This document shows, piece after piece, positions 1-64,000 of a DNA stretch of 64,000 bases (position 1 is its first letter; each line of letters begins with the position of its first letter). The DNA comes from Lichina pygmaea (Eukaryota; Ascomycota; Lichinomycetes; Lichinales; Lichinaceae), in contig OY730172.1 in assembly GCA_963422465.1 (NCBI GenBank), positions 3,162,001 to 3,226,000 of the forward strand, written 5' to 3'. The notes beneath the pieces are model-generated. The model did not search any database, was not told the DNA's origin, and saw only the letters and a program-made list of their open reading frames with translations. The position numbers were made by a program, and so were the translations under genes.

Positions 1-2623
1 ATTCCACACAGGGTCAGACCACAGACCAGTGCACACAATTCTCAGTCTGGAGACTCCAAGAAAAACCAGAATAGACAAAAACAACTGGAGAACTCTGGAT
101 GCTAGTCAAGCAAGACAAGAAGCTGATAACCTACCACCTATTCCACCTCTAACTAGCAAGAAAGAAGTGGATGATTACCTGGAAAGACTGGACAAAACTC
201 TCCAAGAAATTGCAAACAAGACAACCCAACCTTGCAAAGAGTCCAGGTATGCAGCACCATGGTGGAACCAGGAAATCAAAGAAATAATCCAGGAGGAAAG
301 AAAAGTAAGAAGGAAAGTACTCCAAGGCCAAGAGGAAACCACCAGACTAGAGGAGATAACTAAAAAGAAAAAGAGTCTGATCAGACAAGCCAAAAGAAAG
401 ACATTCAGAACACATCTCCACCAGCTAGCAGAAACCCAGGACTACTGGAGAATTGCCAAATAGGGAAAAGAAAAAGCTGGCAAAGTTCCTGACCTACCAA
501 TAGTCCCAGAACTTATAGGACAACAAGGACAGCTGGCAAAGTCTTTTGAAGAGAAAACAGAAGCTTTCAGGACTTAATTCTTCCCTCTTCCTCTACAGCC
601 AGAGCCAGAGGAACAGGACCTGCCAGAAGAAACCCAGGAATGGCAACTATCCCAAGAAGTCTCCAAGGAAGAAGTACAAGAGGTTCTAAAGAAGAAAAAA
701 CCTCTCTCAGCACCAGGCCAAGATACTCTACCAAATGGATTTCTAAAAGCACTGGGAGACCCTTTCAACAAAAGAATTGCTAAGGTTTTGGAGGCTTGCT
801 GGAGACTGGAATACTTTCCAGACAGGTACAAGTCAGCCAAGACAATCTGCCTAAGGAAACCTGGCAAGGGATCCTACTGTCAAGCAAAAGCATGGTGCTC
901 TATAGCTCTCCTGAATACAATTGGGAAGCTAATGGAAGCTATTGCAGCTGCAAGACTAAGTGAACTAGCTGAGAAAGAAAATCTCTTGCCAGAAATCCAG
1001 ATGGGATTCAGAAAAGGAAGATCAACAGAATCAGCACTTTTTCTTCTGACCTCCCAGGTAGAAAAGATCTGGAAAGAAGGAATGGTTGCTAGTCTTCTCT
1101 CTCTAGACATCTCTGGAGCCTATGACAGAGTCTTGCCAGAAGTTCTCAGAAAGATCCTGATTAGGAGAAAGATTCCTAAGTGGTTTGTATCCTGGATCTT
1201 TTCCTTCACTACTTCACGTACTACCTCTCTGGTGTTTGATGACTCAGAATCCCCCCAGTTCCCTATATACTGTGGAGTCCCTCAAGGATCACCTTTCTCT
1301 TCTATTCTATTTCTTTTCTATATCTCAGAACTGCACAATACTGTACACACCCCTGAGAAAGGAGTTTCAGCACTTGGTTTTGCAGATGACACTAATCTTC
1401 TTGCATTCTCCTCTTCCTTGAAAAGCAACCTTCTCAAGTTGAAGTCTACACATTCCAAATGTCAGGACTGGGCAAGAAAACATGGTATGAAGTTTGCACC
1501 TGAAAAGTATGAACTTCTCTATTTTTCTAGAAGAAGAAGAGACAATCTTCAGCTCAGTCTAAGACTTGGAGAAGTGGTACTTCAACCAAAAGAAGAAGTG
1601 CGCATCTTGGGACTTTACTTTGACTCAAAACTTGTCTGGAAAAAACACCAAAAAATCATGTCACAGAAAGCTTCCAAATATTTCTCAGCTTTATCCAGAA
1701 CAACCTACTCTACTTGGGGACTACCAGTCCTAACAGCACGTCATGTCTACACTGCTATACTAAGATCTCTTCTTAGTTATGCAGTAGGAGTCTGGTTCAA
1801 TCCCCAAAAGAAACTCTCTAATATTATTTCATTATCTACTTTCCAAAATAAATGTTTAAGAACTATAGGAGGTGTCTTTAAAGCCACTCCTATTTTCCTA
1901 CTTGAATCAGAACTATTTCTACCCCCTCTAGACTTATACTTCAAGCTGAGAACAGCATGTTTTCTTTCATCTTTCTATTCAAACACACTACCCAACTCTC
2001 CTTCTACACTTCTCCACAAACTACACAGTCAAATTTCTCTCTATGTTTCTTCTCTCAGAACTACACCAAAGTCTCTGACAACTATTTCTCTAAACTGGAG
2101 AACAGTCTGGCTGGAACAACTAACTACTAACCAAGACTTCTCAAAGAAAAGTCTACAGGAGGTTTTCCACAAAGAATGGGAAGCCAGATGGCAGGTAAGC
2201 AGAGGAAATTGTTCTGCTATTTGGGACATGTTCACCAGAAGGCCACAGAAGAAAAACCTCAATATCTTCAAAGATTTGAGAAAAGCTGAGTCTAGTCTAT
2301 TTCTTCAAATTCTGTCAGCAAGAATAGGACTGGCCAGTTTTCTTTTCAGAGCAAATGTTCCAGACTTTAACTCCTCTCTATGCACCTGTGGTTTTGGAGA
2401 AGAAACAGCCCAACACATCACTTTTTTCTGTAACAAATTTTCAAACTAAAGACAACAAGTCCAATTCCCTCTACAAGATTTCCTATCTATCTTATTCTCC
2501 TCCAAGCTACTTCCTAAACTTCTTTTCTGGTTTATGTCTTTGAAAAGACTTGACCATTTCAAGCTAGCCCACCAACTCTCTTTCTAAGCTCTACCAAGTC
2601 AACTGTTTGTTTTAACAAATAGC
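1..2623 (+). mobile_element. LINE A1, Tad-like non-LTR retrotransposon, 5' part outside window
   Basis: The window opens inside the endonuclease domain of ORF2, at its SDHRP motif, and runs through the RT to the 3' UTR. The sequence is nearly identical to LINE A2 (38127-43453, minus), so both are recent members of one subfamily. The 3' UTR stops abruptly where chromovirus B1 begins. About 180 nt of 3' UTR and the AATA-type tail seen in A2 are missing here, and I did not find them on the far side of B1. Confidence 0.93.
2..2587 (+). pseudogene. LINE A1 ORF2 remnant (end of APE endonuclease, RT, C-terminal Cys/His motif)
   Basis: Single reading frame. The end of the APE-type endonuclease shows GSDHRPV. 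The RT core follows, with MGFRKGRSTESAL, SLDISGAYDRV (motif A), GVPQGSP (motif B) and GFADDTN (motif C). The C-terminus carries C-x-C-x8-H-x4-C (CTCGFGEETAQHITFFC). Three in-frame stops interrupt it: TAG at 461-463 (TGG in LINE C), TAA at 575-577 (CAA in A2) and TAA at 2447-2449 (CAA in A2). The natural stop is TAA at 2585-2587. All three are C-to-T or G-to-A changes in a CpA context, as RIP would make. The 461 stop is shared with A2. No RNase H block is visible between the RT and the Cys motif. Confidence 0.9.
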
Positions 2624-3034
2624 TGTGACAAGGCAATAGCAGAGCAGAACTCGAGCCTAACTGATTCGGTAACCTTGACCTGACTTGGCTTGAGACTTGA
2701 GACTTGGATTGATGTACAAGACGAAAGACAAGGAAGGAAAAAAGAAAAGAAGAAGAGAAGCTGGGGGAGCAGGAGAAGTTCTTATAGGCAGAGGATACGG
2801 TGGAGCAAACAGGCAACAGTGCAGATAGAACTTTCCGGCAAGGTGCGTGACTAGCAAACAGGCAACAGTGCAGATGGAACTTCCCAGCAAGGTGCGTGAC
2901 TAGCAAACAGGCAACAGTGCAGATGGAACTTCCTGGCAAGGTGCGTGACTAGCAAACAGGCAACAGTGCAGATGGAACTTCCCGGCAAGGTGTGTGACTT
3001 GTGCCAGATATGCAACTGGGCCAGAACTGTGACA
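2624..3034 (-). repeat. 3' LTR of chromovirus B1
   Basis: Plus-strand ends are TGTGACAAGG and CAGAACTGTGACA. At 411 bp it is much longer than other family-B LTRs (273-346 bp) because it carries four 49-bp tandem units (2804, 2853, 2902, 2951). On the element's strand these lie upstream of the TATAAG box, so they are in U3. Next to its inner edge (3035-3055) lies the complement of a polypurine tract. Confidence 0.9.
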
Positions 3035-6000
3035 TTACCCCTCTCCTTCACATGGCGAACTCCTGTGAGCCTCAGACCGCTTGTGGGTGTAGTTCCGTGG
3101 CTGTGGTTTCCTTGGGTATTTCTCATGGAAGTTGTAGATGGTGTCTTTGGTGTTGTCAAGATGCTTAATAGGCTCTTCAGTGGTATCTTCAATTAGCCAT
3201 CCAGACTATTTGACCAGGTACTTGAACTTCTGTCAAGATATTGCTGGCTTGGAGTCAAGGATTTCTTCAACCTGGAACTCTTCATCTGTGTCTTGACCAA
3301 TGACAGGGCCAGAGTGTTTATTTGATTAGCCAGGGATAGGATTAGCAGGTGTCAGACGTAGAAGGGAAACATGAAAGATAGGGTAGATCTTGAGAGTGTG
3401 TGGAAGCTCCAGATAGCAGGCACAGCTTCTGACTATCTTCAACACCTTGAATAGTCCAATCCACTTGTTGTCAAGCTTTTTACATGGGTGGTGTGTCCTG
3501 ATGTTCTTGGTATTCAGCCAAACAAGATCTCCAGTTTGATAGGACAGTGACAGGACTTGATGCAAATTGGTGGTGTAAGCTTGAGCTTCCTGGGATAGTC
3601 AGAGTTCAGCTTACAACTATTCCAGAATCTATGTTATTTCTCCAGAGATTTCCATAGTATCTTGGTTGCAGGCTTCACTCGTGGGTGTGATGCTGAGCTG
3701 TGGATGGAACCCTTTGTTGGCAAAGAACAGTGACATGCCAGAGGAATCAGACTGGGAGTTGTTCTACGTGAACTCTGCCAGAGGAAGCTATTGGACCCAG
3801 TCATCTTGGAGATAGTTGACATAGGATCTTAGGTAGTGTTCAAGCTCCTGATTCTCTTGTTCTGTCTGACTATCTGTCTCTGGGTGGTGTCCTGAGGATA
3901 GTCGTAGCATGATGTCAAGATAGGCACAGAGTGCTTTCCAGAATAAGCTGACAAACTGACCTCCTCTGTCTGAGACAATACTCCTGGGTAAGCCATGGGT
4001 ACAGACAACAAACTGGATGAACATCCAGACAAGATGTGAGGTTGTCATATCAGCACATGGCACAAAGTAGTGTTCTTTGGTGAGACAGTCAGTGATGACT
4101 CAGATATGCTTGGCACCAGGGAAGCCAGCATCTCTTGACTTGGGCAAGTCAGTAATGAAGTCCATAGCCAGATCCTGCCAATGTTGCTGAGGCATGGGAA
4201 GAGACAGCAACTCTCCTTGGTGATCACAGGCAGGCTTTGTTCAAGAGCAGACATGACAATTCCTGATATACTACTGTATAATGTTCACTATCTTTGGCCA
4301 ATAGTACCAACAACACAGAAGATTGTGGGTCTTGGCAATCCCAGTGTGGCCAGCTATTGCTTGGTCATGGACTTCTTGGAACAGGTGTAGGCGTAACTCA
4401 TCATTCTCAGGGATCCAGAGTCAGTTCTTGTAGAAGAGATAGTTATTTTCCAAGCTGCAGTCTGAGAGAGACATTTCTCGACTATGCCTGACACCATCCC
4501 TTAGCATCTGTGACACTGTTGCCACTGGATCACCTTCAGCAAGGTTGTTATAGGTAGCTTGGATGACATCTGAAAAAGGTGTAGCATCAGGTTCAGTGTC
4601 AACTGGTGCAGCTTCTGAACATCTCAGGATCTGGATAGGCTTGACTTGAACCTCTGAATGTGCAAGATTCTTGGGCTTGAGGATAACTTACTCCATGAAG
4701 TCTTGACAGGGATCACTGTCTGACAGGAGGTCTTGGGAACATCAAGTGAGGGTGTTGGCCTTGCACTGACTGCCTGGACAGTAGCTGATCTTGAAATTGA
4801 AGTGTGACAAGAACTTGCTCCAACAGGCTTGACAGTAGGAAAGGTGCTTTGACGACATGAAGTACTTCAAGTTCTTGTGATCAGAGATCACCTTGACAGG
4901 TTCTGGAGATCCTTCAAGCTCTGCTCACTATTCTTCAAAGGCACAGACAATTGCCAGCAACTCCTTGTCGTAGATCTTGTAGTTGCATTCTGCTGGCAGG
5001 TGGTGGTGTGACAAGAAGACAACAGGGTGTAGAACTCCTTCATGGTCTGGCTGTGACAGGACAGCACCAGAGACATAGTCAGAAGTGTCAGTCTCAACAA
5101 CACACTCCTTCTCCAGATCAAAGTGCTGCAGGATGGGTGCAGTGCTGAACACCTTCTTGATGCTTTCAAACAAGTGCTGCTCTGAGGTTTCCCACTTGAA
5201 GGCAACATTCTTCTTGGTCAGAGCTGTGAGTGGGGATGCAAGCTTGGCAAAGTCTTTGATAAACTGGTGGTAGAAGTTTGCAAAGGTAATGAAGCTCTGC
5301 ACTTTCTTGAGACTGGCAGGAGGCTTCCACTCCTTGATGGTGTCAGTCTTGGCTGGGTCCATACTCACAGATCTGGGTTGGCTGTCTTCAGTGGCAGACT
5401 GAATGATGAGGCCAAGGTACTTGACTTGATGGACTTCAAAGTCGCACTTGGAGATGTTAACTTGCAGGCTTACATCTTGTAGTCGACTGAGAACAAGCTT
5501 GACGTGCTTCCGGTGTTTCTTGAGTGTCTGACTGTAGACAAGGATGTCATCCACATAGGCAGTGCCAAAGACATCAAGGATGTCAGGTCCCAAAACATTA
5601 TTGATGTAGCTCTGGAACGTGCTTGGAGTATTAGCAAGACCAAAGAGTACAACAAGGTATTCGTAGAGGCCTGAGTGTGTGCGGAACACAGTCTTCTATT
5701 CTTCACCTTCCTTCATCCAGATACAGTTGAAGACACCAACAATATCAAGCTTGGTGTACTACACAGCTTTGCAAAGCTGGTCCAACATCTCCCAGATCAG
5801 TGGCAGGGGGTAACAGTTCTTGATGGTGATAGTGTTGAGTGCTCTGTAGTCTACACAGAAACACAATCCACCTTCTGGCTTCTTGACAAAGAGGACTGGT
5901 GCAGTAGCAGGTGATGAAGATGCTTGAATGAAGTCCTTGTTCAGGTTCTCTGTCAGGTACTTCTTGAGAACTTCAAGTTCTTCTCTGCTCATACTGTACA

Positions 6001-7808
6001 GAGGTCCAGAGGGTGCCTGGGTTCCTGGTTCCATCTTGATCTTGTGGTCAACTTCTGAGTGTAGAGGAGGAAGCTTGTCAGCGTCATCCTTGCTGAAGAT
6101 GTCCAGGAACTTGTGGTACTGAGCAGGGAGAAGTGTGGCAGGATCCACACACTTCTTTGGCTTCAAAGCCTGCTCAATATCTCTCAGAGAAACACTGAAC
6201 ACCTGGTGATCTGGCTTGGCAGCAAGGAGAGAAAATGCAGCAGCATTGATGGGGATTGGTGTGGCAGAAAGAGGCTTGGGATCCTGAGACTTTCTAGCAG
6301 ATGTCTTGGCTTCAAGATCCAAAGAGATTGGATAGCTATTGTTTAACTTGAGGTATGCAGATCAGCAGTGATCTGACTTGAACATGATTGAGGTGTTTGT
6401 CTAATCAATGTGTGGCCTGTGCTTCTGGAGCCATGGCATCCCCAGAATCATATCATAGTGAAGACCAGGAGACACAAAGAGAGACTTCTTCCTGGTGCAC
6501 ACCATGTGCTGTGGTCATGATTGTCTTGGCAAGATGTGTGGTTTGTGACATCTTGCCATCAAACAATCGCAATGTGCATGGGTAGGGGAGAGGTTCTTGG
6601 TGAAGAGATTGTGCAAAGGAAGTACCAATGCAGCCAAATGCTGAATAGCCAGAGTCAATAAGAGTATTGCACTTAAATTTCCCATCTAGGATACAAGGAA
6701 GAAACAAGCACTTACTATCCAATTGCTGGTCTGGAGACAGATAGCCAACATGGAGATCCTTTTCATGTCCTTGGGCATGACGATGACCAAGGACTACTTG
6801 TTTTCCGACTCTGGAGTAGTCTCAACAGTGGCAGACTTGGTGGTGGTCATAGTGGTGGCAACAACAGGCATGCTTTTCACTGGACAGAAGGTTGAGATGT
6901 GACCTTGGTTCCCACAGTAGAAGCAGAGGTCTTTGCTTCAGCAATGTTCTTGCTTTTCTGGTGTCAGCTTAGAGTGGCTGAGATCCATGGTAGGACTTGG
7001 TGGCTGTGGTGTGAAGGCTGGCTTGATGAACCCTGGACGCAGAACTGAAGCTCCTGACTGTGGAACTAAGGCTTGGGTGGGAGGTGCTTGACGTGGACAG
7101 TGAGAGTTGGCAGAAGTGGCACACAACTGGTTGTCCTGCAGCTGGCATTCCTCAACAAGCTTATGATAGCTGATGTCCTTGAGGTTGATGCTGACAAGCT
7201 GCTTGGCAAGCTCTTCAGAGATAGCACATCAAAGATAGCACTTCAAGGCCTTGTTGTTGAAGTCTGTGCATGGAGTATACTGATTGAACTCTGTGAAGAA
7301 CTCGGCAAAGAAACAGTTGGCCTGACACAAGGCGATGAGCTTCCTCTGAGCTAGGAACTCTGGGTCTGGGTCGGAGAAGGTGTTCTGGAGATCTTGGATG
7401 ATGTTGTGCCAGTCAATGTACTGGCCAGCCGTGATCTTAGCTGAGATGTAGGACTGCGCAGTGCCAGTCGTGCGTGAAAAGACATACACAATCCATGATG
7501 TTTCCGTGGGGTACCAGTCAGTGTTAAGTGTCATCTTGAGTGACAGTGACGTGATGAAGCTCTCAAGCTTCTCATACGTGATTTCTGTGTTTCCGCCATC
7601 ACCACTGAAGGTCTCTGGGTCAGCAGTGTGTTTGGACTTGGACTTGGGAGTAGTGTTAGTAGCTTGAATTTGCATGAACTCTGCAAACATGTTGTGAAGG
7701 AACTTGTCATTTCCAGTAACTGGCATAGCTTGGTCTGGTTGTTGAGATATGACAAGGATGTGAACGTGGCTTGGTGAAGTGTGTTATGGTTGGGTAGGTC
7801 TTTCGTAG

Positions 7809-8154
7809 TGTGACAAGGCAATGGCAGAGCAGAACTCAAGCCTAACTGATTCAGTAACCTTGACCTGACTTGGCTTGAGACTTGAGACTTAGATTGATGT
7901 ATAAGACAAAAGACAAGGAAGGAAAACAGAAAAGAAGAAGAGAAGAAGCTGGGGGAGTAGGAGAAGTTCTTATAGGCAGGGGATACAGCGGAGCAAACAG
8001 GCAACAGTGCAGATAGAACTTCCCGGCACAGTGCGTGACTTGTGCCAGAAGTGCAACAAGGCAATGGCAGAGCAAACAGGCAACAGTGCAGATGGAACTT
8101 CCCGGCAAGGTGTGTGACTTGTGCCAGATATGCAACTGGGCCAGAACTGTGACA
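7809..8154 (-). repeat. 5' LTR of chromovirus B1
   Basis: Same terminal sequences as the other LTR of this element. Just inside it, at 7798-7806, lies ACGAAAGAC (minus strand). This is the complement of GTCTTTCGT, found in family-B LTRs shortly downstream of TATAAG, which is the arrangement of a self-primed reverse transcript. Confidence 0.88.
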
Positions 8155-8516
8155 ACACCTGATCAGTGGCTTTGTACAAGACTGTAGTTTGTATTAAAGT
8201 AGATCTAGTTGTCTGGATCACAACATGAGTTGAAGACAATTGTTCTATAAGAGAACTATCACCTCACTATATAGTGCTCAGTTTTCAAGCTCAGTGAGCT
8301 GTGCTTGAAAGTCTTGCTGTACATGCACACTATGTCAAGCTGGTTGAGCTGGGCTTGCTATGCTTGATGTATATACACACTGTGTCAAGCAACCTCTGGT
8401 CAGTCTTGACAGTCACATGACTCTCTCCCATGTTGTGCTGTTTGGTACTTCCAATCAGTATCCTGTCTACTGCTTGTGTGAGTATAAAAGACTGTGTTTC
8501 TTCTGGGTTGTAACAC
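8155..8516 (+). repeat. Possible LTR end of a third LTR family (family C)
   Basis: There is no gene here. Two 50-bp direct repeats (8285-8334 and 8335-8384, each starting TCAAGC, with a third TCAAGC at 8385) are followed by a TATAAAAG box near 8483 and an end reading GGGTTGTAACA at 8516. The same TATA-to-GGGTTGTAACA arrangement occurs inverted at 44150-44190. A left boundary is not visible because B1 abuts it. Identification as an LTR is inference. Confidence 0.4.
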
Positions 8517-8527
8517 TCTACACTCAG

Positions 8528-8845
8528 TCACTTCACACAGCAAGTGCATGGGTGGTCAGTCAGAATGTACACCACTTTTGAACACTTGTGGCAGTGGTGG
8601 CAGCAGGGTAGCTCTGGCTTCTTGTTGTTCTTCTTATCCTTGTTCTTGTTCTTGTTCTTGTCCTGGTCCTTGTCTTTGTTCTCAGCTTTGTGTGTGCACT
8701 TTCTTGCAGCTGGTGGTGGCAGTTTCAGTGTGATTTTGTCACCTGAGGGCAGGTTGGTCAGTGGATCAGACAGGGAGCTGGATGACAGCTCAGGTAAATT
8801 CAGTATAGTCTCTGCACTTCCCCAAAGCACTTGTTCGAGAACCAA
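8528..8845 (-). CDS. Unknown Lys/Asn/Asp-rich ORF with a Cys-rich C-terminus, interrupted by LINE B1
   Basis: About 105 codons on the minus strand. It has a low-complexity K/N/D block and then a C-terminus rich in Cys and His (CCHHCHKC and CTCC). I do not recognise the family. LINE B1 inserted at 8805-8816, so the first codons listed here belong to the LINE. On the empty site the frame appears to stay open for roughly 50 more codons in the sequence after 17276. It may be host or from another element; the low-complexity tract makes a chance ORF possible. Confidence 0.3.
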   Translation of the reverse strand: MVLEQVLWGSAETILNLPELSSSSLSDPLTNLPSGDKITLKLPPPAARKCTHKAENKDKDQDKNKNKNKDKKNNKKPELPCCHHCHKCSKVVYILTDHPCTCCVK

Positions 8846-10261
8846 GTACAGAGAGTTCCCAGAGTACTCCAGAGATCCAGCTCTCTCAGGAAGTTACTGC
8901 TGAAGAAGTGGAACAAATCCTGAACAAAAAGAAACTTTTCACAGCAGGGGGAAAAGATAAGCTGCCAAATAGATTTCTGAAAGCTCTGGGTTCCAAGTTC
9001 TGCCAAGCTATGGCTGTTCTCACATGAACATACTGGAGACTGGAATACTTTCCAGAGAAGTTCAAGAATGCAAAAACAGTCTGTCTAAGAAAACCTGGTA
9101 AAGGATACTATAACCAAGCAAAAGCCTGGTGCCCTATAGCTTTGCTAAACACAACTGGCAAGCTGATGGAAGCTATTACAGCAACCAGGCTAAGCAAGGT
9201 AGCAGAAGAAGCTAGACTTTTGCCAGAAATCCAGATGGGCTTCAGGAAAAGAAGATCAACTGAATCAGCACTCTTCCTACTAACTTCCCAAGTGGAAAAA
9301 GTCTGGAAGGAAGGCATGGTTGCATCTCTACTTTCTCTGGATATCTCAGAAGCCTATGACAGAGTTCTACCTAAGATTCTCTAAAAAATCCTAGAAAGAA
9401 AAAGAATTCCTCTCTGGCTATCTTCCTGGACTCTCTCTTTCTGCACCAGTTGTTCTACCACTCTTGTGTTTGATGACTCTGAGTCTTCTGCTATTCCTAT
9501 TCACTGTGGAGTTCCCCAAGGTTTCTCTTTATCTCCTATTCTGTTTCTATTTTACATTTCTGAACTTCATGAAAATGTACACTCTTCTTCCACTAGTGTT
9601 TCTACTCTGGGATTTGCAGATAATACAAATCTGCTTGCATTTAGACACTCTCTAAAAAGCAACCTTCTGATATTGAAGAACACACACCTCAAATGTCTAT
9701 CATGGGCTGCAAGACATGGAATAGTCTTCTCTCCTAAGAAATATAAAATACTTTATTTTTCCAGAAGAAGATCAGACAATCTTCAGCTTAAGCTCAGACT
9801 GGCGATTGTGATTCTAAGACCAAAAGAAGAAGTGTGAGTATTAGGAGTGTACCTGGATGCAAAACTCCACTGGCATAAGCACCAGAGAATTATTCTTCAA
9901 AAAGCCCAGAAAGCACTTTCCTCTCTTTCTAGAACTTCATATTCTACTTGGGGTTTCCCAGTCCTCACATCATGTCTTGTGTACACTGCAATACTCAGAT
10001 GTTTACTAAGTTATGCTGTGGAGATCTGGTCCAACCCTCTAAGAAAATCTTCTAATATCTCTTCTCTTAGCACATGCCAGAACAAATACCTGAGACTTAT
10101 TGGAGGTGCCTTCAAAGCCACTCCATCTTTCTTATTAGAGAGTGAGCTTTTTCTTTTACCTCTAGATCTCTATTTCAAATTTTGCACAGCCTGTTTTCTC
10201 TCTTCTATTCAAACCTCCTCTCTGAAAATACTTCTGGACAATATCTTTTCTAATATCTCCC

Positions 10262-10600
10262 TGTTAAGGCCTAGGCCGGAACAGCCCAGGTAAGCGAGGA
10301 GCTCGTCCGGTGGACGAGCAGGAGCTAAGCGAGGAGCTCGTCCGGTGGACGAGCAGGAGCTAAGCGAGGAGCTCGTCCACGCAAAAGGATGATACCCCTC
10401 GAGGAGACCCCCCCCCTTGGGGCATCTGTATAAAGACCCCCAAAGAGCCCGGAGGGATTAGCTCTCCAGGCTGAACGCACATTACGAGCGACAATAGCAA
10501 GAGAGTTACCCCACTTGCTATTCATCTATTGAGTCCCTGCCCTCCTCGGTCGAAGACAGGACCACCCACATTCTGTGTGAACGTGGACTGGCCTTTAACA
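10262..10600 (+). repeat. 5' LTR of chromovirus A1
   Basis: TGTTAAGGCC...CTTTAACA, 339 bp. U3 holds a 35-bp-period array of palindromes (10301-10380), then a TATAAAGA box near 10431, then AGGCTGAA at 10468-10475, which complements the primer-binding region just inside the LTR. Confidence 0.95.
10301..10380. promoter_or_regulatory. U3 palindrome array in the family-A LTR
   Basis: GCTCGTCCGGTGGACGAGC occurs at 10301-10319 and again at 10336-10354. Each has 8-bp perfect arms around GGT. A third half-copy lies at 10371-10380, giving a 35-bp period. The array sits about 50-130 bp upstream of the TATA box, where promoter-binding sites would be expected. The same GGACGAG/CTCGTCC words, in a different arrangement, fill the U3 of A2 and of the solo LTR at 47602-47993. 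Confidence 0.7.
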
Positions 10601-10610
10601 GTTTCAGCCT
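10601..10610 (+). other. Probable self-priming primer-binding site of chromovirus A1
   Basis: The bases directly after the LTR read GTTTCAGCCT. TTCAGCCT (10603-10610) is the exact complement of AGGCTGAA (10468-10475), which lies about 37 nt after the TATA box, near the likely RNA start. Tf1/sushi chromoviruses prime reverse transcription from the folded-back 5' end of their own RNA, and this layout fits. The same pair is present in copy A2. Confidence 0.6.
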
Positions 10611-13600
10611 CTAACACATAGGACACCGGCTCAATACGATGGCAGATCCACGCAGCCCTACCCCTTCGCAGGCAGGCCAACCTCGGGCTGCGCCTCAGGC
10701 GCAAGCCCAGGAACCACCTGTCCCTACCACCCTCACCTTACCTCCAAAGCCGTTGAAGGTAGGTACGCCGAAGAGGTACGATGGATCACGAGGGGGATTG
10801 GAATTATTCTTCTCTCAGCTTGAGCTTTACTACAGATTCAACGCCGCACAATTCCCTACGGAACAGGAGAAGGTGCTGTTCGCAGCTTCCTACCTGGACG
10901 GACCGACATTTGCCTGGTTTAATGTCTACCTACGAGACTTCCTCGACAACAAGGAAGATCCCTCTAGCATGGAGACCACGACATGGCAGATCATTGGGAG
11001 ATTCTCTACCTTCAAGACCCAGATGAAGAAGACCTTCGGGGTCATTGATGAAGAACGAGATGCGGAACGAAAGCTCCAAGCACTACGGCAGACAGGGTCA
11101 GCATCAGACTTCGCGGCGAAGTTCCAACAGTTGTCAGTGAGGACGCAATGGGGAGACAGTGCCTTGACGGCACTATTCTACCAAGCTCTCAAGGAACGAG
11201 TCAAGGATGACATCGCACGAGGAGATCGACCCACCGACCTCGAGGATATGATTGACACAGCGGTACGCATCGACGACCGACAGTTTGAACGAGAACTCGA
11301 GAAGCGAGGCAAGCATGCAAGGCCATGGGGCAAAAAGACAGCGCCAGCACAAGACAAGTACGGCTTGACACCCATGGAGATCGATGCAACAACACCACAG
11401 GCAACAAAGAAGAAAGAAACACGGAAGTGTTACAATTGCCAGAAGGTAGGACACCTCGCAGCCAACTGCCAAAGCAAGAAGAAGAAAGAAGGCAAGGGTA
11501 AGCAGTTGAATGCCACCGGTGCCTGGAAAGGCAAGGGCATTCAGGAGCCACCGAGGGCTCCCAGAGGCACGCTACCCATGAACCGGTCAGAAGCAACACT
11601 CCTCGGACAGGAGGACAATCTCAGACAGCACATCGAAAGACTGGAGAACGATCTACAGAGGTCACTGGAGGACCTGCACACAATCCAAGACCAGATCGAT
11701 AAGGTTCATTGGGAGGATGACCTGATCTCCGAATTCGACACAACAGACTACGAGATTGACATAACCGGCATGCCACCAGTTCCCGAGACACCACTACTCC
11801 GACGACAGGATGCGACCTTGTCGGAGGACGGCGAAGCAAGAGTGACGCGATGGGTGGACGACACCATCAGCATCTCACAGCCCCGAGACATCGCAGCGCA
11901 AGTGGACTATCACCAGGCTACGACACCAGCCTGCAGACGTCCTTATTGGAAAGGATGTGAGGACCACCACTGCAAGGAACATCTCCTAGAGAAAAGGAGA
12001 AGGCACCACTTCCCTGGCCCAGAATACCACAAGAAAGCCTGGAGCATCAAGCACCAGCTAAGCCAGCAAGGGAAAGAACGTGATGATTGCGGAGAAGACG
12101 CATGGGAGCTATGCTTCACTGAAAAATGCGAAAGACACGCGGCAGAACGCCAGGCTCAGGGCCTTGGTTGTTCAAAAAACTAGCAGTGCTCTTCAAATCC
12201 GGAGTCGGAAGAGCAGGCAAGACAACACTCCGGAGAGAAGGGGTCGAGCAGAGCCTCGACGCGACAGCCTGCAGTCCGCATTTTCGCATCAAGATGAGAG
12301 TCAACGGGCATCTGACAAATGCCATGATCGACTCTGGAGCTACTGGCAACTTCATGTCAGAAAGTTTCGCCAGGAAGCACAAGATCCCGACTCAGGAAAA
12401 GAGGAATCCATACCAACTAATGGTAGTGGACGGGACACCACTCTCCAACAACCAAGGACAAGTGATGAAGGAGACCAAGAACCTACGACTGTGTGTCGAC
12501 GGTACGACAATCGGATCAGAAGAATTCGACTTGGTCCAGATACCACATGAAGTTATATTGGGTCTTCCGTGGTTGGAAAGTCAAAACCCAAGGATCGACT
12601 GGAAAAGAAGGCACCTAGTCTTTCCGAAGAGGAGTCTGGCAACTCGAGCAGAGCCAGAGAAAGTGAGAATCAAAGAGATCTCATATGCAGGGTGGAAGAA
12701 GCACCACCGGCGAGGGCAAGCCTATGTGGCTTGGATGAAGCCCCGAAACCATCAACTTTGCACCACGCATGACGCCGTGGGCGAGACTCAGGCACCGCAG
12801 CTGCCAAGTGAGTATAAAGACTACCAGGAGATGTTTGGTGAGGAAGCGGTCGCGATGCTACCAGAACACCAAGAGTGGGATCACGAAATTCCGCTGGAAG
12901 ACAGAAAGAAACCCACACATGGCCCTATTTACGCCCTATCAGCAAAGGAGCTTGAGGCCTTGAGAGATTACCTGGACGAGAACCTAGCGAAAGGGTTCAT
13001 AAGACCTTCAACATCATCGGCCGGATACCCGATATTGTTTGTGCCAAAGAAAGACAGCAAATTACGACTGTGTGTCGACTACCGGCAGCTTAATGCGATC
13101 ACGATTAAGAATCGCTACCCGCTACCGTTAATATCGGAAATCCAGGACTGAATCCAAGGAGCCAAGTGGTTTACCAAGTTCAACATCCGAGGCGCTTTTA
13201 ACCTGGTTAGGATGAAAGATGGCGAAGAATGGAAGACAGCCTTTCGTACGAGGTACGGGCATTACGAGTATACCGTTATGCCATTCAGCCTTACGAATGC
13301 ACCGGCGACGTTCCAATCGCTCATTAACGCCATCCTCCGACAATACCTGGATATATTTGTTACCGCTTATATCGACGATGTCTTGGTTTACACCAATGGA
13401 ACCCTGGAGGAGCACAAACAGCATGTCAAGAAGATCCTACATGCGCTCCAAGAAGCAGGAATGAGGTTACGCCTTGATAAGAGCGTCTTCCACGTGAAAG
13501 AAGTGGAATATTTGGGATCGATCCTGACGACGGAAGGAATCTGTATGGACGATACAAAGATCACGGCAGTACGAGACTGGCCAACACCCAAAAACCTCAA

Positions 13601-15549
13601 AGAAGTCCAATCCTTCCTGGGATTTGCGAACTTCTACCGACGATTCATCAAGGAGTACTCGAGGACAGCAGCACCCTTGACTGAACTAACAAAGAAGGAA
13701 GAAACCTTCACATGGGGGAACAGCCAAGAGAGAGCGTTCCAGGAGCTGAAAGAGAAGTTCACCTCCGCACCCATACTGGCATCATTTGATCCCGGACGGC
13801 AGATCATCATGGAGACAGATGCCTCGGACCAAGCACTTGGATCTTGCTTGTGTCAACCAGACGCCGAAAACCGCCTACACCCTGTCGCATACTGATCGAG
13901 AAAGTTCTCTGGCCCAGAACTCAGGTACGATGTTCATGACAAGGAGTTGTTAGTGATTGTCGACGCATTCCAGGAGTGGAGACCTTACCTGGAAGGAGCA
14001 AAGTACACAGTGGATGTGTACTCAGACCACAAGAATTTGGCTTACTTCACGACGACGAAGAAGCTAAACAGACGACAAGTCCGATGGGCGGAGCTTTTAG
14101 CTTCATACGACTTCCAGATCTTCTATCGAAAAGGATCAGAAAACGCACGAGCGGACGCGCTTAGCAGACGGCCTGATATGACGACAGACGACACGACAGA
14201 AGAGCGCCCAATCCTAGTGACAAAAGGACAAACTCTGGTCTATGCTCAACCTCAGTTAGCGAAAACTGAAGAAATGGGTGCACTCCTGACCCTAGGCCAC
14301 AACGTTGCGGCCACGAACAAGGAAGAAGTGCCAGAGAGCGCACAAGAGGACGTGATTCGACAACATCACGATGGACCTCTACACAGACATCCTGGGCGAG
14401 ACAAGACCCTGGAAAAGATCCGGAGACGTTACCACTTCAACGGAATGAAGCGGAAAGTGACGGAATTTATTCGCAACTGCGAAGAGTGTGCGAAAAACAA
14501 ACCGTCACGCCACAAACCCTATGGAGAGAGTCAACAAATGGACCTCCCAGAAGCGGCTTGGGATACTATCACAATGGATTTTGTGGTGAAGCTGCCGAGG
14601 TCAGAGGACCCGGTAACAAAAGTGAAATATGACAGTATCTTGGTGGTTGTTGACAAACTCACCAAATACGCTCACCTGATCCCGTGGCGAGAGACAGGAA
14701 CAGCGAGCGAACTCGCCAATGTCCTGCTCAAAGAATTGGTTAGCCAGCGAGGGCTACCCACGAAGATTATCTCGGATCGAGACAAACTCTTCACCTCGAA
14801 ATTCTGGAACACGTGGACAAGACAGCTAGGGATAGACACGAGGATGTCTACTGCCTACCATCCACAAACAGACGGACAAACTGAGAGAACAAACCAGACG
14901 ATGGAACAGTACCTACGCCACTACGTCAACCACCGACAGGACGATTGGGTAGAACTGCTACCAATGGCTCAGTTTGCGTACAACGATCAGCAACACAGCG
15001 TGACGGGCATGACACCGTTCTTTGCGAACTACGGCAGAAACCCCCGCTGGGAAGTGATGGCGGCTGGAAGTGGCACTTCAACGAACGTCGAAAAACTCAC
15101 TGCTATGCATGAGGAAATGAAGACTGCAATTGAATCCGCACAAAAGACAACAAGCCACCACCTAAACAGCAAAAGGTTGAAGGGACCAACCCTGGAGAGG
15201 GGGGATAAGGTCTATTTGTCAACAAAAAACCTGCGCTCGAAGCGACCGAGCAAAAAGCTGGATCATGTACGAATCGGACTGTTTGAGATTGAGAAGCGCA
15301 CTGGAGAAGTCAACTACCGACTGAGACTGCCAAAAAAGGCATGGATACACCGAGTATTCCATGTCTCGCTGCTCGAGCCAGCACCCAGCGACGCAGCAAT
15401 CGAAACAGAATGGCACTTTGAGGACGATGAAGAAGAGTACGATGTCGAAAGGATCCTAGATAGTTGAAGAAACAGACAGAAAACCGAGTACCTGGTGAAG
15501 TGGTTAGGATTTGACGAAGAGGAGAATTCGTGGGAACCAACCGAGAACT

Positions 15550-16059
15550 TCAGCTCTGCGATGAACCAGAAGCTGGTGGATTACCACCGAGCAAACCCGC
15601 AGCGACCAGGTCTGACAGGGACAACAGCTCAAGAAAAGCCAAAGTCTCTGAAGAGAAGACATCCTCAAAGGACAGCGGAGCAGCAGCCTGACTGGCCTCC
15701 CGTTCGCGGATAACGCGGAGAGCCTCTTGTTCCTGAGCATCAAGGGACTCTTGATCCTTGATGGCTGACAGCTCACGACGGATGGCATCAGCCTCCTTCT
15801 GTGAGAGACGACCCAGCTGCCGGTGGAGGTAGATCTGCCGGGGAAGCAACTTTGATAATTGGTCATCGGTCTCCCGCAGCTGAGCCTCGAGCTGCTCACG
15901 CTCAAGCTCCATCTTCTTCCATTCCGATTCCGAGAGATGAAGGTCGCAGCGACGACCCTTCTCGATACACCGACGACAAAAAGACGATGCAGAACTCACG
16001 ACACACTTGGCGTGGTCGCGACGACAAGCACCGCATGCGATTTTTGATTCCTTGCCCAT
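15550..16059 (-). CDS. Antisense Zn2Cys6-type ORF carried by chromovirus A1
   Basis: A 169-codon ORF runs opposite to pol. It starts 124 nt inside the 3' LTR and overlaps the end of the chromodomain region tail to tail. The N-terminus has C-x2-C-x6-C-x8-C-x2-C-x6-C (CGACRRDHAKC, then CRRCIEKGRRC). This is the fungal Gal4-type binuclear zinc-cluster spacing, with the usual basic residues between Cys 2 and 3. A heptad-like charged stretch follows (about residues 45-110), as in the dimerisation helix of such regulators, then an acidic/hydrophobic tail. A matching ORF occurs in copy A2 (55664-56005). A nuclear DNA-binding role is inferred from the motif alone. It is not part of the standard Gypsy gene set. 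Confidence 0.7.
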   Translation of the reverse strand: MGKESKIACGACRRDHAKCVVSSASSFCRRCIEKGRRCDLHLSESEWKKMELEREQLEAQLRETDDQLSKLLPRQIYLHRQLGRLSQKEADAIRRELSAIKDQESLDAQEQEALRVIREREASQAAAPLSFEDVFSSETLAFLELLSLSDLVAAGLLGGNPPASGSSQS

Positions 16060-16183
16060 TTTGCCAACACAACAAGAGAGAAAACTGCGACGACGAGTTC
16101 AAGTTGTCTGGCTTTGGTTCATGGCAAAAGAGGACCAGGAACAAAAAGGATCTGGGGACAGAACCCTTGGAGGGAGGGGATAG

Positions 16184-16522
16184 TGTTAAGGCCTAGGCCG
16201 GAACAGCCCAGGTAAGCGAGGAGCTCGTCCGGTGGACGAGCAGGAGCTAAGCGAGGAGCTCGTCCGGTGGACAAGCAGGAGCTAAGCGAGGAGCTCGTCC
16301 ACGCAAAAGGATGATACCCCTCGAGGAGACCCCCCCCCTTGGGGCATCTGTATAAAGACCCCCAAAGAGCCCGGAGGGATTAGCTCTCCAGGCTGAACGC
16401 ACATTACGAGCGACAATAGCAAGAGAGTTACCCCACTTGCTATTCATCTATTGAGTCCCTGCCCTCCTCGGTCGAAGACAGGACCACCCACATTCTGTGT
16501 GAACGTGGACTGGCCTTTAACA
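16184..16522 (+). repeat. 3' LTR of chromovirus A1
   Basis: 339 bp, nearly identical to the 5' LTR. A purine-rich tract (GGAGGGAGGGGATAG) lies directly upstream, at about 16169-16183, and serves as the polypurine tract. Confidence 0.95.
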
Positions 16523-17276
16523 CTCCCACTATACTTCTTCTGTGAAGAAACCTTTAAAGGAATCCTCAACTATCTCCTCCTATTGGAAGTTCACTTGGTT
16601 AAACCAATTAACTACTAACCAGGCTACTTCAAAGAAAGAACTACAGAAACTCTTTGTTAAAGAGTGGGAAAACCAATAGGAGGAGAAGAAACGAAGAAGC
16701 TACTCTGGGTGGCAGGTGTTTTGTCAAAAGCCTTACCACAACAACCTGAAGCTCTACAAAAAGCTACAGAAAGCTGAGGCAAGTCTACTACTACAAACCA
16801 GAACTGGGAGAATTGGCCTGGCAAGTTTTCTATTCAGAGCTGGAGTTCCAGATTTTCCTACCCCTTTATGTGTCTGTGGTCAAGCAGAAGAGATAGTGAA
16901 ATATATCACCTCTTCATGCTCTCTTTATTCAAGTCAAAAACAGCAAGCTCTTTTTAATTCTCAAGATTTCACTTCTATTATTTCAAACCCAGAGCTTCTA
17001 CAGAAGTTTCTAGACTGGTTCATGTCTTTGAAAAAACTGAGCCAGTTTAATCTGGCTTTCAAACTCCACTATTCATACTCTAATATCTAGAAGTTTTCTT
17101 TCTACCAGTCACTACAAGATTTCCTTTTGCTACATCCTCTAGTCACCCCCAGTCTTCAGTTTTTATTTCTCTAAAGGTTTTCTGAAGAAAATCACTCTTA
17201 GCTAGAAGATCTGCATGGCTGAAAAGCTACTATCAGTGTAAGAATCAAATAAAAATAAAAAAAAATAGTCTCTGCA

Positions 17277-17583
17277 GCACCACACTTACATGATAGTTCT
17301 TTCAGAGCTGAGCCTATCTCTGTCAAGCCTTTGGCTGCAGAGGTGGAGTCTTCTTTCTGGCCACTTCAAAGTATTGTTTTGCACTCAGCAGGATTATCAA
17401 GAAGAGTGGTGTTGCTGTGCTGTACATATAATACAGCTAATTTTGCTGTTGTTGATGTTGTGGAAGAAGTGAATTTGGAGCTTCAGAGCTCTATGACATT
17501 CTTTTAAAAAAGGTAGCTTACACTAAACCCAATTGGGAAACTCTGCAAACAACACACATCACTGCACACAGTAACAGAATGTT
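17277..17583. other. Short spacer between LINE B1 and LINE B2
   Basis: No gene is supported. The first part is continuous, on the empty site, with the sequence before LINE B1 and may hold the upstream codons of the unknown minus-strand ORF at 8528-8845. The last 11 bases (17573-17583, AACAGAATGTT) are the left TSD of LINE B2. Confidence 0.5.
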
Positions 17584-17933
17584 CCTGACAAAACTCTTCC
17601 CAGAACCACGTTCTTCAAGGACCATCATTTTTGACAAACACCAAAAGTTGTCATATGTTCTGGAAAACAGCCGAGTTCCCCTCTGAAACCACCCAAACCT
17701 TAAGGTGAAAACCCATCACCTTTGAGAATCACACCTGTTTGTCAAAAGTTGTGATCTTGAATCCACGATCTTCTTCTTCAACAACCAGCAATCTACCCAC
17801 AACCAGAGAGAGAGTCTTAGAATGAGAGGAATGGTTAGAGTCTGACTGACTCTGGAGCTAGCAGAGTCTTTGGCTCAAGGAAAGTCTAGATAGGGGGTCT
17901 GGTCCCTAGTCTAGGTTAATACTTCTAGCTTTG

Positions 17934-19955
17934 TGTGACGAGGCAATGGCAGAGCAGAACTCAAGCCTAACTGATCCAGTAACCTTGACCTGACTTGGCT
18001 TGAGACTTGAGACTTGGATTGATGTACAAGACGAAAGACGAGGAAGGAAAAGAGAAAAGAAGAAGAGAAGAAGCTGGGGGAGCAGGAGAAGTTCTTATAG
18101 GCAGGGGATCAGGCAACAGCGGAGCAAACAGGCAAACAGTGCAGATGGGACTTCCCGGCAACGGCGGAGCATACAGGCAAACAGTGCAGATGGGACTTCC
18201 CGGCAAGGTGCGTGACTTGTGCCAGATATGCAACTGGGCCAGAACTGTGACATTACCCCCCTCCTTCACATGGCGAACTCCTGTAAGCCTCAGGCCACTC
18301 GTGGGTGTAGTTCCGTGGCTGTGGCTTCCTTGGGTATTTCTCATGGAAGTTGTAGATGGTGTCTTTAGTGTTGTCAAGATGCTCAATAGGCTCTTCAGTG
18401 GCATCTTCAATTGGCCATCCAGACTATTTGACCAGGTACTTGAACTTCTGTCAAGATGTTGCTGGCTTAGAGTCAAGGATTTCTTCAACCTGGAACTCTT
18501 CATCTGTGTCTTGACCAATGACAGGGCCAGAGTGTTTATTTGATTAGCCAGGGATAGGATTAGCAGGTGTCAGACGTAGAAGGGAAATGTGAAAGACAGG
18601 GTAGATCTTGAGAGTGTGTGGAAGCTCCAGATGGCAGGCACAGCTTCCGACTGTCTTCAACATCTTGAATAGTCCAATCCACTTGTCGTCAAGCTTTTTG
18701 CATGGGTGGTGTGTCCTGATGTTCTTGGTATTCAGCCAAACAAGATCTCCAGTTTGATAGGACAGTGATAGGACTTGATGCAAATTGGCAGTGTGAGCTT
18801 GAGCTTCCTGGGATAGTCGGAGTTCAGCTTGCAACTGTTCCAGAATCTGTGTTATTTCTCCAGAGATTTCCATAGCATCTTGGTTGCAGGCTTCACTCAT
18901 GGGTGTGATGCTGAGCTGTGGATGGAACCCTTTGTTGGCTGAAGTGGCACGCAACTGGTTGTCCTGCAGCTGGCATTCCTCAACAAGCTTCTGATAGCTG
19001 ATGTCCTTGAGGTTGATGCTGACAAGCTGCTTGGCAAGCTCTTCAGAGACAGCACATCAAAGATGGCACTTCAAAGCCTTGTTGTTGAAGCCTGTGCGTG
19101 GAGCATACTGATTGAACTCTGTGAAGAACTTGGCAAAGAAACAGTTGGCCTGACACAAGGTGATGAGCTTCCCCTGAGCTAGGAACTCTGGGTCTGGGTC
19201 AGAGAAGGTGTTCTGGAGATCTTGGATGATGTTGTGCCAGTCAATGTACTGGCCAGCTGTGATCTTAGCTGAGATGTAGGACTGCGCAGTGCCAGTTGTG
19301 CGTGAAAAGACATACGCAATCCACAATGTTTCCGTGGAGTACCAATCAGTGTTGAGTGTCATCTTGAGTGACAGTGACATGATGAAGCTCTCAAGCTTCT
19401 CATACGTGATTTCCGTGTTTCCACCATTGCCACTGAAGATCTCTGGGTCAACAGTGTGTTCAGACTTGGACTTGGGAGTGGTGTTGGTAGCTTGAATTCA
19501 CATGAACTCTGCAAACATGTTGTGAAGGAACTTGTTATTTCCAGCAACTGGCATAGCTTGGTCTGGTTGTTGAGACATGACAAGGACATGAACATGGCTT
19601 GGTGAAGTGTGTTATGGTTGGGTTGGTCTTTCGTAGTGTGACAAGGCAATAGCAGAGCAGAACTCAAGCCTAACTGATCCAGTAACCTTGACCTGACTTG
19701 GCTTGAGACTTGAGACTTGGATTGATGTACAAGATGAAAGACAAGGAAGGAAAAGAGAAAAGAAGAAGAGAAGAAGCTGGGGGAGCAGGAGAAGTTCTTA
19801 TAGGCAGAGGATCAGGCAATGGTGGAGCAAACAGGCAAACAGTGCAGATAGGACTTCCCAGCAACAGCGGAGCATACAGGCAAACAGTGCAGATAGGACT
19901 TCCCGGCAAGGTGTGTGACTTGTGCCAGATATGCAACTGGGCCAGAACTGTAACA
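17934..19955 (-). mobile_element. Short, internally deleted chromovirus family-B element (fossil)
   Basis: Two LTRs (17934-18252 and 19637-19955, about 319 bp each) and a 5-bp TSD CTTTG (17929-17933 and 19956-19960) enclose only the two ends of the family-B interior: the integrase C-terminus/chromodomain end and the gag end. The central coding part is absent. Because both LTRs, the TSD and the end regions are kept, it may have moved as a non-autonomous derivative helped by full copies, or it may have shrunk after insertion. It carries several breaks. Confidence 0.88.
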
Positions 19956-20114
19956 CTTTGCCCAGAGCTTAGTTGGAAAAAGCTGCCCAGGAAAGTCTAG
20001 TCTTGGGGATTGGTCCCAGGACTAGATTATTACTGCTGGGAAACCAGGTGACTCTTCTTTCTGGCAGTACTCTGCAGACAGAAAACACCCAACCAGTGCC
20101 AAACAATCTCTAAC

Positions 20115-21506
20115 ATAGCTCCCAAGAAGAAAAAACCCACCTCTTCAGAAAGTAACACCAGAGCTACACCAGCTATACTCTCCCAACCAGCTTCCAGTCT
20201 GCCTAGCACCCAGTCCAGCTCTCCTACCCTCCAACCAGCTCCCCAGAATGACTACAAACTAGTAGACTCCTGGATCAAAACTCAACCAGTCCCAGAATCT
20301 ATTCTGAAAAGCTGGGAAAATATCAAAAAGAACTCCTTCTCTACAGAAGCCCAGTCTAGCTCTACTCACCTCACCAACAGAATCTTCCAGGAGCTGGAGA
20401 ATATCAACAAGCGGCTGGACAAACAAGAAGCCAAGCCATCATATGCCCAGGCTGTCCAAAAATCTATTCCAGCACAAATCCCTCTACCTGCAAGAATTCT
20501 CAAAGAAGTTCTTGTACATCCTGGTATCCAGCCACCTGACATGGCTAATAGAACTCACATCCAGCTTTTCCAGGCTCTTCAAGACAGACTACCCAGCCCC
20601 TACAACAAGCAGGTCAGAGCAGTAAGGAAACTTCCTTCAGGGGATATCTTTATTAACACAGAAAGCCAAGAGACTAAAGTCTTCCTAGAGAAAAACCCTG
20701 CCTGGGTATCAGCTATCTTCACAAAGGAAGCAACCATCCAGTCCAAGAGATTCCCAGTTCTGATCCATGGAGTCAGAACAGAAGATATCCAACCTGAAGA
20801 CCTGGAGAAAACCTGCCAGATAATCCAGAACAGCAACCCATCTCTGAGCAAACAAATCACCATCCTGAGAGCCTACTGGTCTAAGAAGGCTATAGCTCAA
20901 AAGAAGCCAGTTACCTCTCTCCACCTGGATCTGGCTACCCCTGAACAAGCCAATCTTTTGATTGAGAGTGGGCTAGTGCTGGGGCACAGGATGCATGAAG
21001 CAGAACCTTTCCTGGCAGACATAGTCATTGCACAATGTTTCAAGTGCTTTGGCTATGAGCACCAAGCACGCTTCTGCAAGAACAAAGCTATGTGTGGTGC
21101 CTGTGGAGGCCAGCATGAAAGGAGAGCCTGCCAAGTTCCTGAACAGCTTCTCAAGCCAAAATGCTGCAACTGCAGAGGAGCTCACCCAGCCTGGGCTAGT
21201 GTCTGTCCAGTACGCTAGGAAGCAGCCAAGAAGGCAAGAGAAGCATGGAACACATGCCCAGGAAAATATGAGATTCCAACAGCTACCTCTGTTCCAGCTC
21301 TACAACCCCCCCAAGTTATGTCTTTCCCTCTCTCTCAGTCTCTACCAGGAGAGAAAAAACGTAAAACAGCTGAGCCAAGCAGAAGCTCAGAGTGACTCAG
21401 AGGTGCACTCCCAGAAGTGCAAATTCTTTCTTCAAGATCAGCCAACTCTGGAGGAAAGCTACCAGCTAACTCCTTCAAGATCTTTGATGCTGAGATGTCT
21501 GCATGA
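20115..21506 (+). pseudogene. LINE B2 ORF1 (gag-like, CCHC knuckles)
   Basis: A 463-codon frame. ORF1 proteins of Tad-like LINEs bind the element RNA. The first part is Ser/Pro-rich. Near residues 300-360 there are three Cys/His clusters: CFKCFGYEHQARFC, CGACGGQHERRAC and CCNCRGAHPAWASVC. The expected start codon is ATA here (20115-20117), where LINE A2 has ATG, a G-to-A change. An in-frame TAG lies at 21216-21218. The terminal TGA (21504-21506) overlaps the ORF2 start as ATGA. Confidence 0.82.
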
Positions 21507-24500
21507 AAGACACAAAGCTGACACTTCTCCAGTATAATGTGCAAAAAAGGAAAAACCCTCACCTAGAAACAAGCACTTCAACTGTTTTCTCTTCCTTTCT
21601 TCCTCTCTACTGTTCAGAGATTGGCAGAACACTTTTTCTTATTAATAAAAATCTGAAACTCTCTTCTCTTCATCCTACCTTCTGGAATAAAGACTTTGTT
21701 TCTCTTGAAATCTACTTGGAAAACTCTTCTACTTCTCTTTGGGTACATAATCTCTACTTCACCCTATCAAGTCAAGAAAACTACACAGAGGCATCAGAAG
21801 CTCTTCTCTGTTTACTCCAAAATGCTTTACAAGAACAAGGACAACATATTCTTCTCACAGACTCAAATCTTCACTACCCAGACTGGTCAAAGAAAAGAAG
21901 ACTGTACTCTCAGACTGCAAACAAGTTTCAAGACCTAATGAAAGATTTAAATCTGGATTTAGCTATTGCACCTTTCACCCCTACCAGAGCAAGATCTCTT
22001 TCTGAAAAACCATGTTCTTCTATTGATCTGTCTTTTATTTCTTCTTCTCTTTCTAACTCTCTGATTTTCTCTAAAGTGGCTCTTCAGTTCTTTCATGGGT
22101 CTGACCACAGACCTGTACTAACCTGCCTGGACCTGGATCCTCCAAGGAAAATCTGGAAACCAGAAAGAAACTGGAGAACACTGGACTCAAACCTTGCAAG
22201 AGTAGAGTGTGAGAAGCTACACCTGCCCTTCCACTTCCAAGACAAATATGAAGTGGATGAGTACTTGGAGTATCTTGACAACTTTCTCCAAGAAATAGCA
22301 AGCAAATCCACACAGCTCCAGAAGCAATCTGGCCACTCAGTCTCCTGGTGGAATCAAGAGATCCAAAACAAGGTTAAAGAGGAAAGAAGAGTAAGAAGAA
22401 AAGTGCAAAAAAGACAAGCAAGTCAAGAGGAACTTGAGCAAGCAACTAAGCTCAAGAAAAAGGCAGTCAGAGATGGAAAACAGAACACTTTCAGACACCA
22501 AATCCATGAGCTGGCCAGCTCTTCAAAGTTCTGGAAGCTTGCAAAGTGGGGAAGGTCCAAAGCCAACAAGACTCCTGATCTTCCTCTGGTTCCTGACCTG
22601 GAAACACAAGAAGGAATAGCCAAAACCTTTGAGGAAAAGACTAAAGTCTTCTCACAGCAGTTCTTTCCAAAAGCTCTAGTTCCAGAACCAGGCTCAGAAA
22701 GCTCCCAGACTATCTCTGAGATACAGCTCTCCCAGGAGGTAACATGTGAAGAAGTGGAGTAAATTCTGGCCAAGAAGAAACCTTTCACAGCAGGAGGGAG
22801 AGATAAGCTGCCAAATGGATTTCTGAGAGCTCTGGGGCCTAGGTTCTGCCAAGCTCTAGCTATTCTGACTTCAACATGCTGGAAACTGGAGTACTTCCCT
22901 GAAAGATTTAAGAGTGCAAAAACAGTCTGCTTGAGGAAACCTGGCAAGGGAACCTACAATCAAGCTAAAGCCTGGCGCCCTATAGCTCTGCTAAACACAA
23001 CAGGCAAGCTGATGGAAGCTATTGCTGCAGCCAGACTAAGCAAGATAGCAGAAGAAGCTGGACTATTGCCAGATATCCAGATGGGCTTTAGGAAAGGAAG
23101 ATCCACAGAAGCAGCACTTTTCCTTCTAACCTCCCAAGTGGAAAAAGTCTGGAAGGAAGGCATGGTTGCATCCCTACTCTCACTGGATATCTCAGGAGCC
23201 TATGACAGAGTTCTCCCCAAGATACTACAGCAAATTCTGAAAAGAAAAGGAATACCTGCCTGGCTAGCTTCCTGGATCTACTCCTTCTGTGATAAGCACT
23301 CTACCACTCTTGTCTTTGATGATTCTGAGTCTTGTTCAATTCCTATTCATTGTGGAGTTCCTCAAGGTTCTCCATTATCCCCTATTCTTTTTCTATTCTA
23401 CATTTCTGAATTGCATGAGACTGTGCATACTCCGTCTTCTGGTGTATCTGCCCTGGGGTTTACAGATGATATAAATCTGCTTGCTTTTGGTCACTCCTTG
23501 AAAAGTAACCTTCTGAAGTTAAAGAACACAAACCTCAAATGTCTATCATAGGCTGCAAGACATGGAATAGTCTTCTCTCCTGAGAAATATGAAATACTTC
23601 ATTTTTCCAGAAGAAGATCAGACAATCTTCAGCTCAAGCTCAGACTGGGGAATGTGATTCTCAAACCAAAAGAAGAAGTGCGAGTACTTGGAGTGTACCT
23701 AGATGCAAAGCTCCACTGGCACAAACACCAGAGGATTATTCTTCAAAAAGCACAGAAAGCACTCTCTTCTCTTTCTAGAACTTCCTATTCTACTTGGGGC
23801 TTTCCAGTTCACACATCATGTCTGGTGTACACTGCTATACTGAGATCTCTACTGAGCTATGCAGTGGGGATCTGGTTTAACCCTCTAAGAAAATCCTCCA
23901 ATATCTCTTCTCTTGTTTCATTTCAAAACAGATGCCTAAGACTTATTGGGGGTGCCTTCAAAGCCACTCCTTCTTTTCTATTAGAGAGTGAGCTTTTTCT
24001 TCTACCTCTAGACCTATACTTAAAATTTCACACTGCCTGTTTTCTTTCTTCTATTCAAAACTCCCCTCTCAAATACTTTCTTGACAGTATCTTTTCCACT
24101 ATTTCCAGCTATGCCTCTCTCTTGAAGAAACCTTTAAAGGAATCCTCAACTATCTCTCCTAAGTGGAAATTCACTTGGTTAAGTCAAATAACTACTAACC
24201 AGGCTAGTTCAAAGAAAGAACTACAAAAGCTCTTTACTAAAGAGTGGGAAGACCAATGGGAAGAGAAGAAAAGAAGAAGCTATCCAGGCTGGCAGACTTT
24301 CTGTCAAAAGCCACACAAAAACAATCTGAAGCTCTACAAAGAGTTACAGAAAGCTGAGGCAAGTCTGCTACTGCAAATCAGGACTGGAAGAATTGGTCTG
24401 GCAAGTTTTCTTTTCAGAGCTGGAGTTCCTGACTTCCCTACCCCACTATGTGTGTGTGGCCAAGCAGAAGAAACTGCAAAACATATCACCTCTTCATGCT

Positions 24501-24670
24501 CTCTTTATTCAAGACAAAGACAACAAGTCTCTTTTAATCCCCAAGACTTCACCACTATTATTTCAAACCCAGAGCTACTACAGAAGTTCTTGTACTGGTT
24601 TATGTCTTTGAAAAGACTAAACCAGTTTAATCTAGCTTTCAAACTCCACTATTCCCAATCCAATACCTAG
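21503..24670 (+). pseudogene. LINE B2 ORF2 (APE endonuclease + RT)
   Basis: One frame of 1056 codons. Endonuclease motifs seen are LLQYNVQK, LLTDSNLHYPDW, SSIDLSF and GSDHRPV. Compared with LINE A2 about 26 residues near the N-terminus are missing. These include the LQE motif with its catalytic Glu, so this endonuclease should be inactive. RT motifs are SLDISGAYDRV, GVPQGSP and GFTDDINLLA; both Asp residues of motif C are kept. Two in-frame stops: TAA 22760-22762 (CAA expected) and TAG 23549-23551 (TGG expected). The C-terminus keeps CVCGQAEETAKHITSSC. No RNase H domain is apparent. Confidence 0.88.
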
Positions 24671-25027
24671 ATTCTCTTCTCTTACCAGAAACTTCAAGAT
24701 TTCTTTTGTTACATTCCCTAGTCACACTCTGCCTTTAGTTTTTATCCCTTCAAAGGTTTTCTGAAGGAGTTCACTATTAGCTAGAAGATCTGCATGGCTG
24801 TAAAGCTACTACCAGTGTAAGAATCAAATAAAAATAAAATAAAAAGATTCTCTTCTCTTACCAGAAACTTCAAGATTTCTTTTGTTACATTCCCTAGTCA
24901 CACCCTGCCTTCAGTTTTTATCTCTTCAAAGGTTTTCTGAAGAAGTTTACTATTAGCTAGAAGATCTGCATGGCTGTAAAGCTACTACCAGTGTAAGAAT
25001 CAAATAAAAAATAAAAAAATAAAAAAA
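24670..25027 (+). repeat. Tandem duplication of the LINE B2 3' UTR and tail
   Basis: The segment beginning GATTCTCTTCTCTTACC occurs twice head to tail (24670-24845 and 24846-25027). Each copy contains GATCTGCATGGCTGTAAAGC and GTAAGAATCAAATAAAAA. Only the second abuts the TSD, so the duplication lies inside the insertion. Confidence 0.9.
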
Positions 25028-25038
25028 AACAGAATGTT

Positions 25039-25429
25039 TCTACAGTACTGAGCCTACAATAGACTATAGATTATGCTGTGGTAGGCCTGTAATAGACCTA
25101 CAAGAGAGACTACATTCCACACTGCAGGTGTCTTGCTAGGGTGTACACCTGACAGTAACCTATAGATAGCATATCTATAATATAAAGAGTAGTAGGGCTA
25201 GCTCTACTGGCAGGGTCTGGGTGGAGAAGCACAGAAAAGCATGTAGTGCTCTATGATAGTCTATGTGCCTAGTATAGTCACAAGAGACTGCAACCCTAGA
25301 AGAGAGGGACCTGTCAGGAGCTACACAGCTTGTGCAAGCACCTGACTGGGTTCAGCTGCATGTCATCTTGCTTAGCAGTCATGTGATGTGTATGTACCAA
25401 GTCACATGATCATTAAGCAAGATTCATAT
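25039..25429. other. Unassigned intergenic sequence
   Basis: It lies between the right TSD of LINE B2 and the left LTR of the Copia-like element. It is AT-rich with no supported ORF or repeat relation to the rest of the window. Confidence 0.5.
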
Positions 25430-25710
25430 TGTTAGGATTGCAATACTGCCAAGACCTAATCTTGGGAAGAACACAGCAGACTGCAGAATAGAGACTGAAT
25501 AGGGAACTGAGCACAGGTTGAATTTGTGTATATAGCAAGTGCTTTTTCTCTAAAGAAATTGATAACAGCTCTTCTCTGCCTCCCAGCTCCAACAGGTTAT
25601 AAGCCCAGAATCTGCGCAAGATTGAAGCTGTCCACCTACCAGCTGTGATAAGCCAGGTTGTCTGCCAGCTACAAGAAGTCTGAGTTGTTCACTAGCTACA
25701 ACAAGCTAAG

Positions 25711-25984
25711 TGTGACGAGGCAATGGCAGAGCAGAACTCAAGCCTAACTGATTCGGTAACCTTGACCTGACTTGGCTTGAGACTTGAGACTTGGATTGAT
25801 GTACAAGACGAAAGACGAGGAAGCAAGAAAAAGAGAAAGGAAGAGAAGAAGCTGGGGGAGCAGGAGAAGTTCTTATAGGCAGGGGATCAGGCAACGGCGG
25901 AGCAAACAGGCAACAGTGCAGATGGAACTTCCCGGCAAGGTGCGTGACTTGTGCCAGATATGCAACTGGGCCAGAACCGTGACA
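25711..25984 (-). repeat. Solo LTR of chromovirus family B
   Basis: 274 bp, with TGTGACGAGG...GTGACA ends on the plus strand and a 5-bp TSD CTAAG (25706-25710 and 25985-25989). It lies inside the leader of the Copia-like element. It is the product of an insertion followed by LTR-LTR recombination. Confidence 0.92.
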
Positions 25985-26450
25985 CTAAGTTGGTTTCTGC
26001 AGTGAGAAGCAGTCAGTCAGTCAACAAGCAATCCCACCTGTGATCACCATGATGTTGGCATCCACCAGCAAGCTGTCAGTCAGGATTGACCAGCTCACAG
26101 TGTACAACTACAACACATGGAAGACAAAGATGAAGATGCTGTTGATCCAGGAGTGCCTCTGGGCAGTTGTCTCAGAGAAGAAGATGAGGCCTAAGGTGAA
26201 AGGAAAAGAAAAGAAGAACTTGGACAAGCCAACAGACACCCAGCTGGCATTTGATGAGGAGGCTGAACAAGCAACAGCCACAATCTTTCTCTACCTCAGT
26301 GACAGTGTCAGCAGGAATGTACAAGGCATCTGTGACCCAGTCCAACTTTGGAAGAAGCTACACAACCTGTACAGCCAAACCAGTTTCTCAACTTGCCACT
26401 GGCTGTAGCAGTGGCTGTTCAAGGCCAAGCTACAGAGCTACAAGTCAGTG

Positions 26451-26894
26451 ATTTTTTTGATTTGATTTGATTTGATTCTTACACTGATTGGGCTGTTAAG
26501 CCATGCAGAACTTCTTGAAGGATTTTTGTCTCTGGTAGACTTGACTCGGGGACCTCACGCATTTACCGTACACCCTGTGGTTTGTAGTGTACGTACTGTG
26601 GGAAAACCCCAAACCCCGTAGAGGAAATAGGAAAACCACAGTAATAAGGGTTTTGTGGATCTTGACAGATATTGGGTGAGCTATTTCTTGGGGGTTTTCA
26701 TACATCTTGCGAGGAGTACATCTTAGACAAGTTCTATGAATCTCGGGGGTTTTTGTGGCAGAATGTGGGGTGAGTCAGATTCGAACTGACGACTAGTTTA
26801 GTCAGGTTCTCCAGGCCTGACACCACTAGTTCCGGGTCATGGGTGCCACGTAGTGGGAAACTCTCACCAGCTTCCCGCTACACCATGCCGCCCC
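26451..26894 (-). mobile_element. tRNA-derived SINE, copy 1, with a LINE-type 3' tail
   Basis: 444 bp with an 11-bp TSD ACAAGTCAGTG (26440-26450 and 26895-26905), inserted in Copia gag. On the minus strand the head has an RNA polymerase III A box TGGTGTAGCGGG (26874-26885), a perfect match to TRGYNNARNNGG, and a B box AGTTCGAATCT (26777-26787). The 3' end reads AGAAGTTCTGCATGGCT, then CAGTGTAAGAATCAAATC repeats. These are the same words and order as the LINE 3' ends in this window, so the LINE RT probably recognises its tail. The boxes are about 87 nt apart, so this is not a normal tRNA gene. Confidence 0.88.
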
Positions 26895-27584
26895 ACAAGT
26901 CAGTGGTTAAGTACACAGAGAAGATACATTCAATAGCGGAGCAGTTGAAGGATGCAGGCTTTGAGGTCCATGATAAGATCTTGGCTACAGCACTACTGCA
27001 AGGATTGGATGGGAGCTACAAGACTTTCATCTTTTTCACAACCCAGGTTTACTGTACAGAAAAAACAATCAGCTTTGATAAGCTGGTTGCCAACATTATT
27101 GATGAAAGTTGGCAGATGGGGTTGGAAGAACAGAAGCTAGAGTGGGCTCTACAAGCTACAGACTCAGCAAAAGGAAAAGGATGATGTGGACACTGTTGGA
27201 AGATAGGGCACCAGAGCAAGAACTGCTGGACAAAACACCCAGAACTTTGACTGAACAATGACTCAGCCTCAGACTCAGATTTGAAGGATGAAACAGACTA
27301 TCAGAGCAAGAAGAAAGAGGGAAAGAAGAGACAGCAGTGGAAGCACACAGTCTATCTAGCAGTCACTTCATCATCATCAGATTTGGTATTCTGACAACCC
27401 TGCCAGTGTTGAGAGGGGGTGTTAGGATTGCAACACTGCCAAGGCCCAATCTCGGGAAGAACACAGCAGGCTGCAGAATAGAGGCTGAATAGGGAACTGA
27501 GCAGGGGTTGAATTTGTGTATATAGCGAGTGCTTTTTCCCTAAAGAAATTGATAACAGCTCTTCCCTGCCTCCCAGCTCCAACA

Positions 27585-27847
27585 AATATAAGCAGGCCTC
27601 CCACCTGACACTGGTGGAGAGGCCAGTTGTCAGTTCCTATCCATTGAGTGATACCCTACAGACTTACTTGACAACGTCTTTCAGGCACCTTTCAGTAGCC
27701 GCCTAGGGAACAGGCCTTTATCACGACTCTGTCCTGCTAAGACTCTAGCGCTCTTACACTAGCAAGGTGCTGCAGGGAGAGGTTTTTTCACTTCTAGAGT
27801 TATTCCTAGTCTGTTTTCATAGAGAACCCAGCATAGTCTAGATATGT
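27585..27847. other. Short spacer between Copia-like LTR and second SINE
   Basis: No ORF or recognised repeat. The last 13 bases (27835-27847, AGTCTAGATATGT) are the SINE TSD. Confidence 0.5.
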
Positions 27848-28282
27848 TTTTTTGATTTGATTCTTACACTGATTTGGCTGTTAAGCCATGCAGAACTTCT
27901 TGAAGAATTTTTTTTGTCTCTGGTAGACTTGACTCAGGGACCTCACACATTTACCATACACCCCGTGGTTTGTAGTGTACGTACTGTGGGAAACCCCCAA
28001 ACTCTGTAGAGGAAATAGGAAAACCACAGTAATAAGGGTTTTGTGGATCTTGATAGATATTGGGTGAGCTATTTCTTGGGGGTTTTCATACATCTTGTGA
28101 GGAGTACATCTTAGACAAGTTCTATCAATCTCGGGGGTTTTTGTGGCAGAATGTGGGGTGGGTCAGATTTGAACTGACGACTAGTTTAGTCAGGTTCTCC
28201 AGGCCTGACACCACTAGTTCCGGGTCATGGGTGCCACGTAGTGGGAAACTCTCACCAGCTTCCCGCTACACCATGCCGCCCC
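27848..28282 (-). mobile_element. tRNA-derived SINE, copy 2
   Basis: 435 bp, nearly identical to the SINE at 26451-26894 apart from scattered transitions. TSD AGTCTAGATATGT at 27835-27847 and 28283-28295. It shows the same A box and a B box with GTTCAAATC, and the 3' end again carries GCATGGCT and GTAAGAATCAAATC. It sits about 0.5 kb beyond the 3' end of SEY1. Confidence 0.88.
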
Positions 28283-28295
28283 AGTCTAGATATGT

Positions 28296-28764
28296 AGGAA
28301 TACAATCAATCAATCAATTATACCATGCCTACCAAGCTAATCTACTACACCAAGAAACACTCCAATCTTCTGAGAGATCATATATCGTAGTCTTCGCTAA
28401 ATATTCTCGCTATCCTGAACTGAAGTATACTATAGCTTTTTGTACACACTCGGAGTTTCTCTGTACATGAATCCACACTGCCAATTTGTTCTGTTGAACT
28501 ACACTGCAGTTCTTTGAACGTGACTGAATAAGAATGAGAGAAAAAAAAACCAGCAGAAAGAGAGGACACAAAGTGAGAGAGGACAGAGAGGGACAGAGAG
28601 CAAGGGAGGGACAAGGACTGATGGATGAGGAGGAACAGGACAATAGGAACAGAAGAGAACGAGAAAAAGACTACAAGAGGAAAACTGGAGAGGGGAAGAG
28701 AACAAAAGATGGAGGCGTTGGTGGGAATGTGGTCATAAAAGGACTTGAAGATGCTCATGTCCTC
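28296..28764. other. SEY1 downstream region / probable 3' UTR
   Basis: No gene seen. It contains a purine-rich plus strand (about 28530-28710, AGAGAG/GGGACAG type), i.e. a pyrimidine-rich 3' UTR on the SEY1 strand. The base composition changes from AT-rich to GC-rich at about 28750, marking the edge of the host island. Confidence 0.5.
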
Positions 28765-31659
28765 CTAGTCGTTGTCATCATCATCGACATTGGCTGGGGT
28801 TTGCTGCCGTGAACCCCGTCCGGTTTGTCGTTGTTGCTGCTGCGACTGCTGTTGCCTTCGACGGCCATCGCTGCCCAACCGATCCATCGGGATGGCATCG
28901 TATGCCTCGTCGTCGTCATCATCGTCACCCGTGTGGTTGGCCTTACCGTCGACACCTCTTGTCGTTCTGCTACCGCTTGTTCGGCCGGACATGGCCATCG
29001 CGCGCGCGTGGGCCTGGCGGCCTGCGTCGGAGTTCTCGAGGAAGTCGCGGAGACGCTCCTTCGCGATCTCGAGCGCCTGTTGCGACGCGGCGTTGGCCAT
29101 GCGCACCATCGGCCCCCAGAGGTTGAGGGTGTAGGTCACGTAGGCGCCGATGCTGAGCAGCGCGAGCATGACGAAGTAGAGCGGGTTTCGAAGTACTGTC
29201 GAGGGAGCAGGCCGTCAGATCGACGTCTGATCGGGCTGTCGTGAGCTCGACGGTCCAAAGGACAGACTCACCGGCCACAATCTCATTCCAGCCCAGGGCG
29301 AGGAGCAGCGCGTAGAAGTAGATCGGGATCTGGGCGACGCCACCGATGGCGCTGCGCCGGGCCTCGACAAAGACGCCGTCGGCGGTCTTCTTGAAACGTA
29401 CGGTCAGGTCCTGACGCTTGGCTTCGCTGAGCACGGTCATCTCGTCCTCGAGCGTCTTCGTGTCGTCGTCGTCGACGCCTCCGATCGGTGGCATGTCCTC
29501 CTCCTCTTCCGCCCCGCCGACCGACGCGGGCGCAGGCGCTATCCATTCGGGCAAGGGCGGTGATGCCGACGTCGACGACAGTCGGAAGCGCGACAGCAGC
29601 GGGATGAGCTCCAGCGTCGATTCCCGCGCCCCCGTGAAGAGCCCCTCGATGTCGTCCGCGGGCCGCCATACCCTCGGCACCCCCGCCTCGTCGTACCGGA
29701 ACTTGTCCTCGAAGTTCTCTCGGAGCTTCAAGAGGAGGTTGCCCTCCATGACCTCCTCGTCGATCTTCGCCCGCAGCGCGGCCCACGACTGTCGCCGTAG
29801 GCGCCATCGACCCACTTCGACTTCCTCGGGGCTGGCGTCGAAACTTCCGGCCCTCTCGGCGAACCGACCCTCGGCTTCCTCGACGACGCCGACGAAGACG
29901 TTCCAGACTCGGTCCCACAGGTCCTTCTCGTCGGGCTTCGTTCCGGTCTCCGGCGCTCCGAGGCCACCGCGGCCGGACCCGAGCTTGTTGAACTCGAGGC
30001 CGACCGAGTCGGCCAACCGCGACCGCACCCATCGCTCGACCCGGCTGGCCAGACGCCGGATCTCCTCCCGCCGGAGACGCGCACTAACTTCGACCAGCTC
30101 CTTCCGGAACAGTTGCAGCTCTTGGTCGTGGTTGCTCCACGAGCAGCCCTTGACGGCGGCCTCGCGCGCTTCCGAGACGAAGCGGGCCAGGACGCGCGCC
30201 TTCTCCTTCTCCACCGTCGCCCCAAAGTCATCCGTCGTGCGCTTCTTCTGGCCGGCCTTGACGGCGGCCGACACGCCTTCGACGAACGACTTGGTCCCCA
30301 GTTTGTGCGAGGCCGCCAGCTGACCCTGGAACAGCACCCGCAACCGACCGTCGACCTTCGACGTCAACTCGGTCTTTTTCCGGGAGTAGACACCCTTGTG
30401 GTACCGGCTCGCCTCCGTCTCGAACGCCTTCAGGACCTGGGTTCTCGCTTGAGACATTATTTGACCCAGCCCTCGGAGGAGAGCCGTCTTCCCCAGGCGC
30501 ACGTTGTCGGCCTGCTCCTTCTCCAGCGGCGCAATGGCCTCGTCGAAGATGATCAGGACTTCACGCGAGATCTCATCGCACCGGAATTGTGCCAGCAACT
30601 CTTGCTGCGTCGGCAGGTCGAGGTCCTTGTTGCTGACAATCTGCTCCCAGACGCTCTCGGCATAATGAGGGAATCCGTCGGCAGGAATCCGACGGTGGTA
30701 CTCGGGCAAGAAGACAGGACCGTCAACGTCTTCCTCGCCTAGCAAGGCGCTGTGCTTCGCATCACGGTATCCCTCGCGGAATCGTGTCCGGAGCTTGGCC
30801 ACCTCGTCCACAAAGCGATCCGGCTGGAGCACCTTGTGCGGCAGAGCTACAAAGGCAAAGTCGAAATAGTCATGGATCCTGGCCTTCTCCAGCCCCGAAG
30901 GCTTCGAGATCGACCCCCAGATGTTGGTGAGATCCTGAAGAAGGGTCCGACGGAGATTCGACAACGGTGTCGTGCCGATGTGGTCACGGATGACGAAGAA
31001 GAGGAGTGAGCGGGAGTTCGTGTCCCTAGACTTGAGGAATAGCTGTAGATTGACCTCGAACACCGTCTTGAGAAGGCCCATGTTCGCCCCTTGATACAGT
31101 CCCACTTGGTGTTCCCATATGTTGACGATCAGAACCTCGCTGGTCGCAAGCGCAAAGAGCGCACTCTTGCGCTCAAAGTCTTGATCCTCGCCCCTCTCCC
31201 GACCATCCGTGCCCTCGACGTCCATCACCAGGATGTTTTCGGCCGTCTTTCGTCTCTCCCCACCGACGGCCCCAGTCTCGACAGGCCCCTTCTTGTCTTT
31301 AGACATCCAGATTCCTTTGGTGGTCTGCCGTCGGTCCGATTCCGCCATGACGCCGAAATCGGTGCCAAAGAGATGGTTCAGAAGGGTCGACTTGCCCGTC
31401 GACTGGGATCCAAAGACTGATATCAGGTGGTAGTTGAAGCCCGCAGAGATGACCTTCTCGAGGGCGAGATAGCTGGACAGATTTGGACTGTGTTTTTTCG
31501 CAACATCCAACATTAGCATCTCGACGAGGGCTGGGATACAAAACCGAGCAACACCCACTTGAAACTCTTGTCCTCGTCGACGACCTGTATCCCATGCGCA
31601 AACTCCTCCTTGGTCGGTGTCCGCCCAGACACCGCCGCAAAATGTCCGTTCAATGTCAT
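28765..31659 (-). CDS. SEY1: Sey1/RHD3-family ER membrane-fusion GTPase
   Basis: Spliced from exons 31559-31659, 29272-31487 and 28765-29195, giving 915 aa. Sey1 is the fungal counterpart of atlastin: a dynamin-like GTPase that fuses ER tubules homotypically. Motifs: NGHFAAV near the N-terminus; P-loop GSQSTGKST (about 60-68); RRQTTKG switch I (86-92); [14 protein letters not shown] (123-136); RDH (201-203); a long helical bundle; then two membrane segments about 750-800 ([14 protein letters not shown] and [18 protein letters not shown]) and a cytosolic tail with poly-Asp and Gln-rich runs. The start at 31659 was chosen because [10 protein letters not shown] aligns with other Sey1 N-termini; an in-frame ATG 25 codons upstream is possible. 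Both junctions restore conserved residues (FNPNLSSYL and [13 protein letters not shown]). It appears intact. Confidence 0.95.
29196..29271 (-). other. SEY1: SEY1 intron 2
   Basis: 76 nt, GTGAGT to CGACAG, with a CTGAC branch site about 20 nt before the acceptor. It falls between the two C-terminal membrane segments. Reading through it would scramble the second segment. Confidence 0.93.
31488..31558 (-). other. SEY1: SEY1 intron 1
   Basis: 71 nt, GTGGGT to ACACAG, with a GCTAATG branch-like site. Splicing joins SF-AA to T, making FNPNL, which is conserved in Sey1 proteins. Confidence 0.88.
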
Positions 31660-32287
31660 GATGGTCGGTGCTGTCGTGTGTCGCTCTGATGTCCGCGGTC
31701 TGAGATCCTCGGCGTTTCTCTGGATCGCCGGCATGTTGGCTGCAGTCGTAGGCTAGCAAAGAGTTCTGTCGAAAGCGACGATGACGGCGTTATCTATAGT
31801 CGTGGCCGCACTTTCTATCTGGTCCGTCGTCTGATTGGCGTATGGCCTAGTGATTGTAGCAGATGAGCTTGTGCTTTGCCTCCCTAAAAGTTTTCTGTGT
31901 TCAAGGTTCTCAGTACAGCCAGGCCCGTGCAATGGCCTATTAGAGCGGCAAGTATGTGATACTGGGGCCCGATCATTTAGATTCTATTTTGACGGATCAT
32001 ATTTATCAAGACGGATAGAAACTATTAAACCACGTGAGACGCATCTGACTTCTTATGCTGCATAATTTAGTGGCGAAGTTGTCCGGAGCCTTGATAAGCC
32101 TAGGTTTGGCACTGAAAGTCCACTACATACTTGAGGTTTTGCGGACCTAACCCTTGCGCTCTAGATCCCAAGCTTTAACTTACACTTTGTTAGCCTGGCC
32201 TGTAAGCTATACCGTAGTCGATCACGTGACACTTGTTATCACCCAACACTCAGTATTTGTAGATTTTGATCTTTTTTTTATATTGCC
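31660..32287. other. SEY1 upstream region
   Basis: Holds the SEY1 promoter and 5' leader. GC content falls beyond about 31900 and the sequence turns into AT-rich transposon territory. No other gene seen. Confidence 0.5.
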
Positions 32288-32434
32288 ATGGAGAGGTCAT
32301 ACAACAACCAAATAAGTGATGCTTTTGCTGAGCTGGACCTAGCGGATCATATCAACTATACAGCAACTGCTGTAAAGCATGATATCAGTTGTCCTGCACT
32401 TTCTTGTCACCACCAGAGGAAGAGCACCTCCTGA
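32288..32434 (+). pseudogene. Pogo/Fot1-type transposase N-terminal scrap
   Basis: 48 codons plus stop, starting MERSYNNQISDAFAELDL. The pattern of a short lead, an acidic ALxDL-like helix, NYTATAVKHDI and a Leu-Ser/Arg-rich end resembles the psq-type HTH at the start of fungal pogo/Fot1 DDE transposases. The rest of the transposase is not visible and no terminal inverted repeats were found. Identification rests on this short stretch only. Confidence 0.45.
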
Positions 32435-32562
32435 AAAAACATCACCAAAAACATTCATGGCACTGTACTCTAGTTAATGTGTGTCTGGACACCACATAGC
32501 CACTATGGTGTCCTGGGCACCCTACAGCAGCAGCTGAGTTTCAGAGCCTGTCAGCTGCCTAT

Positions 32563-32835
32563 TGTCACGGTTCTGGCCCAGTTGCATATCTGGCACAAGT
32601 CACGCACCTTGCCGGGAAGTCCCATCTGCACTGTTGCCTGCTTGCTCGGCTGTTGCCTGATCCCCTGCCTATAAGAACTTCTCCTGCTCCCCCAGCTTCT
32701 TCTCTTCTTCTTTTCTCTTTTCCTTCCTTGTCTTTCGTCTTGTACATCAATCCAAGTCTCAAGTCTCAAGCCAAGTCAGGTCAAGGTTACTGGATCAGTT
32801 AGGCTTGAGTTCTGCTCTGCTATTGCCTTGTCACA
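32563..32835 (+). repeat. Solo LTR of chromovirus family B (inverse orientation to B1 and B2)
   Basis: 273 bp, TGTCACGG...CTTGTCACA, flanked by the 5-bp TSD CCTAT (32558-32562 and 32836-32840). A TATAAG box and then GTCTTTCGT about 60 nt later are visible. Confidence 0.92.
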
Positions 32836-32994
32836 CCTATCACTGTACATAGGGCATCCTATAGTGTCTGAAGAAGAGAGTATATAGCAGCTGCTTCAAA
32901 TAGCAACACTACACATCCTATAAATTGTAGCAGTAGTGTTGCTGTCAGGTGCTACTTACAGCTATCTCACAATAATTTGCAGCTGCCAAAGCAG
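32836..32994. other. Spacer before chromovirus B2
   Basis: AT-rich; no gene seen. Confidence 0.5.
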
Positions 32995-35900
32995 CGTGAC
33001 AAGGCAATAGCAGAGCAGAACTCAAGCCTAACTGATTCGGTAACCTTGACCTGACTTGGCTTGAGACTTGAGACTTGGATTGATGTACAAGACAAAAGAC
33101 AAGGAAGGAAGAAAAAGAGAAAAGAAGAGAAGAAGCTGGGGGAGCAGGAGAAGTTCTTATAGGCAGGGGATCAGGCAACAGCGGAGCAAACAGGCAACAG
33201 TGCAGATGGAACTTCCCGGCAAGGTGTGTGACTTGTGCCAGATATGCAACTGGGCCAGAACTGTGACATTACCCCCCTCCTTCACATGGCGAACTCCTGT
33301 GAGCCTCAGGCCGCTTGTGGGTGTAGTTCTGTGGCTGTGGTTTCCTTGGGTATTTCTCATGGAAGTTGTAGATAGTGTCTTTGGCGTTGTCAAGATGCTC
33401 AATAGGCTCTTCAGTGGCATCTTCAATTGGCTATCCAGACTATTTGACCAGGTACTTGAACTTCTGTCAAGACGTTGCTGGCTTGGAGTCAAGGATTTCT
33501 TCAACCTGGAACTCTTCATCTGTGTCTTGACTAATGACAGGGCCAGGGTGTTCATTTGATTGGCCAGGGATAGGATTAGCAGGTGTCAGATGTAGAAGGG
33601 AAACGTGAAAGACAGAGTGGATCTTGAGAGTGTGTGGAAGCTCCAGATGGCAGGCACAACTTCCGACTGTCTTCAACACCTTGAATAGTCCAATCCACTT
33701 GTTGTCAAGCTTTTTACATAGGTGGTGTGTCCTGATATTCTTGGTATTCAGCCAAACAAGATCTCCAGTTTGATAGGACAGTGACAGGACTTGATGCAAA
33801 TTGCCAGTGTGAGCTTGAGCTTCCTGGGATAGTCGGAGTTCAGCTTGCAACTGTTCCAGAATCTGCATTATTTCTCCAGAGATTTCCATAGCATCTTGGT
33901 TGCAGGCTTCACTTGTGGGTGTGATGCTGAGCTGTGGATGGAACTCTTTGTTGGCAAAGAACAGTGACATGCCAGAGGAATCAGACTGGGAGTTGTTCTG
34001 CGTGAACTCTGCCAGAGGAAGCTATTGGACCCAGTCATCTTGGAGATAGTTGACATAGGATCTCAGGTAGTGTTCAAGCTCCTGATTCTCTTGTTCTGTC
34101 TGACCATCTGTCTCTGGGTGGTGTCCTGAGGATAGTCGTAGCATGACATCAAGATGGGCACAGAGTGCTTTCCAGAATGAGCTGACAAACTGACCTCCTC
34201 TGTCTGAGACAATGCTCCTGGACAAGCCATGGGTACAGACAACAAACTGGATAAACATCCGGACAAGATGCGAGGTTGTCATCTCAGCACATAGCACAAA
34301 GTGGTGTTCTTTGGTGAGACAGTCAGTGATAACCCAGATGTGCTTGGCACCAGGGAAGCAGGTATCTCTTGACTTAGGCAAGTCAGTAATAAAATCCATA
34401 GCCAGATCCTGCCAACATTGCTGAGGCACGGGAAGAGACAGCAGCTCTCCTTGGTGATCACAGGCAGGCTTTGCTTGAGAGCAGACATAACAATTCCTGA
34501 TGTACTGCTGTATGATGTTCACTATCTTTGGCCAATAGTACTAACAAGACAGAAGATTGTGGGTCTTGGCAATCCCAGTGTGGCCAGCCATTGCTTGGTC
34601 ATGGGCTTCTTGGAACAGGTGTAGGTGTAGATTATTGTTCTCAGGGATCCAGAGTCAGTTCTTGTAGAAGAGATAGTTATTTTCCAAGCTGCAGTCTGAG
34701 AGAGACACTTCTTGACTGTGCCTGACACTATCTCTTAGCATCTGTGACACTGTTGCCACTGGATCACCTTCAGCAAGGTTGTTATAGGCAGCTTGGATGA
34801 TGTCTGAAAGAGGTGTAGCATCAGGTTTAGTGTCAACTGGTACAGCTTCTGAACATCTCAGGATCTGGATAGGCTTGACTTGAACCTCTGAATGTGCAAG
34901 ATTCTTGGGCTTGAGGACGACTTGCTCCATGAAGTCTTGACAGGGATCACTATCTGACAGGAGGTCTTGGGAACGTTGAGTGAGGGTGTCAGCCTTGCAC
35001 TGACTGCCTGGACAGTAGCTGATCTTGAAATTAAAGTGTGACAAGAACTCACTCCAACAGGCTTGACGGTGGGAAAGGCACTTTGATAACATGAAGTACT
35101 TCAAGTTCTTGTGATCAGAGATCACCTTGACAGGTTCTGGAGATCTTTCAAGCTCTGCTCACCATTCTTCGAAGGCATAGACAATTGCCAGCAACTCTTT
35201 GTCGTAGATCTTGTAGTTGTATTCTGCTGGCTGATGGTGGTGTGACAAGAAGGCAACAGGGTGTAGAACTCCTTCATGGTCTGGCTGTGACAGGACAGCA
35301 CCAGAGACATAGTCAGAAGTGTCAGTCTCAACAACACACTCCTTCTCCAGATCAAAGTGCTGCAGGATAGGTGCAGTGCTGAACACCTTCTTGATACTTT
35401 CAAACAAGCGCTGCTCTGGGGTTTCCCACTTGAAGGCAACATTCTTCTTGGTCAGAGCTGTGAGTGGGGATGCAAGCATGGCAAAGTCTTTGATGAGCTG
35501 GTGGTAGAAGTTTGCAAAGGCAATTAAGCTCTGCACTTCCTTGAGACTGGCAGGAGGCTTCCACTCCTTGATGGCATTGGTCTTGGCTGGGTCTATGCTC
35601 ACAGATCTGGGTCAGCTGTCTTCAGTGGCAGACTGAATGATGAGGCCAAGGTACTTGACTTGATACACTTCAAAGTCACACTTGGAGATGTCAACTTGCA
35701 GGCTTGTGTCTTGTAGTTGACTGAGAACAAGCTTGACATGCTTCTGGTGTTCCTTGAGTGTCTGACTGTAGACAAGGATGTCATCCACATAGGCAGTGCC
35801 AAAGACGTCAAGGATGTCAGGTCCCAAAACATCATTGATGTAGTTCTGGAATGTGCTTGGAGTATTGGCAAGACCAAAAGGCAGGACAAGGTATTTGTAG

Positions 35901-38338
35901 AGGCCTGAGTGTGTGCGGAACACAGTCTTCTATTCTTCACCTTCCTTCATCCAGATACAGTTGAAGGCACCAACAATGTCAAGCTTGGTGTACTACACAG
36001 CTTTGCAAAGCTGGTCCAACATCTCCCGGATCAGTGGCAGGGGGTAACAGTTCTTGATGGTGATGGTGTTGAGTGCTCTGTAGTCTACACAGAAACACAA
36101 TCCACCTCCTGGCTTCTTGACAAAGAGGACTGGTGCAGCAGCAGGTGATGAAGATGCTTGAATGAAGCCCTTGTTCAGGTTCTCTGTCAGGTACTTCTTG
36201 AGAACTTCAAGTTCTTCTCTGCTCATGCTGTACAGACATCCAGAGGGTGCCTGGGTTCCTGGTTCCATCTTGATCTTGTGGTCAACTCCTGAGTGTAGAG
36301 GAGGAAGCTTGTCAGTGTCATCCTTGCTGAAGATGTCCAGGAACTTCTGGTACTGAGTAGGGAGAAGTGTGGCAGGATCCACACACTTCTTTGGCTTCAA
36401 CACCTGCTCAATATCTCTCAGAGAAACACTGAACACCTGGTGATCTGGCTTGGCAGCAAGGAGAGAAAATGTGGCAGCATTGATGGAGATTGGTGTGGCA
36501 GAAAGAGGCTTGGGATTCTGAGGCTTTCCAGCAGACATCTTGACTTCAAGATCCAAAGAGATTGGATAGCTATTGTTTGACTTGAGGCATGCAGATCAGC
36601 AGTGATCTGACTTGAACATGATTGAGGTGTTTGTCCAATCAATGTTTGGCCTGTGCTTCTGGAGCCATGGCATCTCCAGAATCACATCATAGTGAAGACC
36701 AGGAGACACAAAGAGAGAGACTTCTTCCTGGTGCACGCCATGTACTGTGGTCATGATTGTCTTGGCGAGATGTGTGGTTTGTGACATCTTGCTATCAAAC
36801 AATCACAATGTGCGTGGGTAGGGGAGAGGTTCTTGGTGAAGAGATTACGCAAAGAAAGCACCAATGCAGCCAAATGCTGAACAGCCAGAGTTAATAAGAG
36901 TATTGCACTTGAATTTCCCATCTATAATACAAGGAAGAAACAAGCACTTACTGTCCAATTGCTGGTCTGGAGACAGATAGCCAACATGGAGATCTTTTTC
37001 ATGTTCTTGGGTGTGATGATGACCAAGGACTACTTGTTTTCCGACTCTGGAGTAGTCTCAACAGTGGCAGACTTGGTGGTGGTTGTGGTGGTGGCAACAA
37101 CAGGCATGCTTTTCACTGGACAGAAGGTTGAGACATGACCTTGGTTCCCACAGTAGAAGCAGAGGCCTTTGCTTCAGCAATGTTCTCACTCTTCTGGTGT
37201 CAGCTTAGAATGGCTGAGATCCATGGTAGGACTTGGTGGCTGTGGCGTGAAGACTGGCTTGATGAACCCTGGACACAGAACTGAAGCTCCTGACTGTGGA
37301 ACTGAGGCTTGAGTGGGAGGTGCTTGACGTAGACAGTGAGAGTTGGCAGAAGTGGCACACAACTGGTTGTCCTGCAGCTGGCATTCCTCAACAAGCTTCT
37401 GATAGCTGATGTTCTTGAGGTTGATGCTGACAAGCTGCTTGGCAAGCTCTTCAGAGACAGCGCATTGAAGATGGCACTTCAAGGCCTTGTTGTTGAAGTC
37501 TGTGTGTGGAGCATACTGATTGAACTCTGCGAAGAACTCGGCAAAGGAATGGTTGGCCTGACACAAGGTGATGAGCTTCCTCTGAGCTAGGAACTCTGGG
37601 TCTGGGTCGGAGAAGGTGTTCCGGAGATCTTGGACGATGTTGTGCCAGTCAACGTACTGGCCAGCCGTGATCTTAGCTGAGATGTAGGACTGCGCAGTGC
37701 CAGTCATGTGTGAAAAGACGTACGCAGTCCACAATGTTTCTGTGGGGTACCAGTCAGTGTTGAGTGTCATCTTGAGTGACAGTGATGTGATGAAGTTCTC
37801 AAGCTTCTCATGCGTGATTTCTGTGTTTCTGCCATTGCCACTGAAGATCTCTGGGTCAGCAGTGTGTTCAGACTTGGACTTGGGAGTAGTGTTAGTAGCA
37901 TGAACTCTGCAAACATGTTGTGAAGGAACTTGTTATTTCCAGCAACTGGCATGGCTTGGTCTGGTTGTTGAGACATGACAAGGACATGAACATGGCTTGG
38001 TGAATTGTGTTATGGTTGGGTAGGTCTTTTGTAGTGTGACAAGGCAATGGCAGAGCAGAACTCAAGCCTAACTGATCCAGTAACCTTGACCTGACTTGGC
38101 TTGAGACTTGAGACTTGGATTGATGTTTATTTATTTATTTATTTATTTTATTCTTACACTGATTTAGCTGTAGAGCCATGCAGAACTTCTAGGTACATGT
38201 TTGTTTCTCCAGAAAACCTTTGGAGGAATAAAAACTGGAGCTTGGGAGAGACTAGGGAAAATCTTGTGGAATATACAGTAGCTAAGGAAATTTGTACATG
38301 TAGCTATTTGTTAAAACAAACAGTTGACTTGGTAGAGC

Positions 38339-41300
38339 TTAGAAAGAGAGTTGGTGGGCTAGCTTGAACTGGTCAAGTCTTTTCAAAGACATAAACCAGA
38401 AAAGAAGTTTAGGAAGTAGCTTGGAGGAGAATAAGATAGATGGGAAATCTTGTGGAGGGAATTGGACTTGTTGTCTTTGGTTTGAAAATTTGTTACAGAA
38501 AAAAGTGATGTGTTGGGCTGTTTCTTCTCCAAAACCACATGTGCATAGAGGGGAGTTACAGTCTGGAACATTTGCTCTGAAAAGAAAACTGGCCAGTCCT
38601 ATTCTTGCTGACAGAATTTGAAGAAATAGACTAGACTCAGCTTTTCTCAAATCTTTGAAGATATTGAGGTTTTTCTTCTGTGGCCTTCTGGTGAACATGT
38701 CCCAAATAGCAGAACAATTTCCTCTGCTTACCTGCCATCTGGCTTCCCATTCTTTGTGGAAAACCTCCTGTAGACTTTTCTTTGAGAAGTCTTGGTTAGT
38801 AGTTAGTTGTTCCAGCCAGACTGTTCTCCAGTTTAGAGAAATAGTTGTCAGAGACTTTGGTGTAGTTCTGAGAGAAGAAACATAGAGAGAAATTTGACTG
38901 TGTAGTTTGTGGAGAAGTGTAGAAGGAGAGTTGGGTAGTGTGTTTGAATAGAAAGATGAAAGAAAACATGCTGTTCTCAGCTTGAAGTATAAGTCTAGAG
39001 GGGGTAGAAATAGTTCTGATTCAAGTAGGAAAATAGGAGTGGCTTTAAAGACACCTCCTATAGTTCTTAAACATTTATTTTGGAAAGTAGATAATGAAAT
39101 AATATTAGAGAGTTTCTTTTGGGGATTGAACCAGACTCCTACTGCATAACTAAGAAGAGATCTTAGTATAGCAGTGTAGACATAACATGCTGTTAGGACT
39201 GGTAGTCCCCAAGTAGAGTAGCTTGTTCTGGATAAAGCTGAGAAATATTTGGAAGCTTTCTGTGACATGATTTTTTGGTGTTTTTTCCAGACAAGTTTTG
39301 AGTCAAAGTAAAGTCCCAAGATACGCACTTCTTCTTTTGGTTGAAGTACCACTTCTCCAAGTCTTAGACTGAGCTGAAGATTGTCTCTTCTTCTTCTAGA
39401 AAAATAGAAAAGTTCATACTTTTCAGGTGCAAACTTCATACCATGTTTTCTTGCCCAGTCCTGATATTTGGAATGTGTAGACTTCAACTTGAGAAGGTTG
39501 CTTTTCAAGGAAGAGGAGAATGCAAGAAGATTAGTGTCATCTGCAAAACCAAGTGCTGAAACTCCTTTCTCAGGGGTGTGTACAGTATTGTGCAGTTCTG
39601 AGATATAGAAAAGAAATAGAATAGAAGAGAAAGGTGATCCTTGAGGGACTCCACAGTATATAGGGAACTGGGGGGATTCTGAGTCATCAAACACCAGAGA
39701 GGTAGTACGTGAAGTAGTGAAGGAAAAGATCCAGGATACAAACCACTTAGGAATCTTTCTCCTAATCAGGATCTTTCTGAGAACTTCTGGCAAGACTCTG
39801 TCATAGGCTCCAGAGATGTCTAGAGAGAGAAGACTAGCAACCATTCCTTCTTTCCAGATCTTTTCTACCTGGGAGGTCAGAAGAAAAAGTGCTGATTCTG
39901 TTGATCTTCCTTTTCTGAATCCCATCTGGATTTCTGGCAAGAGATTTTCTTTCTCAGCTAGTTCACTTAGTCTTGCAGCTGCAATAGCTTCCATTAGCTT
40001 CCCAATTGTATTCAGGAGAGCTATAGAGCACCATGCTTTTGCTTGACAGTAGGATCCCTTGCCAGGTTTCCTTAGGCAGATTGTCTTGGCTGACTTGTAC
40101 CTGTCTGGAAAGTATTCCAGTCTCCAGCAAGCCTCCAAAACCTTAGCAATTCTTTTGTTGAAAGGGTCTCCCAGTGCTTTTAGAAATCCATTTGGTAGAG
40201 TATCTTGGCCTGGTGCTGAGAGAGGTTTTTTCTTCTTTAGAACCTCTTGTACTTCTTCCTTGGAGACTTCTTGGGATAGTTGCCATTCCTGGGTTTCTTC
40301 TGGCAGGTCCTGTTCCTCTGGCTCTGGCTGTAGGGGAAGAGGGAAGAATTGAGTCCTGAAAGCTTCTGTTTTCTCTTCAAAAACTTTGCCAGCAGTCCTT
40401 GTTGTCCTATAAGTTCTGGGACTATTGGTAGGTCAGGAACTTTGCCAGCTTTTTCTTTTCCCTATTTGGCAATTCTCCAGTAGTCCTGGGTTTCTGCTAG
40501 CTGGTGGAGATGTGTTCTGAATGTCTTTCTTTTGGCTTGTCTGATCAGACTCTTTTTCTTTTTAGTTATCTTCTCTAGTCTGGTGGTTTCCTCTTGGCCT
40601 TGGAGTACTTTTCTTCTTACTTTTCTTTCCTCCTGGATTATTTCTTTGATTTCCTGGTTCCACCATGGTACTGCATACCTGGACTCTTTGCAAGGTTGGG
40701 TTGTCTTGTTTGCAATTTCTTGGAGAGTTTTGTCAAGTCTTTCCAGGTAATCATCCACTTCTTTCTTGCTAGTTAGAGATGGAATAGGTGGTAGGTTATC
40801 AGCTTCTTGTCTTGCTTGACTAGCATCCAGAGTTCTCCAGTTCTTTTTGTCTGTTCTGGTTTTTCTTGGAGTCTCCAGACTGAGAATTGTGTGCACTGGT
40901 CTGTGGTCTGACCCTGTGTGGAATCTCATGTTAATTTGTGAGTAAATAAGAGAATTAAGTAAAGAACTTGAAATGAAAGAAAGATCAATTGCTGATGAAG
41001 GTGGTTCTAGAAGAGTTCTTGCTCTTGTTGGTGTGTAGGGAGCTATTGCCAGCTCTAGTCCCCATTTGTCTGTTAGGTCCTTGAAGGATAAGGCCAGTTC
41101 TGAGTATAGCTGGCTTGACTTTGACCAACTTGGGTGGTGGAGATTTGAGTCTGTCAGAAGAATATATTCACCCTCTTTTTGGATAGCTTCTTCCAGTAGG
41201 TCTAGAAGAGTCTGAGCTGACTCTCTATAGTTCCTTTGGCTTGTGGGTGTGAAATAGAGGTTGTGGATCCAGAATGACTTTGTTTGAACTCTTATCTCCA

Positions 41301-41577
41301 AGGAGATTAGATCTTTACTCCAGAAAATTGGGCTTATAGATGACCGCAAAATTCTTCTGTTAACAAGAACAAGTGTTCTCCCTAGCTTCTGGCTTTGTAA
41401 AGGGTAGAAGGCTGAGAATGTTGTAGAGATGCTTGATTCTTGGTGGGGGTTTTTCCAGAGTTCTTGCAGAGTGATGATGTCCACTTCCTGTAGTCTAGGG
41501 TTTACCAGTAGAAATTCTTGGCATGTCTGGCTTTTCTGGACATTGTACTGGAGAAGGTTAAGTGTGGAGTAACTCAT
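38339..41577 (-). pseudogene. LINE A2 ORF2 (APE endonuclease + RT)
   Basis: The endonuclease part (41577-40462) is complete: LLQYNVQK, IITLQELW with the catalytic Glu, LLTDSNLHHPSW, SAIDLSF and GSDHRPV. A TAG at 40462-40464 (TGG in LINE C, shared with LINE A1) and a one-base deletion near 40385 separate it from the RT part. The RT part (40138-38339) is one clean frame with SLDISGAYDRV, GVPQGSP, GFADDTN and the C-terminal CTCGFGEETAQHITFFC, ending LAHQLSF. There is no RNase H domain. Confidence 0.9.
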
Positions 41578-42763
41578 TAATCCTCTTGGCTAGAGTCTTC
41601 CAAGATCTCAGTAGCTTTTTTTCTGGGTATGTTGATTTGGAACTCTGAGTTCTGTGCAAGTGGGAAAGTGGGGAGCTGAGTGTTCAGTCTTGAGCTTGAC
41701 CATGCTCTTAGTACTTCCCTTTGTTTTCTTTTCTTAGCTTCTTGTCTGTCTTGTAGACTTGGCTCTTTTTCTTGTGTTGAGGGAGTCTGAGGTAGAGCTA
41801 GTCTGGGAGCTGTTGTGTACCTCCCTGGTCTTGCTAGCCATGCCTCCCTTGCTTTCTGGATTGCTTCCTGTTTTTTCTGGCAGGACTTTGACCAGGCTGG
41901 GTGGTTTCCCTTGCAGTTTGCTTGCTCTGGGGTAGCTAGATCCAGATGTAGAGATGTGACTGGCTTCTGGAGGAGTTTGGCTTTTCTGGACCAGTAGGTT
42001 CTTAGGATGTTGACCTTACTTTCCATCCCAGGGTTTTGGGAGAAGATTGCCTTTTTGTTTCCTCCAGGTTTTCTAGCTTGAAGTCTTTTGTCTGCACCCT
42101 ATGGACTAGCACTGGAAAGATTCTGGGTGATATCTTGGCCTCTGCTGTAAAGACAGCTGGGATCCAGTCCTTGTTTTCCTCTAGCTGAGTCTTGGCTTGA
42201 GGAGTTTCCAGAGAGATTATAATATCTCCTGAGGGTAGTTTTCTGGCTGCTCTTATTTCTTTTTGGCAGGAGAGTGGTGTTTTCTTCTTGAGAGCTTCCA
42301 TAAGCTGGGCTGGTGTTCTGTTTGCTAGCTGGCCAGTCTGAGTTCCAGGTCTGATAGTGATTTCACTGTGGATTCTGGTTGGAACAGGGATTTTCTGTCC
42401 TACTGTTTTCTGGGCTGCCTGGGCATATGTTGGCTTGGTGTTTTGTTTTTGGACTTGTTTCTCAATACTGTCCAGTCTCTCAAGTATCTTCTGGAGACTC
42501 TGGGAGTTAGGTGAGTGAGTGGAGACATCTTTGTCCAGAGCTTCTGCCACTTTGGACAGAATACTATCCCATGCTTTCTTGATGTGTTGGGGAGCTTTTG
42601 TGTGGATAAGCTATTCTTCCACTAGCTGGGGAGGTGTCAGCCTCTTCTCTTCTTCTTTTTCTTGAGTCTGGGATTAGTCTGTCAGGGAGTTCACCACTGG
42701 GGGTTGCTGGGAGCTTGGAGAAGACTGGTTTTCTTTCTCTTTCTCTGGTTTTTTCTTTGACAT
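41577..42763 (-). pseudogene. LINE A2 ORF1 (gag-like, CCHC region deleted)
   Basis: Starts ATG at 42763 with MSKKKPEKEK. Two early in-frame stops follow (after NSLTD and after LVEE), and the frame shifts near 42030. Compared with LINE B2, about 75 residues are missing between ATPEQAN and KGNHPAW. These hold most of the CCHC knuckles, so RNA binding should be lost. Its TAA overlaps the ORF2 ATG by one base (TAATG, 41575-41579), a stop-restart arrangement. Confidence 0.85.
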
Positions 42764-43650
42764 TATGTGATTTTAGGTGTCTTCCAGCAGTTCTTTTTGG
42801 CTGGGATTGGTGAGGCTCTTTTGGAGACTTCTTCCAGTTGTTCGCAAAGGGTCACCTGGTTCCTAGCAGTAGTTACACAATCCTGGGACCACTCCCCAAG
42901 ACTGTACTTTCCTGGGCAGTCTTTTCCAACTAGACTCTAGGGAAATCTGGTTGTAGTAACTCAAGCTAGGGACCACACCCCCTGCCTGAGCTTTCCTAGA
43001 GTTTTTCAACTCTACCAGCACTAGAGGCAAGCTCTAAACTATTCCTCTTATCCTGGAAGCCCTGATCTCCTTGTTGGTGGATGTTTCTCACTTTTAGGAG
43101 AGGTTTGGTGTTTTATCTCTGATAGACTGGGAGTGCTGGCTTAATCCTGAGTTTTAGTCTCAGGGCTGATTGTTCCAAGGTAGGTAGGGCTTTGCCCAGT
43201 CCTTCAGAATACCTCTGGTCCCTCTCACTCTTGTTGTGGCTGGGTGGTTGGTAGTTGAAGCAAGAAGATGTGAGTTCTGGGATCACAACTTTTGACCAAT
43301 AGACCTGATTCAGAAAAGTGATGGGTTTTCACTCTTGGGAAGTGGGTGGTTTCAGCAAGCTTCGCGACTGGTTTCCAGGACTTATGACCAAATCCGCTGA
43401 TTGTCAAAAGTGATGGTCCTTTGATGATGTGGTACTGGGAAGAGTTTTTTTTGTTGGATTGATGTACAAGACGAAAGACAAGGAAGGAAGAAAAACAGAA
43501 AAGAAGAAGAGAAGAAGCTGGGGGAGCAGGAGAAGTTCTTATAGGCAGAGGATCAGGCAACAGCGGAGCAAGCAGGCAACAGTGCAGATAGGACTTCCTG
43601 GCAAGGTGCGTGACTTGTGCCAGATATGCAACTGGGCCAGAACTGTGACA

Positions 43651-43994
43651 GTGGCTGGCTGGGTTGACTGGACTGGCTTCTGCAAGGAAGAAGAGAGGGC
43701 TGGGACCACAGGTGTCAGAGAGCTTGGTGAGATTAGCTGGCTATAGAGGGTGTCTTGTTCAGCTTTGTAGTAACCTGCTTGTCCTATCACTTCTTGGTAC
43801 TGCTGCTGGAGTGCAGCAAGTTGCTTGTTGACAAAGCCTAGCTCTGCCCACAAGGATTGGAGCTGTGCCTTCATATCTCTGCCCAGAGCCACTTTCTTGT
43901 TCTGATCTTGCTGGGTAAGTTCCAGCTTCTCCATGACCCACTGCAATTCATCTTGCAGCACCATCATACACCTTTCTATATCAGTGTCTTCCAT
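43651..43994 (-). other. Coiled-coil gag-like N-terminus of another LTR element (fossil fragment)
   Basis: An open frame of about 115 codons from 43994, rich in Glu/Gln/Leu heptads (for example WAELGFVNKQLAALQQQY) and then Ser/Pro/Gln. It ends where chromovirus B2 begins. It resembles the N-terminal coiled coil of fungal Gypsy gag proteins and probably belongs with LTR-like sequence to its right (44150-44460). It is a fragment. Confidence 0.4.
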
Positions 43995-44088
43995 GTTTGC
44001 TGTCTGTTTGATAGAGACTATCCAGCCAAGGACTCACGTTCTTGACTCAAGCCTGTGAGTGCAGCAGCTATCCAGCTAAGCATGTTTG

Positions 44089-44150
44089 TGTGACAAGACA
44101 ATGGAAGAGCAGAACTCAAGCCTAACTGATTCAGTAACCTTGACCTGACT
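44089..44150 (-). repeat. Truncated family-B LTR fragment
   Basis: The outer 60 bp of a family-B LTR (TGTGACAAGACAATGG...CTTGACCTGACT). Homology stops where TGTTACAACCC begins. Confidence 0.8.
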
Positions 44151-44465
44151 GTTACAACCCATGGGATGGGAGCCACTCATTTATAGGCAATCAGGTTGTG
44201 GGCCAGGCAAGAGGACACCATGGAAGTCAAGTGACCAACCAACAAGGAGTCACGTGACTGTCAAGACACACACAGGAGTCTCGACGCAGGATGCATGAAG
44301 TATCAAGACAATCTCACCAGTCTTGACGCAGGAGGCATAAAGCATTGAGACAATCTCACCAGTCTTGACGCAGGGTGCATAACATGGTGGGACTGTCAAG
44401 ACAATCTCACCTGTCTTGACATCAAGACTGTCAAGACAATCTTGATTGTCTTGACAGGCCAGTAC
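44150..44465 (-). repeat. LTR-like sequence (family C?) with 42-bp repeats and a long palindrome
   Basis: No gene. On the minus strand it has a TATAAATG box and ends GGGTTGTAACA, like the end at 8516 in the other orientation. It contains direct repeats of 42, 42 and 51 bp (44277-44318, 44319-44360, 44361-44411), each with GTCTTGACGCAGG-type and GACAATCTCACC words. A perfect 14-bp-arm inverted repeat with a 2-nt gap lies at 44428-44457. LINE B3 truncates it. Confidence 0.45.
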
Positions 44466-47400
44466 TATTTTTATTTATTTATTTTATTTATTTGATTCTT
44501 ACACTGGTAGTAGCTTTACAGCCATGCAGATCTTCTAGCTAATAGTGAACTCCTTCAGAAAACCTTTGAAGGGATAAAAACTGAAGGCAGGGTGTGACTA
44601 GGGAATGTAACAAAAGGAATCTTGAAGTTTCTGGTAAGAGAAGAGAATCTAGGTATTGGATTGGGAATAGTGGAGTTTGAAAGCTAGATTAAACTGGTTT
44701 AGTCTTTTCAAAGACATAAACCAGTACAAGAACTTCTGTAGTAGCTCTGGGTTTGAAATAATAGTGGTGAAGTCTTGGGGATTAAAAGAGACTTGTTGTC
44801 TTTGTCTTGAATAAAGAGAGCATGAAGAGGTGAGATGTTTTGCAGTTTCTTCTGCTTGGCCACACACACATAGTGGGGTAGGGAAGTCAGGAGCTCCAGC
44901 TCTGAAAAGAAAACTTGCCAGACCAATTCTTCCAGTCCTGATTTGCAGTAGTAGACTTGCCTCAGCTTTCTGTAACTCTTTGTAGAGCTTCAGATTGTTT
45001 TTGTGTGGCTTTTGACAGAAAGTCTGCCAGCCTGGATAGCTTCTTTTCTTCTCTTCCCATTGGTCTTCCCACTCTTTAGTAAAGAGCTTTTGTAGTTCTT
45101 TCTTTGAACTAGCCTGGTTAGTAGTTATTTGACTTAACCAAGTGAATTTCCACTTAGGAGAGATAGTTGAGGATTCCTTTAAAGGTTTCTCCAAGAGAGA
45201 GGCATAGCTGGAAATAGTGGAAAAGATACTGTCAAGAAAGTATTTGAGAGGGGAGTTTTGAATAGAAGAAAGAAAACAGGCAGTGCGAAATTTAAAGTAT
45301 AGGTCTAGAGGTAGAAGAAAAAGCTCACTCTCTAATAGAAAAGAAGAAGTGGCTTTGAAGGCACCCCCAATAAGTCTTAGGCATCTGTTTTGAAATGAAA
45401 CAAGAGAAGAGATATTGGAGGATTTTCTTAGAGGGTTAAACCAGATCCCCACTGCATAGCTCAGTAGAGATCTCAGTATAGCAGTGTACACCAGACATGA
45501 TGTGTGAACTGGAAAGCCCCAAGTAGAATAGGAAGTTCTAGAAAGAGAAGAGAGTGCTTTCTGTGCTTTTTGAAGAATAATCCTCTGGTGTTTGTGCCAG
45601 TGGAGCTTTGCATCTAGGTACACTCCAAGTACTCGCACTTCTTCTTTTGGTTTGAGAATCACATTCCCCAGTCTGAGCTTGAGCTGAAGATTGTCTGATC
45701 TTCTTCTGGAAAAATGAAGTATTTCATATTTCTCAGGTGAGAAGACCATTCCATGTCTTGCAGCCCAGGATAGACATTTGTGGTGTGTGTTCTTTAACTT
45801 CAGAAGGTTACTTTTCAAGGAGTGACCAAAAGCAAGCAGATTTGTATCATCTGCAAACCCCAGGGCAGATACACCAGAAGAGGGAGTATGCACAGTCTCA
45901 TGCAATTCAGAAATGTAGAATAGAAAAAGAATAGAGGATAATGGAGAACCTTGAGGAACTCCACAATGAATAGGAATAGAATAAGACTCAGAATCATCAA
46001 AGACAAGAGTGGTAGAGCACTTATCACAGAAGGAGTAGATCCAGGAAGCTAGCCAGGCAGGTATTCCTTTTCTTTTCAGAATTTGCTGTAGTATCTTGGG
46101 GAGAACTCTGTCATAGGCTCCTGAGATATCCAGTGAGAGTAGGGATGCAACTATGCCTTCCTTCCAGACTTTTTCCACTTGGGAGGTTAGAAGGAAAAGT
46201 GCTGCTTCTGTGGATCTTCCTTTCCTAAAGCCCATCTGGATATCTGGCAATAGTCCAGCTTCTTCTGCTATCTTGCTTAGTCTGGCTGCAGCAATAGCTT
46301 CCATCAGCTTGCCTGTTGTGTTTAGCAGAGCTATAGGGCGCCAGGCTTTAGCTTGATTGTAGGTTCCCTTGCCAGGTTTCCTCAAGCAGACTGTTTTTGC
46401 ACTCTTAAATCTTTCAGGGAAGTACTCCAGTTTCCAGCATGTTGAAGTCAGAATAGCTAGAGCTTGGCAGAACCTAGGCCCCAGAGCTCTCAGAAATCCA
46501 TTTGGCAGCTTATCTCTCCCTCCTGCTGTGAGGTTTCTTCTTGGCCAGAATTTGCTCCACTTCTTCACATGTTACCTCCTGGGAGAGCTGTATCTCAGAG
46601 ATAGTCTGGGAGCTTTCTGAGCCTGGTTCTGGAACTAGAGCTTTTGGAAAGAACTGTTGTGAGAAGGCTTTGGTCTTTTCCTCAAAGGTTTTGGCTATTC
46701 CTTCTTGTGTTTCCAGGTCAGGAACCAGAGGAAGATCAGGAGTCTTGTTGGCTTTGGACTTTCCCCACTTTGCAAGCTTCCAGAACTTTGAAGAGCTGGC
46801 CAGCTCATGGATTTGGTGTCTGAAAGTGTTCTGTTTTCCATCTCTGACTGCCTTTTTCTTGAGCTTAGTTGCTTGCTCAAGTTCCTCTTGACTTGCTTGC
46901 CTTTTTTGCACTTTTCTTCTTACTCTTCTTTCCTCTTTAACCTTGTTTTGGATCTCTTGATTCCACCAGGGAACTGAGTGGCCAGATTGCTTCTGGAGCT
47001 GTGTGGATTTGCTTGCTATTTCTTGGAGAAAGTTGTCAAGATACTCCAAGTACTCATCCACTTCATATTTGTCTTGGAAGTGGAAGGGCAGGTGTAGCTT
47101 CTCACACTCTACTCTTGCAAGGTTTGAGTCCAGTGTTCTCCAGTTTCTTTCTGGTTTCCAGATTTTCCTTGGAGGATCCAGGTCCAGGCAGGTTAGTACA
47201 GGTCTGTGGTCAGACCCATGAAAGAACTGAAGAGCCACTTTAGAGAAAATCAGAGAGTTAGAAAGAGAAGAAGAAATAAAAGACAGATCAATAGAAGAAC
47301 ATGGTTTTTCAGAAAGAGATCTTGCTCTGGTAGGGGTGAAAGGTGCAATAGCTAAATCCAGATTTAAATCTTTCATTAGGTCTTGAAACTTGTTTGCAGT

Positions 47401-47601
47401 CTCAGAGTAGTCTTCTTTTCTTTGACCAGTCTGGGTGGTGAAGATTTGAGTCTGTGAGAAGAATATGTTGTTCTTGTTCTTGTAAAGCATTTTGGAGTAA
47501 ACAGAGAAGAGCTTCTGATGCCTCTGTGTAGTTTTCTTGACTTGATGGGGTGAAGTAGAGATTATGTACCCAAAGAGAAGTAGAAGAGTTTTCCAAGTAG
47601 A
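44466..47601 (-). mobile_element. LINE B3, Tad-like LINE, 5' part lost
   Basis: It keeps the 3' tail (AAATAAATAAAATAAATAAA-type at about 44466-44495), the 3' UTR, the RT and most of the endonuclease. The 5' end is cut by the solo LTR at 47602. No remainder of the LINE is found beyond that LTR. Confidence 0.9.
44649..47601 (-). pseudogene. LINE B3 ORF2 (partial endonuclease, intact RT region)
   Basis: The region 46568-44649 is a long open frame with KLEYFPERFKSAKTVCLRKP, SLDISGAYDRV, GVPQGSP, GFADDTN and C-terminal CVCGQAEETAKHLTSSC. Relative to LINE B2, two-base losses near 47400 and near 46525 shift the frame in the endonuclease and linker. Unlike B2, the RT itself has no stop. Confidence 0.88.
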
Positions 47602-47993
47602 TGTTAAAGGCCGGGCCGGGTTCACACAGAAACCAGTACGGTCTGTTACTTCGCAAGGGCGGATTCTAGACAGGGGCTCGATAGAGGAATAGACAGGTGG
47701 GGTAACTCTCCTGTGCTATTGCCTCAGTACGATGGGTTTGTATTGTTTGTTCAGCCTGGAGAGCTAATCCCTCCGGGCCCTTTGGGGGGTCTTTATACAG
47801 ATGCCCCAAGGTGGGGGTCTCCTCGAGGGGTATCATCCTTTTGCGTGGACGAGCTCCTCGCTTAGCTCCTGCTCGTCCACCGGACGAGCTCCTCGCTTAG
47901 CATCTGCTCGTCCACCGGATCGGTCGGATGTTGTTCCGCATGACTAACACTCCTCCCTCGCTTACCCGGGCTGTTCCGGCCTAGGCCTTAACA
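47602..47993 (-). repeat. Solo LTR of chromovirus family A (variant)
   Basis: 392 bp, TGTTAAAGGCC...GGCCTTAACA on the plus strand. It carries TGCTCGTCCACCGGACGAGC-type inverted repeats and a TATAAAGA box. Flanking 5-mers (GTAGA and TCTGA) differ, so there is no TSD. Together with the truncated LINE on one side, this suggests ectopic recombination or a deletion. Confidence 0.88.
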
Positions 47994-50330
47994 TCTGACT
48001 AAGTCTAGCCTAGCCTCTGGGATCAGATATGATGCCTCCTGTCCCTGACAAAAGATCTTGAAATATTATCTATTGTTGATATAGCTTCATGATTGTCTTC
48101 TTGACAAAGAACCTCCAACATCAGTTCTTGTCAAAGCAACTTCACCACCATGTTCTTGGCAAAGAACTTTGTAGAGACAAGAACATAACCACACGATGCT
48201 GTGACTGGGCTCTGACCGCCTACCGTACGAGTATGAACTTCTGAACTGTAGTCTCGTACCCACAAGAACATGTACAGTACTTGTACGAGTACGTACTTCG
48301 TACTGTGCCGTCGCACCTCGGCTAAAGAGGCCGAGCGTCATCCCCCGGTGCGGTCACGGGACGCTACACCGCTGGCTGGCTCCGGTTGGCCCCCGTGGCC
48401 CCTTGGGCCGGGTCACAGCCTCACGAGGGAGGGCTTGAGCCGCAGTCACGGGACCGGGAGCCGGAATCGGAACGCTAGACGCCAGCACTTACGTCTGGCT
48501 CACAAGTCCTCGTCCAAGTTTTCCAGCCGACCGCTCGGGATGAGATTGGGCGACGGTGTCAGGAATATCGATCTCCGCCCTTGTCACCCACGCTCGATGC
48601 CCGGGACCGCCCCAGTTCCGCTAGGGAGGGAAATTGCGTTCCGGCGTCGCGTCGATCCATACCGCTCGGCTGGCAAGCCGACGGCCGTTTAAGCCTTGGG
48701 GGGGGGGGGGTGGGTGCAGTACTTCGTACGAGACCGTCTGAGCTGCGACGGCACCCGACGAACTTGTAGCACTTCGCACCGAGAGACGAGGGATATTCCG
48801 TCCGAGACCAATCAGGGAATTTTACCCGGGCCTTTCTTAGACGCCACATCCAATCAGAATCGAGGCCGGCCGCCAAGGACATTTGCGAATTTATCATCTT
48901 CACCGCCCCATTGGTTCGACGACATGACTTTCTTGATGCACACCCCCACGACCCGTCGCGTCGCTCCTTCGCTAAGCTTGCTTGTTTCTGACTGCAGAAA
49001 CAAGCCACCCCCTCATTCTCCATTCTGGGAACAGGACAAGGACGACGGGGGCCCGGCGCAGTCAGCGCCCTAGAGCTTACCGTACCGTAGGAGATTCGAG
49101 GACGGTGGCCCGGCTGGGTCGAGGCGCTGCCGTGCGCTGTCGAGACCCCCGTACAGGAGTACCGACCGCCTACGCGTAGGCTACACGAGGCCTACATCCT
49201 AGTGCGACGCCGCGACTGAAACGTACCGTGCGTACGTACAGTAGGTACATACTTACATGGTATTACTTACGACACATCCGACCGCTCCGACCCGCGATCA
49301 AGGTGGCGCCGATCTCGGACCCGGTATTACCATACGTTAGGTACAGTACCTACGTACTTGCGTACGTAGTACTACGGAAGTACAGTACGCACAAAGATGC
49401 GGTAGACACACCCTCTTGGAAGCTTCTACTCAGCACTGGGGGCTGGGAAAGCCTCGGCGCAGGTGAGGCTGCTCGTCGTCAGCATCGATGACAAGGTCGC
49501 GGCCGTCTCTGGTGCGGTGCTGCGGGCACTATCTTGGCGAGATTCCTCGAGTCTCGCAGGACGTCCGGAGCGCACAGTGCGTTCCGTACAAGGGACCTGC
49601 GCTGCACCGCGCTGTCTCTGTCTGTGTCGTACTTACGTAATTCCTGATACATCTGCAGGGCCGTTTTTGGTTGTCTTGTGGACACCCGACGAGCCGTGCC
49701 TCTTCTCCCTCTCGAACGGTTCGGGAGAAGGAGGAACGAAAGGTTGATGTGGTGCGGTGCCGGTCCCGTGTCCATGCCTGAAGAGGGATAATCGTATCCC
49801 AACGTGCCGGCGACGCGGAGGAGGAGAGAGGGACGACGGCGTCGCGCCGGGGACGACGAAACCGAGGAGAGGAGAGCGCCCGTCGAGACAGTCGACGACG
49901 GCGACGCAGACGACCGACCGAGCCTTCGTACATCCCAATCCGACAGCGTCACCGTCGTCGTCCGCCTCGGGGCAGGGGAAGAAGGCGAGGAAGCGAGCAG
50001 GCCAGGCCAAGAGAGGCATCCCGGATCCGCGCCCGCGACCAGGCCGGCCGCTCTTCCCTGGGCCCGGCAGTTGTGCTCGGCCGCCACCGAGAAAGCGGCC
50101 AATCCGTCTCCCCTCGTCATCGGCCTCTACTGTACTTCCGTACAGTACATACAGTACGTACACCACCCCGGTCCGCGCACGCACCACCACCATCGCCATC
50201 ACCACCATCACCACCATCACCACCACCACCTCCGCCACCACCATCAAACGCTACGTACTGTACCACCTCCGCCAGCCGCACTGTCGAACCGCCTGGTGGA
50301 ACGGGAGTTGGGGCACCGTAGCGCCTTGAC

Positions 50331-50378
<48 letters not shown>

Positions 50379-51067
50379 CGCTGCTGTCGCTGCTTCATTC
50401 TTCTTCTTCCTCTTCCTCTTCTTCCTCCGCGATACGCACATCCTGCGCGGTTCACACACAGGACCCGCCTCGGTTCGGCTGTCTCTCTCTCGATCGACCC
50501 CTCGACCTTTCCCCCCACACACCCCTGCTCCTTCAATCAGCGCCGGTCGGCTCGATCGTCCCCCTGTTGAGGAAAAGCTTGGCCCGGTCGGCGCGCATCG
50601 CCCAGTACGTAACGCTGCCGGGTGTGGTGTGTGTGAAAGCCTCATGCTTACCCCCCCCTTCATCCACCATAGCAGCTTTCTTCCTCGTCTACGAACGTAC
50701 GACTCGTACATACCATCGGACGACTGGGCATTTGGGGAGATTGATGAACGACGGCGACGACGGGCTCGACGACGTTTTCGCTCTTTCGAATTTTCTTCGT
50801 CGTGCTGATCCCCGGTCGAAGCTGTCTTGCGCCGTGGACCCGGATCGACGACGACGCGACCGCTCCGACCATTTGAATGGTGTCAGCGTCACCTCGAGAG
50901 CGTCGGGACGATAGCAGGACGGATTCTTCGCTGGCCGACTGGAGAGACGACGATCGCGGCCGAGCAGACCTCTCTTGGATGTCGACGCGACCGTCGTGAG
51001 CGGACCCATCTGTGAGCGGTCGAAGCCGCAGGAGTGTCTCGGGGGTCCCGGCACTCGCGACGAAGCA
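47994..51067. promoter_or_regulatory. veA upstream region: long leader/promoter with GTAC clusters and microsatellites
   Basis: No convincing protein gene on either strand; the ORFs here are GC-driven and composed of simple repeats. GTAC/TACGTA-rich clusters lie at 48219-48305, 49221-49391, 50128-50162 and around 50695. A G13 run lies at 48698-48710, a CAC/CAT run at about 50184-50246, a (CTG)n run at 50337-50376 and a CTT/CTC tract at 50400-50428. Long leaders with small upstream ORFs are known for veA in Aspergillus. GC content jumps at about 48200. Confidence 0.55.
50337..50376. repeat. (CTG)n microsatellite
   Basis: About 13 uninterrupted trinucleotide units upstream of veA, followed by a pyrimidine tract. 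It produces poly-Ala, poly-Gln or poly-Leu in shadow ORFs but is not inside a supported gene. Confidence 0.9.
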
Positions 51068-53363
51068 ATGGCCGCCGTCGCCAGCGTCGCGGCGACCCGC
51101 CAGGAGACCGTCAGCTCGACGACGAGGATCACGAAGGAGGGCAGGAAGCTGTCGTATCAGTTGACCGTCATCCAGCAGCCCGAACGCGCGAGAGCATGTG
51201 GTTCGGGCGCCAAATGTGAGAGATCGCCCACCCTCCCGTCTCCCTCCCTCCCTCCCTCCCTCCGTCTCTCCCTCGTTCCATCGATGGCCTCCCCCGGCCG
51301 TGAGGTCGTGCCCGCGACGCTCACGACCCCGACGCTGACCCGCCGACGCTTCAGCCTCGGCCGACCGCCGACCGGTCGATCCGCCTCCCATCGTCGCGCT
51401 GCGCGTCTTCGAAGGTGACGATGGCGCCATGCAAGACGTCACCTTCTCCTACAAGGCCAACTTCTTTCTCTTCGCGACGCTCGAGTCCGCCCGGCCCATC
51501 GCCCACGGCCGCGTGCCCCAGACGACCCAGGCCTTCCCCGTCCTGACCGGCATGTTCGTGTCCGGCATGGCCTACCTCGACCGACCGATGCCGGCCGGAT
51601 ACTTCCTCTTCCCGGATCTGTCGGTCCGCCACGAGGGCAAGTATCGACTCAGCTTCAACCTCTACGAGGAGACCAAGGACGCCAAGGACGCCGACGCCGA
51701 ACCGTCGGAGCAGGCTCGCGCCGCCCGCGCCCGATCCCGCATGCCCGGGCCTCACTCGCCCCAGGCCTTTGTCGACTGGCGCCTCGAGGTCAAGTCCAAG
51801 CCCTTCACCGTCTTCAGCGCGAAGAAGTTTCCAGGCTTGGCCGAGAGCACCTCGCTCAGCCGCATCGTCGCCGAGCAGGGCTGTCGCGTCCGCATCCGGC
51901 GCGACGTGCGCATGCGCCGTCGCGGCGACACCAAGCCGACCGCCGCCGCCGCCGCCGCCGGCTTCGACGAGCCCGAGGACGAGGACGACGATCTCGAGGG
52001 CGACGACGTCGATCGGGCCCAGACTCCGGCCACCGCCGAGCGACAGCTGGGCCGCCGCCCGTCGCAGGGTCCCGACCCGTACCGATCCGTCGATGCCGGC
52101 AGCACCGATCCGTCGCGACATCACTGTCATCATCAGAAACACCAGCATCAGCATCAGCATCAGCATCAGCATCAGCACCAGCAGCACCATCACGGCAACG
52201 ACAACGGCGACAGCAGCCACCACCACCACCACCATCACCATCATCACCATCCTCTGTCCGCCGGCGTGCCCGCGCGCGAGCCGACGATCGCCGTCGACGG
52301 ACCACCCCTCGAGCACCACCAGCAGAAACAGCAGAAGCGGCATCACCACCATCAACCGCCACCAGGTCCGTCGGTGGCGGCGGCGACAGCAGCGCCGGCT
52401 GGACACCCCGCGTACGGACTCGAGAGCGCTCGGCGGCAGTCGGCGCCCGAGAGCAACTGCTACGCCCCGCCGCCCTATCCGCGTTCGTACCCGGCCCCGC
52501 CGCTGATGTCACCGCATGGCTCGGACCCGTACGGCCACATCGTCGAGGCGCCCGCGTCGGCGACGGCGTACCATCACCCGTCTGCTGCCTCGCCGACCGC
52601 GCATCACCACCACCCTTACGCCGGCCCGCCACCGCCGTCGTCGCACCCGTCCATGTCGTACGCGCCGATGCCGGCGCATGCGAACCAGCGATATCCTGCC
52701 CAGCACCCGGTCGCCCCGCCGCACGGCCGACACGACAGCCTCGATCACGCCGCCGCGTCGCGGCGCCCGTCGGTGTCTGCCGCGCATCAATCCATCCCGT
52801 CGGTACCGTCGACTAACGCGGCCTACGGCTACTCCGAGCAGGGCCCCGTTCGCCCTTCGTCTGTGGTCGGCCGCCAGTACGTCGGACCCGGCACGGCCGC
52901 AGCGGCGGCGACGTCGGTTCGCCGCACACCGACTCCGGGCGCCAGCGACCATCCGCTCCCGCCGTTGAACGTCGCCGTCGCGGTCGAGCCACGGTACGGC
53001 AGCACGCACGCGTCCTCGGCCGCCCACTCGGTGTCGAGCGCGCATCCGGTGTCGATACTCGCCAGCGCCGCGACCGAGATGTCGCCCTACCCACGGCCGT
53101 CGGCCTCGACCGCGGCGACGACCGATGCCGGCGGCCGACCGACGAAGCGGCCGTACGGCGCCGTCTTCGACGCCTCGCAGTTTGACGCGTCCTTGCGGGA
53201 TGGTATGAGACCCAACGAGGCCGCGCACGGCGCCGAGCCTCTTCTTGCCGCTGACGACGATGAAGACGCCGTCGCTGAGGCCCATGACATGCTCCGGTTG
53301 CGAATGCAGTACAAGCGGGCCGACGGGACGGAGATCAGCCGTCGACCGCCGTCGACCGGATAG
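51068..53363 (+). CDS. veA: Velvet-domain developmental and secondary-metabolism regulator VeA
   Basis: Spliced from 51068-51215 and 51355-53363, giving 718 aa. VeA bridges VelB and LaeA in the velvet complex and moves to the nucleus in the dark to control sexual development and secondary metabolism. Velvet domain about 21-240: [94 protein letters not shown], and a basic RMRRRG that may act as nuclear signal. Then come an acidic stretch, a His/Gln tract (about 305-349), a Pro/Tyr/His-rich disordered region and the conserved C-terminal end ([20 protein letters not shown]). The start was chosen by likeness to VeA N-termini; an in-frame ATG 31 codons upstream (50975) has no stop between. It appears intact. 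Confidence 0.94.
51216..51354 (+). other. veA: veA intron
   Basis: 139 nt, GTGAGA to CTTCAG, with a CTGAC branch site at 51335-51339 and a CCCT-rich middle. It splits the Ser codon in AKSSADRRP, a junction conserved in VeA proteins. Confidence 0.93.
52131..52251 (+). repeat. CAGCAT/CAC repeat encoding the VeA His/Gln tract
   Basis: In-frame CAGCAT hexamers code for alternating His and Gln, followed by CAC/CAT codons for about a dozen consecutive His. It lies in the linker after the velvet domain. Confidence 0.9.
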
Positions 53364-53843
53364 TCTTGACGAGGGCGGATGTCGCCGCTCATGCCGTCAC
53401 TCTTGTGTCTTTCCCTGATCAGTCCGCGTCGTCGCATTTGGTCATTTACATGGTGGTCTGGTTCTTTCATCGCGAAAATGCACATGCGGTCAGAGTTTTG
53501 GAAAATGCAAGGCCTGTTATGAAGCGCAACCTTTTCCGCGTTGATCTCGGATGTTTTCTTCCTTGGCGTCGACACGAATGGTGAGGAAACATCTACTTAC
53601 ATGGGATTTGCTCTGTCGATAATTCACCCCAATCTGTCTCTTCTGGTCTGGGGGATTCTGCTCGTCTTGTTCTTCGGATGGGCTGGTCTCTCGTCTTTCC
53701 ACCTTATGATTCTATCGTACTTATTTTGCACTCTTTCCGGACGAAGATGGATGGACGGCGAGCGCGCGAGGTGGATACCAGAGCCGTCGTCTGTTGAATC
53801 GCATACTGTGTCACGTGTTTCCAGCAATCACAGAATTGAATTG
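53364..53843. other. veA downstream region
   Basis: Probable 3' UTR and intergenic DNA; no gene supported. GC content declines towards the Copia-like element. Confidence 0.5.
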
Positions 53844-55045
53844 TGTCAGCCGGAGGAGTGAGAAGACCAGTCCTCGCTTGCTGCTAGAGCCAAGTTCACG
53901 TGAGAGAAGAGAACTCTCACTGTATATTGGTGTCAACCAGGGACTCGACAGGGAGTCGATAGCCCGAGGATTTGCAGGGGTTCAGAGATCAGCCTCCCCC
54001 TGAGTGACGGCTAAATTGTTTGTCTGCACATGACAGTGTGCGGAGTTTTCTCCTTGGTCATCACTCCTAGATTCTTAGTTAGAGAGATAGAATGAACACA
54101 CTCATTCCCTGGCCAGCCGCCAGTTCACAGTTATGAGCCTGGAGCTGCTTCCTACCCACTAAGAAGGATCACAGTAACCAGCTGTTACTGTGCTTACAGA
54201 CTACCAGGAACACAACAAAGATGTCTCAACCAATGACAACAACAACAAAGGTCACCACTGTTCTGACAGGCACTGCGGATTAGGATATGTGGTACATAGT
54301 CATTAAGATGGTGGCCAAAGGGAAACTGATTTGGGACTACATCAACCCCGAGACCCCTGAGGATAGTTGTCCAAAGCTGATCAAGCCTGCAGAGCCTGCA
54401 TTCTCAGCAATCAACACTGACGCAGAGATGTACATTGATCTTGATGCAACAGAGCGTGAGGCATACAAGTTCATGTACCAGAAGTACAAGGCAGAATACA
54501 ACAAATACAAGGTCTTGCATACAGCCATCTCTACTTACTTGGCAGAGATCATCAGATTATTGTCACCAGCTATTGTCTTGTACATCCAGAATTGCGACGG
54601 TACACACAATGTGCTTGTTGAGCTACAGACACAATTCACACCTACAGACAAGACACGGGAGCAGACAGTCATCACAAAGTACCAGAATCTGAAGAAGGTG
54701 CCAAGGAGTATCCTTCCCTGAGGGAGGTGATCAACAAGTTCTGTACACATCTACATGAAGACCACACATCACAAACAGTAGAGCACAGAGCCTTCTCAGC
54801 ATCATTCCAGGATCAGACTGCTGGCCTGGCTGGCCAGCTGTCTGAAAAGCAAACTGAGAAGCTGGACACACCCTCAGCTGATCACACAAACAGCTTCACA
54901 AAGTGTGGGAACCAGGACTGCAGGACAGAGTGCTTGTGTGGCAAGATACACTGTTTTGCAGATTGCCTTTACCTTGTGGAGTTGAAAAGAGGTCACAACT
55001 GGATTGCAGATGAGGAAATCAGTCATACAATCTGTGAGAAGATTT
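53844..55045 (+). mobile_element. Copia-like element, 5' part (fossil)
   Basis: A possible LTR at 53844-54129 (TGTCAGCC...TTCACA, with a TATATTGG box) is followed by GTTATGAGCC, which resembles an initiator-Met-type primer site. A gag-like region runs from 54221 to about 55020, with a dense Lys/Tyr helical part and then a Cys/His knuckle (CLCGKIHCFADC). The rest of the element is cut off by LINE C and would lie outside the window. It has a few breaks. It is a different family from the Copia-like element at 25430-27584. Confidence 0.7.
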
Positions 55046-55198
55046 TTATTTTTTTTTTATTTTTTTTATTTTATTCTTACTCTGATTTGGCTGGTGAGCC
55101 ATGCAGAACTTCTAGATACATACTTTTTTTCCCAGAAAACCTTGGGAGGAATAAAAACTGAGACTTGGGTAAGACTAGGGAATTATCTGGGAGAATAT

Positions 55199-55611
55199 TG
55201 TTAAAGGCCAGTCCACGTTCACACAGAATGTGGGTGGTCCTGTCTTCGACCGAGGAGGGCAGGGACTCAATAGATGAATAGCAAGTGGGGTAACTCTCTT
55301 GCTATTGTCGCTCGTAATGTGCGTTCAGCCTGGAGAGCTATTCTCTCCGGCTATCTGGGTTCTTATATACAGGAGCCTGAGGGGGGGGGGTCCTCCCGAG
55401 GGGTATCAGCTTTCTGCGTGGACAAGCTGGACGAGCTGGTTACACATCGTCCACCTCGTCCACCGGGTCGGGTGAACATTGTTCCCGTGGACGAGCTGGA
55501 CGAGCTGGTTACACATCGTCCACCTCGTCCACCGGGTCGGGTGAACATTGTTCCGTGTACCTCTGTACACTCGCTTCGGTTGGCTCAGCCGTTCCGGCCT
55601 GGGCCTTAACA
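55199..55611 (-). repeat. 3' LTR of chromovirus A2
   Basis: 413 bp, TGTTAAAGGCC...GGGCCTTAACA. U3 carries two 69-bp tandem units (55417-55485 and 55486-55554) built of GGACGAGCTGGACGAGC followed by TCGTCCACCTCGTCCACC. On the element's strand these lie upstream of TATATAAG. Confidence 0.93.
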
Positions 55612-55663
55612 CCATCCCCTCCCTCCAAAGGTTCTGTCCCCAGATCCTCTCGCTTCTCTTACC

Positions 55664-56005
55664 ATGACCCGGACATCTCGTGTTAATCGTCGTGGAGTCC
55701 TCAGTTCTCGTGTTGGCAAGATGGGCAAGGTATCCAAAGTTTCATGCAGCGCATGTCGTCGTGACCGTGCCAAGTGTGTCGTCAGTTCAGAGTCCACATT
55801 TTGCGGTCAGTGCCTTGAGAAGGGTCGCCGTTGTGATCTCCATCTCGCGGAGTCGGAGTGGGAGAAGATGGAGCTTGAGCGCACTCAGCTCGACTTCTTC
55901 TCTTCGGAGGCTTTGGCTTCTCTCGAGCCTTTGTCTCCATCGATCCTGGCTTCTGCGGGTTTTGTCGGTGGAAACTCCGCAGTTTCTCGTTCGTCGCAGG
56001 GCTGA
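55664..56005 (+). CDS. Antisense Zn2Cys6-type ORF carried by chromovirus A2
   Basis: 113 codons, convergent with pol, beginning about 50 nt inside the 3' LTR. It contains CSACRRDRAKC and CGQCLEKGRRC in C-x2-C-x6-C-x8-C-x2-C-x6-C spacing, exactly as in copy A1. The shared DLHLAESEWEKMELER-type start of a helix and a similar hydrophobic tail follow. It is shorter than the A1 version in the helical part. The conservation of all six Cys and the basic loop between two diverged copies argues that the ORF is real rather than a shadow of pol. Confidence 0.65.
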   Translation: MTRTSRVNRRGVLSSRVGKMGKVSKVSCSACRRDRAKCVVSSESTFCGQCLEKGRRCDLHLAESEWEKMELERTQLDFFSSEALASLEPLSPSILASAGFVGGNSAVSRSSQG

Positions 56006-59000
56006 AGTTCTCGGTGGGTTCCCACGAGTTCTCCTCATTGTCATACCCTAACCACTTGACCAGGTATTCGATTTTCCGTCCACTTCTCCGGCTGTCTAGG
56101 ATCCTCTCGACATCGTACTCTTCTTCATCGTCCTCGAAGTGCTATTCTGTTTTGATTGCTGCGTCGCTGGGTGCTGGCTTGAGCAGCGAGACGTGGAATA
56201 CTCGGTGTATCCGTGCCTTTTTTGGCAGTCTCAGTCGGTAGTTGACTTCTCCAGTACGCTTCTCAATCTCAAACAGTCCGATTCGTACATGATCCAGCTT
56301 TTTGCTCGGTCGCTTCGAGCGCAGGTTTTTTGTTGACAAATAGACCTTATCCCCCCTCTCCAGGGTTGGTCCCTTCAACCTTTTGCTGTTTAGGCGGTGG
56401 CTTGTTGTCTTTTGTGCGGATTCAATTGCAGTCTTCATTTCCTCATGCATAGCAGTGAGTTTTTCGACGTTCGTTGAAGTGCCACTTCCAGCCGCCATCG
56501 CTTCCCAGCGGGGGTTTCTGCTGTAGTTCGCAAAGAACGGCGTCATGCCCGTCACGCTGTGTTGCTGATTGTTGTACGCAAACTGAGCCATTGGTAGCAG
56601 TTCTACCCAATCGTTCTGTCGGTGGTTGACGTAGTGGCGTAGGTACTGCTCCATCGTCTGGTTTGTTCTCTCAGTTTGTCTGTCTGTTTGTGGATGGTAG
56701 GCAGTAGACATCCTTGTGTCTATCCCTAGCTGTCTTGTCCACGTGTTCCAGAATTTCGAGGTGAAGAGTTTGTCTTGATCCGAGATAATCTTCGTGGGTA
56801 GCCCTCGCTGGCTAACCAATTCTTTGAGCAGGACATTGGCGAGTTCGCTCGCTGTTCCTGTCTCTCGCCACAGGATCAGGTGAGTGTATTTGGTGAGTTT
56901 GTCGACAACCACCAAGATACTGTCATATTTCACCTTTGTTACCGGGTCCTCTGACCTCGGCAGCTTCACCACAAAATCCATTGTGATGGTATCCCAAGCC
57001 GCTTCTGGGAGGTCCATTTGTTGACTCTCTCCATAGGGTTTGTGGCGTGACGGTTTGTTTTTCGCACACTCTTCGCAGTTGCGAATAAATTCTGTCACTT
57101 TCCACTTCATTCCGTTGAAGTGGTAACATCTCCGGATCTTTTCCAGGGTCTTGTCTCGCCCAGGATGTCTGTGTAGAGGTCCATCGTGATGTTGTCAAAT
57201 CACGTCCTCTTGTGCGCTCTCTGGCACTTCTTCCTTGTTCGTGGCCGCAACGTTGTGGCCTAGGGTCAGGAGTGCACCCATTTCTTCAGTTCTCGCTAAC
57301 TGAGGTTGAGCATAGACCAGAGTTTGTCCTTTTGTCACTAGGATTGGGCGCTCTTCTGTCGTGTTGTCTGTTGTCATATCAGGCTGCCTGCTAAGCGTGT
57401 CCGCTCGTGCGTTTTCTGATCCTTTTCGATAGAAGATCTGGAAGTCGTATGAAGCTAAAAGCTCCGCCCATCGGACTTGTCGTCTGTTTAGCTTCTTCGT
57501 CGTCGTGAAGTAAGCCAAATTCTTGTGGTCTGAGTACATGTCCACTGTGTACTTTGCTCCTTCCAGGTAAGGTCTCCACTCCTGGAATGCGTCGACAATC
57601 GCTAACAACTCCTTGTTGTGAACATCGTACCTGAGTTCTGGGCCAGAGAACTTTCTCGATCAGTATGCGACAGGGTGTAGGCGGTTTTCAGCGTCTGGTT
57701 GACACAAGCAAGATCCAAGTGCTTGGTCCGAGGCATCTGTCTCCATGATGATCCACTGTCCGGGATCAAATGATGCCAGTATGGGTGCGGAGGTGAACTT
57801 CTCTTTCAGCTCCTGGAACACTCTTTCTTGGCTGTTCCCCCATGTGAAGGTTTCTTCCTTCTTTGTTAGTTCAGTCAAGGGTGCTGCTGTCCTCGAGTAC
57901 TCCTTGATGAATCGTCGGTAGAAGTTCGCAAATCCCAGGAAGGATTGGACTTCTTTGAGGTTTTTGGGTGTTGGCCAGTCTTGTACTGCCGTGATCTTCG
58001 TATCGTCTATACGGATTCCTTCCGTCGTCAGGATCGACCCCAAATATTCCACTTCTTTCACGTGGAAGACGCTCTTATCAAGGTGTAACCTCATTCCTGC
58101 TTCTTGGAGCGCATGTAGGATCTTCTTGACATGCTGTTTGTGCTCCTCCAGGGTTCCATTGGTGTAAACCAAGACATTGTCGATATAAGCAGTAACAAAT
58201 ATATCCAGGTATTGTCGGAGGATGGCGTTAATGAGCGATTGGAACGTCGCCGGTGCATTCGTAAGGCTGAATGGCATAACAGTATACTCGTAATGCCCGT
58301 ACCTTGTACGAAAGGCTGTCTTCCATTCTTCACCATCTTTCATCCTAACCAGGTTGAAAGCACCTCGGATGTTGAACTTGGTAAACCACTTAGCTCCTTG
58401 GATTCAGTCCTGGATTTCCGATATTAACGGTAGTGGGTAGCGATTCTTAATCGTGATCGCATTAAGCTGCCGGTAGTCGACACACAGTCGTAATTTGCCG
58501 TCCTTCTTTGGCACAAACAATATCGGGTATCCGGCCGGTGATGTTGAAGGTCTTATGAACCCTTTCGCTAGGTTCTTGTCCAGGTAATCTCTTAAGGCCT
58601 CAAGCTCCTTTGCTGATAGAGCGTAAATAGGGCTATGTGTGGGTTTCTTTCCATCTTCCAGCGGAATTTCGTGGTCCCACTCTTGGTGTTCTGGTAGCGT
58701 CGCGACCGCTTCCTCACCAAACATCTCCTGGTAGTCTTTATACTCACTTGGCAGCTGCAGTGCCTGAGTCTCGCCCACGGCGTCATGCGTGGTGCAAAGT
58801 TGATGGTTTCAGGGCTTCATCCAAGCCACATAGGCTCGCCCTCGCCGGTGGTGCTTCTTCCACCCTGCATATGAGATCTCTTTGATTCTCACTTTCTCTG
58901 GCTCTGCTCAAGTTGCCAGACTCCTCTTCAGAAAGACTAGGTGCCTTCTTTTCCAGTCGATCCTTGGGTTTTGACTTTCCAACCACGGAAGACCCAATAT

Positions 59001-60954
59001 AACTTCATGTGGTATCTGGACCAAGTCGAATTCTTCTGATCTGATTGTCGTACCGTCAACACACAGTCGTAGGTTCTTGGTCTCCTTCGTCACTCGTCCT
59101 TGGTCGTTGGAGAGTGGTGTCCCGTCCACTACCGTTAGTTGGTATGGATTCCTCTTTTCCTGAGTCGGGATCTTGTGCTTCCTGGCGAAACTTTCTGACA
59201 TGAAGTTGCCAGTAGCTCCAGAGTCGATCATGGTGTTTGTCAGATGCCTGTTGACTCTTATCCTGATGCGAAAATGCGGACTGCAGGCTGTCGTGTTGAG
59301 GCTCTGCTTGACCCCTTCTCTCCGGAGTGTTGTCTTGCCTGCTCTTCCGACTCCAGATTTGAAGAGCACTGCTAGTTTTTTGAACAACCAAGGCCCTGAG
59401 CCTGGCGTTCTGCCACATGTCTTTCGCATTTTTCGGTGAAGCATAGCTCCCATGCGTCTTCTCCGCAATCATCGTGTTCTTTCCCTTGCTGGCTTAGCTG
59501 GTGCTTGATGCTCCAGGCTTTCTTGTGGTATTCTGGGCCAGGGAAGTAGTGCCTTCTCCTTTTCTCTAGGAGATGTTCCTTGCAGTGGTGGTCCTCGCAT
59601 CCTTTCCAATAAGGACGCCCGCAGGCTGGTGTCGTAGCCTGGCGATGGTCCACTTGCGCTGCGATGTCTCGGGGCTGTGAGATGCTGATGGTGTCGTCCA
59701 CCCATCGTGTCACTCTTGCTTCGCCGTCCTCCGACAAGGTCGCATCCTGTCGTCGGAGTAGTGGTGTCTCGGGAACTGGTGGCATGCCGGTTATGTCAAT
59801 CTTGTAGTCTGTTGTGTCGAATTCGGAGATCAGGTCATCCTCCCAATGAACCTTATCGATCTGGTCTTGGATTGCGTGCAGGTCCTCCAGTGACCTCTGC
59901 AGATTGTTCTCCAGTCTTTCGATGTGCTGTCTGAGATTGTCCTCCTGTCCGAGGAGTGTTGCTTCTGACTGGTTCATGGGTAGCGTGCCTCTGGGAGCCC
60001 TCGGTGGCTCCTGAATGCCCTTGCCTTTCCAGGCACCGGTGGCATTCAACTGCTTACCCTTGCCTTCTTTCTTCTTCTTGCTTTGGCAGTTGGCTGCGAG
60101 GTGTCCTACCTTCTGGCAATTGTAACACTTCCGTGTTTCTTTCTTCTTTGTTGCCTGTGGTGTTGTTGCATCGATCTCCATGGGTGTCAGGCTGTACTTG
60201 TCTTGTGCTGGCGCTGTCTTTTTGCCCCATGGCCTTGCATGCTTGCCTCACTTCTCAAGTTCTTGTTCGAATTGTCGGTCGTCGATGCGTACCGCTGTGT
60301 CGATCATATCCTTGAGGTCGGTGGGTCGGTCTCCTCGTGCGATGTCATCCTTGACTTATTCCTTGAGAGCTTGGTAGAATAGTGCTGTCAAGGCACTGTC
60401 TCCCTATTGCGTCCTCACTGACAACTGTTGGAACTTCACCGCAAAGTCTGATGCTGACCCTGTCTGCCGTAGTGCTTGGAGCTTTTGTTCCGCATCTTGT
60501 TCTTCATCAATAACCCCGAAGGTCTTCTTCATCTGGGTCTTGAAGGTAGAGAATCTCCCAATGATCTGCTGTGTCATGGTCTCTATGCTAGAGGGATCTT
60601 CCTTGTTGTCGAGGAAGTCTCGTAGGTAGACATTGAACCAGGCAAATGTCGGTCTGTCCAGGTAGGAGGCTGCGAACAGCACCTTCTCCTGTTCCGTAGG
60701 GAATTGTGTGGTGTTGAAACTGTAGTAAAGCTCAAGCTGAGAGAAGAATAATTCCAATCCCCCTTGTGATCCATCGTACCTCTTCGGCGTACCTACCTTC
60801 AACGGCTTTGGAGGTAAGGTGAGGGTGGTAGGGACAGGTGGTTCCTGGGCTTGCACCTGAGGCGCAGCCTGAACTTGGCCTGCCTGCGAAGGGGTAGGGC
60901 TGTGTGGATCTGCCATCATATTGAGCCGGTGTCCTATGTGTTAGAGGCTGAAAC

Positions 60955-61368
60955 TGTTAAAGGCCAGTCCACGTTCACACAGAATGTGGGTGGTCCTGTC
61001 TTCGACTGAGGAGGGCAGGGACTCAATAGATGAATAGCAAGTGGGGTAACTCTCTTGCTATTGTCGCTCGTAATGTGCGTTCAGCCTGGAGAGCTATTCT
61101 CTCCGGCTATCTGGGTTCTTATATACAGGAGCCTGAGGGGGGGGGGGTCCTCCCGAGGGGTATCAGCTTTCTGCGTGGACAAGCTGGACAAGCTGGTTAC
61201 ACATCGTCCACCTTGTCCACCGGGTCGGGTGAACATTGTTCCCGTGGACGAGCTGGACGAGCTGGTTATACATTGTCCACCTTGTCCACCGGGTCGGGTG
61301 AACATTGTTCCGTGTACCTCTGTACACTCGCTTCGGTTGGCTCAGCTGTTCCGGCCTGGGCCTTAACA
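60955..61368 (-). repeat. 5' LTR of chromovirus A2
   Basis: 414 bp with the same two U3 units, several with CG changed to CA or TG. GTTTCAGCCT directly inside it (minus strand, 60945-60954) again complements AGGCTGAA in the LTR. Confidence 0.93.
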
Positions 61369-61395
61369 AATATGCAGTGTCTGGACAAAATAAAA

Positions 61396-63999
61396 TCACA
61401 GAGATGATAGGTTTTCTGGTAAGAGTTGGTGTGCTAAGTTAAACTGGTCTAGTCTTTTCAAAGACATAAACCAGAGAAGAAATTCTTTAAGCACTTTAGG
61501 CTTTTGAAGTAAAGTAGAGAAATTGTAGGAAAGAAAAGTGGCTTGCTGTCTTTGAGTAAGAAACTTGTTACAAGAGAAAGTGATATGTTGAGTAGTCTCT
61601 TCTCCAAAACCACAGGAACATAGAGAGGATTGGAAGTCTGGAACATTTGCTCTGAAAAGAAAGCTGGCTAGTCCTATCCTTGCTGATAGAATCTGTAAGT
61701 AAAGACTAGCTTCAGCTTTTCTCAAGTCTTTGAAAACTTTGAGATCTTTCCTTTGGGGTAGTCTGCAAAATAGCTCCCAGACTGGAGAACACTTCTGTCT
61801 GTTTGCCTGCCATCTGGCTTCCCACTCTTTCTGAAACACTTCTTGAAATTGTTTCTTAGAGTAATCTTGGTTAGTGATTAGTTCTTCTAGCCATCTTGCT
61901 TTCCAGTTAGGTGTGACAGTAGACAGAGACTTTGGAGGTGTTCTCAGAGTAGAAACAAAAACAGTGATCTGGGAAAAGAGCTTATAGAGAAGTGAGGAGA
62001 GAGGATTAGAAGAAGTATTAGAAAAATAGAAAGATTGTAGGAAAGTTGCTGTTCTGAATTTGAAATAAAGATCAAGAGGTGGTAGGAATAGTTCTCCTTC
62101 AATAAGAAATGTAGGAGTAGCTTTGAAGACACCTCCTGTAGTTTTTAGACACTTAGTCTGGAAAAGATTTAGAGAAGAAATATTAGAAGGTTTTTTGTGG
62201 GGATTGAACCAGACTCCTACTGCATAGCTGAGAAGTGATCTCAGTATTGCAGTGTAGACAAGTCTAGCAGAGAGAACAGGTAGACCCCATGTAGAAAAAG
62301 TAGTTCTGGAAAGTGCTGAGAAAAACTTGGAAGCTTTCTGTAACATGATTTTCTGGTGTTTTTTCCAGAGAAGCTTGGAATCATAGTGTAGTCCCAGAAT
62401 ACGCACTTCTTTCTTAGACTGTAGTACCACTTCTCCAAGTCTTAGACTGAGCTGAAGATTATCTGTTCTTCTTCTAGAAAAATGGAGAAGTTTATACTTT
62501 TCAGGTGCAAACTTCATTCCATGTTTTCTTGCCCAGTCTAAACACTTGGAGTGAGTAGACTTTAGCTTCAGGAGATTGCTTTTAAGAGAAGGGGAAAATG
62601 CCAGAAGGTTTGTGTCATCTGCAAAGCCCAGAGCTGATACACCTTTCTCTGGTGTATGAACAATATTATGAAGATCTGAAATATAGAAAAGAAATAAAAT
62701 AGGAGAGAGAGGTGAACCTTGAGAGACTCCACAGTGTACTGGAAACAAAGAAGACTCTGAATCATCAAAAACAAGAGAGGTTTTTCTTTGAGTAGTGAAA
62801 GAAAAGATCCAGTTAACAAACCAGCTGGGGATTCCTTTTCTCTCCAGGATTTTCTTGAGAATTTCTGGCAGAACTCTATCATAAGCTCCTGAGATATCCA
62901 GAGAAAGAAGACTGGCTACCATTCCTTCCTTCCAGACTTTTTCAACTTGGGAAGTGAGTAGAAATAGTGCAGACTCAGTTGATCTTCCTTTTCTGAAGCC
63001 CATCTGGATTTCTGGTAGCAGGTTTTCTTTCTCAGCCAGTTCACTTAGCTTTGTGGCTGCCAGAGCTTCCATCAGCTTCCCAATTGTGTTGAGAAGTGCT
63101 ATTGGCCTCCAAGCTTTGGCATAGCAATAGGATCCTTTGCTAGACTTTCTCAAGCATATTGTTCTGGCTGCTTTGTATCTGTCAGGGAAATATTCTAGCT
63201 TCCAGCAGGCTTCCAGAACTTTGGCTATCTTTTCATTGAAAGAGTCTCCTAATACCTTTAGAAATCTGTTGGGTAGAGTGTCTTTCCCAGGAGCTGTAAA
63301 AGGTTTTTTCTTTTTCAAAATATTGTGTATATCTTCTTTGGAGATTTCCTGAGATAGCTGGTGTTGTTGGTGGTTGGCTGGCTGGTCCTGGGATTCTGGT
63401 ACTGGCTGGAGAGGTAGAGGGAAGAACTGGGTTTTGAATACTTCTACCTTTTCTGTGAAAGTTCTGGCAGTTTCTCCATCTTGCTTTGTGAGCTCTGGAA
63501 CAATTGGAAGTTCTGGTGGTTTGCCAGCTTTTTCTTTACCCCACTTGGCTATTTTCCAGTGCTTTTGTGTTTCAGCCAGGTTCTGGAGTTGTTCTCTGAA
63601 TATCTTTCCTTTAGCATTCTTGATCAGGTGTTTCTTTTCCTTTATTACCTTTTCAAGTTTGTAGACTGGTTCTTGGTTTTGGAAGACTTTTCTTCTTAGT
63701 TTTCTTTCCTCTTTAATTTTCTCTTTAATCTCTTGGTTCCACCAGGGAACAGTGTACTTTGAGTCTCTCAGAGGTCTTGTTGTCTTGTCAGCCAGTTCTT
63801 GAAGAGCTTTGTCCAGGTTCTCCTGATAGTTGTCCACTTCCTCTCTGTTAAGTAGTGGTGGAATAGGGGGAAGATTCTTAGCTTCTTTCTTGACTTGGTC
63901 CAGATCTAGTGTTCTCCAGTTTCTTTGGTGGGTTCTGGCTTTCTTTGGTGTTTCCAGACTTAGGATTGTCTGAACTGGTCTGTGGTCTGAACCTGTGTG
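61396..63999 (-). CDS. LINE C ORF2 (end of APE endonuclease + RT), open, 5' incomplete
   Basis: 868 codons open from the window edge to the stop at 61396. It begins at THTGSDHRPVQT of the endonuclease; the true start lies beyond 64000. RT motifs: MGFRKGRSTESAL, SLDISGAYDRV, GVSQGSPLSPIL, GFADDTNLLA (about 62614-62625). The C-terminus has CSCGFGEETTQHITFSC, then LAHQLLPENLSSL. No RNase H block is visible between RT and the Cys motif. TGG is present where LINE A1 and A2 have TAG (WKIAKWGKEK). It may encode an active reverse transcriptase if the unseen part is intact. Confidence 0.92.
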   Translation of the reverse strand, partial: HTGSDHRPVQTILSLETPKKARTHQRNWRTLDLDQVKKEAKNLPPIPPLLNREEVDNYQENLDKALQELADKTTRPLRDSKYTVPWWNQEIKEKIKEERKLRRKVFQNQEPVYKLEKVIKEKKHLIKNAKGKIFREQLQNLAETQKHWKIAKWGKEKAGKPPELPIVPELTKQDGETARTFTEKVEVFKTQFFPLPLQPVPESQDQPANHQQHQLSQEISKEDIHNILKKKKPFTAPGKDTLPNRFLKVLGDSFNEKIAKVLEACWKLEYFPDRYKAARTICLRKSSKGSYCYAKAWRPIALLNTIGKLMEALAATKLSELAEKENLLPEIQMGFRKGRSTESALFLLTSQVEKVWKEGMVASLLSLDISGAYDRVLPEILKKILERKGIPSWFVNWIFSFTTQRKTSLVFDDSESSLFPVHCGVSQGSPLSPILFLFYISDLHNIVHTPEKGVSALGFADDTNLLAFSPSLKSNLLKLKSTHSKCLDWARKHGMKFAPEKYKLLHFSRRRTDNLQLSLRLGEVVLQSKKEVRILGLHYDSKLLWKKHQKIMLQKASKFFSALSRTTFSTWGLPVLSARLVYTAILRSLLSYAVGVWFNPHKKPSNISSLNLFQTKCLKTTGGVFKATPTFLIEGELFLPPLDLYFKFRTATFLQSFYFSNTSSNPLSSLLYKLFSQITVFVSTLRTPPKSLSTVTPNWKARWLEELITNQDYSKKQFQEVFQKEWEARWQANRQKCSPVWELFCRLPQRKDLKVFKDLRKAEASLYLQILSARIGLASFLFRANVPDFQSSLCSCGFGEETTQHITFSCNKFLTQRQQATFLSYNFSTLLQKPKVLKEFLLWFMSLKRLDQFNLAHQLLPENLSSL

Positions 64000-64000
64000 G

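Follow-up and report, generated by a model that had tools for sequence, protein, structure and literature searches.

The stretch of Lichina pygmaea DNA analysed here (termed the window; 64,000 nucleotides of contig OY730172.1) contains two copies of an LTR retrotransposon, termed family A, on opposite strands. Copy 1 spans positions 10262-16522, has LTRs of 339 bp (338 of 339 positions equal) and is flanked by the target duplication CTCCC; copy 2 spans 55199-61368 on the other strand, has LTRs of 413-414 bp that differ at 8 columns, and is flanked by the target duplication ATATT. Pfam identifies gag, protease, RNase H, integrase and SH3 domains in copy 1, and the chromodomain was read from the pol frame, which is broken into split ORFs and has an in-frame stop at 15467, beyond which it can be read on to its last stop at 15713. 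Family A has the gag, the protease, the RT/RNase H placed before the integrase, and the chromodomain ending pol that characterize Ty3/Gypsy chromoviruses, and in a young copy (C1:2494536), where integrase and antisense ORF adjoin it, the Chromo domain scores above the Pfam cut-off. Other features of the window include a segment at 47602-47993 (minus strand) with family-A-like LTR ends, for which the same search returned no partner in the window and which is possibly a solo LTR, and, beside copy 2 at 61396-63837 (minus strand), an 813-residue open frame whose sequence looks like that of a LINE-type reverse transcriptase. Family B, another chromodomain element (window 17900-18500 and 32960-33515), has in its two copies no antisense ORF and no room for one between chromodomain and LTR.

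Just inside the 3' LTR, on the strand opposite to gag and pol, copy 1 carries an open, ATG-initiated ORF of 169 aa at 15550-16059, termed here version A1 of the antisense gene (Table 1). Its six cysteines are spaced C-x2-C-x6-C-x8-C-x2-C-x6-C, and the same spacing occurs in the open ORF of copy 2 at 55664-56005, so that what an earlier note on this DNA had described as a six-cysteine antisense ORF in both copies is confirmed. The two ORFs share one design, as that note held, but they are not one gene sequence: copy 2 carries a different version, A2, with about 66% amino acid identity to A1 (i.e., about a third of the residues differ). Moreover, the ORF of copy 2 starts at 55664, with the homologous ATG 57 bases (19 codons) further downstream, and, compared with other A2 copies, its gene lacks 63 residues in frame, the helix among them. 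Hence the helix said to follow the cysteines is predicted in copy 1 and is gone from copy 2. The description of the ORF as lying opposite to pol likewise applies in part. Because the pol frame ends at 15713, it can overlap the antisense gene at most over 15550-15713, which is the last third of the gene; the cysteine cluster and most of the helix lie between pol and the LTR. By strand, by place, by presence in most copies and by conservation of its protein, the gene is an antisense additional ORF between pol and the 3' LTR (aORF-3R).

Table 1. Coordinates of family-A features within the window
Position	Strand	Feature	Basis or remark
10262..10600	+	5' LTR of copy 1 (family A, young backbone, A1 type), TG...CA	338/339 bases equal to 3' LTR
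10302..10378	+	Same half-site cluster as in the 3' LTR, in the 5' LTR; 5 exact half-sites	Placed by fixed offset from 3' LTR
10639..12183	+	gag ORF of copy 1 (Retrotrans_gag, zinc knuckle)	Pfam
12126..15713	+	pol region of copy 1: protease, RT/RNase H, integrase, SH3, chromodomain; broken	
15550..16059	-	Antisense gene, 169 aa, version A1	
15550..15713	.	C-terminal part of antisense gene overlapping pol tail	
15682..15930	-	Predicted long helix, residues 44-126, likely dimerising coiled coil	AlphaFold2, block-mean pLDDT 89-96 at 51-120
15946..16035	-	Six-cysteine Zn2Cys6-like cluster, residues 9-38	Pfam PF00172 16.0 bits, cut-off 21
16184..16522	+	3' LTR of copy 1	
16224..16300	+	U3 half-site cluster of 3' LTR: CTCGTCC-GGT-GGACGAG and two partial units; 4 exact half-sites	
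55199..55611	-	3' LTR of copy 2 (L089), A2-type U3	
55664..56005	+	Antisense gene of copy 2, version A2, 63 residues missing in frame	
55745..55834	+	Six-cysteine cluster of copy 2	
60955..61368	-	5' LTR of copy 2; ATATT	8/414 columns differ between LTRs

A six-frame scan of the window with a loose six-cysteine pattern returned four places, namely the two antisense ORFs and one ORF opposite gag in each copy, and none in 30 shuffled windows; a chance origin of the motif is rejected on this basis. The ORF opposite gag (at 11403 on the minus strand and 60152 on the plus strand) has the six-cysteine spacing (CLWCCCIDLHGC...) with a single basic residue, and it is probably a by-product of gag.

The antisense protein is 157-169 residues long and consists of a six-cysteine, Zn2Cys6-like cluster, a long helix and an acidic and hydrophobic tail. 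The Zn_clus family has the spacing C-x2-C-x6-C-x5..12-C-x2-C-x6..8-C. A1 and A2 conform to it exactly, as does a third protein described below (family C, with x11 in the middle), and the basic first loop and the long helix behind the cluster agree with what the earlier note had read from the sequence. Profile and structure searches point in the same direction below their thresholds of significance: the proteins P0001, P0002 and A2 score 16.0-16.6 bits against PF00172, short of the gathering cut-off of 21 bits, and Zn_clus is matched at E up to 0.1 by 11 of 13 members, with a best value of 0.0033. PF17657, an unlikely family that matches over the helix, scores similarly and is also sub-threshold (0.012 versus 0.013 for Zn_clus with P0001; best value among the members 0.0012 versus 0.0033). 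Matches to PDB sequences have E values of 0.075-0.98, none significant, and are headed by a non-zinc coiled coil followed by PUT3 or, in another search, by CYP1/HAP1. The AlphaFold2 model (mean pLDDT 76, pTM 0.34) consists of a small N-terminal unit, with block-mean pLDDT of 71-79 over residues 11-40, and one helix (44-126); of the four structures retrieved with it by Foldseek at E up to 10, three are Zn2Cys6 factors (Pho7, PUT3 and GAL4), at E values of 3.6-9.5, below significance. Judged by its sequence and model, the protein looks, and probably works, like a Zn2Cys6 factor without being filed as a curated PF00172 member; among the 38 places listed by a PF00172 search of the whole genome, none is, by eye, one of the A1 or A2 places listed. 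Searches of viral contigs with P0001 and a family-C alignment, and of prokaryote genome contigs with a family-A alignment, returned no relatives, which says little, because these collections are not fungal.

Within the genome (32.47 Mb in 8 contigs) a search with the A1 ORF gave at least 150 matches among 278 candidates, all 150 of those scored being matches. The A2 version, of 157 residues, was found with the copy-2 protein as query and is absent among the 150 matches listed for A1, probably because these cover just 150 of the 278 candidates. We read 108 places: 88 for A1 (the 8 best and 80 picked by hand from the other 142) and the first 20 listed for A2, window copy 2 among them. The frame is full-length in 59 of 74 A1 copies on an old backbone, in 13 of 14 A1 copies on a young backbone and in 18 of 20 A2 copies; the exact six-cysteine spacing is retained in 60 of the 74 old, decayed A1 copies, in 13 of the 14 young ones and in all 20 A2 copies. 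Nor is the ORF rare in the family: among the best 150 of 1034 integrase candidates, all 91 with a young backbone (i.e., at least 91% identity) precede a match to either A1 (31) or A2 (60), a count that registers presence of a match whether or not its frame is intact. Thus the loss of the ORF or of its spacing in most copies, which the earlier note had named as evidence against a gene, is not what is found. Nevertheless, the frames themselves are weak witnesses. Pairwise differences are mostly transitions (126730 versus 6614 transversions in old A1, 2112 versus 39 in young A1, 2166 versus 502 in A2), enriched at CpG and, in old copies, at CpA too, a pattern that suggests methylation-type deamination joined by a RIP-like process (L001-L088); the ATG is kept in only 21 of 74 old A1 copies. 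Because open frames can survive such decay, openness of individual copies proves little and was rejected as proof of coding; selection is judged solely from the contrast between A1 and A2. A further decayed, A2-like version with several private residues, at C2:2667000-2667600 (L115), is perhaps a third type.

The divergence of A1 and A2 is large enough for that contrast to be fair. Over 12 pairings of four A1 with three A2 copies, dN/dS outside the pol overlap is 0.10-0.15 (106-112 codons), rather than the value near 1 that the earlier note had named as evidence against its reading, and over residues 1-45 it is 0.066-0.095; with dS of 1.16-1.83 outside the overlap and with pairs that are not independent, these values are approximate. 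For one pair (L010 and L097) the 80 differences fall 21, 12 and 47 at codon positions 1, 2 and 3 (p 2.8e-6), and the other five frames of the same stretch have dN/dS values of 1.4, 2.8, 1.2, 0.37 and 2.1, and none of them is free of stops in both members of the pair. The antisense gene is protein-coding and under purifying selection. Nor is this constraint borrowed from the opposite strand, the possibility against which the earlier note had cautioned: the cysteine cluster lies past the pol stop, and within the overlap the antisense frame has a dN/dS of 0.29-0.75, whereas the pol frame over its first 33 codons there has 0.78-1.89 (9 pairings; the two stretches are similar, not identical), compared with 0.10-0.24 in the chromodomain before it. 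In the overlap, selection keeps the antisense frame, not pol, and an accident opposite pol is rejected.

The U3 region next to the gene contains repeated short motifs. In copy 1 a half-site cluster precedes the TATAAA at 16351 of the 3' LTR, and the A1 U3s shown contain, ahead of their TATA box, one to five units with CTCGTCC-GGT-GGACGAG, often 35 bp apart; in A2 U3s the A1 half-site is kept in direct repeat while the rest of the U3 has diverged. Nine U3s contain 3-12 half-sites each, compared with means of 0.04-0.18 after shuffling. Within 420 bases of the start of the LTR, at least two exact half-sites are present in 13 of 14 young A1, 37 of 72 old A1 and 19 of 20 A2 copies, and, with CpG decay allowed, in 14 of 14, 70 of 72 and 20 of 20. 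The A1 palindrome with one base free occurs 198 times and its reversed control 0 times, counted over the whole genome. Dyads number 5 versus 0.5 expected in one A1 copy (L005), 1 versus 0.2 in another (L001), 1 versus 0.4 in an A2 copy (L097), where the dyad differs from that of A1, and 0 versus 0.2 in family B; a clear excess is seen only in L005 and in family C. The half-sites differ from plain CGG repeats, and the tandem units may simply have expanded. (The first family-B copy has U3 tandem repeats with neither antisense gene nor dyads.) The cluster at 16224-16300 is a candidate target of the antisense protein.

The gene and this promoter region are also inherited as one block. Between an A1 and an A2 copy (L001 and L097) the compared integrase part is 97-100% identical, falling to 93% over the 100 columns at its end; across the chromodomain, the ORF and the U3 identity is 47-89% per 100-column block, lowest in the U3 repeats; and past the TATA box the last 42 compared columns are identical. 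Two A1 copies (L003 and L001) give the reverse pattern, with pol at 62-88% and chromodomain through ORF at 93-97%. When the 108 copies are typed for integrase, ORF, U3 and U5, in that order, 72 are old-A1-A1-old, 14 are young-A1-A1-young and 20 are young-A2-A2-young; typing is incomplete in two (L047, without U3 and U5 calls, and L066, without a U5 call). ORF and U3 types agree in 107 of 107 typed copies, as do U5 and integrase types in 106 of 106. In other words, the antisense gene travels with the U3 promoter, not with the integrase or the U5, and gene and promoter have been exchanged between backbones. In retroviral replication the 3' end of the RNA supplies the U3 and the 5' end the U5, so that one template switch in the chromodomain gives the observed typing. 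Since adjacency and a single switch account for the linkage, linkage alone is no proof that protein and promoter interact.

A similar arrangement is found in family C. All six chromodomain neighbourhoods read for this chromovirus (L109-L114) contain a six-cysteine frame at the same place and on the same strand as in family A, with the spacing C-x2-C-x6-C-x11-C-x2-C-x6-C. The frame is open over 166 residues in two (L110 and L113), stops after 134 residues in one, and stops at or before about residue 107 in three; a genome search gave at least 150 matches among 510 candidates (all 150 scored were matches), most with TGA stops. The protein has no Pfam match, and its model in L113 has a helix at 66-148. 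With just two transversions, and transitions at all codon positions, the codon contrast in family C has no power for selection. In a comparison of the A and C profiles the cysteines align, the match having a probability of 12.6%; position, architecture and this weak match suggest that the two proteins are homologous. The L113 U3 contains 13 GTGAGC half-sites versus 0.6 expected and 8 dyads versus 0.6, the dyad being GTGAGC-AGA-GCTCAC. One CCGGTCACGTGACCGG palindrome (CGG-N8-CCG) also lies in this U3 (636-972), and a TATATAAA-like box, noted by eye, lies close to the start of the LTR on the antisense strand, which would suit leftward transcription of the antisense gene.

The earlier note had proposed an element-borne regulator, and the frequency of the gene, its cysteine spacing and its dN/dS argue for this, DNA binding and regulation being what we infer. 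Specifically, the antisense gene is an accessory gene of a Ty3/Gypsy chromovirus and probably encodes a dimeric transcription factor that acts on the element's own LTR. It would be transcribed leftward from or near the 3' LTR, whose U3 sits just upstream of its start codon; the protein would fold a Zn2Cys6 cluster, dimerise via its helix and bind the repeated half-sites of the U3; binding to the same sites in the 5' LTR would set the transcription of genomic RNA; and gene and target, being adjacent at the U3, would be passed on together in one template switch. The acidic and hydrophobic tail makes activation slightly likelier than repression. More tentatively, at least two fungal chromovirus families may each encode their own dedicated promoter-binding factor on the antisense strand beside the U3, with the regulator-plus-promoter block swapped between backbones by template switching. 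If so, mobile elements come with promoter switches of their own, which they trade, and can swap their regulatory identity as a unit, thereby escaping or capturing transcriptional control.

Much of the same evidence, that for DNA binding and for U3 linkage, would also fit a repressor that binds the U3 and either limits the element's own copy number or silences competitors sharing that U3; indeed, once gene and U3 had been swapped as a block, the repressor made by resident elements would no longer act on it, in keeping with two versions on one backbone. We regard this as unlikely, since the strong conservation of a gene by a selfish element is more readily understood when the element benefits from it, and the tail would seem to resemble an activating more than a repressing region. 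Fold and family matches below significance leave some room for a role outside transcription, such as import into the nucleus, the choice of integration sites or the handling of RNA, in which the cysteine cluster would contact nucleic acid or protein, and a review of plant elements proposes, in the sections covered, that such proteins serve in nuclear entry or in the manner of accessory proteins (PMC7264820); the exact Zn2Cys6 spacing, the basic first loop, the long helix and the half-site clusters in the linked U3 make such a role quite unlikely. That the antisense RNA matters instead of the protein, through double-stranded RNA silencing, or that the ORF arose by accident on the strand facing a constrained pol, is extremely improbable: antisense transcripts could feed silencing (PMC7264820, in the sections covered), but codon-level selection acts in the antisense frame only, extends past the pol stop and coincides with a relaxed pol tail in the overlap, so that the dN/dS values of both frames refute either as a full explanation.

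Host Zn2Cys6 factors have a middle homology domain. Those that rank high in our lists of weak matches (PUT3, HAP1/CYP1, LEU3, Pho7 and GAL4) share with the antisense protein the six-cysteine design, the basic first loop and the helix behind it; unlike them, the antisense protein is small and lacks that domain, and every match to them is sub-significance. HBZ of HTLV-1, a spliced bZIP, is likewise a regulatory protein encoded antisense in a retroelement, but in an animal retrovirus, whereas here there are a zinc cluster and apparent U3 half-sites. It is cited as an antisense-encoded example in a study of Retand-type plant Gypsy elements (PMC11963269, in the parts covered), which, according to the same parts, have an antisense TRP28 ORF between pol and the 3' LTR that probably binds DNA, tandem repeats nearby and a proposed regulatory role. 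Retand and family A are thus alike in the place of the antisense ORF, predicted DNA binding, nearby tandem repeats and proposed regulation; they differ in that Retand is a plant non-chromovirus with a Transposase 28 protein and a region of 2.9-6.6 kb, versus an ORF plus spacer of about 0.6 kb here, and the parts of PMC11963269 covered give no selection test or U3 co-inheritance. Closest in host and element is brtn, an additional antisense gene of Boty-like Gypsy elements in Botrytis cinerea (described in passages of PMC7264820, PMC4227169, PMC8365987 and PMC5987419; Zhao et al. 2011, Virology 417:248, via citations): these too are fungal Gypsy elements with a chromodomain and an extra antisense gene, placed by PMC7264820 among pol-to-3' LTR genes, while the citing passages, on whose description the comparison is based, mention neither U3 linkage nor binding sites.

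LTR retrotransposons are already known to carry antisense genes in this position, Retand of plants and brtn of Botrytis being examples. Among the top literature matches, none was found to report an antisense gene of the Zn2Cys6 kind for fungal Gypsy elements, a claim that the content of the brtn paper could narrow; term searches gave no mention of antisense or zinc in PMC11540331 (Blastomyces elements) and no mention of antisense in PMC3248453 (a fungal LTR survey) or PMC4427930 (Paracoccidioides), the part of PMC10799480 covered holds nothing on such a gene, and the Histoplasma genome paper, in the part covered, annotates elements by gag/pol similarity and LTRharvest (PMC8725592). As far as searched, three things are new: the identity of the protein as a zinc-cluster one, the test for selection and the linkage to U3. 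In the passages of the plant papers covered, the function of antisense genes beside the 3' LTR is called unknown (PMC7264820, PMC11963269); here a signature of DNA binding can be recognised in such a gene, selection on it has been measured, it exists in two versions on backbones that are almost the same, and the promoter to which it is linked contains candidate sites.
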